Shown here piece after piece: positions 1 through 64,000 of a stretch of 64,000 nucleotides of DNA. Below the pieces are notes generated by a model. The model searched no databases and was not told the DNA's origin. It saw only the letters and a program-made list of their open reading frames with translations. The DNA is from Shewanella aestuarii (lineage in GTDB: Bacteria > Pseudomonadota > Gammaproteobacteria > Enterobacterales > Shewanellaceae): NCBI RefSeq assembly GCF_011765625.1, contig NZ_CP050313.1, forward strand, positions 3,034,501 to 3,098,500. Direction: 5' to 3'. The position numbers and the translations under genes are program-made. Position 1 is the stretch's first letter, and each line of letters opens with the position of its first letter.

Positions 1-627
<627 letters not shown>

Positions 628-645
628 TTCATTATTGAATGAATC

Positions 646-676
646 AAAGGTGAAGAAGCAATTCTTCACCTTTTTT
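646..676 (+). terminator. Rho-independent terminator after pepA
   Basis: A 12-bp stem with a GCAA loop (arms AAAGGTGAAGAA and TTCTTCACCTTT) runs into a T-rich tail about 20 bases after the pepA stop codon. Confidence 0.85.
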
Positions 677-778
677 ATTTGGCTATAGTCAACCTACTCA
701 CAAAATCCCCCATTAACCCCACCGCCGTTTTAGTGTAAACTCGCCAATACCTTACTCACCTGTATAAGCATCAATAAA

Positions 779-1228
779 ATGCCGCAAACTTTGTTTTACC
801 TTATGCCTGATAATCATAATCAAATAAGCGCATTAGATGCCGTCAATCTGGCTGCTTGCCGACTAGCAGAGCAGCATTATAGAGAACAAAAGCAGGTGTA
901 TATTCATTGTCAAAGCAAGCAACATGCCTACCAGATTGACGAATTATTATGGCAATTCGAGCCAAGATTATTTGTGCCGCACAATCTTAAAGGTGAAGGC
1001 CCGACCACAGGAGCCCCTGTTGAAATTGGCTTTGATACCCTTGGCCCCAATAAAAGTCGCCAAGTTCTGATTAATCTTGCAGACCAAGTGCCTCAATTTG
1101 CGGTAAACTTGCCTCATATTATCGATTTTGTGGCTAATGATGAAACGCTTAAGCGAGTCGCCAGACAACGCTATCGTCAATATCAGACTCTGGGTTGCCA
1201 AGTTGCCACCCAAGCATTAGCCGAATAA
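779..1228 (+). CDS. holC: DNA polymerase III chi subunit
   Basis: HolC, 149 aa, is the chi subunit of the clamp-loader complex. It links the replicase to single-stranded DNA-binding protein through the psi subunit. The length matches the family (about 147 aa), and the sequence is HolC-like throughout: an FYLMP start, a YIHCQSKQHAYQIDELLW segment and a late FVANDETLKRVARQRYR segment. It sits between pepA and valS, its conserved position in Enterobacterales and Alteromonadales. The gap to valS is 32 bases with no terminator, so co-transcription is likely. Confidence 0.95.
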   Translation: MPQTLFYLMPDNHNQISALDAVNLAACRLAEQHYREQKQVYIHCQSKQHAYQIDELLWQFEPRLFVPHNLKGEGPTTGAPVEIGFDTLGPNKSRQVLINLADQVPQFAVNLPHIIDFVANDETLKRVARQRYRQYQTLGCQVATQALAE

Positions 1229-1260
1229 ACACTTAATTTAGATTGAGATAAAACGATCCC

Positions 1261-4173
1261 ATGGAAAAAACATACGATCCTAAGTCTATTGAACAAGCTC
1301 TATACCAAAACTGGGAAGAGCAAGGTTACTTCAAGCCACACGGTGATGAATCACAAGGCAATTACTGCATCATGATCCCGCCGCCAAATGTGACAGGTAG
1401 CCTGCACATGGGCCATGCTTTCCAAGATACTATCATGGACACCTTGACCCGCTACCAACGCATGAAAGGTAAAAATACCTTATGGCAAGTGGGCACTGAC
1501 CACGCTGGTATTGCAACTCAAATGTTGGTTGAACGTAAGCTTGAAGCAGAAGAAGGCAAAACTCGCCACGACTTAGGCCGTGACGCCTTTATGGACAAAG
1601 TGTGGGAATGGAAAGCGCAGTCTGGCGGTACCATTACCAAACAGCTTCGTCGTATGGGTGCCTCTGTTGATTGGGACCGTGAACGTTTTACCATGGACGA
1701 AGGCTTGTCTAAAGCCGTTCAAGAAGTCTTTGTTCGTTTATATGACGATGAATTAATATATCGCGGCAAACGATTAGTTAACTGGGATCCTAAACTGCAT
1801 ACGGCAATTTCAGATCTAGAAGTTGAAAACAAAGAAAAACAAGGCCACATGTGGCACTTCCGCTACCCATTAGCAGAAGGTGCATTAACGGCTGATGGTA
1901 AAGACTATTTAGAAGTTGCCACTACTCGTCCTGAAACCATGTTAGGCGACAGTGCTGTTGCTGTGCATCCTGATGATGAACGCTATCAGTCATTAATTGG
2001 CAAATTTATCTTATTGCCAATCGTAAACCGTTTGATCCCTATCGTTGCTGACGATTATGTCGATATGGAATTTGGTACTGGCTGTGTAAAAATCACCCCA
2101 GCTCATGACTTTAACGACTACGAAGTTGGCAAACGTCATGCATTACCTATGTACAACATCTTCACTTTAGATGCCGCAGTACGTGCTTTTGCTGAAGTGA
2201 TTAACACTGACGGCACACCCAACAAAGATATCGAACTGGCTATACCTGAGCGTTATGTTGGCCTTGATCGATTCAAAGCGCGCACAGCAATTGTCGAAGA
2301 GTTTGAAACCTTAGGTTTACTTGAAAAAATCGCCCCACACGGATTAAAAGTTCCTTATGGAGATCGCAGTGGCGTAGTCATTGAACCACTACTTACAGAC
2401 CAATGGTATGTAGCGGTTGCACCAATGGCCAAAACCGCTATTGAAGCAGTTGAAAATGGTGACATTAAGTTTGTGCCACAGCAGTACGAAAACATGTACT
2501 TCTCTTGGATGCGTGACATTCAAGATTGGTGTATTTCACGCCAACTCTGGTGGGGACACCGTATTCCAGCTTGGTACGATGAAAACGGCAAAGTTTATGT
2601 TGGCCGTAATGAAGCTGAAGTACGTGCTAAACATAAGCTTGCGGACTCAGTGGTATTACGCCAAGACGAAGACGTATTAGATACTTGGTTTAGTTCTGCA
2701 CTATGGACGTTCTCCACCTTAGGTTGGCCTGACAACTTAGAAGATTTAAAAACCTTCCACCCAACTGACGTGTTGGTAACAGGTTTTGATATTATTTTCT
2801 TCTGGGTTGCCCGTATGATCATGATGACCATGCACTTCATTAAAGATGAAGATGGCAAACCACAAGTGCCTTTCAAAACCGTTTATGTCACGGGCCTTAT
2901 TCGTGATGAAGCCGGTAACAAAATGTCTAAGTCAAAAGGTAACGTGCTTGACCCATTAGACATGATTGACGGTATCGATCTTGAAAGCCTAGTAACCAAA
3001 CGTACTGGCAATATGATGCAACCTCAATTGGCTGCCAAAATTGAAAAAAGTACCCGCAAAGAATTTGCCGAAGGCATTGAGGCCCACGGTACTGATGCAC
3101 TGCGCTTTACCCTAGCAGCAATGGCATCAACCGGTCGTGATATCAACTGGGATATGAAGCGTCTTGATGGCTACCGCAGCTTCTGTAATAAGTTATGGAA
3201 CGCATCACGTTACGTATTAATGAATACCGAAGTGCAAGCGGATCCTGACAGCAATGAAGCAGGCGAACCTTTAGATTGCGGCCAAATTCTTGTTGATGGC
3301 AAGCCGGGTGAAATGCAACTTTCACTTGCTGACCGTTGGATTATTGGTTTATTCAACCAAACAGTGAAAACCTTTGATGATCACATGGCAGCTTACCGTT
3401 TTGACTTAGCGGCAAACACCTTGTACGAGTTCACATGGAACCAATTCTGTGACTGGTATTTAGAGTTAACTAAGCCTGTATTGCAAAATGGTAGCGAAGC
3501 CGAGCAACGTGGTACACGTCACACATTAGTGACAGTGCTAGAAAAAATGCAGCGTTTAATGCACCCAATTATGCCTTATATCACTGAAACCATTTGGCAG
3601 CGCGTTAAACCGCTAACCAATGTGACTGGTGAAACCCTAATGTTAGCCGAGTTCCCTCGTTATCAAGCTGAAATGGTCGATGCGCAGGCAATGGCAGATC
3701 TTGAATGGGTTAAGCAAGTCATTGTTGCGGTGCGTAACATTCGTGCCGAACTTAACATTGCCCCATCTAAGCCATTAAATGCATTACTACGTGGAGTTAG
3801 CGCACAAGATAAAGCCCGTATTGAAGCCAACCAAACCTTCTTTACAACCCTAGCCAAACTTGAGTCAATGACCATTTTAGCCGACGGTGAAACAGCCCCT
3901 ATGTCGACCACCCAACTTGTGGGCGAAATGGAGCTATTAATCCCAATGGCAGGGTTAATTGACGTTGCTGCTGAAATGGCACGTATTGATAAGCAGCTTG
4001 AAAAATTAGGCCAAGAAATTAGCCGCCTTGAAGGCAAATTATCTAATCAAGGTTTTGTGGCCAAAGCCCCTGCTGCCGTGATTGAAAAAGAACGTGCAAA
4101 AATGGGTGATTTAACTCGTGATATTGACAAGTTAACCGAACAAAAATCTGAATTAGCTAAACTAGAAGGTTAA
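1261..4173 (+). CDS. valS: Valyl-tRNA synthetase
   Basis: ValS, 970 aa, is a class Ia synthetase that charges tRNA-Val in the cytoplasm and edits mischarged threonine. The HIGH-type motif (HMGH, near residue 50) follows the [13 protein letters not shown] signature. The editing domain contains [15 protein letters not shown], and the KMSKS loop appears as NKMSKSKGN. The C-terminus is the expected coiled-coil tRNA-binding arm, rich in Lys and Glu. The gene is a little longer than the E. coli protein (951 aa). A strong terminator follows. Confidence 0.98.
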
Positions 4174-4199
4174 TAATAACATACAGTTAATCAAAACCT

Positions 4200-4229
4200 T
4201 AAAGCCAGTACATTTGTACTGGCTTTTTT
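4200..4229 (+). terminator. Rho-independent terminator after valS
   Basis: The stem AAAGCCAGTAC / GTACTGGCTTT has a short loop and a T-tract and lies 27 bases after valS. Its far end abuts a possible minus-strand ORF stop, so the accessory island begins exactly here. Confidence 0.88.
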
Positions 4230-4370
4230 ATTTGCTTAACAGAAGTGGGAAGGTTGTATTGGTAACATTTTCTGCACGAGTTATCTGTAATATAGCAAGA
4301 ACGATGACACCCACAAAAAGAGTGATCTCAAATATATTCTTAATCGTCTTTTTCCATTTTTGTTCACCAT
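4228..4370 (-). pseudogene. Possible remnant of a small cassette-borne membrane protein
   Basis: On the minus strand, just past the attC-like site, an ATG at 4370 starts a short frame. If one A is restored to the A5 run (T5 on the plus strand, 4349-4353), it reads as a roughly 47-residue protein with one hydrophobic segment (FEITLFVGVIVLAIL) and ends at a TAA touching the valS terminator. As written the frame is broken. Small one-TM proteins are common integron-cassette products. No homologue is recognised, so this rests on position and hydrophobic pattern only. Confidence 0.25.
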
Positions 4371-4378
4371 AGTTGTAT

Positions 4379-4467
4379 GCCTAATGCCGCCTACACAGGC
4401 CAAGCGACAGCGAGAACCAGCCCAATACGTTTTTTACATTGGGCGCTTGTGCTTGACCTTGTTATGT
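4379..4467 (-). other. attC-like recombination site (integron cassette boundary)
   Basis: Read on the minus strand, an 89-base imperfect palindrome lies 25 bases after the stop of the 4493-4699 gene. Outer boxes are ACATAAC and ATTAGGC, where canonical attC would have RYYYAAC and GTTRRRY. Inner L boxes GGTCAAGC and GCTTGGCC pair with one G:T wobble, and a further GCCCAAT/ATTGGGC stem lies inside. Gene then palindrome is cassette order. The crossover GTT is changed to ATT, so the site may be degenerate. No integrase gene is in the window. Confidence 0.45.
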
Positions 4468-4492
4468 TTTTTATACCGAAAACAATTCAGAA

Positions 4493-4699
4493 TTAGTCTT
4501 CTAAACGAAAAAGAAGCGATCCGCTACGGTCTGTAGCCTGCTGACCTTCGAAGACACCAACATATTTGCACGGCATTTCCATGTGGTAGACCTCATCTTC
4601 ATCGTTCCGCAGAACCATCTGCCCAGATAAGTTGTAGACGTACTCACCGTCGAATGTTCCTGTGTTCGCTCCACTGGCATCATATACTTGCTTTAACAT
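4493..4699 (-). CDS. Small cassette-like protein, 4-fold beta-flower type
   Basis: This is a 68-aa protein. An upstream ATG at 4729 is possible, but the ATG at 4699 has a near-perfect ribosome site (AAGGAG, 6 bases away) and is preferred. The sequence is made of short strand-like units ending in polar turns (VYDASGANTGTFDGEYVYNL, then MVLRNDEDEVYHME, then YVGVFEG), which resembles the 4-fold beta-flower family; this match is tentative. It has no signal peptide or TM segment. It stands alone on the minus strand between valS and the metallopeptidase gene and is followed by an attC-like palindrome, so it is probably an acquired cassette gene of unknown role. Confidence 0.6.
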   Translation of the reverse strand: MLKQVYDASGANTGTFDGEYVYNLSGQMVLRNDEDEVYHMEMPCKYVGVFEGQQATDRSGSLLFRLED

Positions 4700-4742
4700 T
4701 CTATTCTCCTTTTGAAACATAACTCCCAAGCAGGGGCAGCAA

Positions 4743-4834
4743 CGGCTGAGGGTATCGAAAACAAGATGTTTTCGTTAAGCGGCCATATATGGCGTACAGC
4801 GTCCCGAAGTAGTATCTGCAAAGGGGTTATTACC
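4743..4834 (-). repeat. Dispersed palindromic repeat, copy A
   Basis: A 92-base element is about 91% identical to 20978-21069 in opposite orientation. It carries an internal stem around CGAAAAC/GTTTTCG, the near-palindrome GGCCATATATGGC and the block CGGGACGCTGTACGCCAT. An AT-rich palindrome (CAATTTAAATTG) follows at about 4840-4851, as it does in copy B. It encodes nothing recognisable and resembles REP/MITE-like intergenic repeats. Confidence 0.8.
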
Positions 4835-4963
4835 AATTCAATTTAAATTGATCTCATCAAGACTGTTTATTTCAGAAACCCGAGAAGTTAATAAGCTCTT
4901 TAACTTTGCACTTCATCACATCAAGCAGCATAATGCTGTAAACATGTTAAATAAGATGGCGAT

Positions 4964-7900
4964 ATGAAACAAAAATACTCATTCATCACCCCCGCTCTTT
5001 TGTTGCTATTAACGGCATGTGGCGGCGGAGGAGAATCATCTGAGCCCCCGTAACACCGCCCACAGTGACGCCGCCAGTAACGCCACCGCCAGTTGAAACT
5101 GCTGCACCAACTATTGCCGCTATTCCCCCATTAACCGAATGGAATAATGAGGCCATTAGCATTAGCGCAAATGTGACTCTAGATCCCACTGTGACCGCGA
5201 CTTATCTATGGCAACAAACTGCGGGTGCAGAAGTAATTATCAGTGATGCGGATAAACAGACTGTGATAATTGATGGGTCACAATTAGAAGATGACACGGT
5301 TGTCACCCTTCAGTTAACAGTGACTGACAGTAACAACAAAAGCGCTTCAACTCTGGTTAATATCAGCTTGAACGACCGCATTACAGCAGCCATGAAAACG
5401 GGCAATGCCAGTGATATCACTGGCCCACTTGTCACGTCTTTGGTTAAACGCCTTAATCAAGATTTTCTGCAGACTAAGCTGTTACAAACTGATTTTTTGA
5501 ACACCATTTTTAGTACTGACGCCATCGTATTTGAACCCGGTCAGCATTCACAATTAATTGGAATTAATAATGCGATTCATGGTTATCCCAATAATCCAAC
5601 CTTTGAATTACTGAAAGGGAATCAAGGGCGTATTTTCGCTGCCGCAACAACTCAACAAGGGGTTAATCACGCTGCATTTGGAACCGATATTTTTAATCGT
5701 CTTAATGCAGGACACTTCCCTGAATTTGAAGCCAGCTTTAAGCGGTTATTAGCTTGGCAAATGCAGCAAACATTAACTGATGCATCGACTAACCACATTA
5801 GCCTATTTGGTCTAAATGAATCTGGTGCAAGTCGGGTAAAAACTTGGTTTGCAAGTCACTACCCAAATATGATCGTCACTCATTGTGCCGATAGTGCAGC
5901 AACGAATGACACATTAACAAGTTGCGTTAATGATAGTGATTTAGTGGTTGTTGCCTCAGATGAAGTCTTTACCGATCTTCAACTGAATAGCGTATTGGAT
6001 TCCGCGCTAACTCAAAAAAAACCACTGCTCTATACCCACAGACATTCTTGGAATAGCAAACCACAAACTGCAATTGTGCTGGGAAAAATTCACTTTTCAA
6101 TGCAAGGTCCAGGCGGCCCGGGCAATTTTTTCAGTGCAGATAAAGCTAATTGGAATAACGTTGCTGATATGCAACAAGCCTCACCTTTATTCAATGATGA
6201 GCAAAAATGGGTTAACGGATTCTTAAACCAAGAATTTCCGTTTAATTTTAGCCAGTGCCAAACAGATTGTGATGCCGTTTATAACGACAGTTACCGCCCA
6301 AGTTTACTCGCAATAAAGCAACGTATTAATCAGTTAGATCAAAATAAAATAGCGCTTTTCGAACAAGAAAATAGCCATGCTATTTATAAAAAGATAGTAC
6401 TACTTGGCGATGTTTATCGTCAGGATATTCAGTATCCAATGAATGTCGCCAGTATAGATAACTTAAGTTTCGCCAAAGCCTACTTTGCTGATCACAGTAT
6501 GTTTTATACCCGCTCATTTAGCATGGTACCTAACTCACTGGGTAACTTTAGCCGCACTGACTTTAGCCATGTTTCACCTAAAGATAAGCAAATTAACCTG
6601 ACCAGTAAAAGTGGATTCCGCTCGACAGGGGTTTATCACATTCCCGGTCAACCAATGAGTATCAAGCGCTTGGACAATAGTGCAGTCCGTACATGGGTAT
6701 TTGTTAATACTCAGCGTTCAGGCTCCACCAAAGAGTTTGGCGATAATACTTACAACAGACCTAAATATCTGCAGTCACCTCAAATTGAGCTTAAAAACGG
6801 TGAAACAATCACCCTAACAAGCGCTTATGGTGGCCCGGTGCAAATACGATTTGAAGAGTCCGATATCAACACTCAATTCAGCTTTAGCAATATTGGGGAG
6901 CACCCGTATTGGCGTGATGGAATGGATGCCAATACCTTTGCCACCTCACTTGCTCAGGCCGATTACGATTGGGCAGAAATCGCCAGCCCACATTTTGAAG
7001 TGCATTCGCAAATCGATAAAATGCAGAAAACGATGGCGCTTTATCCTCGTTGGAATAGTGCAGATACCATGGCTGAGGCCATGAACAATAACTTACATAA
7101 TTTGCCGCATGTTTTAGCCGGTTATCAAGGCCCGAATATCGATACCGTGGCTGAAATTGTAGATTTTGCTAATAACCATAATTTAGCAATCGCGCAATTG
7201 AACAAGGTAAAACACATGAATGCAGACCAAGCAACCTGTGGTTCAGGCTGTTCAGGTAATCCTTATGATGCATTTTGGAGTTTCAACCCACTAGGTCATG
7301 GCGATATTCATGAGCTCGGCCACGGATTAGAACATTCAAAACTGCGTTTCGATGGCGTTGATAGTCATGCGTCTACCAATCCATATTCTTATTACACTAA
7401 GTATATGAACTACTTATCTTTAGGTGAGCTACCAAACTGTCAATCATTACCGATAAAAAATGAGTTTGATTTACTGCAGCAAAGCGTGCAAACAGCGGAT
7501 CCATCGGCCTTTATGAAAGCCGCCAACTTGAGCGGTTGGAACCAAGGCATGTCCATTATGGTGCAAATGTATGCCACAGCCCAAAAGCAAGGAGCCTTAT
7601 CTAATGGCTGGCATTTACTGCCTAGGCTGCATATTATTTTGCGCGAGTTTGAAAATGCTAAAAATGATGTCAGTAAGTGGGATGCGATTAAAGCTCAGCT
7701 TGGCTTCAGTCTTTTTGAACAAACCGAGGCTAAATCAATCAGCAATAATGATTTTCTGGTCATTGCCATGAGCCATGCCACTAAACTTAATTATTTACCG
7801 CTGTTTGATATGTGGGGATTAACGGTTTCTGATAAAGCCAAGTTACAAGTGAACCAATTTGGCTATGCAGCCACCATCAAACAAGTTTTCGCATTTGAAA

Positions 7901-7974
7901 AAGACGGTTATTGCTACGGTTTAGATATGCCAACCGTGGCTATTGATGGCATTCACCCTTGGCCTTTAAACTAG
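4964..7974 (+). pseudogene. ImpA-like zinc metallopeptidase lipoprotein, frameshifted near the N-terminus
   Basis: The gene starts at ATG 4964 with a lipoprotein signal peptide (lipobox LTAC, then GGGGE), but hits TAA at 5051. The remaining 969 codons are open in another frame (first in-frame start GTG 5065). One extra C in the C5 run at 5045-5049 would join them into a protein of about 1003 aa with a Pro/Thr-rich linker. An Ig/PKD-like domain (about residues 40-140) comes next. The late zinc motif HELGHGLEH (HExxH) follows GHGD, as in the ImpA (M88) and related M60 peptidases that cut mucin-type glycoproteins. It is probably a surface-exposed protease. As written it would lack export. Confidence 0.75.
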
Positions 7975-7997
7975 CGAAGCAAACTACCAACCAATAA

Positions 7998-8035
7998 AAT
8001 CAGAGGGTTAATTACATTATCCCTCTGATTTTTAT
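7998..8035 (+). terminator. Terminator after the metallopeptidase gene
   Basis: The stem ATCAGAGGG / CCCTCTGAT is followed by TTTTATT, 25 bases after the stop codon. Confidence 0.85.
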
Positions 8036-8210
8036 TCTCCTTGAGATCATACTCATCAACTCGGGCTTTTAATCGCACTTTTGCAAGTGAGTTTATCAAC
8101 AAGCGCCTCCCGTATAAATCAGCATAATTTATCAATTATACTGGTCAAATAGTGCTAATTACTGTAAAAGCTTCAGCCAAAATCATCATCCAATTAAACG
8201 GTACACCACT

Positions 8211-8546
8211 ATGTCAGATAAATTCTTTTTTAAAGGTCGCAGAACCCCAAAACCGGCCTATGGCGAAAGTGGCTATAACACCAAACGCCAGACAAAAATT
8301 GGCACCAAAGCAAGCCCGCTTCAGTTATCCGTTCAAACGGAAGAGCGTAAGCAAGCTGTACAAATCATGGTTGATGAACAACACTTATTTGCGGTTATTA
8401 GCGTAAATAGTGACGTTGAAGAAAACATTGTTGAACTTGAAGGTATATTAAATAAACCTAAAGCCGTTGTGGCTGAAGCAAAAATCAATCGCAATGACCC
8501 ATGTACTTGCGGTAGTGGCAAAAAATACAAAAAGTGTTGTGGATAA
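8211..8546 (+). CDS. SEC-C metal-binding motif protein, PBPRA1643 family
   Basis: This 111-aa cytoplasmic protein ends in the SEC-C zinc motif [17 protein letters not shown], the same knuckle that ends SecA. The N-terminus (DKFFFKGR, then [19 protein letters not shown]) is typical of the PBPRA1643 family found in Shewanella, Vibrio and Photobacterium. A middle beta-rich section ([22 protein letters not shown]) lies between. The function of the family is unknown; a metal-dependent protein-interaction role is inferred from the motif. It is monocistronic, with its own terminator directly behind. Confidence 0.9.
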
Positions 8547-8568
8547 TACGTCCCTAACACTCAAAATC

Positions 8569-8596
8569 AAGCGAGCATTTAGCTCGCTTTTTTTGT
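8569..8596 (+). terminator. Terminator after the SEC-C gene
   Basis: The stem AAGCGAGC / GCTCGCTT has a four-base ATTT loop followed by a T7 tract. Confidence 0.88.
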
Positions 8597-8716
8597 TTAA
8601 GAAATACTCAACCATCACGTGATAGGGCAATTAAGCCAGAGTTGTTTTGTAATTAGCGTTAATTTAGGTAAAGTGTCTGCCAATTTCGCTAAATAATCAT
8701 AACAAAAGGGTGACAT

Positions 8717-10252
8717 ATGAGCGCTAATTCACACTCAGGTAACGACCTCAGTGAAGTGAAACAATTAGGCATGTGGGCGTCAATTACCAGTTTAGGATAC
8801 ATATTCTGGATAGTTGGCGGAATGGAATTGGTTGAGCGTATTGCTTATTACGGTGTAAAAGCCAGTGCGGGGTTATATGCAAAATCACCGGTATCGGAAG
8901 GTGGTTTAGGCATTGATTTACACGATTACGGTATTATTCTTGCCGCTTGGGCATTGCTGCAAACCTTTATTCCAGTTTTTACTGGTGGCATATCTGATCG
9001 CGTTGGCTACAAAGAAACTATATTTGCCTCAACTATTATCAAAATCATGGGTTATCTCACCATGGCTTTGTTCCCTAACTTCTGGGGCTTTTTAGGCGGT
9101 GCTATGCTGCTCGCTGCCGGTACTGGAATATTTAAACCCGGTATTCAAGGGACATTAGTACTCTCAACAAGACGTGAAAACACCTCTATGGCTTGGGGTA
9201 TATTTTACCAAGTGGTCAACATTGGCGGTTTTTTAGGCCCCTTAGTTGCGGTGCATATGCGTCAGTTATCTTGGGATAACGTGTTTTATGCCTGTGCTGC
9301 CATTATTTCGCTTAACTTCCTATTTTTATTAGCCTATAAAGAGCCCGGAAAAGATGAACGTATTGAGCGCGCTCGCAAGGTTAAGTCTGGTGAAATTCAA
9401 CAAGAAGCCCTATGGAAAGATGCCCTACATGAACTAAAAAAACCTGTAGTTATATACTATATGTTAGTGTTTGCTGGCTTCTGGTTTTTGTATAACTCAC
9501 TGTTTGATGTGCTACCTATTCATATTGCTGAATGGGTTGATACCAGCATTATTGTTACCTCTTTATTTGGCCCAGAAGGAACCAGCAGCGGTATTTTACA
9601 ATTCTGGTTAGGCTTAAATAATGAAGGCACTAAGGTCATGCCTGAGGGTATGCTGAACTTAAACGCAGGTATGATCATGACCACCTGTTTTTTAGTGGCC
9701 GCTTTTACCGCTAAATATCGCATTACCACTGCCATGTTAGTTGGCTGTATTTTAAGTATTGCCGCCATTATGTTGGTTGGGGTATTTAATGCCGCGTGGA
9801 TGATAGTGTTAGCCATTGCAATGTTCTCGTTAGGGGAAATGATGATCAGCCCTAAAAAGAATGAGTTTATGGGCAACATTGCCCCTGAAGGTAAAAAAGC
9901 CATGTATCTCGGTTTTGTCATGCTACCGCAAGGCATTGGTTGGACTTTAGAAGGCTACTTTGCGCCTAAGCTTTATCAAATGTATGCCTCAAAAGAAATT
10001 ATTTCTCGTGATGAATTAGTTGCCCGGGGCATGAGCCAAGCGGATGTTAATGCGATTCCACAAGGGGAAGCTTTTACACGCTTGGTGGAGTTTACTGGAA
10101 TCGAAGCGCAACCATTAACGCACATGCTGTATGAAGCGAATAATATTGGTATGGCTTGGTACATTATTGCAGCCATTGGCATTATCTCTGCGGTCGGTAT
10201 TTTTATATACGGTAAATGGTTACTGACAATGCAGCGCCAACAAGCGAGCTAA
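8717..10252 (+). CDS. MFS transporter, POT/PTR2-like
   Basis: This 511-aa inner-membrane transporter has about 12-14 hydrophobic segments. ERIAYYGVKA in the first helix region resembles the ExxxxYY motif of proton-coupled peptide transporters, and FKPGIQGTLV resembles the FKPN segment of helix 4. GGISDRVGYKETI is the MFS loop 2-3 motif. The substrate is probably di- or tripeptides or a related small molecule, but the similarity to known peptide permeases is partial. A good ribosome site (AAGGGTGACAT) precedes the start. The gene converges with the decaheme cytochrome gene on a shared terminator. Confidence 0.82.
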   Translation: MSANSHSGNDLSEVKQLGMWASITSLGYIFWIVGGMELVERIAYYGVKASAGLYAKSPVSEGGLGIDLHDYGIILAAWALLQTFIPVFTGGISDRVGYKETIFASTIIKIMGYLTMALFPNFWGFLGGAMLLAAGTGIFKPGIQGTLVLSTRRENTSMAWGIFYQVVNIGGFLGPLVAVHMRQLSWDNVFYACAAIISLNFLFLLAYKEPGKDERIERARKVKSGEIQQEALWKDALHELKKPVVIYYMLVFAGFWFLYNSLFDVLPIHIAEWVDTSIIVTSLFGPEGTSSGILQFWLGLNNEGTKVMPEGMLNLNAGMIMTTCFLVAAFTAKYRITTAMLVGCILSIAAIMLVGVFNAAWMIVLAIAMFSLGEMMISPKKNEFMGNIAPEGKKAMYLGFVMLPQGIGWTLEGYFAPKLYQMYASKEIISRDELVARGMSQADVNAIPQGEAFTRLVEFTGIEAQPLTHMLYEANNIGMAWYIIAAIGIISAVGIFIYGKWLLTMQRQQAS

Positions 10253-10316
10253 TTGACTCAATACGACTCAAATAATTAAAGGCTATTCTGAGCAACTGTG
10301 ATGAAATCAGAATAAC

Positions 10317-10350
10317 AAAAAGGGAGACTGGATAGTCTCCCTTTGTTTTA
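10317..10350. terminator. Bidirectional terminator between transporter and cytochrome genes
   Basis: The stem AAAGGGAGACT / AGTCTCCCTTT has A-rich and T-rich flanks, so it can serve both converging genes. Confidence 0.85.
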
Positions 10351-10386
10351 TCTAGCTAATCATCAACTCACAACATATCTGATAGC

Positions 10387-12684
10387 TTAGTGAGCGACGC
10401 CACTATGAGCTTTATCAATACCGTAAGCTTTACCTTCAGCATGACATGTTGCACATGATTCAATAGGTAAATCAGCATCCGTCATAGCATCACCTTGAAC
10501 GACAGCACCATTACTCTTGAAGTGAGATAGCGCTGAACCACTAATGTGACAAGAGCGACATGACTCAGCAACAGGCGAAATAAATTCTGTTGCGCTAACT
10601 TGGATAGAGCGTTTACCTGATGTTAATCCACCATCAGCGGCAAACATGACAGCACCTTCTTTATGACAAGCTTGGCAATCTGTGGCTATTGCAGGATAAC
10701 CAACCGTTTCCATATCTTTGTTAAAGTAGATCCCGCCACCATCCCATGAACCACTGTGGAAACGGTGAGCAACAGTAACTAAGTCACGGTTACTAAAGGT
10801 AATACCTGGAACTTCTGCAAATACAGGCTTGCCTTCAGTATCCACTTCACCGGTATCATAAACAACACCACCATGGTAAGAACCTGGGTAGCGATTGTTA
10901 TGACAATCCATACATTGGGTAAAGTCAGTTGCGCCATGAGTTCCTTTAACATGGGTTAAGTTACCATGGCAGGTATTACACTGAGCTTCGCTGACTGTAA
11001 TGCGGTCTGGATCATCCATACGAGCAATGACAGTTTCTGCGTTTGGATCAGATAAGTTGAAGTACTTAATGGGTGCATTATTAGCGACGCCAATTTGCTC
11101 AACGTCACCATCATCATTAGTGGTACATTTCACCACTAATCCGCTTTCAGCACAAACCTGTATTTCAGCCGTCACATAGATAGGACCAACTAAACGGCTT
11201 GCGTCAAAATCTTTAGCGAAAGTCATCACACCGCCGCTTAAACTAGCAAGATCGCCTATCGCCATACCAAGTCCACGTAAAGGCGTACCATCAGCTTCTA
11301 AATTACCAATTAACAAACCACGACGAGTGCTGGTCATATACGGAGTTAAGTCAGTACCATCGGCAATGGCTGCGCCGTTAAGCGTGACATTAGCAACCAC
11401 GGTTAAAGTAGACTTTGCAGGATCTGCTGTTGGTGTAACAGTCGCTGAAGTAAAGTCGAATGTTAACCCTTCTGCGGCGGTTGCTCTATCGCCTACGTTA
11501 TGAGCCAAGATTGGGCTTAAGCTACCTGCACCATGACAACCAGCACAAGCTGCATCGCCACTTGGAATGATACCTCGGTGATTTTCACCTGTAGTCAAAT
11601 CAACATTCATATGACAAGAAAGACAAGCTTCAGCATAAATGTTGTCGTTCCACTGAGTGCCATTATCATGACAAGTTGTACATTCGCTCAATTCCGCAGG
11701 AAAATGAACACCCGCAAACTCTTTTGCATCACCTTGAAGTAAACCATCTTCGGCAAGCACTCCACCAGCATGAATGGTATGGATCATCGCATTCCAATTA
11801 GGATTAAAACCTTTATCGGGATCGGTTTGATCAGCTGCATAAGCTGGGTTATGACAAGTGACACAGTTTTCAACTTTCTGGTAGTTATGGTGAGCACCGA
11901 TATTGGCAATACGCATATCACCTTCAGCATACCCAGTTAACTCACTGTGACATTGAATACAGGCGGCATTAGAAACAGAATCTTTAGCAGAAACGGCTAG
12001 CTCACCTGTTGCAGGAATAAAATCAAGCGGAGTAGAAAGTAACTTGTCGCTAATGCCTTCCCCTGATGCATCCGTTACATCATAAGTACGAACCATCACT
12101 CTGAATAAGCTATTAGGGTCCCCATCGGCAGAGACCACTGGCGCATTGCCTTCATGTGTCCAACTTCCTGAGTAAGTACCCAAGTTTTCAGTATCTTCTA
12201 CAAGTGTACATGCATTAACAACATTACCTTGGCGATCCGTTGTTTCCCCCGTTAGATTACAATACATACTAGAGCCAAACTCATTGGCGATTGAGTTACT
12301 GGACCACAACATTGGCGCACCAGTACCAGAGTCATTTTCAACTTGGTTAATCACATAAAGTGCAATTCTTTCAAGCCCTGTGAATGGAACATATTCTCCT
12401 TTAGTATTTTTAGCTGTGGCAGTGAACTTAATGCTAAAAGGCTCACTTCCAACAACAACGATATCTTCAGGCGCTAACGTTATCTTGAAGTCTGCGGCGT
12501 TCGCACTCACTACAGAATCAACCACTGAACCAGCAGGCGTACCTGGTGTGCCCGGAGTTCCAGGAGTCCCTGGTGCGCCAGGTGCTCCATCTTGACCGTC
12601 TTTTCCGTCAGAACCACATCCAGCGATACTGAGTGCTACAAGAAGTGCTGCGGTAAGCAGTGTTTTATTATATTTTCTAATCAT
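10387..12684 (-). CDS. OmcA/MtrC-family decaheme c-type cytochrome, outer-membrane lipoprotein
   Basis: This 765-aa protein has ten CXXCH heme sites (CIQCH, CVTCH, CTTCH, CLSCH, CAGCH, CNTCH, CMDCH, CQACH, CRSCH, CATCH) in two groups of five, the layout of OmcA/MtrC cytochromes that pass electrons to metals and shuttles outside the cell. The signal peptide ends in a lipobox (SIAGC). A short collagen-like run of G-x-y triplets (GAPGAPGTPGTP) follows and probably forms a stalk. It lacks the usual mtrA/mtrB partners and stands next to a LysR gene, much like the stand-alone SO_1659-type cytochrome of S. oneidensis. A perfect FNR box lies 147 bases upstream. Confidence 0.93.
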   Translation of the reverse strand: MIRKYNKTLLTAALLVALSIAGCGSDGKDGQDGAPGAPGTPGTPGTPGTPAGSVVDSVVSANAADFKITLAPEDIVVVGSEPFSIKFTATAKNTKGEYVPFTGLERIALYVINQVENDSGTGAPMLWSSNSIANEFGSSMYCNLTGETTDRQGNVVNACTLVEDTENLGTYSGSWTHEGNAPVVSADGDPNSLFRVMVRTYDVTDASGEGISDKLLSTPLDFIPATGELAVSAKDSVSNAACIQCHSELTGYAEGDMRIANIGAHHNYQKVENCVTCHNPAYAADQTDPDKGFNPNWNAMIHTIHAGGVLAEDGLLQGDAKEFAGVHFPAELSECTTCHDNGTQWNDNIYAEACLSCHMNVDLTTGENHRGIIPSGDAACAGCHGAGSLSPILAHNVGDRATAAEGLTFDFTSATVTPTADPAKSTLTVVANVTLNGAAIADGTDLTPYMTSTRRGLLIGNLEADGTPLRGLGMAIGDLASLSGGVMTFAKDFDASRLVGPIYVTAEIQVCAESGLVVKCTTNDDGDVEQIGVANNAPIKYFNLSDPNAETVIARMDDPDRITVSEAQCNTCHGNLTHVKGTHGATDFTQCMDCHNNRYPGSYHGGVVYDTGEVDTEGKPVFAEVPGITFSNRDLVTVAHRFHSGSWDGGGIYFNKDMETVGYPAIATDCQACHKEGAVMFAADGGLTSGKRSIQVSATEFISPVAESCRSCHISGSALSHFKSNGAVVQGDAMTDADLPIESCATCHAEGKAYGIDKAHSGVAH

Positions 12685-12830
12685 AAATCCCCCGATTTAG
12701 ATTTGTAGACAATACACATACAAAATATAAGGAAATTAGAAAAAACACCCGATGAAGATTGCAAATATGTGAATCGCGGTTAAACAATCGTTAACAGAAA
12801 TTTGCAATTTTAGTTTTTGATATTCAGAGC

Positions 12831-12844
12831 TTGATTTAAATCAA
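12831..12844 (-). promoter_or_regulatory. FNR/EtrA box upstream of decaheme cytochrome
   Basis: TTGATTTAAATCAA matches the FNR consensus TTGAT-N4-ATCAA at all ten fixed positions. A candidate -10 (TAAAAT on the minus strand, 12812-12807) lies downstream towards the gene. The wider 12685-12988 gap is AT-rich and shows no ORF. Anaerobic activation of the cytochrome is inferred. Confidence 0.75.
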
Positions 12845-12988
12845 TTTTTTTCAAGATGAGATGACTATTGTTTTGCATTTAAAACGCCGATAAACGCTCG
12901 CTTAAATAAAGTGACATTGGAGTGGATAGCAGGTCCCACGCGCAGGAAAACGATATTGCTTACAAAAGTCCCATAAGTGAATCGAAAT

Positions 12989-13975
12989 TTACAAGATAAC
13001 CGACTGAGTAATTTGAATAACTTGTTGTTTGATATTTAAAGAATAACGTCGATACGCTTCATCTCGCTCAATAAGACAGTAATGAGGCATTGCCATCACA
13101 GCATCAAGTTTTGCAAACTCTGAAGCAGGCAGTTTTTCAACCCGTAACTGCGGAATATTATTAGCAAATGCACCTTCATTAAAAAGCGTCAACGACAAGC
13201 TATTCATGGTGAGAATATGCCAATACCACTCTTCGATTGTTTTAACGCAGTCAATGTCATCTAAAGGTAAGCCATGGGTTTGACAATAGAGTTCTAGCGG
13301 ATCAATGCGATTATTAAAGCCACTACAACATAAATAAACCACTCGATGCTGAATAATATCTTCTAATTTAAACGCTTGAGCCGTATTCCAAAAAGCATGT
13401 TGCTTCGCGCCAACAACACATAAGGCCCCTACTTTAGCGATAGGAGTCACAGCTAAATCATGGGTGTCTTGCCCCATAAAACCGATGCCAAAATCTAATT
13501 CACCTTGATAAATTTGCTCTTCAGTATCTGATTGCCAACTGTGCAATTTGATCTTGCCAACCAAATTAGCAGAATGACTAATCGCCATCGCCACGCTTGA
13601 AATAATGTTCGGTGAAACAGCCACTTGTAAAGTTGTTTTTTTATTTTGAGTCGCATGCTGGCTCGCTAGGCGCTCGATTTGACAGGTCATTTCACACAAC
13701 TGACAAATAGGTTGATATAAAATTTCAGCTAACGGAGTGGGCTTTAAACCTTGCTGACGACGATAGAATAATTCGTCATTAAAAATACTTCTTAGCGAGG
13801 TCAAACAACGACTTATTTTGGCTGGGGAAACGGATAACTCTTTTGCAGCAAAATTGGCAAAACCAGTTTCATATGTCAGTTTAAAAACCAATAAACTAAA
13901 AACATCTAACTCACTGATTTTTTGTAACGCTTGAATATCCACATGCCACCCTGCACTGTTAACCAATTGTAACAA
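12989..13975 (-). CDS. LysR-family transcriptional regulator
   Basis: This protein of about 328 aa has an N-terminal winged helix-turn-helix (FANFAAKELSVSPAKISRCLTSLRSIF, then ELFYRRQQGLKPTPLAE) and a C-terminal periplasmic-binding-like sensor domain. The longest frame uses a TTG at 13975. A GTG at 13939 with AGGG upstream would give a protein 12 residues shorter and is also plausible. It is transcribed in the same direction as the decaheme cytochrome, 304 bases upstream of it, so it may control that gene, although LysR targets are usually divergent. The inducer is unknown. Confidence 0.88.
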   Translation of the reverse strand: MLQLVNSAGWHVDIQALQKISELDVFSLLVFKLTYETGFANFAAKELSVSPAKISRCLTSLRSIFNDELFYRRQQGLKPTPLAEILYQPICQLCEMTCQIERLASQHATQNKKTTLQVAVSPNIISSVAMAISHSANLVGKIKLHSWQSDTEEQIYQGELDFGIGFMGQDTHDLAVTPIAKVGALCVVGAKQHAFWNTAQAFKLEDIIQHRVVYLCCSGFNNRIDPLELYCQTHGLPLDDIDCVKTIEEWYWHILTMNSLSLTLFNEGAFANNIPQLRVEKLPASEFAKLDAVMAMPHYCLIERDEAYRRYSLNIKQQVIQITQSVIL

Positions 13976-14006
13976 GCTAGCATAAGATATTGAGCAAAAA
14001 GTTGAT

Positions 14007-14720
14007 CTAGCGCTGAATAATGCTCAGCACTTCGGTTTTTGTTAATTGACGATATTGACCCGGTTGTAAATCAGTATCTAACTTGATGTCACCTATCGCG
14101 ATTCTATGTAAACCAATCACAGGGTTTTGAAAGCGGCCGAACATTCTTTTAATTTGATGATATTTACCCTCATTTAACTCAACCATAGCTTGAATTGGCG
14201 ATAAAATCTCCAGCTTTGCTGGTGCGGTTGTAATACCTTCATATTCAAACCACATGCCTTCAGCAAAGACCTTAATGTAATCTTCATCAATAGGGTTAGC
14301 TAAGGTAACTAAGTAACGCTTTGTCACTTTATTATCAGGTGACATCAGAGCTTGAGACCATTTCGCATCATTGGTAATTAGCAATAAACCGGTCGAGTTT
14401 AAATCCAAACGCCCCGCGATATGCAGTAAGTCTTTATCAATACCAACAAGTAAATCAACAGCGGTTTGATGCTGTTTATCCATTGTGGCACTCACCACGC
14501 CTTGGGGTTTATGCAACATCCAATAAACAGCTTGTCTTTGCTGTAATACCTGTCCCTGGCAAACAATAAAGCTAAACTCATCTATTTGCTCATCAGGAGA
14601 CATAACCAATTGACCATCAATCATTATTTCACCTTGCACGATCATATTTCGTACTGATTTTTTAGGAATTTGTTGATGCTTGGCAATAAAGGTATCAATT
14701 CTGCCGCGTTTAGATGCCAT
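14007..14720 (-). CDS. rsuA: 16S rRNA pseudouridine synthase, RsuA type
   Basis: This 237-aa protein has an N-terminal S4-like RNA-binding domain (IDTFIAKHQQIPKKSVRNMIVQG) and a C-terminal synthase domain. The catalytic motif GRLDLNSTGLLL carries the active aspartate. A YWMLHKPQGVVS strand and a KYHQIKRMFG motif complete the RsuA/RluB/E/F pattern. The length is close to E. coli RsuA (231 aa), which modifies U516 of 16S rRNA. Close relatives such as RluE/RluF cannot be fully excluded. It is divergent from glnD across a 77-base gap. Confidence 0.87.
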   Translation of the reverse strand: MASKRGRIDTFIAKHQQIPKKSVRNMIVQGEIMIDGQLVMSPDEQIDEFSFIVCQGQVLQQRQAVYWMLHKPQGVVSATMDKQHQTAVDLLVGIDKDLLHIAGRLDLNSTGLLLITNDAKWSQALMSPDNKVTKRYLVTLANPIDEDYIKVFAEGMWFEYEGITTAPAKLEILSPIQAMVELNEGKYHQIKRMFGRFQNPVIGLHRIAIGDIKLDTDLQPGQYRQLTKTEVLSIIQR

Positions 14721-14797
14721 AAGATATATTTTTTCAACGTTGAGTTAGCTTACATAATACCTTACCCTGTATACGGAAAAAACAAACAAGGAGTCAC

Positions 14798-17458
14798 ATG
14801 ATTTCGCAACCTGTCAGCACAGAATTGCGCCCGGGGATGAATACAACAGAACTGAAACAAGCTATTGCATCACTGGATACTTTTTTAGAAGACAATATTT
14901 TACATTGCCCAATCAATGAAACGCTCACCACCCGAGCGAACTTTTTTGATCAACTACTTGGCCTTTTATGGCAGTCTCATCAGTTTTGCAGCGATAAATT
15001 CTCTCTTAATGCGGTTGGTGGTTATGGCCGAAGCACCCTACACCCCTTTTCAGATATTGATATTTGTATCATTCATGATGGACCATTAAATCGTGAAGAA
15101 TCTACCAGTATCAGCACCTTTTTAACTCAATTGTGGGATTTAGGGCTAGACCTTGGTCACGGAGTTCGCTCGTTAAAAGATACCTACAAAGCCTGTAAAG
15201 AAGACGTCACCATTGCCACTAGCTTATTAGAAATTCGCAATATTACTGGCAACAAACAACATGAAAACCAAGTATTAGCAGCCCTCTACAGTGACAAACT
15301 GTGGAGCAGTAAAGCATTTTTTAGCGCTAAACTTGAAGAACAATTACAACGGCACGCAAAAGCGCAAGGCACAGCTTACAACATTGAACCCAACTTAAAG
15401 ACCAGCCCAGGAGGTATGCGCGACTTACAAACCCTTACTTGGGTTGCGCGTAAGCATCTTGGCGTTGGTGATATGCAAGCACTAAGAAAACACGGTTTTT
15501 TCACCAATGATGAATACGCCGAATTATTAGAATGTCAGAACTTCATTTTTAGAGTTCGCTTTGCGCTTCATCAAGCGGCAAAACGCTCAGAAAACCGTCT
15601 TTTATTACAATATCAAGCTGAAGTAGCCAAATTAATGGGGTTTGGTGAAGGCAGCCCGCTCGGTGAAGGCGGTAACATTGCCATTGAAAAAATGATGCGA
15701 CAACTCTTTCGTGCAATGAAACGCATTAGAGAACTCAATCAACTCTTAATGGCCTATTTTTCCCGTGAAATCGCGCCCAGTAAACGCAGAAAAACAATTG
15801 TCATCAATGATAATTTTGAAATTATTGAAGAGCATATTCACGCTCGTCATGAAGATGTGTTTATTGACCGCAGCCAAATTATGTCGCTGTTTTTATTGAT
15901 TGCCACACATCACAATCAAATTATTGGTATTAGCCCAGAAACGTTAAGGCTATTGCGTCAAGTTCGCCGCCGTTTGATGGGCGACCTACAAGATTTTCAA
16001 GCCTGTCGAGAAACCTTTAAAGCCATTTTTGCCCATCCTCAAGGTATGGGGCTCGCCATTACCTTGATGCATCAACACGGTATTTTAGCTTCTTATTTGC
16101 CACAATGGCGCGAAGTGGTTGGGCAAATGCAGTTTGACCTGTTTCATGCTTACACTGTTGACGAGCACACCCACAAGGTACTGAAAAACATCTACCAATA
16201 CAGCGTTGACAGTCAAAATGGTACGTTAACCAAAGATCGCCAACTTGCAGCTGATTTATATCAGAAAATGTCTCACAAATCCGCATTGCTGTTTGCCGCA
16301 CTATTTCATGATCTTGCAAAAGGTCGAGGCGGTGATCACAGTGAATTAGGGGCCGTTGATGCTAGCTTATTTGCTAAATTTCATGGTTTAAAACTGTCCC
16401 ATGAACGATTAATTTGCTGGTTAGTTGAAAACCACTTATTGATGTCGATTACCTCGCAGCGTATGGATATTCACGACCCTGATGTTATTAACCGTTTTGC
16501 CCAGTCGGTAGGCAGTCAAACGCGATTAGATGCATTATATTGTTTAACCATTGCCGATATTCAAGCCACTAATGATGACTTATGGAATGATTGGAAAGCT
16601 TCTCTATTAAAAGAGCTTTACTTTGCCACCCGCAAAGCCCTGCACAGTGGTTTTGAAAACGTTTTGCAGTTACGTGTTGTCGTGCGCGATCATAAGTTAG
16701 ATGCCATGCGCACTTTGTGCCAAAGTGGCATTGACGAAAGCAAACTAAAAACCTTGTGGAAACGACTTCCTTTATCATTTTTCAGCCACTCTGAGGCAGA
16801 AGATATCGTCAGGTACAGCCAAGCTTTATTAACACATCAATCACCCTGTCAGCAAGCTGAACACCCAAGCCCGTATGAAACCCTCATATTGCTTGATGAA
16901 ACCGTTGTAAAAGGCGGCAGTGATGTGTTTGTTTACACCAAAGATCGTCCCGGATTATTTGTAAAGCTATTCAACGCATTAGCCACATTGCGCATTTCGG
17001 TCAAACAAGCACAAATATCCAAAACCAAAGATGGCTATGTCATTGAGTCATTAAAAGTACTCGACTTTGATGACAAGCCTATTTTGAATGCCTCTAGACG
17101 AAAGCAAGTAATTGATAAACTGTATAAGGTGCTAGATCATGACATTCAATTACCCAAAAAACGTCAGCCGAGAATGCATCAAAGCTTTGAAAATCAGTTA
17201 AGCATTGCGTTTTTATATTCACGTCAATCAACCCGCACTTTACTCAATGTGTCAGCGCTAGATACCAGTGAGTTTATGGAACAAATCGCCAGCGTATTTA
17301 GAAAACAAAATCTAACAATCCACTCAGCAAATATTAGTACTGTTGGTGAGCGGGCTGATAACGTGTTTTTACTGTCAAATGAACAAGGTCAACAATTATC
17401 AGATCAAGAACAACAGCAATTAACAGAGCAATTAAAACAAACAATCAATGATGGTTAA
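14798..17458 (+). CDS. glnD: Protein-PII uridylyltransferase / uridylyl-removing enzyme
   Basis: GlnD, 886 aa, is the glutamine sensor of nitrogen control. It adds UMP to PII proteins when glutamine is low and removes it when glutamine is high. The nucleotidyltransferase motif GGYGRSTLHPFSDIDI lies near residue 75. The HD hydrolase domain carries LFHDLAKGRGGDHSELG, and two ACT domains form the C-terminus (first near VFVYTKDRPGLFVKLF). All parts are complete and the length fits the family. The ribosome site is AAGGAG at 7 bases. A start at MNTTELKQ, 13 codons later, is possible but lacks such a site. Confidence 0.97.
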   Translation: MISQPVSTELRPGMNTTELKQAIASLDTFLEDNILHCPINETLTTRANFFDQLLGLLWQSHQFCSDKFSLNAVGGYGRSTLHPFSDIDICIIHDGPLNREESTSISTFLTQLWDLGLDLGHGVRSLKDTYKACKEDVTIATSLLEIRNITGNKQHENQVLAALYSDKLWSSKAFFSAKLEEQLQRHAKAQGTAYNIEPNLKTSPGGMRDLQTLTWVARKHLGVGDMQALRKHGFFTNDEYAELLECQNFIFRVRFALHQAAKRSENRLLLQYQAEVAKLMGFGEGSPLGEGGNIAIEKMMRQLFRAMKRIRELNQLLMAYFSREIAPSKRRKTIVINDNFEIIEEHIHARHEDVFIDRSQIMSLFLLIATHHNQIIGISPETLRLLRQVRRRLMGDLQDFQACRETFKAIFAHPQGMGLAITLMHQHGILASYLPQWREVVGQMQFDLFHAYTVDEHTHKVLKNIYQYSVDSQNGTLTKDRQLAADLYQKMSHKSALLFAALFHDLAKGRGGDHSELGAVDASLFAKFHGLKLSHERLICWLVENHLLMSITSQRMDIHDPDVINRFAQSVGSQTRLDALYCLTIADIQATNDDLWNDWKASLLKELYFATRKALHSGFENVLQLRVVVRDHKLDAMRTLCQSGIDESKLKTLWKRLPLSFFSHSEAEDIVRYSQALLTHQSPCQQAEHPSPYETLILLDETVVKGGSDVFVYTKDRPGLFVKLFNALATLRISVKQAQISKTKDGYVIESLKVLDFDDKPILNASRRKQVIDKLYKVLDHDIQLPKKRQPRMHQSFENQLSIAFLYSRQSTRTLLNVSALDTSEFMEQIASVFRKQNLTIHSANISTVGERADNVFLLSNEQGQQLSDQEQQQLTEQLKQTINDG

Positions 17459-17469
17459 CCAATAGCGTG

Positions 17470-17511
17470 TTATTCAGGGCAAATCGCTATCAATGATTTG
17501 CTCCTGAATAA
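17470..17511 (+). other. Hairpin after glnD
   Basis: The arms TATTCAGGGCAAATC and GATTTGCTCCTGAATA pair with one bulge around a nine-base loop. No T-tract follows, so it is a weak terminator or an mRNA-stabilising hairpin. Confidence 0.5.
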
Positions 17512-17559
17512 GCCTATGCGATAATTCAGCTAATTTGATAATCACATTGACTGACCCCT

Positions 17560-18062
17560 ATGAACAAACCTTTTAGCTATAGCTACGACATCACACTAGA
17601 TAAAAACTATTTCAGCGAAACTTATGACGCCTCAGTCAACCCAAAGTTAACCGCCAAAGATTTTATTAAAACTGGAATTTTTGCCTTAATTGGTTTTGCT
17701 ATTTTGTTATCTAGCAGCATGGGGACAATCAATTAGCCAATAAAAATGTCTATTACCTTGGCTTTTTCTTTATTGGTTTAAGCGTTGTGGAAGGCTTAAG
17801 TATTAAATTTAAACGTACTTGGTGGCTATGGCGCCAAATGATGAGCAAAGCAGCTAACAATACCGCAAATATTACCCTGAATGACCAAGGTATTAATACC
17901 CTATCCAAATTTGTCAGCCACACTATTTTATGGACTGAGGTTTATCGAATCACTGAATCTGATAACGGATTTTTAATTCATTTAGGCAAGCAACAAAACT
18001 ATTTATCAAAACGGGGCCTCAGCGATGAAGCATTAAGCTTTATTCGCAACAAAATGCATTAA
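17560..18062 (+). pseudogene. YcxB-like membrane protein, frameshifted
   Basis: The ATG at 17560 opens a frame of 58 codons that ends at TAG within a membrane segment (FIKTGIFALIGFAILLSS). The rest of the protein is open in another frame through 18062, with a second hydrophobic stretch (YYLGFFFIGLSVVEGLSI) and a C-terminal YcxB-like domain (TWWLWRQMMSKA, then LNDQGI, then WTEVYRI). One extra G in the G4 run at 17721-17724 restores a continuous 167-aa protein. Both halves are otherwise clean, so the break may be a sequencing error. The role of YcxB-like proteins is unknown. Confidence 0.7.
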
Positions 18063-18077
18063 TTACCTGTTAGCTAT

Positions 18078-18120
18078 TTGTTATTGAAACAACTTAGATT
18101 AAGATTTGTTTCAATAACAA
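18078..18120. repeat. Perfect 15-bp inverted repeat
   Basis: TTGTTATTGAAACAA and its exact reverse complement are separated by 13 bases, between the YcxB-like gene and a small secreted-protein gene. No T-tract follows, so it could be an operator or an mRNA hairpin rather than a classical terminator. Confidence 0.75.
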
Positions 18121-18144
18121 CGTTCTGCTTAATCGGATCCTGAA

Positions 18145-18426
18145 ATGAAAATCACACATTTAGTTTTTATGCTGACCTCAATTGCATTAGCATTATCACC
18201 AGCGGCAACAATGGCTCAACCTCAGGCTCCCGAGCAACAAATCATCTCCTTAAAAGCGGCTTGCACTCAAATTGCCCAAGAAGATTCCATCCCAGATAAC
18301 GAGCTAGCACAATTTTTACTTGATTGCGTCAACGACCAACTGACCGAAAGCGGTTATCAACGTATCGAGTCGATTGATGGCAAGGTTGATTCGACGCTTG
18401 CAACCGAAGAAAATGACCCGCTTTAG
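18145..18426 (+). CDS. Small secreted protein of unknown function
   Basis: This 93-aa protein has a clear signal peptide (hydrophobic core FMLTSIALALSPAATMA, cleavage probably after TMA before QPQAP). The mature part has two cysteines about 20 residues apart (KAAC, then LLDC) that could form a disulfide in the periplasm. The tail is acidic. No family is recognised. The start at 18145 lies 24 bases after a perfect inverted repeat. It is probably a single-gene unit; the next gene is convergent. Confidence 0.65.
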   Translation: MKITHLVFMLTSIALALSPAATMAQPQAPEQQIISLKAACTQIAQEDSIPDNELAQFLLDCVNDQLTESGYQRIESIDGKVDSTLATEENDPL

Positions 18427-18492
18427 TCGATTTACCCCAGCAATTAACCTTACTCACCAAAGGATGCCCTATTAGTCATTGGCTGATGGGCT

Positions 18493-18876
18493 CTATAAAG
18501 CCTGTACAAAAATACCGATTGACGCGCCAATAGCGACAAACCAACTTAATGAGCGCAAGGTGCTGTAATTTATCAAATAAAAAACATGATAAATCACTCG
18601 TGCCACCACATGAATTATTGCCAGCATGATCGCTGTATCATTCACACTATTGGCTGCAATCACGCTGACAACGCACAAACCAAACACCAATAATGACTCG
18701 AAAGCATTTTGATGCCCCGCCAAAGCCCTTGCACCAAATCCCGTTAATTTAGCTTGTTGCTCCCTTGGGTGCGCATTATCGTAGCCGCCCAATTTAGCCA
18801 TAGCAAAAGCCACTGGCGCTTTAGCCAAATAAGGTAAAAGTATGGCGATGAGTAAACAGATTAAAAGCGTATTCAT
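18493..18876 (-). CDS. MAPEG-family membrane protein
   Basis: This 127-aa inner-membrane protein has four hydrophobic segments. The pattern NAHPREQQAKLTGFGARALAGHQNAFESL after the first helix is typical of the MAPEG group (membrane-associated proteins in eicosanoid and glutathione metabolism). Bacterial members are often glutathione-dependent but mostly uncharacterised. It is on the minus strand, convergent with the small secreted protein and next to a 460-base gap on its 5' side. Confidence 0.85.
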   Translation of the reverse strand: MNTLLICLLIAILLPYLAKAPVAFAMAKLGGYDNAHPREQQAKLTGFGARALAGHQNAFESLLVFGLCVVSVIAANSVNDTAIMLAIIHVVARVIYHVFYLINYSTLRSLSWFVAIGASIGIFVQAL

Positions 18877-19336
18877 GTAAAACCTACCAAGGTGATGTGT
18901 ATCATTCTCGCAAAGTTATAGCATGTCGGGAGTCAAATGCCTTCATCTTAATCAACTCATGTGAATGCTCTTAAATTACTTATAACCCAAACAGACTGAA
19001 CTGAAAGTACTTAAAACCACTACTTTTATACTAGCCTCACGCAAAATTAATTTCGTTTATAAAATCGACTAAAAACGCCCTAAAAAAATTAACAAGACTT
19101 TTTCCACTTTTGTAACCAAATGTTTTAATTATCTTTGACACATGTGTTGCAAAATTGTTAACTTAGAGCCGCTACTCAATTTTCACGCACTTAGCCGTAC
19201 TAAAGTTTCAATTTACTGACACTTTTTTAGGTAAGAGCTTTGTTGAGAATACAACCAATTTTCGACCACGATGTTGATGCTTTAACCAATATGGAATTTT
19301 AGCCGATAATAACCAACAACAAGGATGCTATAAGAA
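18877..19336 (+). promoter_or_regulatory. AT-rich gap with candidate sigma-70 promoter
   Basis: This 460-base intergenic region separates the divergent MAPEG gene and the unknown secreted-protein gene. TTGACA at 19135-19140 is a perfect -35 hexamer, followed 17 bases later by TTAACT (19158-19163) as a weak -10. That would leave a leader of about 170 bases before the ATG at 19337. No ORF or RNA gene is recognised here. Confidence 0.35.
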
Positions 19337-20809
19337 ATGAAAAAACTGCTCGTGCTATCAGCGCTCCTTATCAGCATGCAAGTTTCAGCTAAATCACTGC
19401 CCCCTATCTTAGAATATTTGCCAAACTGTACACCTAACTTAATTGAAGGTATTTATATTGAGACAAAATATAATGGCAGCTCAAACGATAAGTTAGTTGA
19501 AAGTGCTTTCCATCTTGTTCGTCAAAAAGCCAAAGAGAAACGCGTAGACGCAGTTATTATTACCAACCTTATTGAGACCAATAAGATTATTGTTACTGCC
19601 GATTTAATCGACTATTGTGATGAAGACGATAGCTTATCTTCGGTTAGCACAGCTTATAATCGACTTAGTCGAAAGCCGATAAGCTTACAAAGAACAACCA
19701 CGCAGCCGCAAACTCAAATCGCAAAAGCCAGTCAATCACAACCAGTTAAAAAATCAATTAACTCGATTGATCTTCCAGCAACAACCCGTACTGAGATAAC
19801 CCGCACTGAGCCAAACCGCAGGACCAGCGCAAGTGTCAGCAGTACGATACCAAGATATACTGAAAAGCAACTGGCTGATCTTGCCTCTCAAGTCTCTTTA
19901 AAATCATCAAACGTGACTTTAAGCAGTGCTTATGGCGTCAGCATTGACGATTCAACCAATCAACTAATTAATACACTTGGTCCCGCTAGCGCAATTTTCA
20001 CCCTAAACGATCAAACAAATGCTTGGTTATACGGTCGTGAATTGTGGTTTATCGTTAAAAATGAAACCGTAAAAAAAATCACTTATAAAGAACGGTCTGT
20101 GTTGAATTTTACCGGTAAAAATCTGATCAGTTATGATGAAAAGTTTGATAACAATTGGCGTATTGATGATAAAGCCACTTATCGTGATGATGTTGCCAAA
20201 GTGAACAGACAATTAAACTATCTAAAGCGTCAAACGAAAGATCAATATATTGTCTCTAATCAAAGTAATATCCTTACTTTAGATTTCAATGAGTTTTCAT
20301 CCTATTACGATGACGCCTCGGAATTACTCTTAACGGGCTTTAACTTCCAATCTAGAGATTTTGATCAAGGTAAAGTTGACATTTTATTCTCTGACATCAA
20401 ACATGAAAAATTGTATGACCTGCTGATTCCATCCAATGATCCGCAACCGCAAAAACTTGATACCTTAGTGACGCGCTATGTACCCAATATAATCAATTTT
20501 TCCGATTCAGGTATGTGGGAAGTATTGTCAAAAAACATTCAAGTGAAGCATAAAAACAATATTATCAAGCAGGTAAAACTGTCAGAAAGTATCAACTACC
20601 CTGTTGAGTCTGATGCAGAATTTATGCGTTTTTTAAACAAGTTAAAAATTCCCGCAACGCGAAAAGCCATGCTAGATCACTTCAATGGTAATGTGACGAC
20701 TTGGTTAGAAAAAATCAGCGTCTCTCGTGATGGCTTTGTGTTAAAAGCAGAGTTCACATCAGAAGATGATGATGCCATGCTGATATCTTTGGATGTTGAG
20801 TATTTATAG
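19337..20809 (+). CDS. Secreted protein of unknown function
   Basis: This 490-aa protein is exported: the signal peptide MKKLLVLSALLISMQVSA is followed by KSLPP. Residues 25-95 form a compact domain with two cysteines (NCTPN, then DYCDEDD) and alternating strands. Residues 105-180 are a Ser/Thr/Gln/Arg-rich linker. The rest is a mixed alpha/beta domain with GASAIF-like and YGRELWFIV strands and no recognisable catalytic motif. It is monocistronic, with a strong terminator behind. No family is recognised; it is probably a periplasmic or surface protein restricted to Shewanella and relatives. Confidence 0.7.
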   Translation: MKKLLVLSALLISMQVSAKSLPPILEYLPNCTPNLIEGIYIETKYNGSSNDKLVESAFHLVRQKAKEKRVDAVIITNLIETNKIIVTADLIDYCDEDDSLSSVSTAYNRLSRKPISLQRTTTQPQTQIAKASQSQPVKKSINSIDLPATTRTEITRTEPNRRTSASVSSTIPRYTEKQLADLASQVSLKSSNVTLSSAYGVSIDDSTNQLINTLGPASAIFTLNDQTNAWLYGRELWFIVKNETVKKITYKERSVLNFTGKNLISYDEKFDNNWRIDDKATYRDDVAKVNRQLNYLKRQTKDQYIVSNQSNILTLDFNEFSSYYDDASELLLTGFNFQSRDFDQGKVDILFSDIKHEKLYDLLIPSNDPQPQKLDTLVTRYVPNIINFSDSGMWEVLSKNIQVKHKNNIIKQVKLSESINYPVESDAEFMRFLNKLKIPATRKAMLDHFNGNVTTWLEKISVSRDGFVLKAEFTSEDDDAMLISLDVEYL

Positions 20810-20849
20810 ATCACATCAGGGTTAAACTTTGCCCGCCAAACCTAAAACC

Positions 20850-20886
20850 AATAAGCCTAAGCATCATGCCTAGGCTTATTGTTTAT
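20850..20886 (+). terminator. Terminator after the 490-aa secreted protein gene
   Basis: The arms AATAAGCCTA and TAGGCTTATT pair exactly around the inner bases AGCATCATGCC and are followed by GTTTATTT. Confidence 0.75.
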
Positions 20887-20977
20887 TTGAATAAGTGTGA
20901 TTTGAATTAAGTGTGATTACCAAGGGAAGCTGACTCTCGAATTAAAGAGTATTAATGACCTCAATTCAAATTGAATT

Positions 20978-21069
20978 GACAATAACCCCTTTACAGATAC
21001 TGCTTCGGGACGCTGTACGCCATCCATGGCCGCTTAACGAAAACGTCCTGTTTTCGATACCCTCAGCCG
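20978..21069 (+). repeat. Dispersed palindromic repeat, copy B
   Basis: This is the second copy of the element at 4743-4834, inverted relative to it and about 91% identical over 92 bases. It carries the internal CGAAAAC/GTTTTCG stem and the ATCCATGG core. It is preceded by an AT-rich palindrome (TCAATTCAAATTGA) also seen near 23240, linking it to the region on the other side of the IS element. Confidence 0.8.
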
Positions 21070-21592
21070 TATCTGCACAGGGTTATTTATCTCTTCGATT
21101 TGGCTTTATTTGAACCCCAAATTAAAAGCGTAAGAGATACTTAGAATTTGATTAAATTGAATTTTGAAGTTTTTCTATTGGTTACAAACAAGGTCAAATC
21201 GAAGAGGCGAAAATTTCAGGGACCTTTTGATTTATATAAAGAGTGCAGCGTGTCACAGTCGTGCTTGCACATAAGGTCGCTCTTTCACATCTGACCCATA
21301 GGGATATGGGAAATGTCAGTGTGATGTAGTCATCCTGAACATCCCAGCGGCAGGCAATTGGTTAGATTGAAGTAATGGCCTGCTGTAACTGAGTCAATTA
21401 AAATGAAGTATAAAGTTAGTGGTCGTAACGTATTTTTGCCCCAAAGTATCTTTGGAATATTGCCTGCGGCCACTAACGTCGTGGCGCTTCGCCCACACCA
21501 GACCAAAGGGGCAAAACGCACGCTTTTTACAAAAGAAGCCCTTTGGAAAACCTCTGCGCCCCAAACGAAAAATGCTGAAAGCGCATATGAAG
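21070..21592. other. Gene-free stretch before the IS element
   Basis: No convincing gene is present here. Short frames exist on both strands but lack ribosome sites and family features. An inverted repeat, GTTAGTGGTCG with CGGCCACTAAC (10 of 11 pairs), spans about 21416-21479. The stretch is probably accessory debris into which, or beside which, the IS inserted. Confidence 0.4.
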
Positions 21593-21619
21593 TGACCCCA
21601 TAAAGTTGGACATTTCTAG

Positions 21620-22465
21620 TTAAGCGGCTTCTTTTAAGGCCTGATTTCGGTACTCAACCGGAGTTAGGCCTTTTAGTTTGACCTTAATTCTCTTTTGGTT
21701 GTAATACGTTATGTATTCTTTGATTGCGCTAATTAGCTCATTTGCGCTTTCAAATTTACGTCCATGATACATTTCTGTTTTAAGTAAAGCGAAGAAGTTC
21801 TCTGCTACTGCATTGTCTAGACAGTTCCCTTTTCTCGACATGCTTTGAGTTAATCCTGCATCTTTCAACATTTTCTTGTATTTGCTATGGCGATATTGCC
21901 AACCTTGATCACTATGAACGATTGGCTTTGACCGACTATCAAGCTTTGCCAATGAATCTTCTAACATGCCAGTGACCAATGTTAAACGAACATGCTTTTC
22001 AACTCGATAAGCGACAACTTCTTGATTGAACGTATCTATTACAGGTGACAAATAGACTTTTTGCCCCTTTACTTTGAACTCTGTAACATCGGTTACCCAT
22101 TTTTCATCGGGCTTGTCAGCGTTGAAGTCACGCTTTAAAACGTTAGGTGCTACTTGGCCTTGCTCACCTTTGTAAGAGCTATACTTTTTAGGCCTAACCA
22201 TGGATTTCAAGCCTAGCTCAAGCATTAATCTCTGTACTGTTTTCTTATTCATTTTGTACGTTTTACGCAACTCTAAGTGCACTCTACGGTAGCCATATCG
22301 CCCTTTATGTTCATGGTAAATATCACTAATGAGCTTCCGCTCCTCTTGATAAGGGACCGGTTTACCTAATGACTTTTTTTGGTAATAGAACACGCTTCTA
22401 GGTAGCTCTACAGCGTTAAGTAAGTGCTTAAGGGAATACTCATTTTTTAGAGCCAGAACTATCAA
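21620..22465 (-). CDS. IS3-family transposase OrfB (DDE integrase domain)
   Basis: This 281-aa protein has the retroviral-integrase-like catalytic fold. DEKWVTDVTEF carries the first catalytic Asp, IVHSDQGWQYRH the second, and MSRKGNCLDNAVAENFFALLKTE the Glu. The N-terminus (LLNAVELPRSVFYYQ) and the HTH-21-like stretch (HKGRYGYRRVHLELR) are typical of the IS150 group. It is probably made mainly as an OrfAB fusion by -1 frameshifting. Confidence 0.95.
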   Translation of the reverse strand: MIVLALKNEYSLKHLLNAVELPRSVFYYQKKSLGKPVPYQEERKLISDIYHEHKGRYGYRRVHLELRKTYKMNKKTVQRLMLELGLKSMVRPKKYSSYKGEQGQVAPNVLKRDFNADKPDEKWVTDVTEFKVKGQKVYLSPVIDTFNQEVVAYRVEKHVRLTLVTGMLEDSLAKLDSRSKPIVHSDQGWQYRHSKYKKMLKDAGLTQSMSRKGNCLDNAVAENFFALLKTEMYHGRKFESANELISAIKEYITYYNQKRIKVKLKGLTPVEYRNQALKEAA

Positions 22466-22971
22466 CGCTTTCTCTTTGTTTGTTGACGTTTTTGCTGTTC
22501 CAGCTCCTCTAACTTTTTTAAAACAGCGTTCTCCGCTCGAAGGTAGGCAAGCTCTTCTTTTAACTCTTCAATGCTCTTCTGGTCATCAGATTTTTGGGCT
22601 TGTGAATTTGAGCGAAGTTTCATTTTTGGCCGACCTTTAGTTTTTGAGCGCAAGCCGTTTATGCCATCAGAGATATAGTGTTTTTCCCACATATATAAGA
22701 TGCCTGGGCTAGACAAATTTAAGACAGCGCTAGTGTGGCTGATTGACCATTGATTTGTCCACATCAGATTTAATGCAGAGAGCTTTGCATCTGCAGTCTG
22801 ATATTCATGCCCGTCACGAAAGGCCTCAAATTGATGAATGGAGTATACCTGACTCCAGTATTTGACCAGCCTAGGATGTATTTTAAACTCTTTAGCTAGT
22901 TGAATAGGTGACTCACCAGATAAATGACGTTTTGAAACAGTTAATTTGAATTCTCGTTTATGCTTATACAT
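22462..22971 (-). CDS. IS3-family OrfA, helix-turn-helix protein
   Basis: This 169-aa DNA-binding protein has two helix-turn-helix units (about residues 10-55 and 65-115; GESPIQLAKEFKIHPRLVKYW and WSISHTSAVLNLSSPGILYMW) and a C-terminal leucine-zipper coiled coil (SIEELKEELAYLRAENAVLKKLEE). This is the standard layout of IS150-group OrfA, which binds the ends and supplies the N-terminal part of the OrfAB transposase. Confidence 0.93.
   Translation of the reverse strand: MYKHKREFKLTVSKRHLSGESPIQLAKEFKIHPRLVKYWSQVYSIHQFEAFRDGHEYQTADAKLSALNLMWTNQWSISHTSAVLNLSSPGILYMWEKHYISDGINGLRSKTKGRPKMKLRSNSQAQKSDDQKSIEELKEELAYLRAENAVLKKLEELEQQKRQQTKRKR
22513..22519 (-). promoter_or_regulatory. Programmed -1 ribosomal frameshift heptamer
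   Basis: On the minus strand A-AAA-AAG lies in frame near the end of orfA (VLKKLEE). Slipping back one base reads through into the orfB frame without a stop and joins the two proteins in the orthodox IS3 manner. Confidence 0.8.
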
Positions 22972-23188
22972 AAAAAGACCCCCAATAATTGGTGTCCAAC
23001 TATTGGGGGTCTGTTCAATATTTTCGATGGGGTTTTATCCAGCTTCTGACCTCGGTTGTTGCTAACTTCGGTCATTGTCGCCTAATACAAAATCTCCCTA
23101 ACGCTTCCGATTTGCGTCTGAAATAAATTGATTTACAAATGTCACGATTGCAGGGATACCAAAGAGTGACCGTGGCCTAACGAAAGCT

Positions 23189-23260
23189 AGCTTGGCATCC
23201 ATGCCAAGCTCACGGGGTCTCGAAACAAAGAGCTCGATGACCTCAACTCAAATTGAGTCT
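23189..23260. repeat. Palindrome plus shared repeat segment, copy C
   Basis: A perfect palindrome (AGCTTGGCAT, CC, ATGCCAAGCT; 23189-23210) is followed by a segment of about 43 bases (23218-23260) related to 20934-20978: CTCGAA, AAAGAG, ATGACCTCAA and CAAATTGA occur in the same order. The rest of 23013-23271 shows no ORF. Together with copy B, it means related repeats sit on both sides of the IS. Confidence 0.65.
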
Positions 23261-23271
23261 GAAAGCACAAA

Positions 23272-24111
23272 CTAAGCTTTTCGCGCCCTGTTCAAGGTGT
23301 CACAAACAAGCTGAACCCCTTGAATTGCTCTTGGAGATGCTCGGTGCAGTAAATCTGCATTGAGCTGATAAATATGCTTTTCCTTAACCGCGGGTAATTC
23401 AGGCCATTTAGACCAATCCACGCCTAACACATTTCCTTCATCCTGACTTTGTAAAATCACCTCAGGCATGGTGAGCAATACATTTTCAACACTGACTTGC
23501 GGATAGTCACTGGCGGCATCATAAAATACATTATCACCATGACAAGCCTCAATTATATATTGGATCCAACTGCCTTTAGCGACCGTCATTAACGGCGTTG
23601 ACCATAACTGATAAAACACCTTTACTGGCGACTTTAATTGATTTTCAGCACGGATATCCGCTAGCTGGTGACGATAGTTTGCTGCGACTTTAGCGGCTTT
23701 ATCTTGATTGCCAGTAAGTTCACCGAGTGCCTCTAATTCACTGGCCACGTCGTCAAGGTTCTTGGGGTCGCTGTTAAATACATTAAACCCTAATCGTTTG
23801 ATTTGATTTATATCTTCTAGCTTATTACCACTTTGCCACACGACAATTAAATCTGGCTCCAGCTCAATAATACGTTCAATCTGAATGCCATAATAGCCGC
23901 CAATCCGCGGGATGTGTTTAGCCGCTTGGGGAAAATCGGCATGATCTGTAGTTGCAACTATCAACTCGCCAGCGCCAATGGCATAAAGCATTTCAACCGC
24001 ATGAGGAGATAAAGCAATAATTTTTAGCGGCTGTTTATTTGAAGCCTGCGCTAAAGGCGTAAATAGCCAAAGCATCACACTTAATAAACCCAAAATGCCA
24101 ATATGGCGCAT
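23272..24111 (-). CDS. btuF: Vitamin B12 ABC transporter substrate-binding protein
   Basis: This periplasmic protein of about 279 aa has a class III two-lobe binding fold. The chosen start is ATG 24111 (GGAG 6 bases upstream), which opens directly with a signal peptide (GILGLLSVMLWLFTPLAQAS); upstream ATGs at 24123 and 24168 are weaker. The motifs IIALSPHAVEMLYAIGAGELIVATT, PRIGGYYGIQIERIIELEPDLIVVW and LHRASPRAIQG match BtuF. It delivers cobalamin to BtuCD; no btuC or btuD is nearby. It lies 34 bases after the DUF2235 gene on the same strand, so the two are probably co-transcribed. Confidence 0.88.
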   Translation of the reverse strand: MRHIGILGLLSVMLWLFTPLAQASNKQPLKIIALSPHAVEMLYAIGAGELIVATTDHADFPQAAKHIPRIGGYYGIQIERIIELEPDLIVVWQSGNKLEDINQIKRLGFNVFNSDPKNLDDVASELEALGELTGNQDKAAKVAANYRHQLADIRAENQLKSPVKVFYQLWSTPLMTVAKGSWIQYIIEACHGDNVFYDAASDYPQVSVENVLLTMPEVILQSQDEGNVLGVDWSKWPELPAVKEKHIYQLNADLLHRASPRAIQGVQLVCDTLNRARKA

Positions 24112-24145
24112 AATCTTCTCCATTAATACACAAACTCCTGATTTA

Positions 24146-25162
24146 TTACCAATGATGCTGTTTAGCATAATCGACTAAGTTTTTAGGTCGATATTCACTA
24201 TCTTGCTGCCAACGCAGCTTAACAGAAGGGTGAACTAAAATAGATTCAACGGCTGTTAATTGCCTATAAGTTTTCGTTTTGATCCGATAAAACTTACGCC
24301 GTGAGTTAACCAGCTTAGCCAACGGGTTAGGCACAATACCACTCAACAAATGGTTTTCAATACTTAATCCAAATAATCTTGCTTGCTCCATCATCCACTG
24401 CAAAGGGATGTCTGATAATGAACTGCCATCCTCATCGGGTGGATAACTGCCTCCGACATTACTGTGGGAGCCTGCAAACCAAACTTGTTGAATATCGGTG
24501 GAATTTCGAGGTGACCATATCGTCGGAGCAAAGTCTTGGCGATGCTCATCAATGGCTAACGCATGACGAGCAACATTAACGTTAGGGCCGATTTTGGTAT
24601 CATAAAACTCATCTTTATCTTCAAACAGCCCTAAAAATGAAATCGGGATCCCCATTGCGCCAACCGTATCCCACACACCAATGAATGCGATATCACTAGA
24701 AGGATGGGAATATTTGGCTCTAAACGCCACAGATTTAGTGCCATCAGGTGCGTATTTACTATCTTGCGTTTTGTAATGCTCAAACGCTTGCTGAATATAC
24801 TTAGCTTCAGGGCGTTTAATAATTCCGCAATTATAAATCAATCCTGATAAACACCGCACAGTATAAGCACCACGGCTAAAGCCAAATAGCCATATTTCAT
24901 CACCGGGTGCATAGTTTTGTACGATATAGCGATAGCCATCCATAATGTTTTTGTGTAAGCCCCGCCCGGTTGCGCCAGCCACAAAAGCATCGTGATAAGA
25001 ACCAATACCCCAATCATAAAAAACCTGCTGCAACTTACCATCCACAGCAATGGGCTCAATCGCTCGAGCTATTTTTAGTACGTTTGTTGCATAATCGGTT
25101 GCTAAATCTTGTTCAGGTCGATTCCAGGTGCCATCGGCACAAATCACAATCCTTTTGCTCAT
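24146..25162 (-). CDS. DUF2235 alpha/beta-hydrolase-like protein
   Basis: This 338-aa protein starts with the DUF2235 signature RIVICADGTWNRP and carries the nucleophile elbow GFSRGAYTVR (serine of GxSxG). FIGVWDTVGAMG and WFAGSHSNVGGSY are the later acid and histidine regions. The same fold occurs in Tle1-type phospholipase effectors of type VI secretion, but no T6SS genes, immunity gene or signal peptide are seen here, so a cytoplasmic esterase or lipase role is as likely. It is followed by btuF in the same direction. Confidence 0.85.
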   Translation of the reverse strand: MSKRIVICADGTWNRPEQDLATDYATNVLKIARAIEPIAVDGKLQQVFYDWGIGSYHDAFVAGATGRGLHKNIMDGYRYIVQNYAPGDEIWLFGFSRGAYTVRCLSGLIYNCGIIKRPEAKYIQQAFEHYKTQDSKYAPDGTKSVAFRAKYSHPSSDIAFIGVWDTVGAMGIPISFLGLFEDKDEFYDTKIGPNVNVARHALAIDEHRQDFAPTIWSPRNSTDIQQVWFAGSHSNVGGSYPPDEDGSSLSDIPLQWMMEQARLFGLSIENHLLSGIVPNPLAKLVNSRRKFYRIKTKTYRQLTAVESILVHPSVKLRWQQDSEYRPKNLVDYAKQHHW

Positions 25163-25261
25163 TTTTATCTTCCTCAGTATCGACTAAAGCCCCATAGTCA
25201 TATTGTTTAAAAAATCATCTACTATTAAAACTGAATATAAATGACATGAGAATTAGCCGAA

Positions 25262-25804
25262 ATGATTAATCCAGCAGATTGCCTGTTAATGGTTGTTGAT
25301 ATACAAGGAAAACTCGCTCAAGTTATGCAGCAATCGTCAATGCTTCATCATAGGGTAGCCACGCTCATTGAGGGCGCAAAACTGTTTGATATGCCGATTA
25401 TTTGGTTAGAGCAATTGCCAGATAAACTCGGCAGCACCTCAGAAGAGTTGGCACAACTATTAAGTCCAGTTTGCCAACCCATTGCCAAACAGCACTTTAG
25501 TAGCTGGCAATCTGTGCAAGTGCAAACCACTCTCGCACAACAAGGGCGTAAACAGGTTATCTTGTGTGGAATTGAAACGCATGTATGTGTATATCAAACC
25601 TGTAAAGACCTGCTCGAAAATGACTTTGACGTCCACATAGTTGCTGATGCCATGTCTTCAAGACAACTCGATAACAAGGTGCTTGGGATTCAAATGATGC
25701 TCAATTTAGGCGCTCAGTTGACCAATGTAGAATCGCTGCTGTTTGAATTACAACACCAAGCTCAAGGCGATAGATTTAAAGCGCTGCTCAAGCTAATTAA
25801 ATGA
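25262..25804 (+). CDS. Isochorismatase-family hydrolase
   Basis: This 180-aa cysteine hydrolase has the family triad pattern: Asp13 in LLMVVDIQGKLA and Cys109 in CGIETHVCVYQTC, with the usual cis-peptide region before it. The length fits the YcaC/nicotinamidase-like branch, whose substrates are amides or are unknown. The context (DUF2235 on one side, ABC1 kinase on the other) does not point to a substrate. It may be read together with the ABC1 gene 67 bases downstream. Confidence 0.87.
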   Translation: MINPADCLLMVVDIQGKLAQVMQQSSMLHHRVATLIEGAKLFDMPIIWLEQLPDKLGSTSEELAQLLSPVCQPIAKQHFSSWQSVQVQTTLAQQGRKQVILCGIETHVCVYQTCKDLLENDFDVHIVADAMSSRQLDNKVLGIQMMLNLGAQLTNVESLLFELQHQAQGDRFKALLKLIK

Positions 25805-25871
25805 TCTTATGCTGCTAAACTGGCGTATCCTTGTCCATAGTTTCATTGGCCAATCACCAGCTTGAGATAGC

Positions 25872-27200
25872 ATGAATAAATCACTTGATAGCAAAAATGT
25901 CACCAAAGTTCCTAGTAGTCGATTATCCAGGTTGTCAGCTTTTGGTAGCCTAGCCACTCGTCTTGCTGGAAATGTGATTAAAGAAGGTGTTAAGCAATAC
26001 AGCCAAGGCCAAACGCCAAAACTTCAACAACTGGTATTAACCCCGACTAACATTGGCCATGTTGCAGATAAACTCGCGCAACTTCGCGGCGCAGCCATGA
26101 AAGTAGGCCAAATGCTATCAATGGACGCGGGTGAATTATTACCAGAGGAATTATCACAAGTACTGGCAAAACTTAGAAACGATGCCAATTTTATGCCTCA
26201 CAAACAGCTAATTTCAGTATTAAAAAGCCACTGGGGTAACGATTGGATAGACGCCTTTGGTCAATTCGAATTACGCCCTTTTGCTGCTGCATCCATTGGC
26301 CAAGTGCATCTTGCTTATCTTGCCACAGGTGAAAAACTCGCGGTAAAAATTCAATACCCCGGCATTAGAGACAGTATCGACAGCGATATTGATAATGTAG
26401 CCTCGCTGCTGAAAATGTCAGGCTTAGTACCAGACAACGTCAAACTGGATTTACTACTCAATGAAGCCAAACGACAATTACACCATGAAGCCGACTATAT
26501 TTACGAAGCCAAATTATTAACCCAATATCAAACATGGGTGAGCCAAGACCCTCATTTTGTGGTGCCAAAAGTTTATTCAAAGCTAAGCAACCATAGCATC
26601 TTGTGTATGGAATTTGTCGAAGGCCAAACGATTGAGTCAGTAGCCAATCTAAGCCAAGAAGTGCGCGATGAACTGGCGACCAATTTACTCAAATTATTTT
26701 TAGACGAATTATTCACCTTCAAGTTAGTACAAACCGACCCTAACTTTGGCAACTTTCTTTATCAAATTGATACCAATAAAATTGTCTTACTCGATTTTGG
26801 CGCCACTAGACCAATTAGCAATAACTTATCAGCAGGTTACAAAAAGCTGATGCAAGGTGCCATGAGCAGTGATTACAATTTAATGACTCAAGCAGCAAAG
26901 CAAATTGGTTTCTTTGAAACAGACATAACTGAAGCCCAACAAAAACTTATCGTTGATATTTTTCATCAAGCCTGTGAACCATTAAGGTGTGATGGGAAAT
27001 ATGATTTTGCAGGCAGCCAACTGGCAAAACGAGTCACCACGGCAGCAAAAGCCATGAGTACCCAACAAGATAAATGGCATACTCCGCCAATGGATGCTAT
27101 TTTCGTTCACAGAAAACTTGCGGGCATTTATTTATTAGCGGCAAAAATCAAAGCGAATGTTGATGTTCGGGCACTGTTTTCAAGTCATCACTTAAACTAA
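25872..27200 (+). CDS. ABC1/UbiB-family atypical protein kinase
   Basis: This 442-aa member of the AarF/ABC1/UbiB family has an N-terminal KxGQ motif (MKVGQMLSMD), a glycine-poor loop (AAASIGQVHLA), a VKIQYPG lysine strand, and a QTDPNFGNFLY-LLDFGATR catalytic and metal-binding region. Family members support ubiquinone or other lipid metabolism. Unlike classical UbiB it has no C-terminal TM pair and is shorter, so it is a paralogue (ADCK-like) rather than UbiB itself. A metallo-beta-lactamase gene starts 14 bases downstream and is probably co-transcribed. Confidence 0.88.
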   Translation: MNKSLDSKNVTKVPSSRLSRLSAFGSLATRLAGNVIKEGVKQYSQGQTPKLQQLVLTPTNIGHVADKLAQLRGAAMKVGQMLSMDAGELLPEELSQVLAKLRNDANFMPHKQLISVLKSHWGNDWIDAFGQFELRPFAAASIGQVHLAYLATGEKLAVKIQYPGIRDSIDSDIDNVASLLKMSGLVPDNVKLDLLLNEAKRQLHHEADYIYEAKLLTQYQTWVSQDPHFVVPKVYSKLSNHSILCMEFVEGQTIESVANLSQEVRDELATNLLKLFLDELFTFKLVQTDPNFGNFLYQIDTNKIVLLDFGATRPISNNLSAGYKKLMQGAMSSDYNLMTQAAKQIGFFETDITEAQQKLIVDIFHQACEPLRCDGKYDFAGSQLAKRVTTAAKAMSTQQDKWHTPPMDAIFVHRKLAGIYLLAAKIKANVDVRALFSSHHLN

Positions 27201-27214
27201 CTTTGGGCTCAGGC

Positions 27215-28006
27215 ATGTTTATTTCAAATTTACTGCGTATTTGTTGCGGATTAATATTGCCGTTCACTCTTGGCATATTTTCAGCCAATGCCCAAGAAGC
27301 AATAGACTTAACTCAAGTCGATAACACACTTGAACACCCTCACCAACAAGGGCAATTAGAAATCACTGCCATCGGTGATGGGGTTTATTTGCATAAATCA
27401 TATCTAAATATTGGCAGTTGGGGGTTAGTTGTCGCTAATGGTCTAGTGGTTGTAGATAACAACCAAGCTTATATTATTGATACCCCATGGACAGATACCG
27501 ACACAGCACAACTGGTAAGCTGGATTAAAAAACAAGGCTATACCCTTATTGCCAGTATCTCCACCCATTCCCATCAAGACACATCCGGCGGTATTGGTTA
27601 CCTTAATGGCATTGGCATAAAAACCGTCGTTTCTGAAACAACCCAGCAATTACTTGCCCTGTCAGGCCAAACCACAGCAACAAGCACATTTAACACTAAT
27701 CACTATGAATTAAAAACTGGCTTGATTGAAGTCGATTTTATTGGCCCAGGACATACCAAAGACAATCTAGTGGTCTGGTTACCTAAACAACAGATCCTTT
27801 TTGCAGGCTGCTTAGTAAAAAGTCTAGATAATCAATCAATGGGTTATATAAAAGAATCAGATTTGACCCAATGGCCACTGACACTTGAACAGCTTAAAAG
27901 ACAATTTAATCAAGCAAAAATACTTGTACCCGGTCATGGTACCCCAGGTGACATGACATTGGTTGATCACAGTATAAAGTTAATAAAAACCCATAATAAT
28001 CAATAA
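27215..28006 (+). CDS. Subclass B1 metallo-beta-lactamase, chromosomal
   Basis: This 263-aa protein is exported by a signal peptide (ICCGLILPFTLGIFSANA, then QEAID). It has the complete B1 zinc set: His118, His120, Asp122 (HSHQD), His180 (GPGHT), Cys199 (FAGCLVK) and His241 (VPGHG). Strings such as TKDNLVVWLP and the STGG-like TSGGIGYLN closely resemble IMP-type enzymes, which hydrolyse penicillins, cephalosporins and carbapenems in the periplasm. Intrinsic B1 enzymes SFB-1 and SLB-1 are known from Shewanella, and this is probably of that group. No integron or IS adjoins it. ATG 27215 is preferred to TTG 27203. Activity is inferred. Confidence 0.88.
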   Translation: MFISNLLRICCGLILPFTLGIFSANAQEAIDLTQVDNTLEHPHQQGQLEITAIGDGVYLHKSYLNIGSWGLVVANGLVVVDNNQAYIIDTPWTDTDTAQLVSWIKKQGYTLIASISTHSHQDTSGGIGYLNGIGIKTVVSETTQQLLALSGQTTATSTFNTNHYELKTGLIEVDFIGPGHTKDNLVVWLPKQQILFAGCLVKSLDNQSMGYIKESDLTQWPLTLEQLKRQFNQAKILVPGHGTPGDMTLVDHSIKLIKTHNNQ

Positions 28007-28058
28007 AACATCATATTGAGTTCATCTGAACCAAAGTGAGTTTCACAAGGAGAGTTAC

Positions 28059-28436
28059 ATGTTTAGTCACATCATGATTGGCGCTAACGATATTGCCGCT
28101 TCAAAAAAATTTTACGACGCTATTTTAGGCGCTTTAGGCTATGCCCCAGGGAAAATTGATGAACACGGTCGCTGTTTTTATATGACATCTAGCGGAATTT
28201 TTGCTCTTACAAAACCTATTAATGGTGAAGCAGCCACTTACGCTAACGGCGGAACCATTGGCTTTACAGCCTCAAGCCCTGAACAAGCAGATGCTTGGTA
28301 CGCAGCAGGAGTGGCTAATGGTGGCGTGGGCTGTGAAGATGCACCAGGTGTTCGTCATAGCCCATTTGGTCCTTTATATCTGGCTTATTTACGCGACCCA
28401 ACAGGCAACAAGATCTGCGCAATGCATCGCGGCTAA
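28059..28436 (+). CDS. VOC-family protein
   Basis: This 125-aa cytoplasmic protein is of the glyoxalase/bleomycin-resistance (VOC) superfamily. It opens with FSHIMIGANDIAASKKFYDAIL and ends in YLRDPTGNKICAMHR, the two beta-alpha-beta units of the fold. This subgroup is mostly uncharacterised and may be a small-molecule-binding or lyase protein. The ribosome site AAGGAG is strong. It has its own terminator and is separate from the preceding beta-lactamase gene by about 50 bases. Confidence 0.85.
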   Translation: MFSHIMIGANDIAASKKFYDAILGALGYAPGKIDEHGRCFYMTSSGIFALTKPINGEAATYANGGTIGFTASSPEQADAWYAAGVANGGVGCEDAPGVRHSPFGPLYLAYLRDPTGNKICAMHRG

Positions 28437-28466
28437 GCACTTAATCGTATCATTTATGTCAACCTC

Positions 28467-28492
28467 AAGCTGGCGCAAGCCAGCTTTTTGTT
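28467..28492 (+). terminator. Terminator with GCAA tetraloop
   Basis: The stem AAGCTGGC / GCCAGCTT encloses a GNRA-type GCAA loop and is followed by a T-tract, 30 bases after the VOC gene. Confidence 0.87.
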
Positions 28493-28593
28493 GCTCGCCA
28501 ATAAGACCTGCTTTTGAAAAAGCGCGCAATGATAGATGCAGTTCAGGTGTCGACAAGGTAAAATAAGCGCCCTTTGATTTTTGAGTAAGCGCT

Positions 28594-30285
28594 ATGTCAG
28601 TGACCGACCCTTGTTTTATTACTTTTAAAGACAATTTTGACACTAAAAGCTTACCCAACAGCTTCACGTTTCCGTTTTACTACCAGCCACATGCCCTTTG
28701 CCGACAAGCAGCAGAGCAATTGCAACATGACTGGTTAATCCCGAATACTTGGCAACATAATTTTGGTTTAAACCCAGCCAGCGATTCAGGCATGATTATT
28801 GGTAAGATGTTTGGCGTGTTAATTGTTAAGAATAAACAAGGCGAAGTGGGCTTTTTAGCGGCGTTTTCGGGCAAATTAGCGGAACAAAATATCTTACCGC
28901 CCTTTGTACCGCCTGTGTTTGACATGCTAACCCAAGACAGTTTTTTTAGTATTGAAAACCAACAAATCAATGCGTTGAACCAAAAATTAACCGCACTTGA
29001 AACGAACCCAAAACTTGCCGAACTCACGTTGACATTAGCGCAGCAACAACAAGTTGCAGACCAACAACTCGAAGCACAAAGGCAACTCATTGTCAGTAGT
29101 CGTAAACAAAGAAAATTAGCTCGCCTGCAAGGTGAAACCACTTTAGATGGATCAGCTTTTAAAGCCTTATCCATAGAGCTAAGCCGCCAAAGCGTGCAAC
29201 AAAAAAATGCCTTAGCAACACTGAAACAAACTTGGCAAAACCGCATCACAGAAATAAAGGAACAACTGGCACAACTGACTCAACAAATCGATACGGTAAA
29301 ATCACAACGTAAGGCCTTATCAAACGCCTTGCAGCACAAACTATTTGGCCAATATCAATTTACTAACATTTTAGGCGACAAACGCGATCTCAATGATATT
29401 TTCAATGAGACGCCTAACCATTTACCGCCCGCTGGTGCTGGAGAATGTGCTGCGCCCAAATTGCTTAATTATGCGTTTAATCATGATTACCAGCCGATTG
29501 CTATGGCCGAATTTTGGTGGGGTGCCTCACCTAAATCAGAAATCAAACAACACCAAAACTTCTATCCGGCCTGTCATAGTAAGTGCCGCCCGATATTAAG
29601 CCATATGCTAAAAGGCATGACGGTGGATCCCGATCCTCTACTTGTTAATCCTGCGGCAAACAAAACAATCGACATCATCTATCAAGATCAGCACATTGCC
29701 ATTATTAATAAGCCAGCCGAAATGCTATCTGTGGCAGGTAAAAATATCACCGACTCGGTGCAGACTCGCATGAAAACCCTATTCCCAAAGGCAACCGGTC
29801 CATTGATTGTTCATCGACTAGATATGTCAACGTCGGGATTAATGGTGATCGCACTTAATCAGCAAGCCAATAAAGCCCTGGTGCAACAATTTATCAATCG
29901 TACCGTAACCAAGCGATATATTGCCTTAATTGATGGTTGCCCCGCACAAGACAGCGGCACAATAAACCTACCATTAAGGGTTGATTTAAACGATCGACCA
30001 AAACAAGTTGTCTGTTATGAACATGGTAAACATGCGCAAACAGACTGGTGTATTTATAAAAAATATACATCTAAAACGTTGCTGCACTTATACCCCAAAA
30101 CAGGCCGAACACATCAATTACGCATGCATTGTGCTCATCATCTAGGATTAGGAATGCCCATAGTCGGAGATGATTTATATGGCACCCAAGCTGACCGATT
30201 ACATCTTCATGCTGAATTTTTAGGTTTCCACCACCCAGAAACCAACCAATGGATTGAGTTTTCAAGCCAAGCTGATTTTGAGTAG
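28594..30285 (+). CDS. RluA-family pseudouridine synthase with long N-terminal extension
   Basis: This 563-aa protein has its catalytic domain in the C-terminal 220 residues. IVHRLDMSTSGLMVIAL carries the active Asp, and KTGRTHQLRMHCAH is the RluA motif. Residues 1-340 are an extension: an N-terminal domain, a long Gln/Glu-rich coiled coil (about 130-240), and a conserved-looking part with AEFWWGASPK and FYPACHSKCRPIL, whose cysteines may bind metal. Such long forms occur in Shewanella and Vibrio. The target is probably 23S rRNA or tRNA uridine, but the extension makes substrate assignment unsafe. Confidence 0.87.
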   Translation: MSVTDPCFITFKDNFDTKSLPNSFTFPFYYQPHALCRQAAEQLQHDWLIPNTWQHNFGLNPASDSGMIIGKMFGVLIVKNKQGEVGFLAAFSGKLAEQNILPPFVPPVFDMLTQDSFFSIENQQINALNQKLTALETNPKLAELTLTLAQQQQVADQQLEAQRQLIVSSRKQRKLARLQGETTLDGSAFKALSIELSRQSVQQKNALATLKQTWQNRITEIKEQLAQLTQQIDTVKSQRKALSNALQHKLFGQYQFTNILGDKRDLNDIFNETPNHLPPAGAGECAAPKLLNYAFNHDYQPIAMAEFWWGASPKSEIKQHQNFYPACHSKCRPILSHMLKGMTVDPDPLLVNPAANKTIDIIYQDQHIAIINKPAEMLSVAGKNITDSVQTRMKTLFPKATGPLIVHRLDMSTSGLMVIALNQQANKALVQQFINRTVTKRYIALIDGCPAQDSGTINLPLRVDLNDRPKQVVCYEHGKHAQTDWCIYKKYTSKTLLHLYPKTGRTHQLRMHCAHHLGLGMPIVGDDLYGTQADRLHLHAEFLGFHHPETNQWIEFSSQADFE

Positions 30286-30561
30286 TAAAAGCCCACCAGC
30301 AAAATGTTAAAAAATACCGATAAGGCTAAAGCGCAAGCGCAATAATTGCCGAGCAAATTTTGTGTAAAGTACACTAAAAACAAAACGATCGCTCACAACA
30401 CTAGTCATGTTAAAAAATATGAGTTAATGTAACAGGTTGTAAAGGGTGCGAATTGTGATTCTGGCGTTCTAGAAGCAAAAATTGATAAAAACCGCAAAAA
30501 TGCACCTAAAACCCTGACGTTGTATAACATCCAACACACTATTAAGGATAAGAGTGGAACT

Positions 30562-30987
30562 ATGAAAGAGTGGTATTTCTCAAATAATGGTGAAGTTAGT
30601 GGCCCACTAGGGCTGACAGAATCAAACAAATTTATCGAACAAAACCCCAATAGTTACGCATGGCATCCTTCCTACGCACAATGGATCCCAGTAAGTCATG
30701 TTGAAGAATTCAGCATAACAGTAACACCTCCACCCCCGCCTCAAGAAATTCCTAAGAAATTGATTGAGCGTTTTATTGCAAAAGAGAAAGAGTTAAATAC
30801 AGCATTAGGCCGCATTGAAAGTACCTTTAAAGCAATTAGTAACTCATTGTCAGATTTAGATCGTGACACAAATAGAACCAAAACGGTTACTCAGAACTTA
30901 AACCAAGAAGTTAAAACAACCATCCGAAGTGTTAATGAACAATATGAAGCACTGCAACGTAAACTTGCAGGAGCGGCAACCTCGTAA
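30562..30987 (+). CDS. GYF-domain protein, short tandem paralogue
   Basis: This 141-aa protein starts with a GYF_2-type domain (MKEWYFSNNGEVSGPLG, then WHPSYAQWIPVSHVEEF), a fold that binds proline-rich peptides. A PPPPP linker and a coiled coil (about residues 70-130) follow. The start is ATG 30562, with GGA just upstream; a longer frame from 30520 lacks support. It is cytoplasmic, with no signal or TM segment. The next gene, 56 bases on, is a longer paralogue with the same N-terminus, so the two arose by tandem duplication. Confidence 0.8.
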   Translation: MKEWYFSNNGEVSGPLGLTESNKFIEQNPNSYAWHPSYAQWIPVSHVEEFSITVTPPPPPQEIPKKLIERFIAKEKELNTALGRIESTFKAISNSLSDLDRDTNRTKTVTQNLNQEVKTTIRSVNEQYEALQRKLAGAATS

Positions 30988-31043
30988 CGGTTAGTAAAAA
31001 ATTAATTTCCACTGTTGATAACCACTAGATAAGAATAACGACT

Positions 31044-32135
31044 ATGAAAAAATGGTATTTTTCACATAATGGCGATGTAACTGGACCATTATCAGAAGTA
31101 GAGGCAAGGAACTTTCTTCAAGACGAGCCCAATTGTTACGGTTGGCATCCATCGTTTACTCAATGGTTACCCGTCAGCCATATCAGTGAATTTGCAGCTT
31201 TAGTGCCGCCACCTGAGTCCCCTGCGCAAATTCCACTAGAGTTAATCACCGACTTTACTCAAAAACGTAAAGAGCTACACGCAACCATCATGAATATGGA
31301 TGAAAGCGTAAAATATACCAAAACATACCTTTACGAATTAGAACAAGAAATCAATATCTATAAACGCCTAACCAACAAGTTAAGTGATGAAGTTAGAAAT
31401 AACATCAACTCAATTGAAATTAAATATGAAGGTTACTTAAAGATATTTGATGAACTTATCAATGCAATGGATATAGCCAAATCAGAAATTGGTGAAGTGA
31501 CCACAGAATTTGATAAACGTGTTGAGTTACGTAAAAAAGATTTAGCAGCAATACCAAAACCACCTGCTGCTGTGGTTAAAGATACTGCTGAAGCTGAAGT
31601 TAACACGGTAAAAACAGATAACGTTGCAGAAATCCGCCCAAGAACAGCATCATTAGACCCCCAACCCTACAAGCCATCAGCCAGCTTAGATAATGTAGCT
31701 GTGCGGGTGAAGCCTGGAGAGTCAATTGATGATATTGCACCGCCTGCTATCAACAAAGCCGATGCAAAAGCAGAGCTTGAAGACGACATGAGAACCGAAC
31801 TTGAGCAGCAGCTAGAAGCCGTTTTCGAGAAAAGCAACGCAGCCCAAACAGAAGAAGCAACAGCTAAAGCTGAAGCAACACCTAAGCGCCAAGGCGTTAC
31901 TAGCATCTTCAAATCAGTATTTAGAGGTGATAAAAAAGTTGAACCTCCTGGTGAACTAGCGACAGAATTAACAGAGAAAAAATCTCCCCCTTCTCCAGTT
32001 CAGCTAGCACACAGTAATGATCATTTAGATATCGACGATGATGACGATTACGATGAGGATGAAAAAGCGATAGTCAACGAAAGTGCAGCAGACAGAGAAA
32101 GCAGAATACGCCGCCGTAGTCGAAGACGTCGTTAA
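31044..32135 (+). CDS. GYF-domain protein, long tandem paralogue with acidic and basic tail
   Basis: This 363-aa protein has an N-terminal GYF_2-type domain (KKWYFSHNGDVTGPLSEVEA, WHPSFTQWLPVSHISEF), a coiled coil (about 70-175), a long disordered Pro/Ala/Glu-rich region, an acidic stretch (DIDDDDDYDEDE) and an arginine-rich end (RRRSRRRR). It shares the first 65 residues' pattern with the preceding gene. The basic tail could bind RNA, DNA or membrane phosphate. No function is known; a scaffold role is inferred from GYF plus coiled coil. A strong terminator follows. Confidence 0.8.
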   Translation: MKKWYFSHNGDVTGPLSEVEARNFLQDEPNCYGWHPSFTQWLPVSHISEFAALVPPPESPAQIPLELITDFTQKRKELHATIMNMDESVKYTKTYLYELEQEINIYKRLTNKLSDEVRNNINSIEIKYEGYLKIFDELINAMDIAKSEIGEVTTEFDKRVELRKKDLAAIPKPPAAVVKDTAEAEVNTVKTDNVAEIRPRTASLDPQPYKPSASLDNVAVRVKPGESIDDIAPPAINKADAKAELEDDMRTELEQQLEAVFEKSNAAQTEEATAKAEATPKRQGVTSIFKSVFRGDKKVEPPGELATELTEKKSPPSPVQLAHSNDHLDIDDDDDYDEDEKAIVNESAADRESRIRRRSRRRR

Positions 32136-32187
32136 TATAAAAATGATTTATCGACTCATAATTTAACCAATACCGTTTAATCAATCG

Positions 32188-32224
32188 AAAAAAGGCTTAT
32201 TTGAATTTCAAATAAGCCTTTTTT
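32188..32224 (+). terminator. Terminator after the GYF gene pair
   Basis: A nearly perfect hairpin (AAAAGGCTTATTTGAA with TTCAAATAAGCCTTTT) is followed by more T. Confidence 0.9.
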
Positions 32225-32418
32225 ATATAAGGTGCTTAATAGCATACACAACTGGAAATCCATTTAGCCAAATAGCCCTTTTAATAACGAAACAGCATTA
32301 ATAACAAAAAATTATCAAAAACAAAATTTTTAATAATTTTTAGATTCTATTAAATCTACCTATACTTACGCCATCAAAACAAACAACACATTAACGAATT
32401 ACATAAAGGTAAATTGAT

Positions 32419-32904
32419 ATGAAAATGAGTCATGTAGGTATTATGGTTGGTGACATGGATAAAGCCGTTGAGTTTTATACCAAAGCACTAGGTCTTGAGA
32501 TTGTGATGGGAAAATCAGCTGTCACAGAAGAAAAAGAATCCGCAATTGGTAGAATGTGTATCGCGGTTTTTGGTGAAGGCTTTAAAGGCTTCAACATCGC
32601 CCATTTAGTTACATCTGATGGCATCGGCTTTGAACTGTTTGAAATGAAAGACAGACAAGAAAGACATCATGTTGATTTCAGCCGTATTGGTATTTTCCAC
32701 TACTGTTTAGAAACCAAAGATTTTGAAGGTGTTATCGAACGAGTAGAACAATTTGGCGGCAAAGTCAGAATGGACATCATGCGCTATCACCCAGAAGACG
32801 ATAGCAAACCATACAAAATGGTTTATTTAGAAGATCCATTTGGAAATCTTTTCGAGCTTTACTCTCATTCATATTCAGAAACTTATTCATCTGAATACGA
32901 GTAA
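32419..32904 (+). CDS. VOC-family protein, glyoxalase-like
   Basis: This 161-aa protein has two beta-alpha-beta-beta-beta units: KMSHVGIMVGDMDKAVEFYT at the start, and IFHYCLETKDFEGVIERV with EDPFGNLFELYSHS at the end. Candidate metal ligands are His5, a mid-protein Glu (GFELFEM), His94 (FHYC) and the late Glu (FELYSH), as in lactoylglutathione lyase and related dioxygenases. The reaction is not known. It is monocistronic, with a terminator 11 bases behind. Confidence 0.83.
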   Translation: MKMSHVGIMVGDMDKAVEFYTKALGLEIVMGKSAVTEEKESAIGRMCIAVFGEGFKGFNIAHLVTSDGIGFELFEMKDRQERHHVDFSRIGIFHYCLETKDFEGVIERVEQFGGKVRMDIMRYHPEDDSKPYKMVYLEDPFGNLFELYSHSYSETYSSEYE

Positions 32905-32915
32905 CATAAAAGTAA

Positions 32916-32950
32916 ATCAGTGGCCAACTCATATTGGCCACTGATTTTTT
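32916..32950 (+). terminator. Terminator after the VOC gene
   Basis: The stem TCAGTGGCCAA / TTGGCCACTGA is followed by T6. The next 296 bases up to gltS show only a short unconvincing frame (33020-33235) and no recognised site. Confidence 0.88.
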
Positions 32951-33246
32951 ATTTCAAAACACCAATAAGAAAGCAGTAAACTTCAAAGAAAACAAGTTAA
33001 TGACTATTAACAATCGACAATGGTTTGTTTAATAACATTTACATCACCGCCAAATGTAACATCATATATACCAATCAATAACTTAAACCAGTCAAATATT
33101 CTGCAAAACAAGACTTTTACGCGATCTTATGACAGAATAAACCACTTTCCTTTTGCTCGTGAGCACCATCTATTCGAGTTACATTTATTATTTGTCTCTG
33201 ATTTCATAATTAAACTTATCAGGCGAATTTACTGACTAGGAGTCTT

Positions 33247-34470
33247 ATGAATAACATCATCACCATAGGCGAGTTAGAATCATTCATCATTGCCTTAATG
33301 GTACTGTTTATTGGTCATGCGGTTAATCGTTACATTTCCTTCCTACGTAAATACAACATTCCCGAACCCATTGTTGGTGGGCTAATTATTGCTGGGATAA
33401 TTACCCTTCTTCACTTCAACAATATTCATCTGCAATTTTCTTTATCAATGCAAAACACCTTGATGCTGATGTTTTTTAGCTCTGTTGGTCTTGCTGCCAG
33501 TTATAAATTGCTAATGAAAGGCGGTGCCAAAGTATTCCTGTTTCTAGGCGTCGCTTCTGTTTACATTGTGATTCAAAATGCGGTTGGGGTCAGTCTTGCG
33601 TCAGCGTTAGGCTTAGAGCCAATTATGGGCCTGATTGCAGGGTCAATTACCCTCTCTGGTGGGCATGGAACAGGCGCAGCTTGGGCACAAACCTTTGAGA
33701 AAGATTACGGCATTCAAACCTTTGAATTTGCCATGGCCGCAGCAACCTTTGGTCTTGTTATGGGCGGGATTATTGGTGGCCCTGTTGCGCAACGCCTTAT
33801 TAACAAAAACAAGTTAATATCGTCATTTGGGATCAGTAAAAATCATCACAAATCTCACCCCGATATTGTCACCTATGATCAACTTGAAGAAGATAGAGTT
33901 ACCGCAAAAAGTATTTTAGAAGTCCTGTTTATCATGCTGCTTTGCGTTGCAGGCTCAAAATGGACCAGTCATTTAGTTGCAAGCTTTGATCTGACATGGT
34001 TAAAAATGCCTGACTTTGTTTATGCATTATTTTTCGGAGTGGTGATCACCAATATCACCGAAGTATCACGTGGTTATAAAATCAACCGAGAATCTGTCGA
34101 TGTTCTTGGTACAGTTGCATTAGCATTGTTTTTATCGATGGCATTAATGAATTTAAAATTATGGGAAATTTTTGATTTAGCCATTCCTCTTCTGGTTATT
34201 TTGGTGGCACAAACCATTATCCTTGGATTGTTTGCTTACTTTGTTACTTTTAAAGTCATGGGGAATAATTATGACTCAGCGGTGATGGCTGGCGGCCACT
34301 GTGGTTTTGGCATGGGAGCAACACCCACAGCGGTAATGAATATGGGGGCATTGGTGTCACGCACAGGGCCGTCACCACAAGCATTTATGGTAGTCCCCAT
34401 AGTCGGTGCATTTTTTATCGATATTGTGAATGCAATTATTTTGCAGGGCTACTTAAGCTTTATTGGTTAG
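33247..34470 (+). CDS. gltS: Sodium/glutamate symporter
   Basis: GltS, 407 aa, is an inner-membrane Na+-coupled glutamate importer. About ten to twelve hydrophobic segments are arranged as two inverted halves, each with a glycine-rich re-entrant loop: SGGHGTGAAWAQTF in the first and AGGHCGFGMGATPTAVMNM in the second. The opening (ELESFIIALMVLFIGHAVNRY) and PEPIVGGLI are typical. The length matches E. coli GltS (401 aa). The ribosome site AGGAG is 5 bases from ATG. It is a single-gene unit with a shared palindromic terminator. Confidence 0.95.
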   Translation: MNNIITIGELESFIIALMVLFIGHAVNRYISFLRKYNIPEPIVGGLIIAGIITLLHFNNIHLQFSLSMQNTLMLMFFSSVGLAASYKLLMKGGAKVFLFLGVASVYIVIQNAVGVSLASALGLEPIMGLIAGSITLSGGHGTGAAWAQTFEKDYGIQTFEFAMAAATFGLVMGGIIGGPVAQRLINKNKLISSFGISKNHHKSHPDIVTYDQLEEDRVTAKSILEVLFIMLLCVAGSKWTSHLVASFDLTWLKMPDFVYALFFGVVITNITEVSRGYKINRESVDVLGTVALALFLSMALMNLKLWEIFDLAIPLLVILVAQTIILGLFAYFVTFKVMGNNYDSAVMAGGHCGFGMGATPTAVMNMGALVSRTGPSPQAFMVVPIVGAFFIDIVNAIILQGYLSFIG

Positions 34471-34494
34471 TCAGTGGCTAACCTATTAAAGTTA

Positions 34495-34533
34495 AATACA
34501 CAAATGCCAGACAATGTCTGGCATTTGTGTATT
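34495..34533. terminator. Perfect 39-bp palindrome, probable bidirectional terminator
   Basis: Two 19-base arms (core CAAATGCCAGACA / TGTCTGGCATTTG) are exactly complementary around one base. It lies between the converging gltS and YecH-like genes. The T-tracts are short, so the strength is uncertain. Confidence 0.65.
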
Positions 34534-34545
34534 ATCAATCCTGTG

Positions 34546-34806
34546 TTATGCGTGTGAATGCGACTCTTTACCCGCACAGTGACCACATTGATTAATCGTA
34601 AATCCTTCAGCGGTTTCCGTTAAACGTCCGTTACCAATAAACATGTCAATAAGCTGTTGTGCTGTCATATCACTTGCTTGGCAAGTGTGAAATTCAGCGC
34701 TGGCACCAAACTCCTGAGCCACTAATGCTAACCATTGATCACGTGGCTGTGGTGAGTGTTGTTTCATTAGATTAATGACGTTACGGCCATGAATGGATTT
34801 AGACAT
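34546..34806 (-). CDS. YecH-like (DUF2492) putative metal-binding protein
   Basis: This 86-aa protein carries SIHGRNVINLM at the start, FHTCQASDMTAQQLIDMF in the middle and a C-terminal cysteine/histidine cluster (NQCGHCAGKESHSHA), matching the YecH family of small putative metal-binding proteins. The His-rich end suggests metal handling. The function is unknown. The ribosome site (GAGGAG) is strong. It is close to the chemoreceptor and hcp-hcr genes on the same strand. Confidence 0.85.
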   Translation of the reverse strand: MSKSIHGRNVINLMKQHSPQPRDQWLALVAQEFGASAEFHTCQASDMTAQQLIDMFIGNGRLTETAEGFTINQCGHCAGKESHSHA

Positions 34807-34910
34807 TAGTTACTCCTCATATTTAAAATCCAATTATAACGCTATGCTGGCTAACCATTCGTGCGATAGCTCAAAATTGTTAAACCTTGCATGGCAATTA
34901 TCATTGAATA

Positions 34911-36530
34911 TTAAATTTGAAACTTGTGGATTTCGACCTCTAATTTGTCTGTGAGCAGTTTCACTTGCTCACTATCGCTATGGGCTTTTTCTGACACTTC
35001 ATTGGTTTTAGAAGCCGTATCAGCAATCAATACAATTCGCTGCGCAGAGTCTTCTCCCGCCGCCAATTGCTCAGTAGCGGCTTCGGATATTTGTTGACTC
35101 ATGTGCGCTATATCAGACAATGACTGAGCAATATTTTTAAGTTCATCTGCAACGCGCACAGACTTGGTCACCGTTTCTTCACTAGTCGCAATGCTTTGAA
35201 CCACAGATGATTTAGCATCTTGAGTGGCTTTTTGCAGCTTATCGATCATTTGTTTAATTTGTTCTGTGCTTGTTTGTGTTCGCTGAGCTAACTGCCTGAC
35301 TTCATCGGCCACCACCGCAAAACCACGCCCTTGCTCTCCAGCCCTTGCGGCTTCAATTGCTGCATTTAATGCTAATAAATTAGTTTGCTCAGCTATCCCT
35401 TGGATCACCTGTAACACACTGGCAATATTACTGACCTCATCATCTAAGATTTGTATATTCTTGCCAGCACTTTCTATTTGCGTTTCAAGCAATGAAATCG
35501 TGGTCGCAGACTCTTGGGTTAATCGATGTGCATTAATGCCCTGCTGCTCAGCCGCATTCACTGAAGCGGCGGTCTGCTTTGCGTGCTGAACCACATTAGC
35601 TGAGGAAGCTGTTAATTCGGTAATGGCTGAAGCCACCATTTGGGTTTCGTCGTGCATTGCCCGCGTAAGCTTATCTAATTCATGGGAACGCTGGCTAGAG
35701 CTATCAGTCTGGTGATGCAGCACATCTGCGACGCTTTTAATCCCCTGCACCACACCTTGTAACCCCACCTGCATATAATTCATAGCTCCAACCACAGAGT
35801 TATCAGGCGCATTAGCTAATGTGGACTGTTGGCGCAAGTTACCTCTAGAGACACTTAATACAAATTGATGAACCTGTTCAATTTCAGCACCTAGTGAGTG
35901 ATGCAATTTAAAACCAAACCTTGCCAAACTAAGCGATAAAATGATGGCGACAATCACAGCAAATGTAAGTAGACCACTGGCGACAGACCAATACCTTGCA
36001 TCAGCTTCAGCGTAACTAATACCCGTCCCCACATACCAATGCCATAATTCGGATTGTTGCACCACTGAGGTTAATGAAACCACCTGCCCTTCACGCTGAG
36101 AGGTCCATTCATAGGTTAAAATCTTACCCGTTTGGCTACCTACAAGTTGCTGTACCATTTGACCAATGCTTTGTCCGTTAGCATCAACAAAATCATTAAA
36201 GCTGGTGCCATGCAACTGTGGATCGTGGGGCGTTGCCACAAAATTCATATTATTATCTACAACATAAACATACTCTGAATCATGGTATTTATTTTCTCGC
36301 AGTACTTGAATTGCTAATGATTTTGCCTGCGTTTCGCTTAATTCCCCTGATTGCTGAAATTGCTCAAATTGCGCCACAATATTGGCTGTACTTTTCATTA
36401 ATTGATTTATGCGAGCAATATTGTCGCTATGACTAGAATCAGATAATGCATGCAAACCGCCAAAGGCGATGCCAAGCGTTGCAATAAACAAAAGGATAGC
36501 AAACAGTATTATTTTTGTTTTCAATATCAT
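34911..36530 (-). CDS. Methyl-accepting chemotaxis protein with single Cache sensor
   Basis: This 539-aa chemoreceptor has a TM helix at residues 5-25, a periplasmic sCache_2-type domain (about 30-180; [21 protein letters not shown], then [14 protein letters not shown]), a second TM (about 185-207), a linker, and the MA signalling domain with its conserved hairpin tip ([26 protein letters not shown]). It would signal to CheA/CheW. Cache domains of this type sense small organic acids or amines; the ligand is unknown. It is monocistronic. Confidence 0.93.
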
Positions 36531-36661
36531 AAGACAACCTTACGTCAAATAACTCGGCAAGCTTTCAATTTTAAGGGAGTAACTTACTAAACCACAAAAA
36601 TGACAACGTTGTCATTAACTTTTTAACATATTAGCAACCTAAAGTATTAAATAGCACATAC

Positions 36662-36687
36662 AAAAAAGCCTGCCGAAGCAGACTTTG
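36662..36687 (-). terminator. Terminator of the hcp-hcr operon
   Basis: On the minus strand AGTCTGC-TTCG-GCAGGCT forms a stem with a stable UUCG loop and is followed by T6, about 50 bases after hcr. Confidence 0.85.
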
Positions 36688-36738
36688 AGTAGATGTAGAT
36701 GATTAAAAAATTAAATTGATGAATTAATATGTAACACC

Positions 36739-38094
36739 TCAAAACAAACTTAAACTAGCGTTTGAAGTGAGCCTAGTTGAGCATGCCAGCACATAGCCTT
36801 CGGCAATTTCTTGCTCGGTTAATGTCATTGAACTACTTGATTGAGTGGTGCCTTTAGTAACCTTACACTTACAAGCACCACAAACACCGCTTCGACACGC
36901 AGCAATAATGGGTAAAGCTGCAGATTCAATGCCTTCAAGTAAGGTTTGTTCACTGGAAAGTGGAATATCTTGATCGGCGATATTTAAGATAAAAGATTGG
37001 CTGGCAGCTTGATTGCTTGCCGTGTTAACAGAAACGTTAGGCACTGCACCAAAACTTTCTTGATAGAAGTTGTTCATATCGAAATTGGCTTGTTCCAACA
37101 TAGCCTTAACCGCAGCCATGTAGGGTTCAGGGCCACAAATAAACACGGTACGAGTTTGATAATCAACCACTAGCTTAGTGAGCTTATCAATATCTAAACG
37201 ACCAAGTATATATTGAGCTTGTTTATTAGCTTGCTGAATTGATGTAAGTTTTTCATCTGATTCAAGAATATAGCTTAAGGAGAAACTTTCGCTACGCTGC
37301 GCCATTGACCCCACTGAATCAGCAAAGATAATATCATTTACCGAACGTGCACTATGCACAAAAGCAATATCACTACCAACTTGAGTATCACATAACCAAC
37401 GCGACATTGAATGCATAGGAGTGATACCGCTGCCCGCGCTGAGAAACAAATACTTATCAGCTTGAATATCAACCAAGTTAAATGCGCCATCAGGGCCAGT
37501 GACTGTAACTTGATCATCTACATTTAGCTGCTGAGCTAAGTAATTTGATACCAAACCACCTTCAATTTGTTTAATGGTCACAGTCAAAGAATAGGGGCGA
37601 GAAGGTGACGATGCGATGGTATAGCTACGATAAACTGGCTTACCGTCAATGTTTAACTTAAAGGTAATAAATTGCCCAGGTTTAAAATTAAACTTAACTG
37701 GCTCGACGCCTTGAAAACGAAAACTGATAACATCATGGGTTTCATGCGATTTTTCAACACATTTAAGCTGTACTTCACCGCGTTGCCAACTTTGTGCGGC
37801 TAAAATATTTGCATTGCTAAGTGTCGTTGCTTTGGGCGTGTCTTCAACCTGAACGTCTGACTCTTTTGCTTCATCATCAATAGCTGATAATGCTGCCGAA
37901 AATGAAAACCCTACAGGCTTAGCTGCTGTTTTCAGTTTGCTATCTGCTTGCGCAGCCGATAGCGCCCCAGAAAATGAAAAAGCGGCTTTAGGTGGCGACG
38001 AGGCTTGCTTAACAGAGTCTTGGGACTTTTCGGGTTTATCTTTGGCATGGGCAGATGATAAAGCAGCTGAAAATGAAAATCCTGAGCGAGTCAT
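36739..38094 (-). CDS. hcr: NADH oxidoreductase for hybrid cluster protein, with repeated N-terminal motif
   Basis: Hcr, 451 aa, passes electrons from NADH to Hcp. It has an FAD-binding ferredoxin-reductase domain (KPGQFITFKL, VYRSYTIASSPSR), an NAD domain (YLFLSAGSGITPMHSM, VFICGPEPYM) and a C-terminal plant-type [2Fe-2S] ferredoxin domain (CRSGVCGACKC, then LACST). About 100 residues precede the FAD domain and contain three copies of a motif close to GFSFSAALSA. The start at 38094 has AGG upstream; an earlier start at 38157 lacks support. It lies 74 bases after hcp in the same operon. Confidence 0.9.
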   Translation of the reverse strand: MTRSGFSFSAALSSAHAKDKPEKSQDSVKQASSPPKAAFSFSGALSAAQADSKLKTAAKPVGFSFSAALSAIDDEAKESDVQVEDTPKATTLSNANILAAQSWQRGEVQLKCVEKSHETHDVISFRFQGVEPVKFNFKPGQFITFKLNIDGKPVYRSYTIASSPSRPYSLTVTIKQIEGGLVSNYLAQQLNVDDQVTVTGPDGAFNLVDIQADKYLFLSAGSGITPMHSMSRWLCDTQVGSDIAFVHSARSVNDIIFADSVGSMAQRSESFSLSYILESDEKLTSIQQANKQAQYILGRLDIDKLTKLVVDYQTRTVFICGPEPYMAAVKAMLEQANFDMNNFYQESFGAVPNVSVNTASNQAASQSFILNIADQDIPLSSEQTLLEGIESAALPIIAACRSGVCGACKCKVTKGTTQSSSSMTLTEQEIAEGYVLACSTRLTSNASLSLF

Positions 38095-38168
38095 GTGACA
38101 CCTATAAGCAGAAAAAAGAACAAAAAAGGCGATATCATATGAAGCTGATATCGCCACAGAGAAGATGA

Positions 38169-39827
38169 TTAAGCCGCTGTCATCATTGCTTTTAAATCTG
38201 ATTCAACGTCGGTGGTAGTGCGTAAACCAAATTGATCTTCTAAGATCTTAGCAAGATTATCAGTTAAGAAACCCGGTGCACTTGGACCTGTACGGATGTT
38301 TTTTACCCCTAACGATAATAAGGTTAATAACACCACAATCGCTTTTTGCTCAAACCAAGATAATACCAAGCTTAATGGCAAATCATTGATGTCACATTCA
38401 AAAATATCTTTTAACGCTAATGCTAATTGAATGGCTGAATAAGCATCATTACATTGGCCAACATCAAGTAAACGTGGCACACCATTGATATCGCCAAACT
38501 CAAGTTTGTTAAATTTGTACTTACCACAACCCAAGGTCAAAATAAGTGAATCATCAGGTACAGATTTGGCCAAATCGGTAAAATAGCTACGTTCAGCTTT
38601 GTCACCGTCACAACCACCAATTAAGAAAAAGTGTTTGATTGAACCATTTTTGACGTTTTCAACTACAGTGGGTGCCGCAGCCATTAATGCATTACGCGCA
38701 AAACCAATCGTAATCGAGTGTGGGATTTCATCATATTTAAAGCCTTCTAGCTCAAGCGCTTTATCAATCACAGCGCTAAAGTCATCGCCTTCAACATGAG
38801 TTACACCAGGCCAGCCAACGATACTGCGGGTAAAGATACGATCTGAATAGTCACCCACATTTGGGTCAATAATACAGTTAGAAGTCATTACAACAGCACC
38901 AGGGAATGTCGCAAATTCTTGTTGCTGATTTTGCCAAGCACTACCGTAGTTACCTACTAAGTGAGAGTATTTTTTAAATGCTGGGTATGCTAATGCCGGT
39001 AACATTTCTCCGTGAGTAAACACGTTAATCCCTTTACCTTCGGTTTGTTGCAGGATTAGCTCTAGATCTTTCATATCATGACCAGATACTAAAATAGCTT
39101 TACCTTTAATAGACTTAGTATTTACCACAGTTGGCTCTGGATGACCGAATGCTGAGGTTTCACCAGTATCAAGCATTTCCATCACGCGATAGTTAAGCTG
39201 ACCAATGCCCATCGCGGTAGTAAATAACTTGTCAGCATCAATAGAATCTTCACCTAAAAACGCCATGATTTCATGGAAGCGGCCAGCTACATCAACATCA
39301 GTTTGATCCAGTACGCGTGCATGCTCCATATACGCAGCAGCACCTTTTAACCCGTAGAGGCACAATAAACGCAACCCCATGATGTCTTCATGTACATCAC
39401 CACGATTAGGTAATGCGACAGGCGCTTGTTCAAGCATTTCAGGCTTGCTAGCAGCAAGATTAATTTGACCTTGATTTGCTATCACTACAGGTGTTTGGCC
39501 GTTAGCTTCACAAGCCGTAACATAAGCCGTTTTTAACTGTTCACGATAAGCTTGTGCTTCTCGGGCATAACCCACCAAACGATCGTCATCAAAGTTCACG
39601 TTTGTTAGGGTCGCAAAAAATGCTTTAGGGACGAATGTATCAACATCTGCGTTAACAATACCGAATTCACGGGCTTTAACTGCATAAGCAGAAACACCTT
39701 GCAGCATGTAAATCAATAAGTCTTGTAAATCTGAGGTAGAGGCTAACTTGCCACACATACCTTGAGAATAACTACAACCATTGCCTTGCGGGGTACGAAT
39801 TGTTTGCTCACATTGAACACAGAACAT
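38169..39827 (-). CDS. hcp: Hybrid cluster protein (hydroxylamine / NO reductase)
   Basis: Hcp, 552 aa, contains an N-terminal Fe-S cluster with the class II spacing C3-x2-C6-x11-C18-x6-C25 and the hybrid Fe-S-O cluster ligands ([56 protein letters not shown]). It is a cytoplasmic enzyme that reduces nitric oxide and hydroxylamine under anaerobic nitrosative stress. The ribosome site AGGAG is strong. It is the first gene of hcp-hcr. A palindrome and an FNR-like site lie upstream. Confidence 0.96.
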
Positions 39828-39850
39828 GGATATACTCTCCTAATCTTAAT

Positions 39851-39869
39851 CATGTATAATATTTACATG
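39851..39869. promoter_or_regulatory. Palindrome in the hcp promoter, possible NsrR-like site
   Basis: CATGTATAATATTTACATG is an inverted repeat (arms CATGTA and TACATG) 24 bases before the hcp start and overlaps a TATTAT -10 candidate on the minus strand. Position and symmetry suggest repression, as by NsrR, but the match to the known motif is loose. Confidence 0.35.
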
Positions 39870-39913
39870 TTTAAGGTTAGTGTACACTCTAGTGATAAAA
39901 TCAACAGGAAATT

Positions 39914-39927
39914 TTGATTTCAATAAG
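39914..39927 (-). promoter_or_regulatory. FNR-like site upstream of hcp
   Basis: On the minus strand CTTATTGAAATCAA matches 8 of 10 fixed positions of TTGAT-N4-ATCAA, with the downstream half exact. It lies 87 bases before hcp. The rest of 39828-40161 is AT-rich without an ORF. Confidence 0.4.
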
Positions 39928-40161
39928 TCATTTTGCGATCGACATCACTTTCAGTATTTGCTGATATAAATACCCTAAAAATACCAATAACAGTTAATAA
40001 GCGAACAGCGACAGCCTAGGGGAATACCTGATAAGCAGGCATAATTTTGATAAGTAGTTATTTTACAATCTAAAAATCTAAGGCTGTTATCAGTTATTTA
40101 TTTCGATTGTTATACCGTTATGGTAAATCAACAATTTGATATAAAGGATTGTTAAACCAGA

Positions 40162-41741
40162 TTATTGGCTAAGTAATACCTTAATCTGCCGTTGCAGTGC
40201 TTTGTCATCTTGGCGGCCATATTGCAATAAAATATCGTCTTTACCATCAAGATTAATATCACCAAGCGATACCATTGAGCCCTCTTTTGGCAATGTCATG
40301 GTGAGTGTTTGGTTACTTTTACTAAAAGGAATGTTACCGAATTGGCCAAAAAAGACTTTTAGCTCATTATCATCATTTGACAGAATAAGCTCATCATAAC
40401 CATCGCCATTAAGATCGCCTAAAGTCACCACCGGCTTACCACTTTGGCCAGAAGTTAAACTGAAGTTCAGTTGCACTTGTTTAGTCAAATTGGCTTTATC
40501 TTTAAAGCGACTTTGTTGATCCATTTTAAACAGATAAACATCTTGGTCTATGCTACCTGACAGTAAGGCACCAATCACTTGTGACACGCCAATATCAAAA
40601 CCTGATACCAGCACCTCTAGGCGGTTATCATTATCTAAATCAATAAATTGTAAATCGGTTAACGTGCCTTCAGCACGAATGATACTTGAAGGTTCACGGC
40701 CAAAATCTAACTTGCCTTCATCATTGCTTCCAAGGTAAATCTCATAATCATTACTGCGATCAAACACCCCCGAGCTTTTGGTGTAACGTACAACTAGATC
40801 GGTAATCTTATCGCCATCTATGTCGGCAATTTTTTCCACTTTGCGATACAACAAATCACTTTGATCTAGCGGACGCCCATAAGCATCACGCTTATTCCAC
40901 CAGTTCACACCACTAATAGGCTGACTTACCGATAAATATTCTGCATTGGCGGCAAAAAGCCCAGAAGGAAGTTGATAAAATACCTCCAACATTCCCTCTC
41001 CGACCTTAACAATATCTTGTAAGCCATCGAAATTAATATCGGTATGATAAAGCGGTGCTTGGCTGTACTCCGCCCCTCACTGGTAAGCTCAACAATCGGC
41101 AATATAGGAATGGATTGTCGAGCAAACTCCCCCTGCTGTGTACCTAACAATAAATGCGCTGTCCTAAAGTCACTGATGATGACATCCGCAATGGCATCAT
41201 TATTAATATGCGCAACAAAATCACCGCGAGAAATAAAGTCACCACGAGGTAGAATGGTAATCGAATTAACAGCGGCAACCTCTTCTATTCGACCATTTTG
41301 ATTGGCAGACTTTGGCTTATCGATAGCTGTCTGACTAGCAGGTAGATATTGCAATAATGCTTGCGAGTTTAAAAAATACAAGGTTTGCAATTCAGTAGCA
41401 TTGGTGGCGGCAAGTTTGAGCTCATCGGCATCAAGAATGTCATAACGAAACAAGTCATGACTGAGTATCACCTTATCGAGCAGCACCAATTGTGGCTCAA
41501 TGTTATCCATCTGCAATAAACCATAGATGGCAAGCCAGCGCTGACGTTTATCATCCACACCAAAAGCTAATAGCTCTTTGCCAGGGAGACTCAGTACATT
41601 GGCACTAATAATGGGTTGAGTTAATTCAAAATCAGCTTGGTGGGAAATGGTGGAAAAATTAACACTCGTATCCGCAACACCCTGAGATACCGTAAACGGA
41701 CATGCCAGCAAACCTGCAATTAGCAACAACCTGCTATTCAT
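40162..41741 (-). pseudogene. FG-GAP/VCBS-repeat secreted protein, frameshifted
   Basis: Two overlapping frames together encode one protein of about 526 aa. The first has a signal peptide (LLLIAGLLACPFTVSQG) and starts best at ATG 41741 (AAGG upstream). The second carries calcium-binding FG-GAP-type repeats (DIDGDKITDLVV, DLDNDNRLEVLV, DLNGDGYDELIL, DINLDGKDDILL). One extra base in the 4-nt run at 41073-41076 (C4 on plus) joins them and reveals another repeat (DINFDGLQDIVK). It is probably an exported beta-propeller of unknown ligand. Confidence 0.72.
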
Positions 41742-41846
41742 TATTCGACCTTCCATTGCAAAAATAATTAAACCAGAATACGTCCAACCTACAGCAACAG
41801 TTTAGTGGCAGCTAATTTAATTTGTTACTAATTGCAAAAACAAACA

Positions 41847-41869
41847 GGGCTTTCATTTATTGAAAGCCC
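41847..41869 (-). terminator. Terminator after the HD-GYP regulator gene
   Basis: The perfect stem GGGCTTTCA / TGAAAGCCC, followed on the minus strand by a T-rich tail, lies 62 bases past the gene end. Confidence 0.82.
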
Positions 41870-41930
41870 TTGAAAAACAATATTTAGATACCATCAAAGT
41901 GACCTAAATTAACCAAGTAACGCAAAACAG

Positions 41931-42992
41931 CTAGGTTAACTCAAATTCAGCATCCGGTTCCCAAAACTGCAATTTAATTTGTTCCACTTGTTCACGACAT
42001 TGTAAGAAGGCCGTGACCAAATCAGGATCAAACTGCTTACCAGCCCCATCCGCAATATAATCTAGCGCTTTTTGAGTTGGCCAAGGCTGCTTATAGGGTC
42101 TGGCTGAAGTCAGTGCATCAAATACATCAACAATGGCAACAATTCTCGCACTTAAGGGAATGTTTTTACCACTCAAGCCTTGAGGGTAACCGTTACCATT
42201 CCAATATTCGTGGTGACATAAAGCTATCTCTTTGGCCATGACCAACAAGGGAGCATTGTCATCATCACCCAAGATTTCAGCCCCAAGCACAGGATGCTGT
42301 TGCATTATGGTGCGCTCATCATCAGTCAATCTTCCGGGCTTTAATAAAATAGCATCTGGAATACCAATTTTGCCAATATCATGCATAGGCGAGGCATGTA
42401 AAATCAGCTCACACCATGTTTCAGTCGCACCAATATGCTGCGCTAACATTCGGCTTAAATGGCCAATTCTCACAATATGCAATCCAGTTTCATTATCTCT
42501 AAACTCAGCTGCTCGACCTAATTTAAGGATAATTTTATGGCGTGTTTGCTCTAATTCTTTGGTGCGCTGCTGAACTAACTCTTCAAGCTGTCTTGCTTGG
42601 TTGGACAGTGCTAATTGATTTTTGACCCTCACTTTTAACACGGCAGGTCGTATAGGCTTTGAAAGATAGTCAACCGCGCCTAACTCTAATCCAGTTTGCT
42701 CATCTAAATCTTCCGTTTTCGCGGTAACAAAAATAACCGGAATGCGGCTGGTAACCGGATTGGCTTTTAAATGCTTGCAAACATCAAAACCATTCATTAA
42801 TGGCATCATGACATCCAATAAAATTAACTCAGGTAATGGCTGTACCTGTGCTAGTTCAATGGCTTTTTGACCCGATGTGGCTGCGCGAATAATAAATTGA
42901 TCCGATAAGACACCATGAATAATACGAATATTATCCGGCATATCATCAACAACTAAAATAGTAGGTTTTGTAGTCAGTTCATTAACCGTCAT
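41931..42992 (-). CDS. Response regulator with HD-GYP phosphodiesterase domain
   Basis: This 353-aa RpfG-type protein has a receiver domain (residues 10-125, phospho-acceptor Asp60 in ILLDVMMP) followed by a coiled coil and an HD-GYP domain with all signature parts: the HDIGKIGIPD metal-binding motif, KPGRLTDDE, HHEYWNGNGYP (the GYP motif) and DVFDALTSARPYK. HD-GYP enzymes hydrolyse cyclic di-GMP. It is divergent from the hybrid kinase gene across 532 bases, so that kinase is its likely partner. It is cytoplasmic. Confidence 0.93.
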   Translation of the reverse strand: MTVNELTTKPTILVVDDMPDNIRIIHGVLSDQFIIRAATSGQKAIELAQVQPLPELILLDVMMPLMNGFDVCKHLKANPVTSRIPVIFVTAKTEDLDEQTGLELGAVDYLSKPIRPAVLKVRVKNQLALSNQARQLEELVQQRTKELEQTRHKIILKLGRAAEFRDNETGLHIVRIGHLSRMLAQHIGATETWCELILHASPMHDIGKIGIPDAILLKPGRLTDDERTIMQQHPVLGAEILGDDDNAPLLVMAKEIALCHHEYWNGNGYPQGLSGKNIPLSARIVAIVDVFDALTSARPYKQPWPTQKALDYIADGAGKQFDPDLVTAFLQCREQVEQIKLQFWEPDAEFELT

Positions 42993-43524
42993 GTTGCAAC
43001 CTTAAATTCAACAAAAATAAACACCATCAAAGTGAGCCTAAATTGTTAAATCCTACCTGCTGAGGTGTTAACAAAATTTGCAGCCAAGTTGGCGGCCAGT
43101 AAATATAAAACATTTATTCATCACACAAGGTAACAAATTGCAACTTACGGCTATTTTATAACCAACCACCAACATTCGGCCACGCCATCGCAACAAATAA
43201 ATCACGCATTCAGCATAACTAAACGTCAACCCAAACAACACTCACAAAGCTTGTAACAATTGGTATCCAAACAAACGATAAAGCTTAATTACTGTCCGGT
43301 AATGTATATAATTAGCGCAACTTATCGCCAAAATAGACAAAGTGTGCATTTATTAGCTCTAGTATAGATACCTTAGTGGATCTTAACCATGCACATAAGT
43401 AGATAAATAATAGACCAGCGCGAACAATCACCAAAAATTCAATTCACAAAACAAAGAGTCGTACGCTGAATTTAATCCAACACCATGGCACAAATTTATT
43501 CTAAATATTCTTTAAGGAAACCTA
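42993..43524. other. Intergenic region between divergent signalling genes
   Basis: These 532 bases are AT-rich. No ORF, RNA gene or strong operator is recognised. The region must hold both promoters, and an AAGGAAAC ribosome site precedes the kinase gene. Confidence 0.5.
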
Positions 43525-46500
43525 ATGATGAGCATTAGTGCAATCCCCACCCAAGCTAAACGCATATTAATAGGTGCCTTATACTTGTGCGCTTTTGCAT
43601 TAATCATTTTGTCCATTGATGTCATCAGCGAAAATAAAGCAAGTAAACCCAAAGCAGATCCGACGCCTCAAATTTCAGCCATTGAAAAATTGCAGCAAAG
43701 TCAGTCTAAAAATATCACTATGATTTTAGGCAATGATCGTCCTTTTTGGCGAGACATTGCTAAATTTTCACAATTTGCAGCCAATGACATCAACGTTAAC
43801 CTTAAGGTTATCTACGGCAATGGGACTACAAAAAGTGTACTCAATCTTACACAGCAAGCCATCGCAGAACAGCCTGATGGCATTATTTTTGCTGAGTATG
43901 ACGACATACTTGATCAGGTTTTAAGCAAAGCCAAATTGCACCAAATTCCGATCATCAGTATTAACGGAAATAGTAGTGATCCTAAACTGATTCAAAAAGC
44001 CAATACTCCAAATTGGGTTGGCCGTTTTGGTAGAGCCCCTAATACCGAAATAGCACTACTTGAAAGCCTACTGACTGCTAGAAATGATCCTAACTGGCAG
44101 CCAAACATCTTGCTTATCGCTGGTAATCAAGACGATAAGGTGGTTGCAGCAAGAACAAAAAAGCTCACCGATTATGTCTCCGCTCGCTGGCAAAATGCTG
44201 AAATAAAGGTTCGGTATGCAGATTGGGATCCACAAAAGGCCAAGGAGGTGTACAAAGAAACTCTAATTAACAATAAGCATTTAAATGTGGTAATTGCAAT
44301 GAATGCTGAGATGGCCGACGCAATTTCCCAAATAGCAGGCCAGCAACTTGCAAACCGACCGTTAATAGGCGCTTTGAGCTGGCAGCCAGAATTTACTGAT
44401 GATATCCCTAAAAAACACATTAATGCGGCGGCAATCGGTGCCGATATGATGGGCGCATTTGCCACTGTATTGCTATTTGACTATTTAAATAATAATGAAG
44501 TTCGTAACCAAGGGTTTGACTATGTTATTCCACCGGTCATACTTAACCCTAGTAACTACAAAAACTATCTTCCTCTGCTAGATATAAACGGACAAGCTAT
44601 TGAATTTAAAGATATATCATTAACATACAATCCTGATATGTTATTACCAGACTTTAATGTTTCTAAGCTACTTATTATTGAAGAAACCAAGCTTTTTTTA
44701 GCCAAGTTAACTAAGGAAGAGTTGACATTTATTAGAAATAACCCTGTAGTTAACTTAGGTGTCGACCAAGATATGGCTCCGATTGCATTTATTAGCGATA
44801 GTGGTGAGCACCGAGGGTTAATTGCTGACTTTATTGCAGAAATAAAACCCTTAGTACCAATAGAATTTAAGGTTTCTACCGCAGCCACATGGCACGAGTT
44901 ACTCAAGTCCTTTCGTGACAAAAAATTGCATATGTTAACACCAGTTACGGATCATTATGCCCGTGATGAGGAGATGCTATTTACTCAGGCTTTGGCTCAT
45001 TTTTCGCCGGTACTAATCACCCGAAATGAGGTAAATGATATTATCGGGCTTGAAAGCCTGGTCGGCAAAAAAGTGGCTGTTATTGCTGAAGATATTACTG
45101 AGTTACAATTAAAACTTGATCACCCCGAGCTCATTGTTGTTGCTTATTCTAATCTTGAAAATGTATTAAAGGCAGTCAACCACAAAGAGGTTTTCGCCGC
45201 TTTTGTTCACTCTCCACTTGCCGTAAAGATGTTAGAAGCTTTTGGGCAACAGGATTTACAAATTGTTGATTTATCAGATTATCGTTTTGGCATGGCATTA
45301 GGCATCAGAAAAGACTTACCAGAACTGCAAAGTATTTTAAATAAAGCATTTGAGCAAATTTCTTCTCGCAAAAAGCAAGGCATTAAAGACCGCTGGATAA
45401 ATGCTAAGTTCGATTTTGGCATTAAAAAACAACGAGTAATTAATTGGGCGATCAATTTAGCTATTATTCTTTTGGTGATTTTTAGTGTCTTCGGATTTTG
45501 GAATAGACGCCTAAATCAAGAAATAGAACAACGAAAACTGACTGAAGAACAACTTAATCTCAGTCGCGCTAAGTTCCAATCATTATTCGACGTTTCTATT
45601 GAAGCATGCATGCTATCAAATATGAACGGAGTGATCCTCGACTGTAATCAATCATTACTCGATTTAATGTTATACACAGATAAAAATGACTTAATCGGTG
45701 AGCCACTCACTCATTTCTATGCCATAGAATCCTCAGATGCACATGCCATATTAATTGGTCGACTCGAAAAAGTATTACAACAGGGCACCCTAAAATACGA
45801 ATGCGAAATGCTAAATTCAGCTGGCCAAAATATTCCCATAGAAGCCACGTTAAAAGTGATTGAGTTAGAAGGTGAGCAATGTATTTTAGGCTCATTTAAT
45901 GACATCAGTGAAAGATTGCGCATTAACCAATTATTAATTCAAGAGCGAGATGTACTGCAAAGCATCTTAGGTAAAAGCCCGATTGGGGTTTGGATATGCG
46001 TTAAAAATAATTGCCGTTATGCCAATAGACGCATGACCGAAATGACAGGACTAACAGTGGGCCAGCAGGTGGCAGAGATGTTTAGCAACCCTGAGGATTT
46101 TAAGCAAATATCCCAATTGGATGTGAATCAAGCACAAGAATTTGAAAGCCAATTAATCAAACCCAATGGCAAAACTATTGATGTTCACATTACCGCTTAT
46201 CCCACAATTCACGGCGGTCAAAATGCAAACCTATGCTGGGCGTTAGATATTACCGATGACAAACTCATCCAATCAGAATTAGCGATAGCCAAAGAAGCTG
46301 CTGAAGCAGCAGCGCAGACTAAGTCTGACTTCTTAGCCAACATGTCCCATGAAATTCGCACCCCCATGAATGCGATTCTTGGCATGTCGTATTTAGCATT
46401 ACAAACCGATTTATCAGGAAAACAACGAGACTATGTTGATAACGTACATCGTGCAGCAAGCTCCTTATTAGGTATTCTGAATGACATTTTAGACTTTTCA

Positions 46501-48504
46501 AAAATTGAAGCCGATAAAATGGATCTTGAGAATGCTGAATTTGATATGTACGAGGTGATAAGTAATTTAGCCAATATCATTAGCTTTAAAACCGATGAGA
46601 AAAACATCACGGTACTGTTTGATTTCCCATCAGACTATACCCGTTACCTCAAGGGTGACAGTATGCGTTTAGGGCAAATACTGATTAATTTCTGTAATAA
46701 TGCAGCTAAATTCTCTCACCCAGACAGCAACATCATCGTTAGAAGTACCTCTAAACGAAATGGCACCGATGTCGAACTGCTTTTTTGTGTCGAAGATTTT
46801 GGTATTGGTATACCTAAACACAAACAAGCCAAGTTATTTGGTTCGTTTGAACAAGTTGATGCTTCCACATCGCGAGAATATGGCGGCACTGGTCTGGGTT
46901 TGGCTATTTGTAAGCGTCTGGCAAATCTTATGGGCGGAGAAGTGTGGTTTGAAAGTGAAGAAGGCAAAGGTAGCCGTTTTTACTTAAAACTGACGCTGCA
47001 AGAAGGCAGATATCATGATCCAGCTGCACGTTTTGAGTACACCAAACATTGCTCATTTACCATGTTAGGCCTACCCAAAATCACTACTGATTACCTGATG
47101 AAACATGCGAATTACTTCGGTATCGATGTGAAAATTAACGATGTGCCAAGTGCCATTGAAGAGATAAACCAACATATGCAAAGCGCTGATGCATCAGCAC
47201 CTTTCTATCTAATCTGTGACTACCAACATTGTAGCGACGAATTACTCACAGCACTGGCATCAAGCCCTCAATCTCGAATGGTGATTATTCATAGAATATC
47301 CGAACAAGATGAAGTAAATCATATCATTAGCAATAGCAACCAAATTATATCACTCGCTAAGCCATTAACCCCTTCAAATATGGCTGATGCCTTGATTGTG
47401 CTAGTCACCGGTAATAAGCCAACATCCAGCGTATTACTGGGCGACCAGCCTATTTTAGAGATGAAATATAAATTATCAGGAGCGGAAGTATTACTGGTTG
47501 AAGACAATCTACTCAACCAAGAGTTAGCCTTAGAACTATTACAACAAGCTGGCATTAAAGTCACCCTCGCCAACAATGGTATCGAGGCCGTTGAATTAGT
47601 CCAAAACAAGCGATTTGATGGGGTACTAATGGATTGCCAAATGCCACTCATGGATGGGTATGAAGCAACACGGCGCATCAGGGCTGACAAGCAATTTGCC
47701 AATTTACCTATTATTGCCATGACTGCCAATGCGATGAAAGAGGATGTAGATAAAGGTATTGCTTCAGGAATGAACGATCAAATCAATAAACCTGTGCATG
47801 TAAGAGATCTTTACAGCATCATGGCGCGCTGGATAACACCACAAACTCAGCAGCCATTGCCGCCACAAATCAAAAATGATGATATCTCAATCAAATTGCC
47901 AAAAATTAAAGGGTTAGACACTAAGCGCGGTATGATGAACTGTGACAATAATTCACAACTTTATCTGCAACTACTGCGATCATTTATTCAAACCTGTGAG
48001 TCCCTAATTAAACAGCAAACTCAAGCACTCAAGAATAATGACGCAGCCGAACTGAAAATTAGCATTCATACCTTAAAAGGGGTTACGGCCAATGTTGGGG
48101 CAAACGATGCCAGTCAGCAACTAGCTAAAGTTGAGTTAAAGATAAAGGACAGTGACTCAATCGATTGGAATACAGTGGATGGCAAGCTGCACAGTTTACA
48201 CATAGAGCTAACACAATTATTAACCGACTTAGATAACTGGCATCAAAAAAATCAACAGACAGTGACAAAGCGTGAACTCAATGATGATGCGATAAGCCAA
48301 ATGCTGGCAGAGTTACAAACGTGTTTAGAACAATATAACACTCAAGCTTTAGACTGGGTGAATCAACTCGATGGCGTCAATCAGCTAACGCCACACAAAG
48401 CAGTACTTAAATCATTAAAAAATGACATAGAACAGTTTGAATTTGATCTTGCCTTAGAAAAACTAGCGCAATTATCGAGTGCCTTAAACCGAGTGAGGGA
48501 ATAA
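43525..48504 (+). CDS. Hybrid sensor histidine kinase with two different periplasmic binding domains
   Basis: This 1659-aa protein has a TM helix (about 13-30), a type-1 periplasmic-binding domain (about 55-360; [30 protein letters not shown]), an SBP_bac_3-like domain (about 400-630; [24 protein letters not shown]), a TM (about 640-660), two PAS domains (about 685-920), HisKA (His942 in [10 protein letters not shown]), HATPase ([12 protein letters not shown]), a receiver (Asp1370, [14 protein letters not shown]) and an Hpt domain (His1515, [12 protein letters not shown]). It is a complete phosphorelay in one chain. The ligand is unknown. A REC-REC-kinase gene follows 4 bases later. Confidence 0.92.
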
Positions 48505-48508
48505 TGCT

Positions 48509-50056
48509 ATGCAATTGAACCAGATGACAGTGTTGATTATTGAAGACATGGATGCGCTGCGTCAAATAATGATGGAGCAATTACGTCAACATGGTTTTGG
48601 TCGTGTATTACAGGTAGAAAACAGCCGCCGAGCAATAGAAACACTCGAAAATAATGACGTCAATATTGTCCTGTTAGACTGGCTAATGCCCGGTGGTAAT
48701 GGGCTTGATGTATTGCAAACTATGCGTTCAAGCCCGAGGTGGCATTCAATACCTGTCATTTTAGTCACCGCCAATACTAATAGAGACATGGTTAAGCAAG
48801 CCATTAAATACAATGTTTCCAACATTATCGCTAAACCCTTTACTGCTAAAACCCTGCAAACAAGAGTGTTACAAGCCTTAAAGGCTGAGCGCAAAAATCT
48901 GTTTGAACAGCTTGCGCCCAAAGAAGTGGATGAAGTGCCCGCCCCCCCAGTGATGGATGAAAAAAACAGCATTTTAATTGTCGATGACATTCCTGATAAC
49001 TTATCTTATCTAGTGGGTTTATTAAAAGATGATTACCGAATTCGTTTTGCCAAAAACGGCGCAGCAGCGTTAAAAATTTGCCAATCGCCAACCCCACCCG
49101 ATCTAGTACTACTGGATATCATGATGCCAGATATGGACGGCTACCAAGTGCTCAAAGCCATGCGAGAACATCCACAGTCAGACCAAATCCCTGTGGTGTT
49201 TGTGACCGCACTCACTCAACTAGAAAATCAGTTAGCAGGTTTAAGAGGTGGAGCTGTTGATTATATTACCAAGCCGGTTCAGCCTGATATTTTAAAGTTA
49301 AGAGTCAAAAACTTATTAGCCACCGTCAATTTACAGCGCGACCTGCAAGCAAACTATGACAACATGTTAGCAATGGCGAAGTTAAAAGACAGCGTTGAAG
49401 ATATTGTCCATCACGACTTAAAAGGCCCTTTGGTTGCGATAAGCACGATGGCAGAACGGATCGCTCAAGATAAGAGCTACCCGAAAGAGTTACACACCAA
49501 AATTAACCTTATTGAAGAAATGGCGCAACAATCCATCAATACGATTAGCCTTTTTTCAGTGTTATATCGAATTGAAACTGGCCGTTTTCAATTAAAAGCC
49601 GAGCGATTCTCTATTCATCATGTCATTAAACGGATTTTGAATGTGATGCATGTGACCTTTCGTCACAAACAACTTGTTGCTTACCAACTTCCTGATGAGG
49701 ATCCTAATCAAGAATTTGATGTGATGGGCGATCCGATTTTAACTTATTCACTGCTATTAAATTTGATCAAAAATGCCTTTGAAGCAGCTAAAATGCGAAC
49801 CAAAGTTGCAATTCACTGCGAACAAAAAGATGCCATGATCAGCATCAAAATAGAAAACTCTGGCGTTATTCCCGAAGAAATACGCGATACATTTTGGGAT
49901 AAATATGTGTCGTCCGGTAAACCCAATGGCTCAGGCTTAGGAACATATTCCGCCAAAATGCTTACACAAGCCCAAGGAGGTAATGTTCGTTTCTCCGTTG
50001 ATGACTTACAAAATCTCACCACCATTTTTGTTTCATTACCGATAGCTAATCCGTAA
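48509..50056 (+). CDS. Dual receiver protein with C-terminal histidine kinase
   Basis: This 515-aa cytoplasmic protein has receiver 1 (Asp57, VLLDWLMPGG), receiver 2 (Asp203, VLLDIMMPDMDGY), a HisKA-like helix with His302 (HHDLKGPLVA) and an HATPase domain (LIKNAFEAAK, GSGLGTYSAKML). It can both receive phosphate, probably from the Hpt domain of the preceding kinase, and autophosphorylate, so it may integrate two relays. It has no DNA-binding or enzymatic output domain. It is translationally close (4-base gap) to the hybrid kinase. A hairpin follows. Confidence 0.9.
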   Translation: MQLNQMTVLIIEDMDALRQIMMEQLRQHGFGRVLQVENSRRAIETLENNDVNIVLLDWLMPGGNGLDVLQTMRSSPRWHSIPVILVTANTNRDMVKQAIKYNVSNIIAKPFTAKTLQTRVLQALKAERKNLFEQLAPKEVDEVPAPPVMDEKNSILIVDDIPDNLSYLVGLLKDDYRIRFAKNGAAALKICQSPTPPDLVLLDIMMPDMDGYQVLKAMREHPQSDQIPVVFVTALTQLENQLAGLRGGAVDYITKPVQPDILKLRVKNLLATVNLQRDLQANYDNMLAMAKLKDSVEDIVHHDLKGPLVAISTMAERIAQDKSYPKELHTKINLIEEMAQQSINTISLFSVLYRIETGRFQLKAERFSIHHVIKRILNVMHVTFRHKQLVAYQLPDEDPNQEFDVMGDPILTYSLLLNLIKNAFEAAKMRTKVAIHCEQKDAMISIKIENSGVIPEEIRDTFWDKYVSSGKPNGSGLGTYSAKMLTQAQGGNVRFSVDDLQNLTTIFVSLPIANP

Positions 50057-50099
50057 TATCGCAGAGAAAATAACCGCAAAACCACAACTAGTCAGTCAT

Positions 50100-50132
50100 G
50101 GCACTTTGCTCAAATAGTTTGAGCCAAGTGCC
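50100..50132 (+). other. Hairpin after the signalling operon
   Basis: GGCACTT-T-GCTCAAA and TTTGAGC-C-AAGTGCC pair with one mismatch around TAG. There is no T-tract, so it is a weak terminator or a processing hairpin. Confidence 0.5.
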
Positions 50133-50166
50133 TCTCAGCAATAAGTGTCGACGTAACGCAAATAAC

Positions 50167-50181
50167 CTGACATACATCACA
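50167..50181 (-). promoter_or_regulatory. CRP-like box 1 upstream of hyaA
   Basis: On the minus strand TGTGATGTATGTCAG fits TGTGA-N6-TCACA with an exact first half and TCAG in the second. The same 16-base string recurs 65 bases downstream. Confidence 0.5.
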
Positions 50182-50231
50182 ATAAATTAGTGTGTTAGCT
50201 AATCTCTTATCCGTAGCTCAGGTTAAATAAT

Positions 50232-50246
50232 CTGACATACATCACA
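50232..50246 (-). promoter_or_regulatory. CRP-like box 2 upstream of hyaA
   Basis: This is an exact repeat of the first box (CTGACATACATCACA on plus). A weaker third copy (TCTACATCACAA, 50296-50307) lies about 60 bases on, so three related sites are spaced at roughly six helical turns. Confidence 0.5.
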
Positions 50247-50352
50247 AAATTTTTTTACAAAGGACAAAATGTCCAATTGACTCGACAAAACTCGATCTAC
50301 ATCACAATTAACAACTACCAAATAAAGCAATAACACACCATCGTATAAACAA

Positions 50353-50366
50353 TTGATTTGCATCAA
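50353..50366 (+). promoter_or_regulatory. Perfect FNR/EtrA box upstream of hyaA
   Basis: TTGATTTGCATCAA matches TTGAT-N4-ATCAA at all ten fixed positions. A candidate -10, TAATAT, lies 22 bases downstream (50389-50394), the spacing of a class II FNR promoter. Anaerobic activation of the hydrogenase operon follows by inference. Confidence 0.8.
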
Positions 50367-50448
50367 ATCGAAGCAAGCTAAGTCTACTTAATATTGTATC
50401 CAATGGATAAAAATTAACCCATAGTGTCAATGATTAGAAGGTTAGCTT

Positions 50449-51585
50449 ATGGATACCCATGCAGCGCTCTTTGAGCAAGGCAAAAAGCGTCTTGAATACT
50501 TACGCCAATTTGCCCCAAGACAGCAGATCACTTTAGAACAAAAAATGGCTGAAAATGGAATTAGTCGCCGAGATTTCATTAAATGGAGCGCTGCGGTCAC
50601 CGCCATGCTGGCACTGCCTCTCCCCTTTAGTAACTTGGTTGCACAAGCCGCTGAGCTGGCCGACAGAGTGCCGTTAATTTGGCTACATATGGCCGAATGC
50701 ACAGGCTGCTCAGAATCACTTATCCGTACCGACACCCCTAATCTAGACAGCCTCATTTTTGACCATATCTCTCTTGAATATCACGAAACATTAATGGCTG
50801 CAGCAGGCTGGCAAGCAGAAGAAAACCTTGAACATGCTTTAGAAGCCTACCAAGGTCGCTACCTACTTGCTGTAGAAGGTGCGGTGCCCACCGCCAACAA
50901 TGGCGCTTATCTCACCGTGGGCTGTAAAGGTCACACAGGTTTGCATATTGTTAAACAAGCGGCCCAAGGTGCTGCTGCCATTATCTCGGTAGGAACTTGT
51001 GCAGCATTTGGTGGAATTCAAGCCGCTTCACCTAACCCGACAGGGGCTAAAGGCGTCCATGAAGTTGTTGATAAACCAGTAATCAACTTGGGAGGATGCC
51101 CACCGAGTGAGAAGAACATTGTTGGCACACTGATGTACTTCATCATGTTTGGCAAATTACCAGCTTTAGACATGTTTAACCGCCCTAAATGGGCCTATGG
51201 CGCTCGGGTACATGATAACTGTGAACGTCGTGGTCGTTTTGATGCTGGTGAATTTGTTGAAACCTTTGGCGATCATGGTGCTAAAGAAGGCTACTGCCTC
51301 TACAAAGTTGGCTGTAAAGGCCCTTACACCTATAACAACTGCCCAACTGAACGCTTCAACCATCATACCAGCTGGCCTGTATTAGCTGGACACGGTTGTA
51401 TGGGCTGTTCTGAACCGAATTTTTGGGATGACATGGCCGACTTTGAACGGCCACTTGGACGACAATTATTACATGGCATAGATGCAACCGCTGACACCGT
51501 TGGAGCAGTCATTTTAGGTGCCACAGTTGTTGGGATTGGCGCACACGCCGTTGCCAGTTTATTTGCTAAGCCATTGGAGGAATAA
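50449..51585 (+). CDS. hyaA: [NiFe]-hydrogenase small subunit, Tat-exported
   Basis: This 378-aa electron-transfer subunit has a Tat signal (SRRDFIKWSA, arginines 40-41). Cluster ligands are visible: CTGC (84, 87), GTCAAFGG and GGCPPSE for the proximal cluster, and HDNCERRGRF, CLYKVGCKGP, NNCPTERFN and HGCMGCSE for the medial and distal clusters. A C-terminal hydrophobic anchor (GAVILGATVVGIGAHAVASLF) is present. The two extra proximal cysteines of O2-tolerant enzymes are glycines here (CTGC, FGGI), so an O2-sensitive type is expected. It is the first gene of the operon, 2 bases before hyaB. Confidence 0.97.
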   Translation: MDTHAALFEQGKKRLEYLRQFAPRQQITLEQKMAENGISRRDFIKWSAAVTAMLALPLPFSNLVAQAAELADRVPLIWLHMAECTGCSESLIRTDTPNLDSLIFDHISLEYHETLMAAAGWQAEENLEHALEAYQGRYLLAVEGAVPTANNGAYLTVGCKGHTGLHIVKQAAQGAAAIISVGTCAAFGGIQAASPNPTGAKGVHEVVDKPVINLGGCPPSEKNIVGTLMYFIMFGKLPALDMFNRPKWAYGARVHDNCERRGRFDAGEFVETFGDHGAKEGYCLYKVGCKGPYTYNNCPTERFNHHTSWPVLAGHGCMGCSEPNFWDDMADFERPLGRQLLHGIDATADTVGAVILGATVVGIGAHAVASLFAKPLEE

Positions 51586-51587
51586 TC

Positions 51588-53291
51588 ATGAGTAAACGAG
51601 TCGTTATTGATCCCATCACTCGTATTGAAGGTCACTTACGTGTTGAAGTGGAAGTCGACGAAAATAACAAAATCACCAAGGCTTGGTCATCATCTACCTT
51701 ATGGCGCGGTATTGAAGTTATCTTAAAAGGCCGAACCCCAATGGATGTTGGGCTTATTGTGCAACGTATTTGTGGGGTATGTACTTATTCGCATTATCGC
51801 TGTGGTACCGAGGCCGTTGAAAATGCTCTTGGAGTTAAAATCCCACTGAATGCCAAATATTTACGTAGCTTGATGCAATCATCACTTTATATGCATGATC
51901 ACATAGTGCATTTTTATCACTTACACGGTTTAGACTGGGTTGATGTGGTGTCGGCATTAAGTGCCGATCCTGCGGTTGCGGCACAAGTTGCCTTACAATA
52001 CACAGACAAACCGATCGCCGCCGGTGAAGGCGAGTTACGCGCGGTACAAGAGCGTGTTAAAGGGTTTGTTGAAACCGGTAAATTAGGTCCTTTTGCTAAC
52101 GCTTATTGGGGTAATGGCACCTATAAGTTTACCCCTGAACAAAACCTTATTGCCCTATCTCACTACTTAAAAGCACTTGAAGTACAACGTGTTGCGGCGG
52201 AAATGCTCGCCATCTTTGGCGGTAAATCACCGCATCCACAATCAATTGTTGTGGGTGGTGTAACCTCAGTGCGCGACATGTTAAGCCCAGCGCGTCTACA
52301 AGAATGGAAGCAAAAACACGCTATTGTTCAAGACTTTATTGAACGCGCCTATCAAGCCGACATCGTTATGGCAGCCGAAGCCTTTGGCAATGAACCGAGT
52401 GTATTAGGCGGGGTTAATGTGAGTAACTTCTTATGCACTAACGATTTTATCATGGCTGATGGTGAATACCTGTTTGAGCAAGGTGTCATTATGAACGGTG
52501 ATTTAGCAGGCGTTAGCGATATTGACCCAAGCAAAATCAAAGAAGATGTTACCCACGCTTGGTACAAAGCAGAAGGTGCTCAACATCCCTACGATGGAAC
52601 CACGGTCCCTGATTACACCGGCTTTGTTGAACGCGATACGGTTTATGGCAAATTACCCACCCTTGATGGAGACGGCAAATACTCTTGGGTCAAATCACCT
52701 CGTTACCAAGATGAACCGGTTGAAGTTGGGCCGCTGTCTTGCTTATTAGTCAACTATGCCCGTGGTAACTCAATCGTTGTGGATGCGGTAAATGGCTTAT
52801 TAGCCCGTACCGGCTTGCCAATTGGTGCCTTATTTACCACTTTAGGCCGAACCGCAGCGCGTATGTTGCAAACCGTATTGGTGGGTCAAGCTAGTTTACG
52901 CACGTTTGATGCGCTGTTAACTAACATGCAATCCGATGAAACCACTTATGTCACGCCTGATATAGACCCAAACAAAGAATACGTTGGCCACGCCATGAAC
53001 GAGGCGCCTCGCGGTATGCTAAGTCACTGGATCAGAATTAAAAATGCCAAAGTTGAAAACTATCAAGCCGTAGTGCCAACCACTTGGAATGCCGGTCCTG
53101 TCGATGCCAATGGTAAAATGGGCCCCTATGAAGCTTCCTTGATTGGCTTGCAACTCGAAGATCCAACTAAACCACTTGAAGTTATTCGAATTATCCACTC
53201 GTTTGACCCATGTATGGCATGTTCGGTACACGTGATGGATTACAAAAAACAAACCTTAGGTCAGTTCAAAATTGACCCCAACGGTTTTTAA
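51588..53291 (+). CDS. hyaB: [NiFe]-hydrogenase large subunit
   Basis: This 567-aa protein carries the Ni-Fe active site. The N-terminal ligands are RICGVCTYSH (Cys62, Cys65) and the C-terminal ligands DPCMACSVH (Cys542, Cys545), which end at His548, the expected cleavage point. A 19-residue tail beyond His548 is the extension removed by the HyaD protease after nickel insertion. RIEGHLRVEVEVD and the other group 1 signatures are intact. It has no signal peptide and is exported with HyaA by the Tat system. The ribosome site GGAGGAAT is strong. Confidence 0.98.
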   Translation: MSKRVVIDPITRIEGHLRVEVEVDENNKITKAWSSSTLWRGIEVILKGRTPMDVGLIVQRICGVCTYSHYRCGTEAVENALGVKIPLNAKYLRSLMQSSLYMHDHIVHFYHLHGLDWVDVVSALSADPAVAAQVALQYTDKPIAAGEGELRAVQERVKGFVETGKLGPFANAYWGNGTYKFTPEQNLIALSHYLKALEVQRVAAEMLAIFGGKSPHPQSIVVGGVTSVRDMLSPARLQEWKQKHAIVQDFIERAYQADIVMAAEAFGNEPSVLGGVNVSNFLCTNDFIMADGEYLFEQGVIMNGDLAGVSDIDPSKIKEDVTHAWYKAEGAQHPYDGTTVPDYTGFVERDTVYGKLPTLDGDGKYSWVKSPRYQDEPVEVGPLSCLLVNYARGNSIVVDAVNGLLARTGLPIGALFTTLGRTAARMLQTVLVGQASLRTFDALLTNMQSDETTYVTPDIDPNKEYVGHAMNEAPRGMLSHWIRIKNAKVENYQAVVPTTWNAGPVDANGKMGPYEASLIGLQLEDPTKPLEVIRIIHSFDPCMACSVHVMDYKKQTLGQFKIDPNGF

Positions 53292-53322
53292 TTTGGCTGG
53301 ATGACTTAAATAAGGAGGGTTT

Positions 53323-53988
53323 ATGGCACACACAGCAACCCACACACGACATTTGATATTTACCCCAGCCATTCGGATTTTCCATTGGTTACGGGCACTG
53401 GCGATTTTAGTGCTTGTGGTAACAGGGTTTTATATCTCATGGCCGTTTTTGGTAGCGCCTGAATCAACCGATGTATTGGTTCAAGGTTGGATCCGTTTTG
53501 CACATATTGTGTTTGGTTTTGTTCTCACAGCCGTTACCTTAGTCCGTTTTTATTTGTTTTTCTTTAGTCGCAATAATATTGAAAGACGATCATTTAAAGA
53601 CGTCATGAGCGTTAACAGTTGGATAGTACAATTAAAGTCTTATCTTTGGATGGGACATTTAAATAAAGCAGGAGTTTATGGGCCACTGCAGTTTGTGACT
53701 TACGTCGCAATCTCATTGATGGCTTTGTTTATTTGCATTACAGGCTTAGTACTTTATGCCAATGTTTATCACTTAGGCTTAGGCGGCATGCTGTGGGAAA
53801 GCGCGGCATGGATAACAGCTCAAATGGGCGGTTTAGCCAAGGTGAGAATTTGGCATCACTACCTAACGTGGACATTTATTGTGTTTGTGGTTATTCATGT
53901 TTACATGGCGGTTTGGTCAGGTATTCGCTTCAAACAAAACTCAGTAGACTCCATTGTATCTGGATATGATTACCACAAGGAACATTAA
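53323..53988 (+). CDS. hyaC: Ni/Fe-hydrogenase cytochrome b subunit
   Basis: This 221-aa di-heme membrane protein anchors the hydrogenase and passes electrons to the quinone pool. Four to five TM helices are visible. Probable heme histidines are in AIRIFHWLRALAIL, RFAHIVFGFVL and IWHHYLTWTFIVFVVIHVYM. The length fits HyaC/HydC (about 220-240 aa). The ribosome site AAGGAGGG is nearly perfect. It lies 31 bases after hyaB and 5 before hyaD. Confidence 0.95.
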   Translation: MAHTATHTRHLIFTPAIRIFHWLRALAILVLVVTGFYISWPFLVAPESTDVLVQGWIRFAHIVFGFVLTAVTLVRFYLFFFSRNNIERRSFKDVMSVNSWIVQLKSYLWMGHLNKAGVYGPLQFVTYVAISLMALFICITGLVLYANVYHLGLGGMLWESAAWITAQMGGLAKVRIWHHYLTWTFIVFVVIHVYMAVWSGIRFKQNSVDSIVSGYDYHKEH

Positions 53989-53993
53989 CCTGA

Positions 53994-54560
53994 GTGAGTA
54001 AAATATTACTATTAGGTATTGGTAATGTTTTGTACGCCGATGAAGGTATCGGCGTACATTTTACCAATTATATCAAAGACAAATATACCTTCACTCACCC
54101 TAGCCATCAGTTAGACATCATGGATGGCGGCACCCTTGCGCAAGGGCTCATTCCAATTATTTGCCAGTATGATCAGTTGATTGTGGTTGATACCGTTAAC
54201 AGCGCCCAAGCCAAAGCCGGTGAGGTGTTCTTTTTTGATTTTGACCATGCACCCGCTGAGATTGACTGGCAAGGCAGCGCACATGAAGTAGAAATGCTGC
54301 AAACCCTCACCATGATGGATATGGTTGGCGACCGCCCGCAAACCCAGGTATTAGGTGTTATTCCCACCGTTATCGTCCCTATGACACTCGGCTTAACTGA
54401 CGCCCTTTATGCCGCAGTGCCAACCATGGAAAAAACCTTGATAAATTATCTATCCGCATTAGGTTTTAGCCTGTCACAAGACGATGCTGTCAGCATTGAT
54501 TTAGTGATTCCCGATGCTTATAAACGAGGTCACGAAGATGAACCACTGCATCCAATTTGA
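53994..54560 (+). CDS. hyaD: Hydrogenase maturation protease
   Basis: This 188-aa endopeptidase clips the C-terminal extension of HyaB once nickel is in place. The hallmark LLLGIGNVLYADEGIGVHF supplies the Glu that senses nickel (DEGIG), and DGGTLAQGL and VVDTVNSAQ carry the other acidic residue region. The start is GTG at 53994. The 3' end overlaps the start of the next gene by 23 bases, which suggests translational coupling. Confidence 0.95.
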   Translation: MSKILLLGIGNVLYADEGIGVHFTNYIKDKYTFTHPSHQLDIMDGGTLAQGLIPIICQYDQLIVVDTVNSAQAKAGEVFFFDFDHAPAEIDWQGSAHEVEMLQTLTMMDMVGDRPQTQVLGVIPTVIVPMTLGLTDALYAAVPTMEKTLINYLSALGFSLSQDDAVSIDLVIPDAYKRGHEDEPLHPI

Positions 54561-56349
54561 ATTCATATGTAGTCAACCTGTGGCGCTTTATGGTCATTTA
54601 TGCCACCAATATGTGGACCGAAAGGCCATTGACATTCGCGCTGCGCAGTTTACTGATGAACAACATAATACCCATTACCTACTAGAAGCCTTCGCTGAGC
54701 AAGCCCAATTAGAACAACTAGCAGAAGAGATTGCTGAAGACTTTTTATTATCGGTTTGGCTGATAGATACTCGCATTCAGCGAGTTGAGCACAAACAATA
54801 TCCACAGTCATCTTTGAGTCTTACCAAGCCAACGCCCTATGCTCCACTGCCTTATTGTCAACACTGCCAACCCTTATTTGGCGATAACCAAAGCCAGCAG
54901 TTTGCCAATATCAATTTAGCTTGCTCGCACTGCCATGGCGAGACTAAGTTATCAGTGGCGCAGAAGTCATTAAGCGAACAAGACATTTTTGCCTTCGCAG
55001 ATTTACTGCTTAATAACAGTACCTTACATTTACCCGATGACAATATGACATTGTCACTGGCCTTGCCATTAAGTGCCAAAGACCGACCCAGTATTATTGT
55101 CTGTAACCCGAATGATCTAAATGGCTACTTTCATTTAAGCGATCATCAAGTACTGGCCTTATCTAGCATTGAAAAACCCTGCATCACTTTAATGACCAAT
55201 GACACAGGTAAAGCCCATTTTAAAACGGCATTGGTTGATGTGCAGTTTGCCAGTAATCGTTTATTAGTTATTTTGACCGAAAAACTGCGCCAACGAGGCA
55301 TTAACTGGCTGTATTCACATTCAAATCCACCCGGTGAACACCATGGAAACCCGCCACTGAAGCTAGCACGATTAGCGGAGCAATGGATAGCAAAGCAACA
55401 AGTAAAAGCGGGCCAGTGTGAGGTATTATTTAATCCATTACATGATGAAGCCATCTCACAAATCGCCAATATTAACTACTGTGCCACTAGCATAGATAAA
55501 CAGGTTAGCTGGAGCGCAATTCACACCGAACACAAGCAAGTATTACCTGAGTCACACGCCGCCCAATGTGCTTTATTGGCAGGGCTACAAACCATGTCAC
55601 CGCCTAACCCATGCAAAAAAGCTAAACACGCAGCGATATTATTTTTTAGCTATTATCAAGCCAGTCAAATTTTAGCCTTAGACAAAGAAGGTAACGCCGA
55701 GCTATTTTTTGAAATGGCCAATATTCCTAACTCGGGTTATGAAATTTGCCACCAGCTCAGCCAGAGTCGTGAAAGCGGTTTACTGGATAAATTTAAACAA
55801 ATGTATCCCGACAGCTACAACGCCTTATTAGATATCGAGCTAACTTCTCACACTAAATCACTGACCAGTTTAATGGCCGTGGCCGCAGCCATCATCGGCT
55901 GTCGGGTGTATCACGATGCGCCTGAATCTATCACACAACAATTAGCTGATAGCTTTATTGCCGACGCCATGGGATTTAATGGGGCCAATGCCCCCCGTAT
56001 TGATTTCCCGCTGACTAAAGGCGAAGCCTATCGCAGCCTGAATTGGTGCAAAACCTTAGGCACCCTGATGAGCTTTCGCATTGCCGGTGAAACCGATACC
56101 AGCAAGCTTGCCTTTGCCTTTCATGACTCTTTGGCCGACTACCTCAGCAATTGGATTGAGCACCTAGACAAAAATATCGGCATCAAGCACTTAGTGTTAG
56201 CGGGCAGTGAGTTTGACAACCCAGTGTTAGCCAAGCGTATCCAAATGCGAGTCGGCAAAAATACCCCTTTAGTGATCAACAAGCAATTAGACTTAGAAGG
56301 CGCTAACTTGGCGGTTGGTGGGATATTCCTTCGTCAACGACGCCGCTAG
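54538..56349 (+). CDS. Degenerate HypF paralogue of unknown role
   Basis: This protein of about 603 aa aligns by eye with HypF over most of its length but lacks the catalytic parts. It has one zinc finger (PYCQHC, Cys107/110, then CSHC, Cys129/132; the C-x2-C-x18-C-x2-C spacing of HypF). A YrdC-like segment contains ALSSIEKPCITLM, where HypF has VLSSAEKPITVM. A C-terminal Kae1-like domain has FAFHDSLADYLSNW and LVLAGSEFDNPVLA in place of HypF's VFSGGVFQNK. The acylphosphatase motif GVGFRP, the Kae1 HHYSH pair and the DGTG loop are missing. ATG 54538 (GAGGT upstream) is preferred to 54514. It sits between hyaD and hypF, so a scaffold or chaperone role is inferred. Confidence 0.72.
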   Translation: MNHCIQFEFICSQPVALYGHLCHQYVDRKAIDIRAAQFTDEQHNTHYLLEAFAEQAQLEQLAEEIAEDFLLSVWLIDTRIQRVEHKQYPQSSLSLTKPTPYAPLPYCQHCQPLFGDNQSQQFANINLACSHCHGETKLSVAQKSLSEQDIFAFADLLLNNSTLHLPDDNMTLSLALPLSAKDRPSIIVCNPNDLNGYFHLSDHQVLALSSIEKPCITLMTNDTGKAHFKTALVDVQFASNRLLVILTEKLRQRGINWLYSHSNPPGEHHGNPPLKLARLAEQWIAKQQVKAGQCEVLFNPLHDEAISQIANINYCATSIDKQVSWSAIHTEHKQVLPESHAAQCALLAGLQTMSPPNPCKKAKHAAILFFSYYQASQILALDKEGNAELFFEMANIPNSGYEICHQLSQSRESGLLDKFKQMYPDSYNALLDIELTSHTKSLTSLMAVAAAIIGCRVYHDAPESITQQLADSFIADAMGFNGANAPRIDFPLTKGEAYRSLNWCKTLGTLMSFRIAGETDTSKLAFAFHDSLADYLSNWIEHLDKNIGIKHLVLAGSEFDNPVLAKRIQMRVGKNTPLVINKQLDLEGANLAVGGIFLRQRRR

Positions 56350-56384
56350 ACTTAGTGATGCCCAAGGCAAATAAGGAACCCTAT

Positions 56385-58762
56385 ATGGCATTTGAACAGG
56401 TCAACATATTTGTGAATGGTATTGTTCAAGGTGTGGGCTTTCGGCCATTTGTGTATCGGCTTGCCCATGAATTGTCACTCACCGGCAGTGTGCTTAATGA
56501 TCACCGTGGTGTCAGCATTGTGCTGCAAGGCGAGCCCACCAACATCAATCATTTTTTACACCAATTAGAGCACTCGCCACCACCACTTGCGCGTATTGAT
56601 GCCATTAAAACTGACTACCATATTGTTGAACAACCTATTAGGACGTTTTCAATTATTGAAAGCGACAAAGGCAACGAGCACGCCATTGTTGCCCTATCGG
56701 CAGATAAAAGTACTTGCCAAGATTGCCTAGCAGAAATGCACGATCCGACTAATCGTCATTATCAATATCCTTTTACAAACTGCACCAATTGCGGGCCCCG
56801 CTACAGCATTATTAACGCCTTACCTTACGACCGCCACAACACTTCAATGGCAGGCTTTGATATGTGTGACCAATGCGCAGCGGCATACACCAACCCTATG
56901 GATAGACGCTACCATGCCCAGCCTGTCAGTTGCCCAAATTGCGGCCCCAAATTGAGCTTACAATTAGTCGAACATCAGCTTGAACCATTTACATTCAGCG
57001 TTCACGAGTCGGAGCAGCAAAGCAATCAACAGGTCATCAAGCAAACGGCTACACTGTTAGCCCAAGGCAAAATTATTGCGATAAAAGGTTTAGGTGGCTT
57101 TCACCTCATTTGCGATGCGACCAATAGCAACGCCGTCAATTTACTCAGACAACGCAAACAACGCCCCGCCAAACCTTTAGCCGTTATGGTGAATAACCTT
57201 GTACAAGCACAAACGCTGGTACAAGGCACACAAGCGGAATGGGATGTGTTATCTAGCGCAGAAAAGCCGATCACGGTGATGCAAAAAAAATCAGCCGTCA
57301 GCGAATTATTAAGTGATGCTGTTGCCCCACAAATAGATAGATTAGGCCTATTTTTACCTTATACCCCCTTACATGTTTTATTAATGGCCGCATTTAATCG
57401 CCCCATTGTGGCCACTAGCGCTAACCGAAGTGGCGAGCCAATTATTTGTGATGGTAAGCAACTACTTGATAATTTAGGCCATGTAATTGATGCCATGGTT
57501 GACCATGACCGCCCCATTATTAACGCCTGTGATGACAGTGTGGTACAAGTGATCAATGGCCAACTGCAAGTGATCCGCCTTGCCAGAGGCTATGCCCCGC
57601 TCACCTTACCAACGGGAAACATCAAACTGCAAAATAACACTGTACTTGCCGTTGGCGGCCAGCAAAAAAATGCCATTGCGTTTGGGTTTGATCGCAACTT
57701 AATTCTCTCGCCTCACATTGGCAACTTATACAGCCTTGAAGCACAAATGTACTTTGAGCGTAGCCTAGCGACCTTTAAACGTTTATACGATTTCACCCCT
57801 CCACAGTGATCAGCGACAAACACCCTGATTACGCACCAAGCCGCTGGGCACAGCAATATTGCCAACAGCATAAAACCGTAAAGCAGCAACAAGTACAGCA
57901 CCATTACAGCCATATTCTTGCCACTATGGCCGCCAATCAATACCAGCAAACCGTATTGGGGTTTAGTTATGATGGCACAGGCTTAGGTGATGATGGCTCG
58001 CTTTGGGGCAGCGAAGTCATGCTAGCGGATACTCAAGGTTATCGAACCCTCGCTCACTTTACGCCGTTTAAACTGATTGGTGGCGAACAAGCTATTAAGC
58101 AACCTGTGCGTATTTTATTAGCCTTACTATTTGCGCATTTTAGCCTTGCTGATATTCGTCGCTTACCGATTCATGCCATTAATCAACTCAGTGACACACA
58201 ACTGACTAACCTGCATATTTTATGGAAAAATACCAATCATGGGGTGTATTGCCGCTCAGTCGGTCGCTTATTTGACGCCCTTGCCGTAGCGTTAAATCTA
58301 ATACAAACGAATCAATTTGAAGGCCAAGCAGGCATGTTGGTCGAAGCTCAAGCGGCTTTGAACCAGCACGCCTTAATTGCCTCAAGTTTTCAAAACAAGC
58401 TGACTATTAAGCCGATTATCGACAACAGCACAGGCATTACCCAGTGGGATAGCCAAGATTTGTTCAAGCAGATTATTGATACGATTCAAACAGGCGAAAA
58501 TCAGCCACAATTACAACAAGCCTTATGTGATGCGTTTATTCAAGCTATCGCAAATGCCTCGTTATCATTGGCGCAACAGTACCCTCAATATCCCTTGGTA
58601 TTCAGTGGCGGCGTATTTCAAAATAAATGCTTATTAAGTCTATGTTTAACCCAAGCCAAGCAAAACCATCATCAAGTGCTGCCAAGTCATCAAGTACCAA
58701 TTAATGATGGTGGCTTAGCATTAGGCCAGCTGTGGTATAGCATTCATCAAAACAGCCTGTAA
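56385..58762 (+). pseudogene. hypF: Carbamoyltransferase HypF, frameshifted (two frames)
   Basis: HypF makes the cyanide ligands of the hydrogenase Fe site from carbamoyl phosphate. Frame one (from ATG 56385, AAGGA upstream) holds the acylphosphatase domain (VQGVGFRPFVY), two zinc fingers (CQDC/CTNC and CDQC/CPNC) and the YrdC domain, and stops at 57809. Frame two continues from about 57800 with HPDYAPSRW, the Kae1-like HHYSH metal site, SYDGTGLGDDGSLWGSE and FSGGVFQNK. One extra C in the C4 run at 57796-57799 restores a 792-aa protein of normal length. The break is probably a sequencing error; a genuine split is the alternative. Confidence 0.85.
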
Positions 58763-58862
58763 ATGGATAGATCTCATTAATATCACCAAACCCCAAAATT
58801 GATCTAAGCAAGGCCAAGCAGTTACCAAAATGACTCACCAAAAGGCGAAGCCCCTCTTTAAA

Positions 58863-58878
58863 TGAGATGTAAATCACA
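58863..58878 (+). promoter_or_regulatory. CRP-like box upstream of hypB
   Basis: TGAGATGTAAATCACA matches TGTGA-N6-TCACA at 9 of 10 fixed positions, 119 bases before the hypB start in the 234-base gap after hypF. It suggests that hypBCDEA has its own cAMP-CRP-responsive promoter. Confidence 0.6.
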
Positions 58879-58996
58879 CATTAACATTCAAAAATGTCAT
58901 TCGGCTAAAAAGTCTTTCAAACCTGACATCAATCAAGGTTTGTAAGCGAAATATCACGCATACTTTAACAATAAATCATAGTTATGGAATTTGATT

Positions 58997-59752
58997 ATGT
59001 GCCAGGATTGCGGTTGTTCTATCACCCATGACCATCATCATGACTCACTGCATACTAACCCGCAGTTGAATGATAAAAAAACCTTATCGGTTATTCATAA
59101 AATATTGGATAAAAACGATATTGAAGCCCAGCACAATCGTGAGCATTTCGAAAAGCATCACGTGTGTGCATTCAACTTAATGAGCAGCCCAGGTAGCGGT
59201 AAAACCACCCTATTAGAACACCTTTGTCAGTATACGGATTTACATTATGCGGTAATTGAAGGTGATCTAGAAACCTCTCGCGATGCCGACCGCCTCATCG
59301 CCAAAGGCATTAATGCTTATCAAATTCAAACCGGCTCAGCCTGTCATTTAGACGCATTTATGGTTCATGGTGCCTTGCATCATATTGACCTTGCACCACT
59401 GGACATTTGCTTTGTTGAAAACGTAGGCAACTTGGTTTGCCCAGCAAGCTACGATGTCGGCACCCATAAAAATATTGTTCTGCTTTCTGTGCCAGAAGGC
59501 GATGACAAAATAGAAAAATACCCCGTTATGTTCCGCCGCGCTGATCTGGTGCTTATCACCAAAGCGGATCTCATAGCGCATTTTGACTTCAGCATCGACA
59601 GCGCTAAGCAACAGTTAGCCAAGCTCAACCCTCATGCACAAATTATGACCATTTCGGTCAAACAACCTGAGTCGTTATTGCCACTCATTGATTGGCTGGC
59701 TACCAAATACGCTGCGCTGAACCAAGAATCTCAAGCCACACACAAGAGATAA
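58997..59752 (+). CDS. hypB: Hydrogenase nickel incorporation GTPase HypB
   Basis: This GTPase of about 251 aa, with HypA, inserts nickel into the large subunit. The N-terminus has the high-affinity nickel motif MCQDCGC followed by a short His run (HDHHHD). The P-loop is SPGSGKTT (residues 64-71), followed by EGDLETSRDADR (switch and metal region), and the base-recognition motif ITKAD is present. The His stretch is short compared with nickel-storing HypB types. The start ATG 58997 puts MCQDCGC at the N-terminus as in E. coli. Confidence 0.97.
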   Translation: MCQDCGCSITHDHHHDSLHTNPQLNDKKTLSVIHKILDKNDIEAQHNREHFEKHHVCAFNLMSSPGSGKTTLLEHLCQYTDLHYAVIEGDLETSRDADRLIAKGINAYQIQTGSACHLDAFMVHGALHHIDLAPLDICFVENVGNLVCPASYDVGTHKNIVLLSVPEGDDKIEKYPVMFRRADLVLITKADLIAHFDFSIDSAKQQLAKLNPHAQIMTISVKQPESLLPLIDWLATKYAALNQESQATHKR

Positions 59753-59762
59753 GGACAAAACT

Positions 59763-59999
59763 ATGTGTTTATCGGTTCCTTCTCAAGTTGTTGAAGTTCA
59801 CGATGATGCCAGTGTTACAGTTGACACCCTGGGCGTAAAAAGACGTGTCAGTAGTCACTTGATCACAGACCCATTAGCCATTGGCGATTATGTGTTAATT
59901 CACATCGGTTTTGTGATGAACAAGATTGATCAGCAAGACGCCCAAGAAAGCTTGGCACTCTATCAAGAAATCGTCGAAAAAATGTCTGAGCAGGAGTAA
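59763..59999 (+). CDS. hypC: Hydrogenase assembly chaperone HypC
   Basis: This 78-aa chaperone starts with the essential MCLSVPSQVVE motif, in which Cys2 binds the Fe(CN)2CO unit and the large-subunit precursor. It works with HypD and hands the iron centre to HyaB. The length fits the HypC/HybG family. The ribosome site AAGGA is 7 bases upstream. It lies 10 bases after hypB and 7 before hypD. Confidence 0.97.
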   Translation: MCLSVPSQVVEVHDDASVTVDTLGVKRRVSSHLITDPLAIGDYVLIHIGFVMNKIDQQDAQESLALYQEIVEKMSEQE

Positions 60000-60006
60000 C
60001 TCTCTA

Positions 60007-61134
60007 ATGCTGCTAAAGGATTTATATCAAGGGTTTCGTGATCCTGACACCTTACACCACCTTGCTAAAGCCATTGCACTTGAGGCGAAAAAAGTCACTG
60101 GCGATGTCAACATTATGGAAGTGTGTGGTGGCCATACTCATACCATAATGAAGTATGGCTTATTACAGTTACTGCCCGCCAATATTCGTTTTATTCACGG
60201 ACCCGGTTGTCCGGTTTGCATTATGCCCAAAGAGCGCATTGATCATGCCGCAGCGCTGGCCAGTATGCCCAACGTTATTTTAGTCAGTCTTGGCGATATG
60301 ATCCGCGTTCCCGGCTCAAATGGCAGTTTGGCAAAGTTTCGCTCTCAAGGCTGCGATATTCGCCCAATATACGACCCGTTAGACACCCTAGTGATCGCCA
60401 AAGATAATCCCGACAAAACCGTGGTATTTTTTGCTATTGGCTTTGAAACCTCAACCCCAATGACCGCAGTGTTAGTTGAGCAAGTGATCAAGCAACAACT
60501 TGATAATGTTATATTTCATATCAACCATGTGCTTGTGCCCCCTGCCATTGATGCGGTAATGGCCGAACCAAACACCAAAGTAAACGCCTTTATTGGTCCT
60601 GCGCATGTTAGCGTGATCAGCGGTGCCAAAATTTACCAAGCCGCAGTCAATAACTACCACACCCCTGTGGTGGTATCGGGTTTTGAGCCTGTTGATGTCA
60701 TGGAATCGATTCTAAAAATTGTGACTCAAAAAGCCCAAGGCAAAGCCGAACTCGAAGTGCAATACAGTCGCGCCGTTAGCTATGACGGCAATCAAGCAGC
60801 GCAGCAGTTAGTGAATAAATACTTTCAAGTCAGTCCTGAGTTTAGGTGGCGCGGTTTAGGTCCCATCGCTCAGTCAGCCTTACAACTTAAACCTGAGTTC
60901 AGTCATTTAGATGCAGAAGTGCGCTACCAAGGTCGATTACCCGTTACCTTAATTGATGATCACAGAGCCTGTCAGTGTGGCGATATTCTACGAGGTTTAG
61001 CCAACCCCAAAGACTGCAAAGTATTTGGCCGAGGCTGCACACCAGAAACCCCGCTTGGCAGTTGTATGGTGAGCTCTGAAGGCGCCTGCAACGCCTATTA
61101 TCGTTATGGTGGTTTAAACGAGGAGCAAAGGTAA
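60007..61134 (+). CDS. hypD: Hydrogenase formation protein HypD
   Basis: HypD, 375 aa, is an Fe-S scaffold on which the Fe(CN)2CO centre is built. The conserved blocks are MEVCGGHTHTIMKYG, GPGCPVCIMP, GFETSTP and the C-terminal cysteine set (CQCGDIL, CKVFGRGCTPETPLGSCMVSSEGAC) that holds the [4Fe-4S] cluster. The start is ATG 60007 (AGGAG upstream); an in-frame start at 59926 would run far into hypC and is rejected. Confidence 0.97.
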   Translation: MLLKDLYQGFRDPDTLHHLAKAIALEAKKVTGDVNIMEVCGGHTHTIMKYGLLQLLPANIRFIHGPGCPVCIMPKERIDHAAALASMPNVILVSLGDMIRVPGSNGSLAKFRSQGCDIRPIYDPLDTLVIAKDNPDKTVVFFAIGFETSTPMTAVLVEQVIKQQLDNVIFHINHVLVPPAIDAVMAEPNTKVNAFIGPAHVSVISGAKIYQAAVNNYHTPVVVSGFEPVDVMESILKIVTQKAQGKAELEVQYSRAVSYDGNQAAQQLVNKYFQVSPEFRWRGLGPIAQSALQLKPEFSHLDAEVRYQGRLPVTLIDDHRACQCGDILRGLANPKDCKVFGRGCTPETPLGSCMVSSEGACNAYYRYGGLNEEQR

Positions 61135-61138
61135 ACCT

Positions 61139-62149
61139 ATGACAAAATCATTAAAAACCGTGCAGCTTAGCCATGGTGGTGGCGGCAAAGAAATGGACCA
61201 ACTGATTAAGTCAGTGTTTTTTGAAGCCTTTAACAACCCTATTCTTTGCAGTGAAGAAGATGCAGCGAAATTGCATTTGTCGGGTCCTGTCGCCTTTACC
61301 ACAGACTCGTTCACCGTAGCGCCGCTATTTTTTGCGGGTGGTAATATCGGCAAACTGGCCATTGCAGGCACGGTCAATGATTTAGCCATGATGGCTGCCC
61401 AGCCCGAATATTTAAGTTGCAGTTTTATCATTGAAGAAGGCTTTGCCATTGATGACTTAGTTACCATAGTCAACAGCATGGCAGCAGAGCTTCATCAGTC
61501 AGGGGCGCGCATCGTGTGTGGCGACACCAAAGTCGTTCCTAAAGGCTGCGCCGATGGGCTGTTCATTAACACCACAGGCATAGGGCGGATTATTTACCCA
61601 GATGTGTCAGCAAACAATATTGTTGCCGGTGATGCCATTATTGTGTCCCGCGATATTGGCCGTCATGGAGCCACAATTTTAATGGCGCGCGAAGGCTTAG
61701 CGTTAGAGTCTGAACTGACCAGCGACTGCGCCACGCTATGGCCGATAGTCGAGCAACTCATTGCCGCTAACATCCCCATTCACGCCATGCGTGATGCAAC
61801 TCGCGGAGGTTTATCGGCTGTGCTAAATGAGTGGGCCAAAGCTTCAAATATTGGGATTGATGTCAATGAGTCAGCCATTCCGGTTGCGGATGAAGTAAAA
61901 GGCTTATGCGAGCTATTTGGCTTTGAACCCTTTGACCTAGCCAATGAAGGCACCTTTATTATTGCCCTGCCACAGGCAATTGCACAAGGCGCCATTGAAG
62001 TGATGCAGCGATACGGCCATTGCCAACAGGCTGCCATTATTGGTCATGCAACATCGGCACACAGTGGCAAAGTGGTATTAACCACACCTTGGGGCAGCCA
62101 TCGCTACCTTGACTTACCTCAAGGTGAATTACTGCCAAGGATTTGCTAA
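61139..62149 (+). CDS. hypE: Hydrogenase maturation dehydratase HypE
   Basis: HypE, 336 aa, dehydrates the S-carbamoyl group on its C-terminal cysteine to thiocyanate, the CN donor. The C-terminus is LLPRIC, exactly the conserved PRIC end with the acceptor Cys last. The ATP-binding AIR-synthase fold shows [29 protein letters not shown] and GDTKVV. It receives carbamoyl from HypF. The stop codon overlaps the hypA start. Confidence 0.97.
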
Positions 62150-62496
62150 TGCACGAGTATTCAATTGTCAGCGCATTAATCGAGCAGTGCGAAGACCTAG
62201 CCAAACAACATCAAGCCAACGCGATTCGCAGGGTTGAGGTAAAAATAGGCATATTAAGTGGCGTTGAGCCCGCACTGTTATCGCAAGCATTTGAAACATT
62301 TAAATTAGATGGCATTTGCGCCAATGCCACATTCAACATGCATATTCAGCCCTTGCTGTTGATGTGCAACCAATGTGGTATCGAGTCAGAGCAAACTGCT
62401 AGAACGGTGATTTGCCCACACTGCCAAAGCAATGACACCCGCATTATGGATGGCGAAGACATGATGCTAATGCAATTAGAAATGGATACCGAATAA
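62149..62496 (+). CDS. hypA: Hydrogenase nickel insertion protein HypA
   Basis: HypA, 115 aa, is a nickel chaperone that partners HypB. The N-terminal MHEYS motif contains the nickel ligand His2, and a zinc ribbon follows (CNQC near residue 74 and CPHC near residue 92). The start ATG shares a base with the hypE stop (TAATG), which gives translational coupling. The MHEYS variant replaces the usual MHELS. Confidence 0.97.
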
Positions 62497-62570
62497 ACGA
62501 CTTTACCGGTTAATTGATGTCAATCACATTGGTATTAGCCAATAGAAAACACAACGTATAAGGAACGAAC

Positions 62571-62741
62571 ATGAGAAACACAATCGCGGCGTTAGCACTA
62601 GCAAGTACACCAACGTTAGCCTTAGCCCATGAAGGCCATGGGGCAGTCGGGTTATTTCATCACTTAATGGATTTAGCACCCGCCATTGCATTAGTTGCCG
62701 TTGTGGCGTTCATTGTGTACAAGCGTGCCAACAAAAGTTAG
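62571..62741 (+). CDS. Small HEGHG membrane protein at the end of the hyp operon
   Basis: This 56-aa protein has a signal peptide (MRNTIAALALASTPTLALA) cut before HEGHG, then a mid-section with two histidines (GLFHHLMD) and one TM helix (APAIALVAVVAFIVYK) with a basic end. Ribosome site AAGGA lies 8 bases before ATG. It is 74 bases after hypA with no terminator between. Four or five histidines in a mature protein of about 37 residues suggest metal binding on the periplasmic face, perhaps nickel, given the operon. This is inferred from composition and place only. Confidence 0.65.
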   Translation: MRNTIAALALASTPTLALAHEGHGAVGLFHHLMDLAPAIALVAVVAFIVYKRANKS

Positions 62742-62776
62742 TTAACCAAAAAGGTTAGCGATTGAGAGGAAAATGG

Positions 62777-63565
62777 CTAAGGAAGCGCATCATAGGTTTG
62801 CCTAACCTGCGCTTCACCGTATTGTCGCTCTAGCTTACGCACAATAAAATGGCCTCTGGCCATATCCTGAAAATGATCAATAAATAACGTATTGATCATT
62901 GCTCCACCCGCTGCACCAATTGCGGGGACAGCTTGTGCTGCTATTTTTTGGGTTACTTGCACACCAAAGCGCTCGGCCACAATGGTTACCACTTTCACCA
63001 TCATAGGGGCGGCTTCTTTACTAAAACCTTTGGTGGCGATATATTGAGCCGACTCTGCGATAGAATTAGCCAGCACGGTACGCACCGCAAAATAGCCCTT
63101 TTCAGCTTGGTCGTCGTCAGTTGATTCACCACCAAACGCAAACACTTCTAAACAGGCCATTTTCGTAGAAAGATCGTTAAGCTGCTCGCCCTCACTACGG
63201 GCAATATCCGCAATAGAACGCAACATAATGGTGGTAGAAATAGGCAGCTCGATGGCCAATGCACTTAATCCAAAAAATCCGCCAACACCGCCACTTACCG
63301 CAACCCCAAGCTTATACCACTTATTCGATGATGGGGTATGCTGCGCATCTTTTAAGGTAAACAGCGCCGCATCAACGGCTTTGGTTAATGCCATTTCTGT
63401 CACTTTACCTATGCCGTTACTGATAGATTTAGGCAACAAAGCAAACCCTTGCTCAATGGGCTTGCCGATTAAATCAGTCATTTTGGCTGCAAGACCCGGA
63501 TTTTCCAGTAATTGTTTAGCTTGAATAAGCTGCTGTGTATCTGCTGCGGATAAGTTCAACGTCAC
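62777..63565 (-). CDS. EcsC-family protein
   Basis: This protein of about 262 aa matches the EcsC family (first named from the Bacillus ecs operon; function unknown). Features are a helical N-terminus, a glycine-rich hydrophobic part (VAVSGGVGGFFGLSALAIELP), ISTTIMLRSIADIARSEGE and a late AQAVPAIGAAGGAMINTLFIDHFQ. It is probably membrane-associated. The GTG start at 63565 is very close to its AGGAG; a TTG two codons later has better spacing. It is convergent with the hydrogenase operon. Confidence 0.88.
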   Translation of the reverse strand: MTLNLSAADTQQLIQAKQLLENPGLAAKMTDLIGKPIEQGFALLPKSISNGIGKVTEMALTKAVDAALFTLKDAQHTPSSNKWYKLGVAVSGGVGGFFGLSALAIELPISTTIMLRSIADIARSEGEQLNDLSTKMACLEVFAFGGESTDDDQAEKGYFAVRTVLANSIAESAQYIATKGFSKEAAPMMVKVVTIVAERFGVQVTQKIAAQAVPAIGAAGGAMINTLFIDHFQDMARGHFIVRKLERQYGEAQVRQTYDALP

Positions 63566-63671
63566 TCCTAAGATAAAGTCGCTATGACCATAGCAAACCT
63601 CTTAACGACTAAAATCATGCTTATCTTAACTATGTAAGTCACTATTGCCTTAACAACCTAAATGATGATGC

Positions 63672-64000
63672 TTAAACAAGGGTGACCTTTTCAATCACAA
63701 TCGGCGTTTTAGGCACATCTTCATGGCCTGCGACTGTTGTGGTTTTCACTTTTTCAATTTCTTTCACCACGTCAATGCCAGCGGTTACTTTACCAAATAC
63801 TGCATAACCCCAGCCATTATTGGTGGTGGCTGTGTGGTCTAAAAAGGTATTGTCAGCAGTATTAATAAAAAACTGCGCCGTAGCTGAATGCGGTGCATCG
63901 GTACGCGCCATCGCAATGGTACCCAATACATTACTTAAGCCACGGTTGGCCTCATTAGCAATTGGATCATGGGTTGGTTTTTCTTTCATTTTGGCATTAA
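63672..64000 (-). CDS. Cyclophilin-type peptidyl-prolyl isomerase, 3' part
   Basis: This is a cis-trans prolyl isomerase of the PpiB type. The frame continues past the window edge, so about 50 N-terminal residues are missing. PIANEANRGLSNVLGTIAMAR, SATAQFFINTADNTFLDH and GWGYAVFGKVTAG are the cyclophilin core, with the active QFF and the usual tryptophan position. No signal peptide can be judged. Whether it is PpiA or PpiB cannot be settled from this part. Confidence 0.93.
   Translation of the reverse strand, partial: NAKMKEKPTHDPIANEANRGLSNVLGTIAMARTDAPHSATAQFFINTADNTFLDHTATTNNGWGYAVFGKVTAGIDVVKEIEKVKTTTVAGHEDVPKTPIVIEKVTLV

Follow-up and report, generated by a model that had tools for sequence, protein, structure and literature searches.

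The window analysed here, i.e. the whole stretch of 64,000 nucleotides from Shewanella aestuarii, harbors a [NiFe] hydrogenase operon, in which hyaA to hyaD, X and hypF are located on the plus strand. The gene order is hyaA, hyaB, hyaC, hyaD, X, hypF, hypB, hypC, hypD, hypE and hypA, with hyaA to hyaD and hypF identified by family matches and the labels hypB to hypA representing a reading of the open reading frames (ORFs). The first four genes encode the hydrogenase small subunit with a Tat signal (hyaA, 50449..51585; TIGR00391, PF10518), the [NiFe] hydrogenase large subunit (hyaB, 51588..53291; PF00374, 676 bits), a hydrogenase b-type cytochrome (hyaC, 53323..53988; TIGR02125 above its cut-off) and a hydrogenase maturation protease (hyaD, 53994..54560; PF01750 and TIGR00072 above their cut-offs). 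For hyaD, the top score of 137 bits was obtained with TIGR00140, yet it lies below the cut-off of 152 bits for this family.

The gene designated X in this study (54538..56349) codes for a HypF relative of 603 amino acids with catalytic residues lost. It extends from an ATG at 54538 to the stop at 56349, its start overlaps the 3′ end of hyaD (stop at 54560), and hypF is the next gene downstream; the ORF analysis of the window thus confirmed the intact frame between hyaD and hypF. A second in-frame ATG is located upstream of this start, at 54514. The adjacent hypF is frame-broken: its first part (56388..57809) matches positions 2-445 of TIGR00143 and ends with its frame at 57809, and the second part, in a different frame (57806..58762), matches positions 449-738. 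Because hypF is split over two frames, the operon may be impaired or not fully active in the S. aestuarii genome, which speaks against its earlier description as active-looking. A scan of positions 50000-63000 of the window against Rfam gave no match.

A scan of genome contigs with the X sequence alone had returned no relatives. With an X alignment, 89 relatives were detected, the best 80 of which were kept and correspond to 78 distinct loci in Shewanella and Photobacterium. An ORF of more than 540 codons is present in 76 of these 78 loci, and broken or split copies of X were found in L067, L078, G023 and G049. The dN/dS of X in 27 independent close pairs ranges from 0.038 to 0.276 with a median of about 0.08, single values being rough since dS exceeds 1 in some pairs. 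The same pairs gave 0.078-0.227 for the N-terminal part of HypF where it is present, and mostly lower values (0.008-0.128) for HyaB. X is under purifying selection.

Common descent of X with HypF and loss of HypF-invariant residues

The similarity of X to HypF is distant, and different methods detect it to different extents. BLASTP of X against the two HypF pieces of the window found nothing significant, and the score of X against TIGR00143 (hypF) was 20.2 bits, the family cut-off of 466.1 bits not being reached. The only Pfam family matching X at E up to 1 is PF22521 (HypF_C_2), with 31.1 bits (cut-off 27) and E 2.7e-7 over residues 486-594. Profile-profile comparison by hhalign of 77 X sequences with 49 HypFs gave a probability of 97.2, a score of 99.9 and E 2.8e-11 over 478 columns, spanning residues 91-602 of X and 142-741 of E. 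coli HypF. As controls, the reversed HypF profile reached a score of 18.9, and 20 column-shuffled profiles at most 21.0. When insertion columns were dropped, 176 C-terminal columns remained (probability 92.8), and for this reason the N-terminal part of the alignment is less certain from sequence alone. A sequence search of solved structures gave no match for X by itself and one weak match, to HypF (E 0.3), for the X profile. The similarity between X and HypF is above chance and reflects common descent; both the Pfam and the profile-profile matches bear out the original prediction of a HypF paralogue.

The overall architecture was examined with an AlphaFold model of X (pLDDT 88, pTM 0.88). The nine best Foldseek matches of the model and its five best VIA-align rows were all HypF, including the HypF chain of the HypE-HypF complex 3vti, and the model aligns to HypF over residues 2-603, with the N-terminal half also aligned separately. 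The predicted fold thus agrees with that of HypF and shows the same order of acylphosphatase-type domain, finger, YrdC and Kae1, the first domain alone being not specific. In detail, X is predicted to comprise a ferredoxin-like (acylphosphatase-type) domain without GVGFRP (residues 1-84; 54538..54789), a single zinc finger C-x2-C-x18-C-x2-C (residues 107-132; 54856..54933), a shortened YrdC-like domain (residues 139-295; 54952..55422) and a Kae1-like domain with the C-terminal lobe best preserved (residues 301-603; 55438..56346). The gene had been described as full-length, which is correct for the order of the domains and not for the length, as X falls short of E. coli HypF (750 aa) by about 150 residues.

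HypF-invariant positions were defined as those identical in at least 96% of 49 HypFs (106 positions), and such a position was regarded as kept if it is found in at least 80% of the 77 X sequences. By this definition, 61 of the 106 positions align to X and 13 of the 61 are kept, namely C159, C162, C181, C184, L268, P274, P305, L306, D502, G696, N701, L704 and G733 (E. coli HypF numbering). The aspartate at D502 is kept in 71/77 sequences and G696, N701, L704 and G733 are each kept in at least 72/77. Changed or unaligned in X are the whole GVGFRP region, the first finger, K243, R245, K248, S322, N324, H475, H476, H479, G503, G505, G507 and others, which we take to include the catalytic residues of HypF. 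Motif counts found GFRP, DGTG and NDGG in 0/77 X sequences each; the losses of GVGFRP and of the DGTG loop noted in the window hold for the whole set. As to the HHYSH metal pair, by alignment H476 and H479 are each kept in just one of the 77 and H475 in 25. The LSS-x-EKP block, likewise pointed out before, is present as ALS[SA]xEKP in 70/77 sequences. In the window it reads LSSIEKP (55159..55179), lies within the YrdC-like part and aligns to L268-P274 of E. coli HypF.

The four finger cysteines are found in 77/77 X sequences, with one copy of C-x2-C-x18-C-x2-C in each and two copies in none. The claim of a single finger stands accordingly, but the lost one is probably the first and not, as had been assumed, the second. 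The surviving cysteines are aligned to C159, C162, C181 and C184, i.e. to the second finger of E. coli HypF, and because the profile alignment makes this pairing, the first finger is the likelier loss; a weak alternative alignment pairs the X finger with the first finger of HypF. The regions most conserved in X differ from those invariant in HypF; a conserved surface of X lies around residues 480-545, and the blocks R[IV]D[FY] (76/77) and DS[LF][AT]D (77/77) are located outside HypF-invariant positions. Two further cysteines of X outside the finger, C22 and C189, are fully conserved across the 23 rows of alignment A1, C189 being not kept in L072.

Association of X with one HyaB clade and with the slot after hyaD

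The gene neighbourhood of X is highly uniform. Genes hyaA and hyaB are located upstream of X in all 78 loci, and the end of the best hyaD match is at most 400 nt away from X in 75 of them, the exceptions being L059 (532 nt) as well as L078 and L079, where the best match covers just part of X. Five loci fetched from groups beyond the genus of the window also show X after hyaD. Downstream, hypF is found within 500 nt in 61/78 loci and no hypF adjoins X in the other 17; a single complete hypF frame is lacking in L065, L078 and the window. All 13 X-bearing genomes that were searched have a HypF above the family cut-off, and this search covered 11 of the 17 loci with no adjoining hypF (all except L046, L047, L049, L050, L051 and L072). 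One example is Shewanella waksmanii (L015), which has no hypF between X and hypB but carries hypF elsewhere in the genome. Four of the loci L046, L047, L049, L050, L051 and L072 end near X. As all 13 searched genomes also have HypF, X as a stand-in for HypF is not supported.

A search of 99 relatives included 60 genomes of the genus, 48 of which contain X; the same 48 contain a HyaB of the window type, and the other 12 lack both. A 49th X match in this sample (G081) scored 24 bits and lies in a HypF-sized frame. At the level of the order, X was detected in 30 of 394 genomes, comprising 25 of the genus, three of another genus of the family, and G443 and G488, which come from two further families; the 31st match, in G335, was rejected as X and represents HypF. 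A HyaB-like gene is present in 67 of the 394 genomes (E up to 1e-60). X occurs in exactly the 30 genomes with a HyaB 72-100% identical to that of the window and in none of the 37 with a HyaB-like gene at 40-48% identity, whereby the genus and order samples share genomes and the genomes are related, not independent. Thus, the co-occurrence with hyaB on which the original prediction had called for a survey was found, and X is associated with one HyaB clade and with the hyaD slot. Some genomes have two tandem HyaB copies and a single X.

In the class, the only one of 369 genomes with X is that of the window itself. None of six further matches exceeded 24 bits, and four of the six lie in frames the size of HypF. 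HyaB searches of 274 class genomes found, apart from the HyaB of the window, no gene with more than 50% identity. HypF, on the other hand, is above its cut-off in 54/143 genomes of the class. A plasmid search with a Photobacterium X gave no match, and a further protein search reached the same X family alone, among the matches listed. Homologues of X carry database names such as ‘NiFe hydrogenase’, ‘Kae1-like domain-containing protein’ or ‘hypothetical protein’, and at least 3 of 93 listed ones are named ‘NiFe hydrogenase assembly chaperone HyaE’ (UniRef or NCBI). No paper describing X was found in the literature collection searched. In S. oneidensis, the excerpted table of PMC7784907 assigns SO_2096 to hyaD and SO_2093 to hypB, and from this gap in the tags we infer that X is SO_2095 and hypF is SO_2094.

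Relatives of X in Campylobacterota and the origin of X

A plasmid search with HyaB gave 102 records, and the two best scores among the 40 matches listed (587 and 577 bits) belong to Sulfurimonas paralvinellae and Sulfurovum mangrovi. Each of these plasmids encodes a 641-aa protein in a comparable position. In S. paralvinellae, where it is annotated as ‘hypothetical protein’, its gene comes after that of the cytochrome and runs into the start of hypF; in S. mangrovi it follows a HyaD-type protease gene and is separated from hypF by three short ORFs, one of which is acylphosphatase-like. The two proteins share with X the slot after hydABC or hydABC-protease and ahead of hypF, the absence of GFRP and the loss of K243, R245, K248, H479, G503 and G505; D727 is lost in them as well. 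They differ from X in that both fingers are kept (eight finger cysteines; HypF finger matches with E 6.7e-15 and 8.8e-14), in an identity to X of about 17% and in a higher hhalign score against HypF. Of 75 aligned HypF-invariant residues 28 are kept, HypF_C_2 matches are below the cut-off, and the scores against TIGR00143 (83 and 86 bits) are far below that of the family.

The X model scores the 641-aa proteins at 89.8 and 76.8 bits, compared with 28.2 for the best of 50 HypFs and 4.4 for the best of 251 decoys. The hhalign comparison of X with the 641-aa profile, which consists of two sequences only, gave a probability of 99.1, E 4.7e-19 and a score of 152.1 over 523 columns, with ten shuffles reaching at most 21.8. 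Against HypF, the same proteins obtain 87-89 bits with the HypF model and an hhalign probability of 99.7 with a score of 205.7. They thus stand between X and HypF, and could be a separate HypF derivative, because HypF is at least as good a match for them as X is. A scan of viral contigs with the two Campylobacterota proteins gave no match.

In a 30-sequence tree, branches with support of 99-100 separate the 17 HypF, the 11 X and the 2 Campylobacterota sequences each from the remainder; this tree is unrooted, its inner branches are long, and it does not give a grouping of X with the Campylobacterota proteins. A recent Shewanella hypF duplicate was rejected as the origin of X because the tree places X apart from the 17 HypFs sampled and because X has relatives in a second phylum. 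We tentatively suggest, at slightly less than even chances, that X and the Campylobacterota hydE-slot protein belong to a single ancient family of pseudoenzymes derived from HypF. This family would have split off before the sampled HypFs diversified, and its members would provide uptake [NiFe] hydrogenases with assembly platforms specific to a clade.

The hydrogenase genes of Helicobacter pylori are hydABCDE (PMC4992972). In this species hydE is reported to be required for hydrogenase activity, with Benoit 2004 as the cited source, its function being given as unknown. The HydE in the excerpt of PMC4794192 is that of [FeFe]-hydrogenases and represents a clash of names. If the 641-aa slot protein is HydE, a link suggested by gene order, the family that includes X is one already known to be needed for hydrogenase activity. 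X would then offer a testable origin for HydE, and a single family, if true, would give H. pylori hydE its fold, origin and mode of action.

Proposed role of X and comparison with known systems

In our view, X is probably an old HypF-related pseudoenzyme devoted to the assembly of a single clade of membrane-bound uptake [NiFe] hydrogenases. It would have arisen from a catalytic HypF; X retains the HypF fold order and lacks the residues required for carbamoyl transfer, and so would act by binding and not by catalysis. The binding partner may be a HyaA/HyaB maturation intermediate at a hydrogenase-specific step beside the HyaD protease, where X would take over the part played by HybE for the order's other uptake hydrogenases, as a putative relative of the hydE-slot protein in the hydABCDE operons of Campylobacterota. 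The original proposal of a HypF paralogue with a non-catalytic role is well supported by the fold, the loss of invariant residues, purifying selection and the co-occurrence with one HyaB clade. Some observations fit a dedicated assembly factor less well: the broken hypF of the window leaves X there without an intact HypF, 17/78 loci have no hypF beside X, the surviving D502 aspartate together with G696, N701, L704 and G733 leaves nucleotide binding possible, and a single X can accompany two tandem HyaB copies.

A rather unlikely alternative is that X acts earlier, at the level of the cofactor, and binds HypE, HypE-HypF or HypC-HypD, steering or regulating the delivery of cyanide ligands to HyaB. 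The partner of HypF is HypE, with which it forms an alpha2-beta2 complex according to the excerpted review PMC12134894. A role at the HypE-HypF level is allowed by the HypF fold, with the HypF chain of 3vti among its best matches, and by the adjoining hypF, which the Campylobacterota relative precedes as well. It is at odds with the restriction of X to one HyaB clade, with the much wider occurrence of HypF in the class and with the different distribution of the most conserved regions in X and HypF. A late assembly or targeting step in HybE's place is favoured over it because X tracks HyaB and adjoins the protease gene.

It is improbable that X still has chemistry, binding a nucleotide or other carbamoylated ligand in an altered reaction. 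The D502-equivalent aspartate, the kept G696, N701, L704 and G733 and the cysteines C22 and C189 (the latter with the exception mentioned for L072) point in this direction; against it, X has altered or does not align to GVGFRP, K243/R245/K248, S322/N324, H476/H479, G503/G505 and the majority of the other invariant positions. A decaying, functionless hypF duplicate is hardly credible, since the loss of many HypF residues and some length and the few broken or split copies are outweighed by the intact frames in 76/78 loci, the low dN/dS, the same slot in several families and a relative in another phylum; conservation and selection already contradict this reading.

Conversion of a HypF into a binding protein that serves a single hydrogenase clade would have created a specificity factor of a new kind. 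In the excerpt of a 2025 review on cofactor assembly (PMC12134894), HypA and HypC are said to have paralogues, with no mention of one for HypF. A dedicated assembly factor also matters for heterologous hydrogenase production, where omission of the X gene could explain failure in other hosts.

Compared with HypF (TIGR00143), which has two zinc fingers, X has one and is present besides HypF. HyaE of E. coli hydrogenase 1 is encoded after hyaD, as X is here, but belongs to a 108-position family (PF07449) which X does not match at E up to 1. PF07449 matches were found in 29/60 genomes, 24 of them above the cut-off of 22 bits and 20 of these in the genus of the window (20/36 genomes). Those of the genus, including one of 24.3 bits in the window's genome, reach at most 30.8 bits in frames of about 280-320 codons, and presumably represent another thioredoxin-like protein and not HyaE. 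The sole strong match (101.6 bits) is in G068, a genome without X.

HybE (PF11939) is a hydrogenase accessory protein with a chaperone role. It was found in 0/30 X genomes and 0/36 genomes of the window's genus, versus 35/37 genomes with other HyaB-like genes, G075 and G420 having neither X nor HybE. The suggestion that X replaces one of the usual chaperones fits this pattern, which could instead reflect the inheritance of whole operon cassettes. HybE differs from X as a 147-position family to which X shows no match at E up to 1; it resembles X in its location near the large-subunit gene, as seen in the three genomes compared (G090, G278 and G424), and its distribution is complementary to that of X.

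The hypF gene adjoining X

In the window, the hypF gene that follows X, the HypF relative without catalytic residues (603 aa, 54538..56349, plus strand), is divided at 57790-57815 between two overlapping ORFs, 56355-57809 and 57806-58762. In contrast, 59 of the 61 hypF genes adjoining X in the fetched loci consist of a single frame of more than 650 codons. The split in the window may represent either a real break or an assembly error.

In Shewanella waksmanii (L015), the usual slot between X and hypB is devoid of hypF, and a full HypF is encoded elsewhere in the genome. In Shewanella decolorationis (L025) and Shewanella sp. ANA-3 (L061), the gap between hypF and hypB exceeds the usual size by approximately 4 kb, which points to some insertion within the operon.

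Hydrogenase copies and hypC-like genes

Five of the genomes searched (G005, G037, G055, G456, and G563) harbor two copies of HyaB, the [NiFe] hydrogenase large subunit, located approximately 4 kb apart on one contig, of which one is 82-86% and the other 75-78% identical to the HyaB of the window. Since only one match to X was found in each of them, a single X may serve both hydrogenases.

A hypC-like gene is located immediately downstream of X in three loci, namely L165 (genome G253), L169 (G488, from another family of the same order), and L072, and may encode a hydrogenase-specific HypC. L169 carries a second hypC in the upstream hyp cluster.

Broken copies and plasmid-borne operons

X is split or broken in G023, G049, L067, and L078. 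In G023, HyaB is likewise found in two pieces, which may reflect joint decay of both genes or a poor assembly.

In the hydrogenase operons on the Campylobacterota plasmids of Sulfurimonas paralvinellae and Sulfurovum mangrovi (L195 and L196), which include a HypF relative of 641 aa, another hydrogenase gene set is located immediately upstream, annotated as “hydrogenase” and “nickel-dependent hydrogenase large subunit”.
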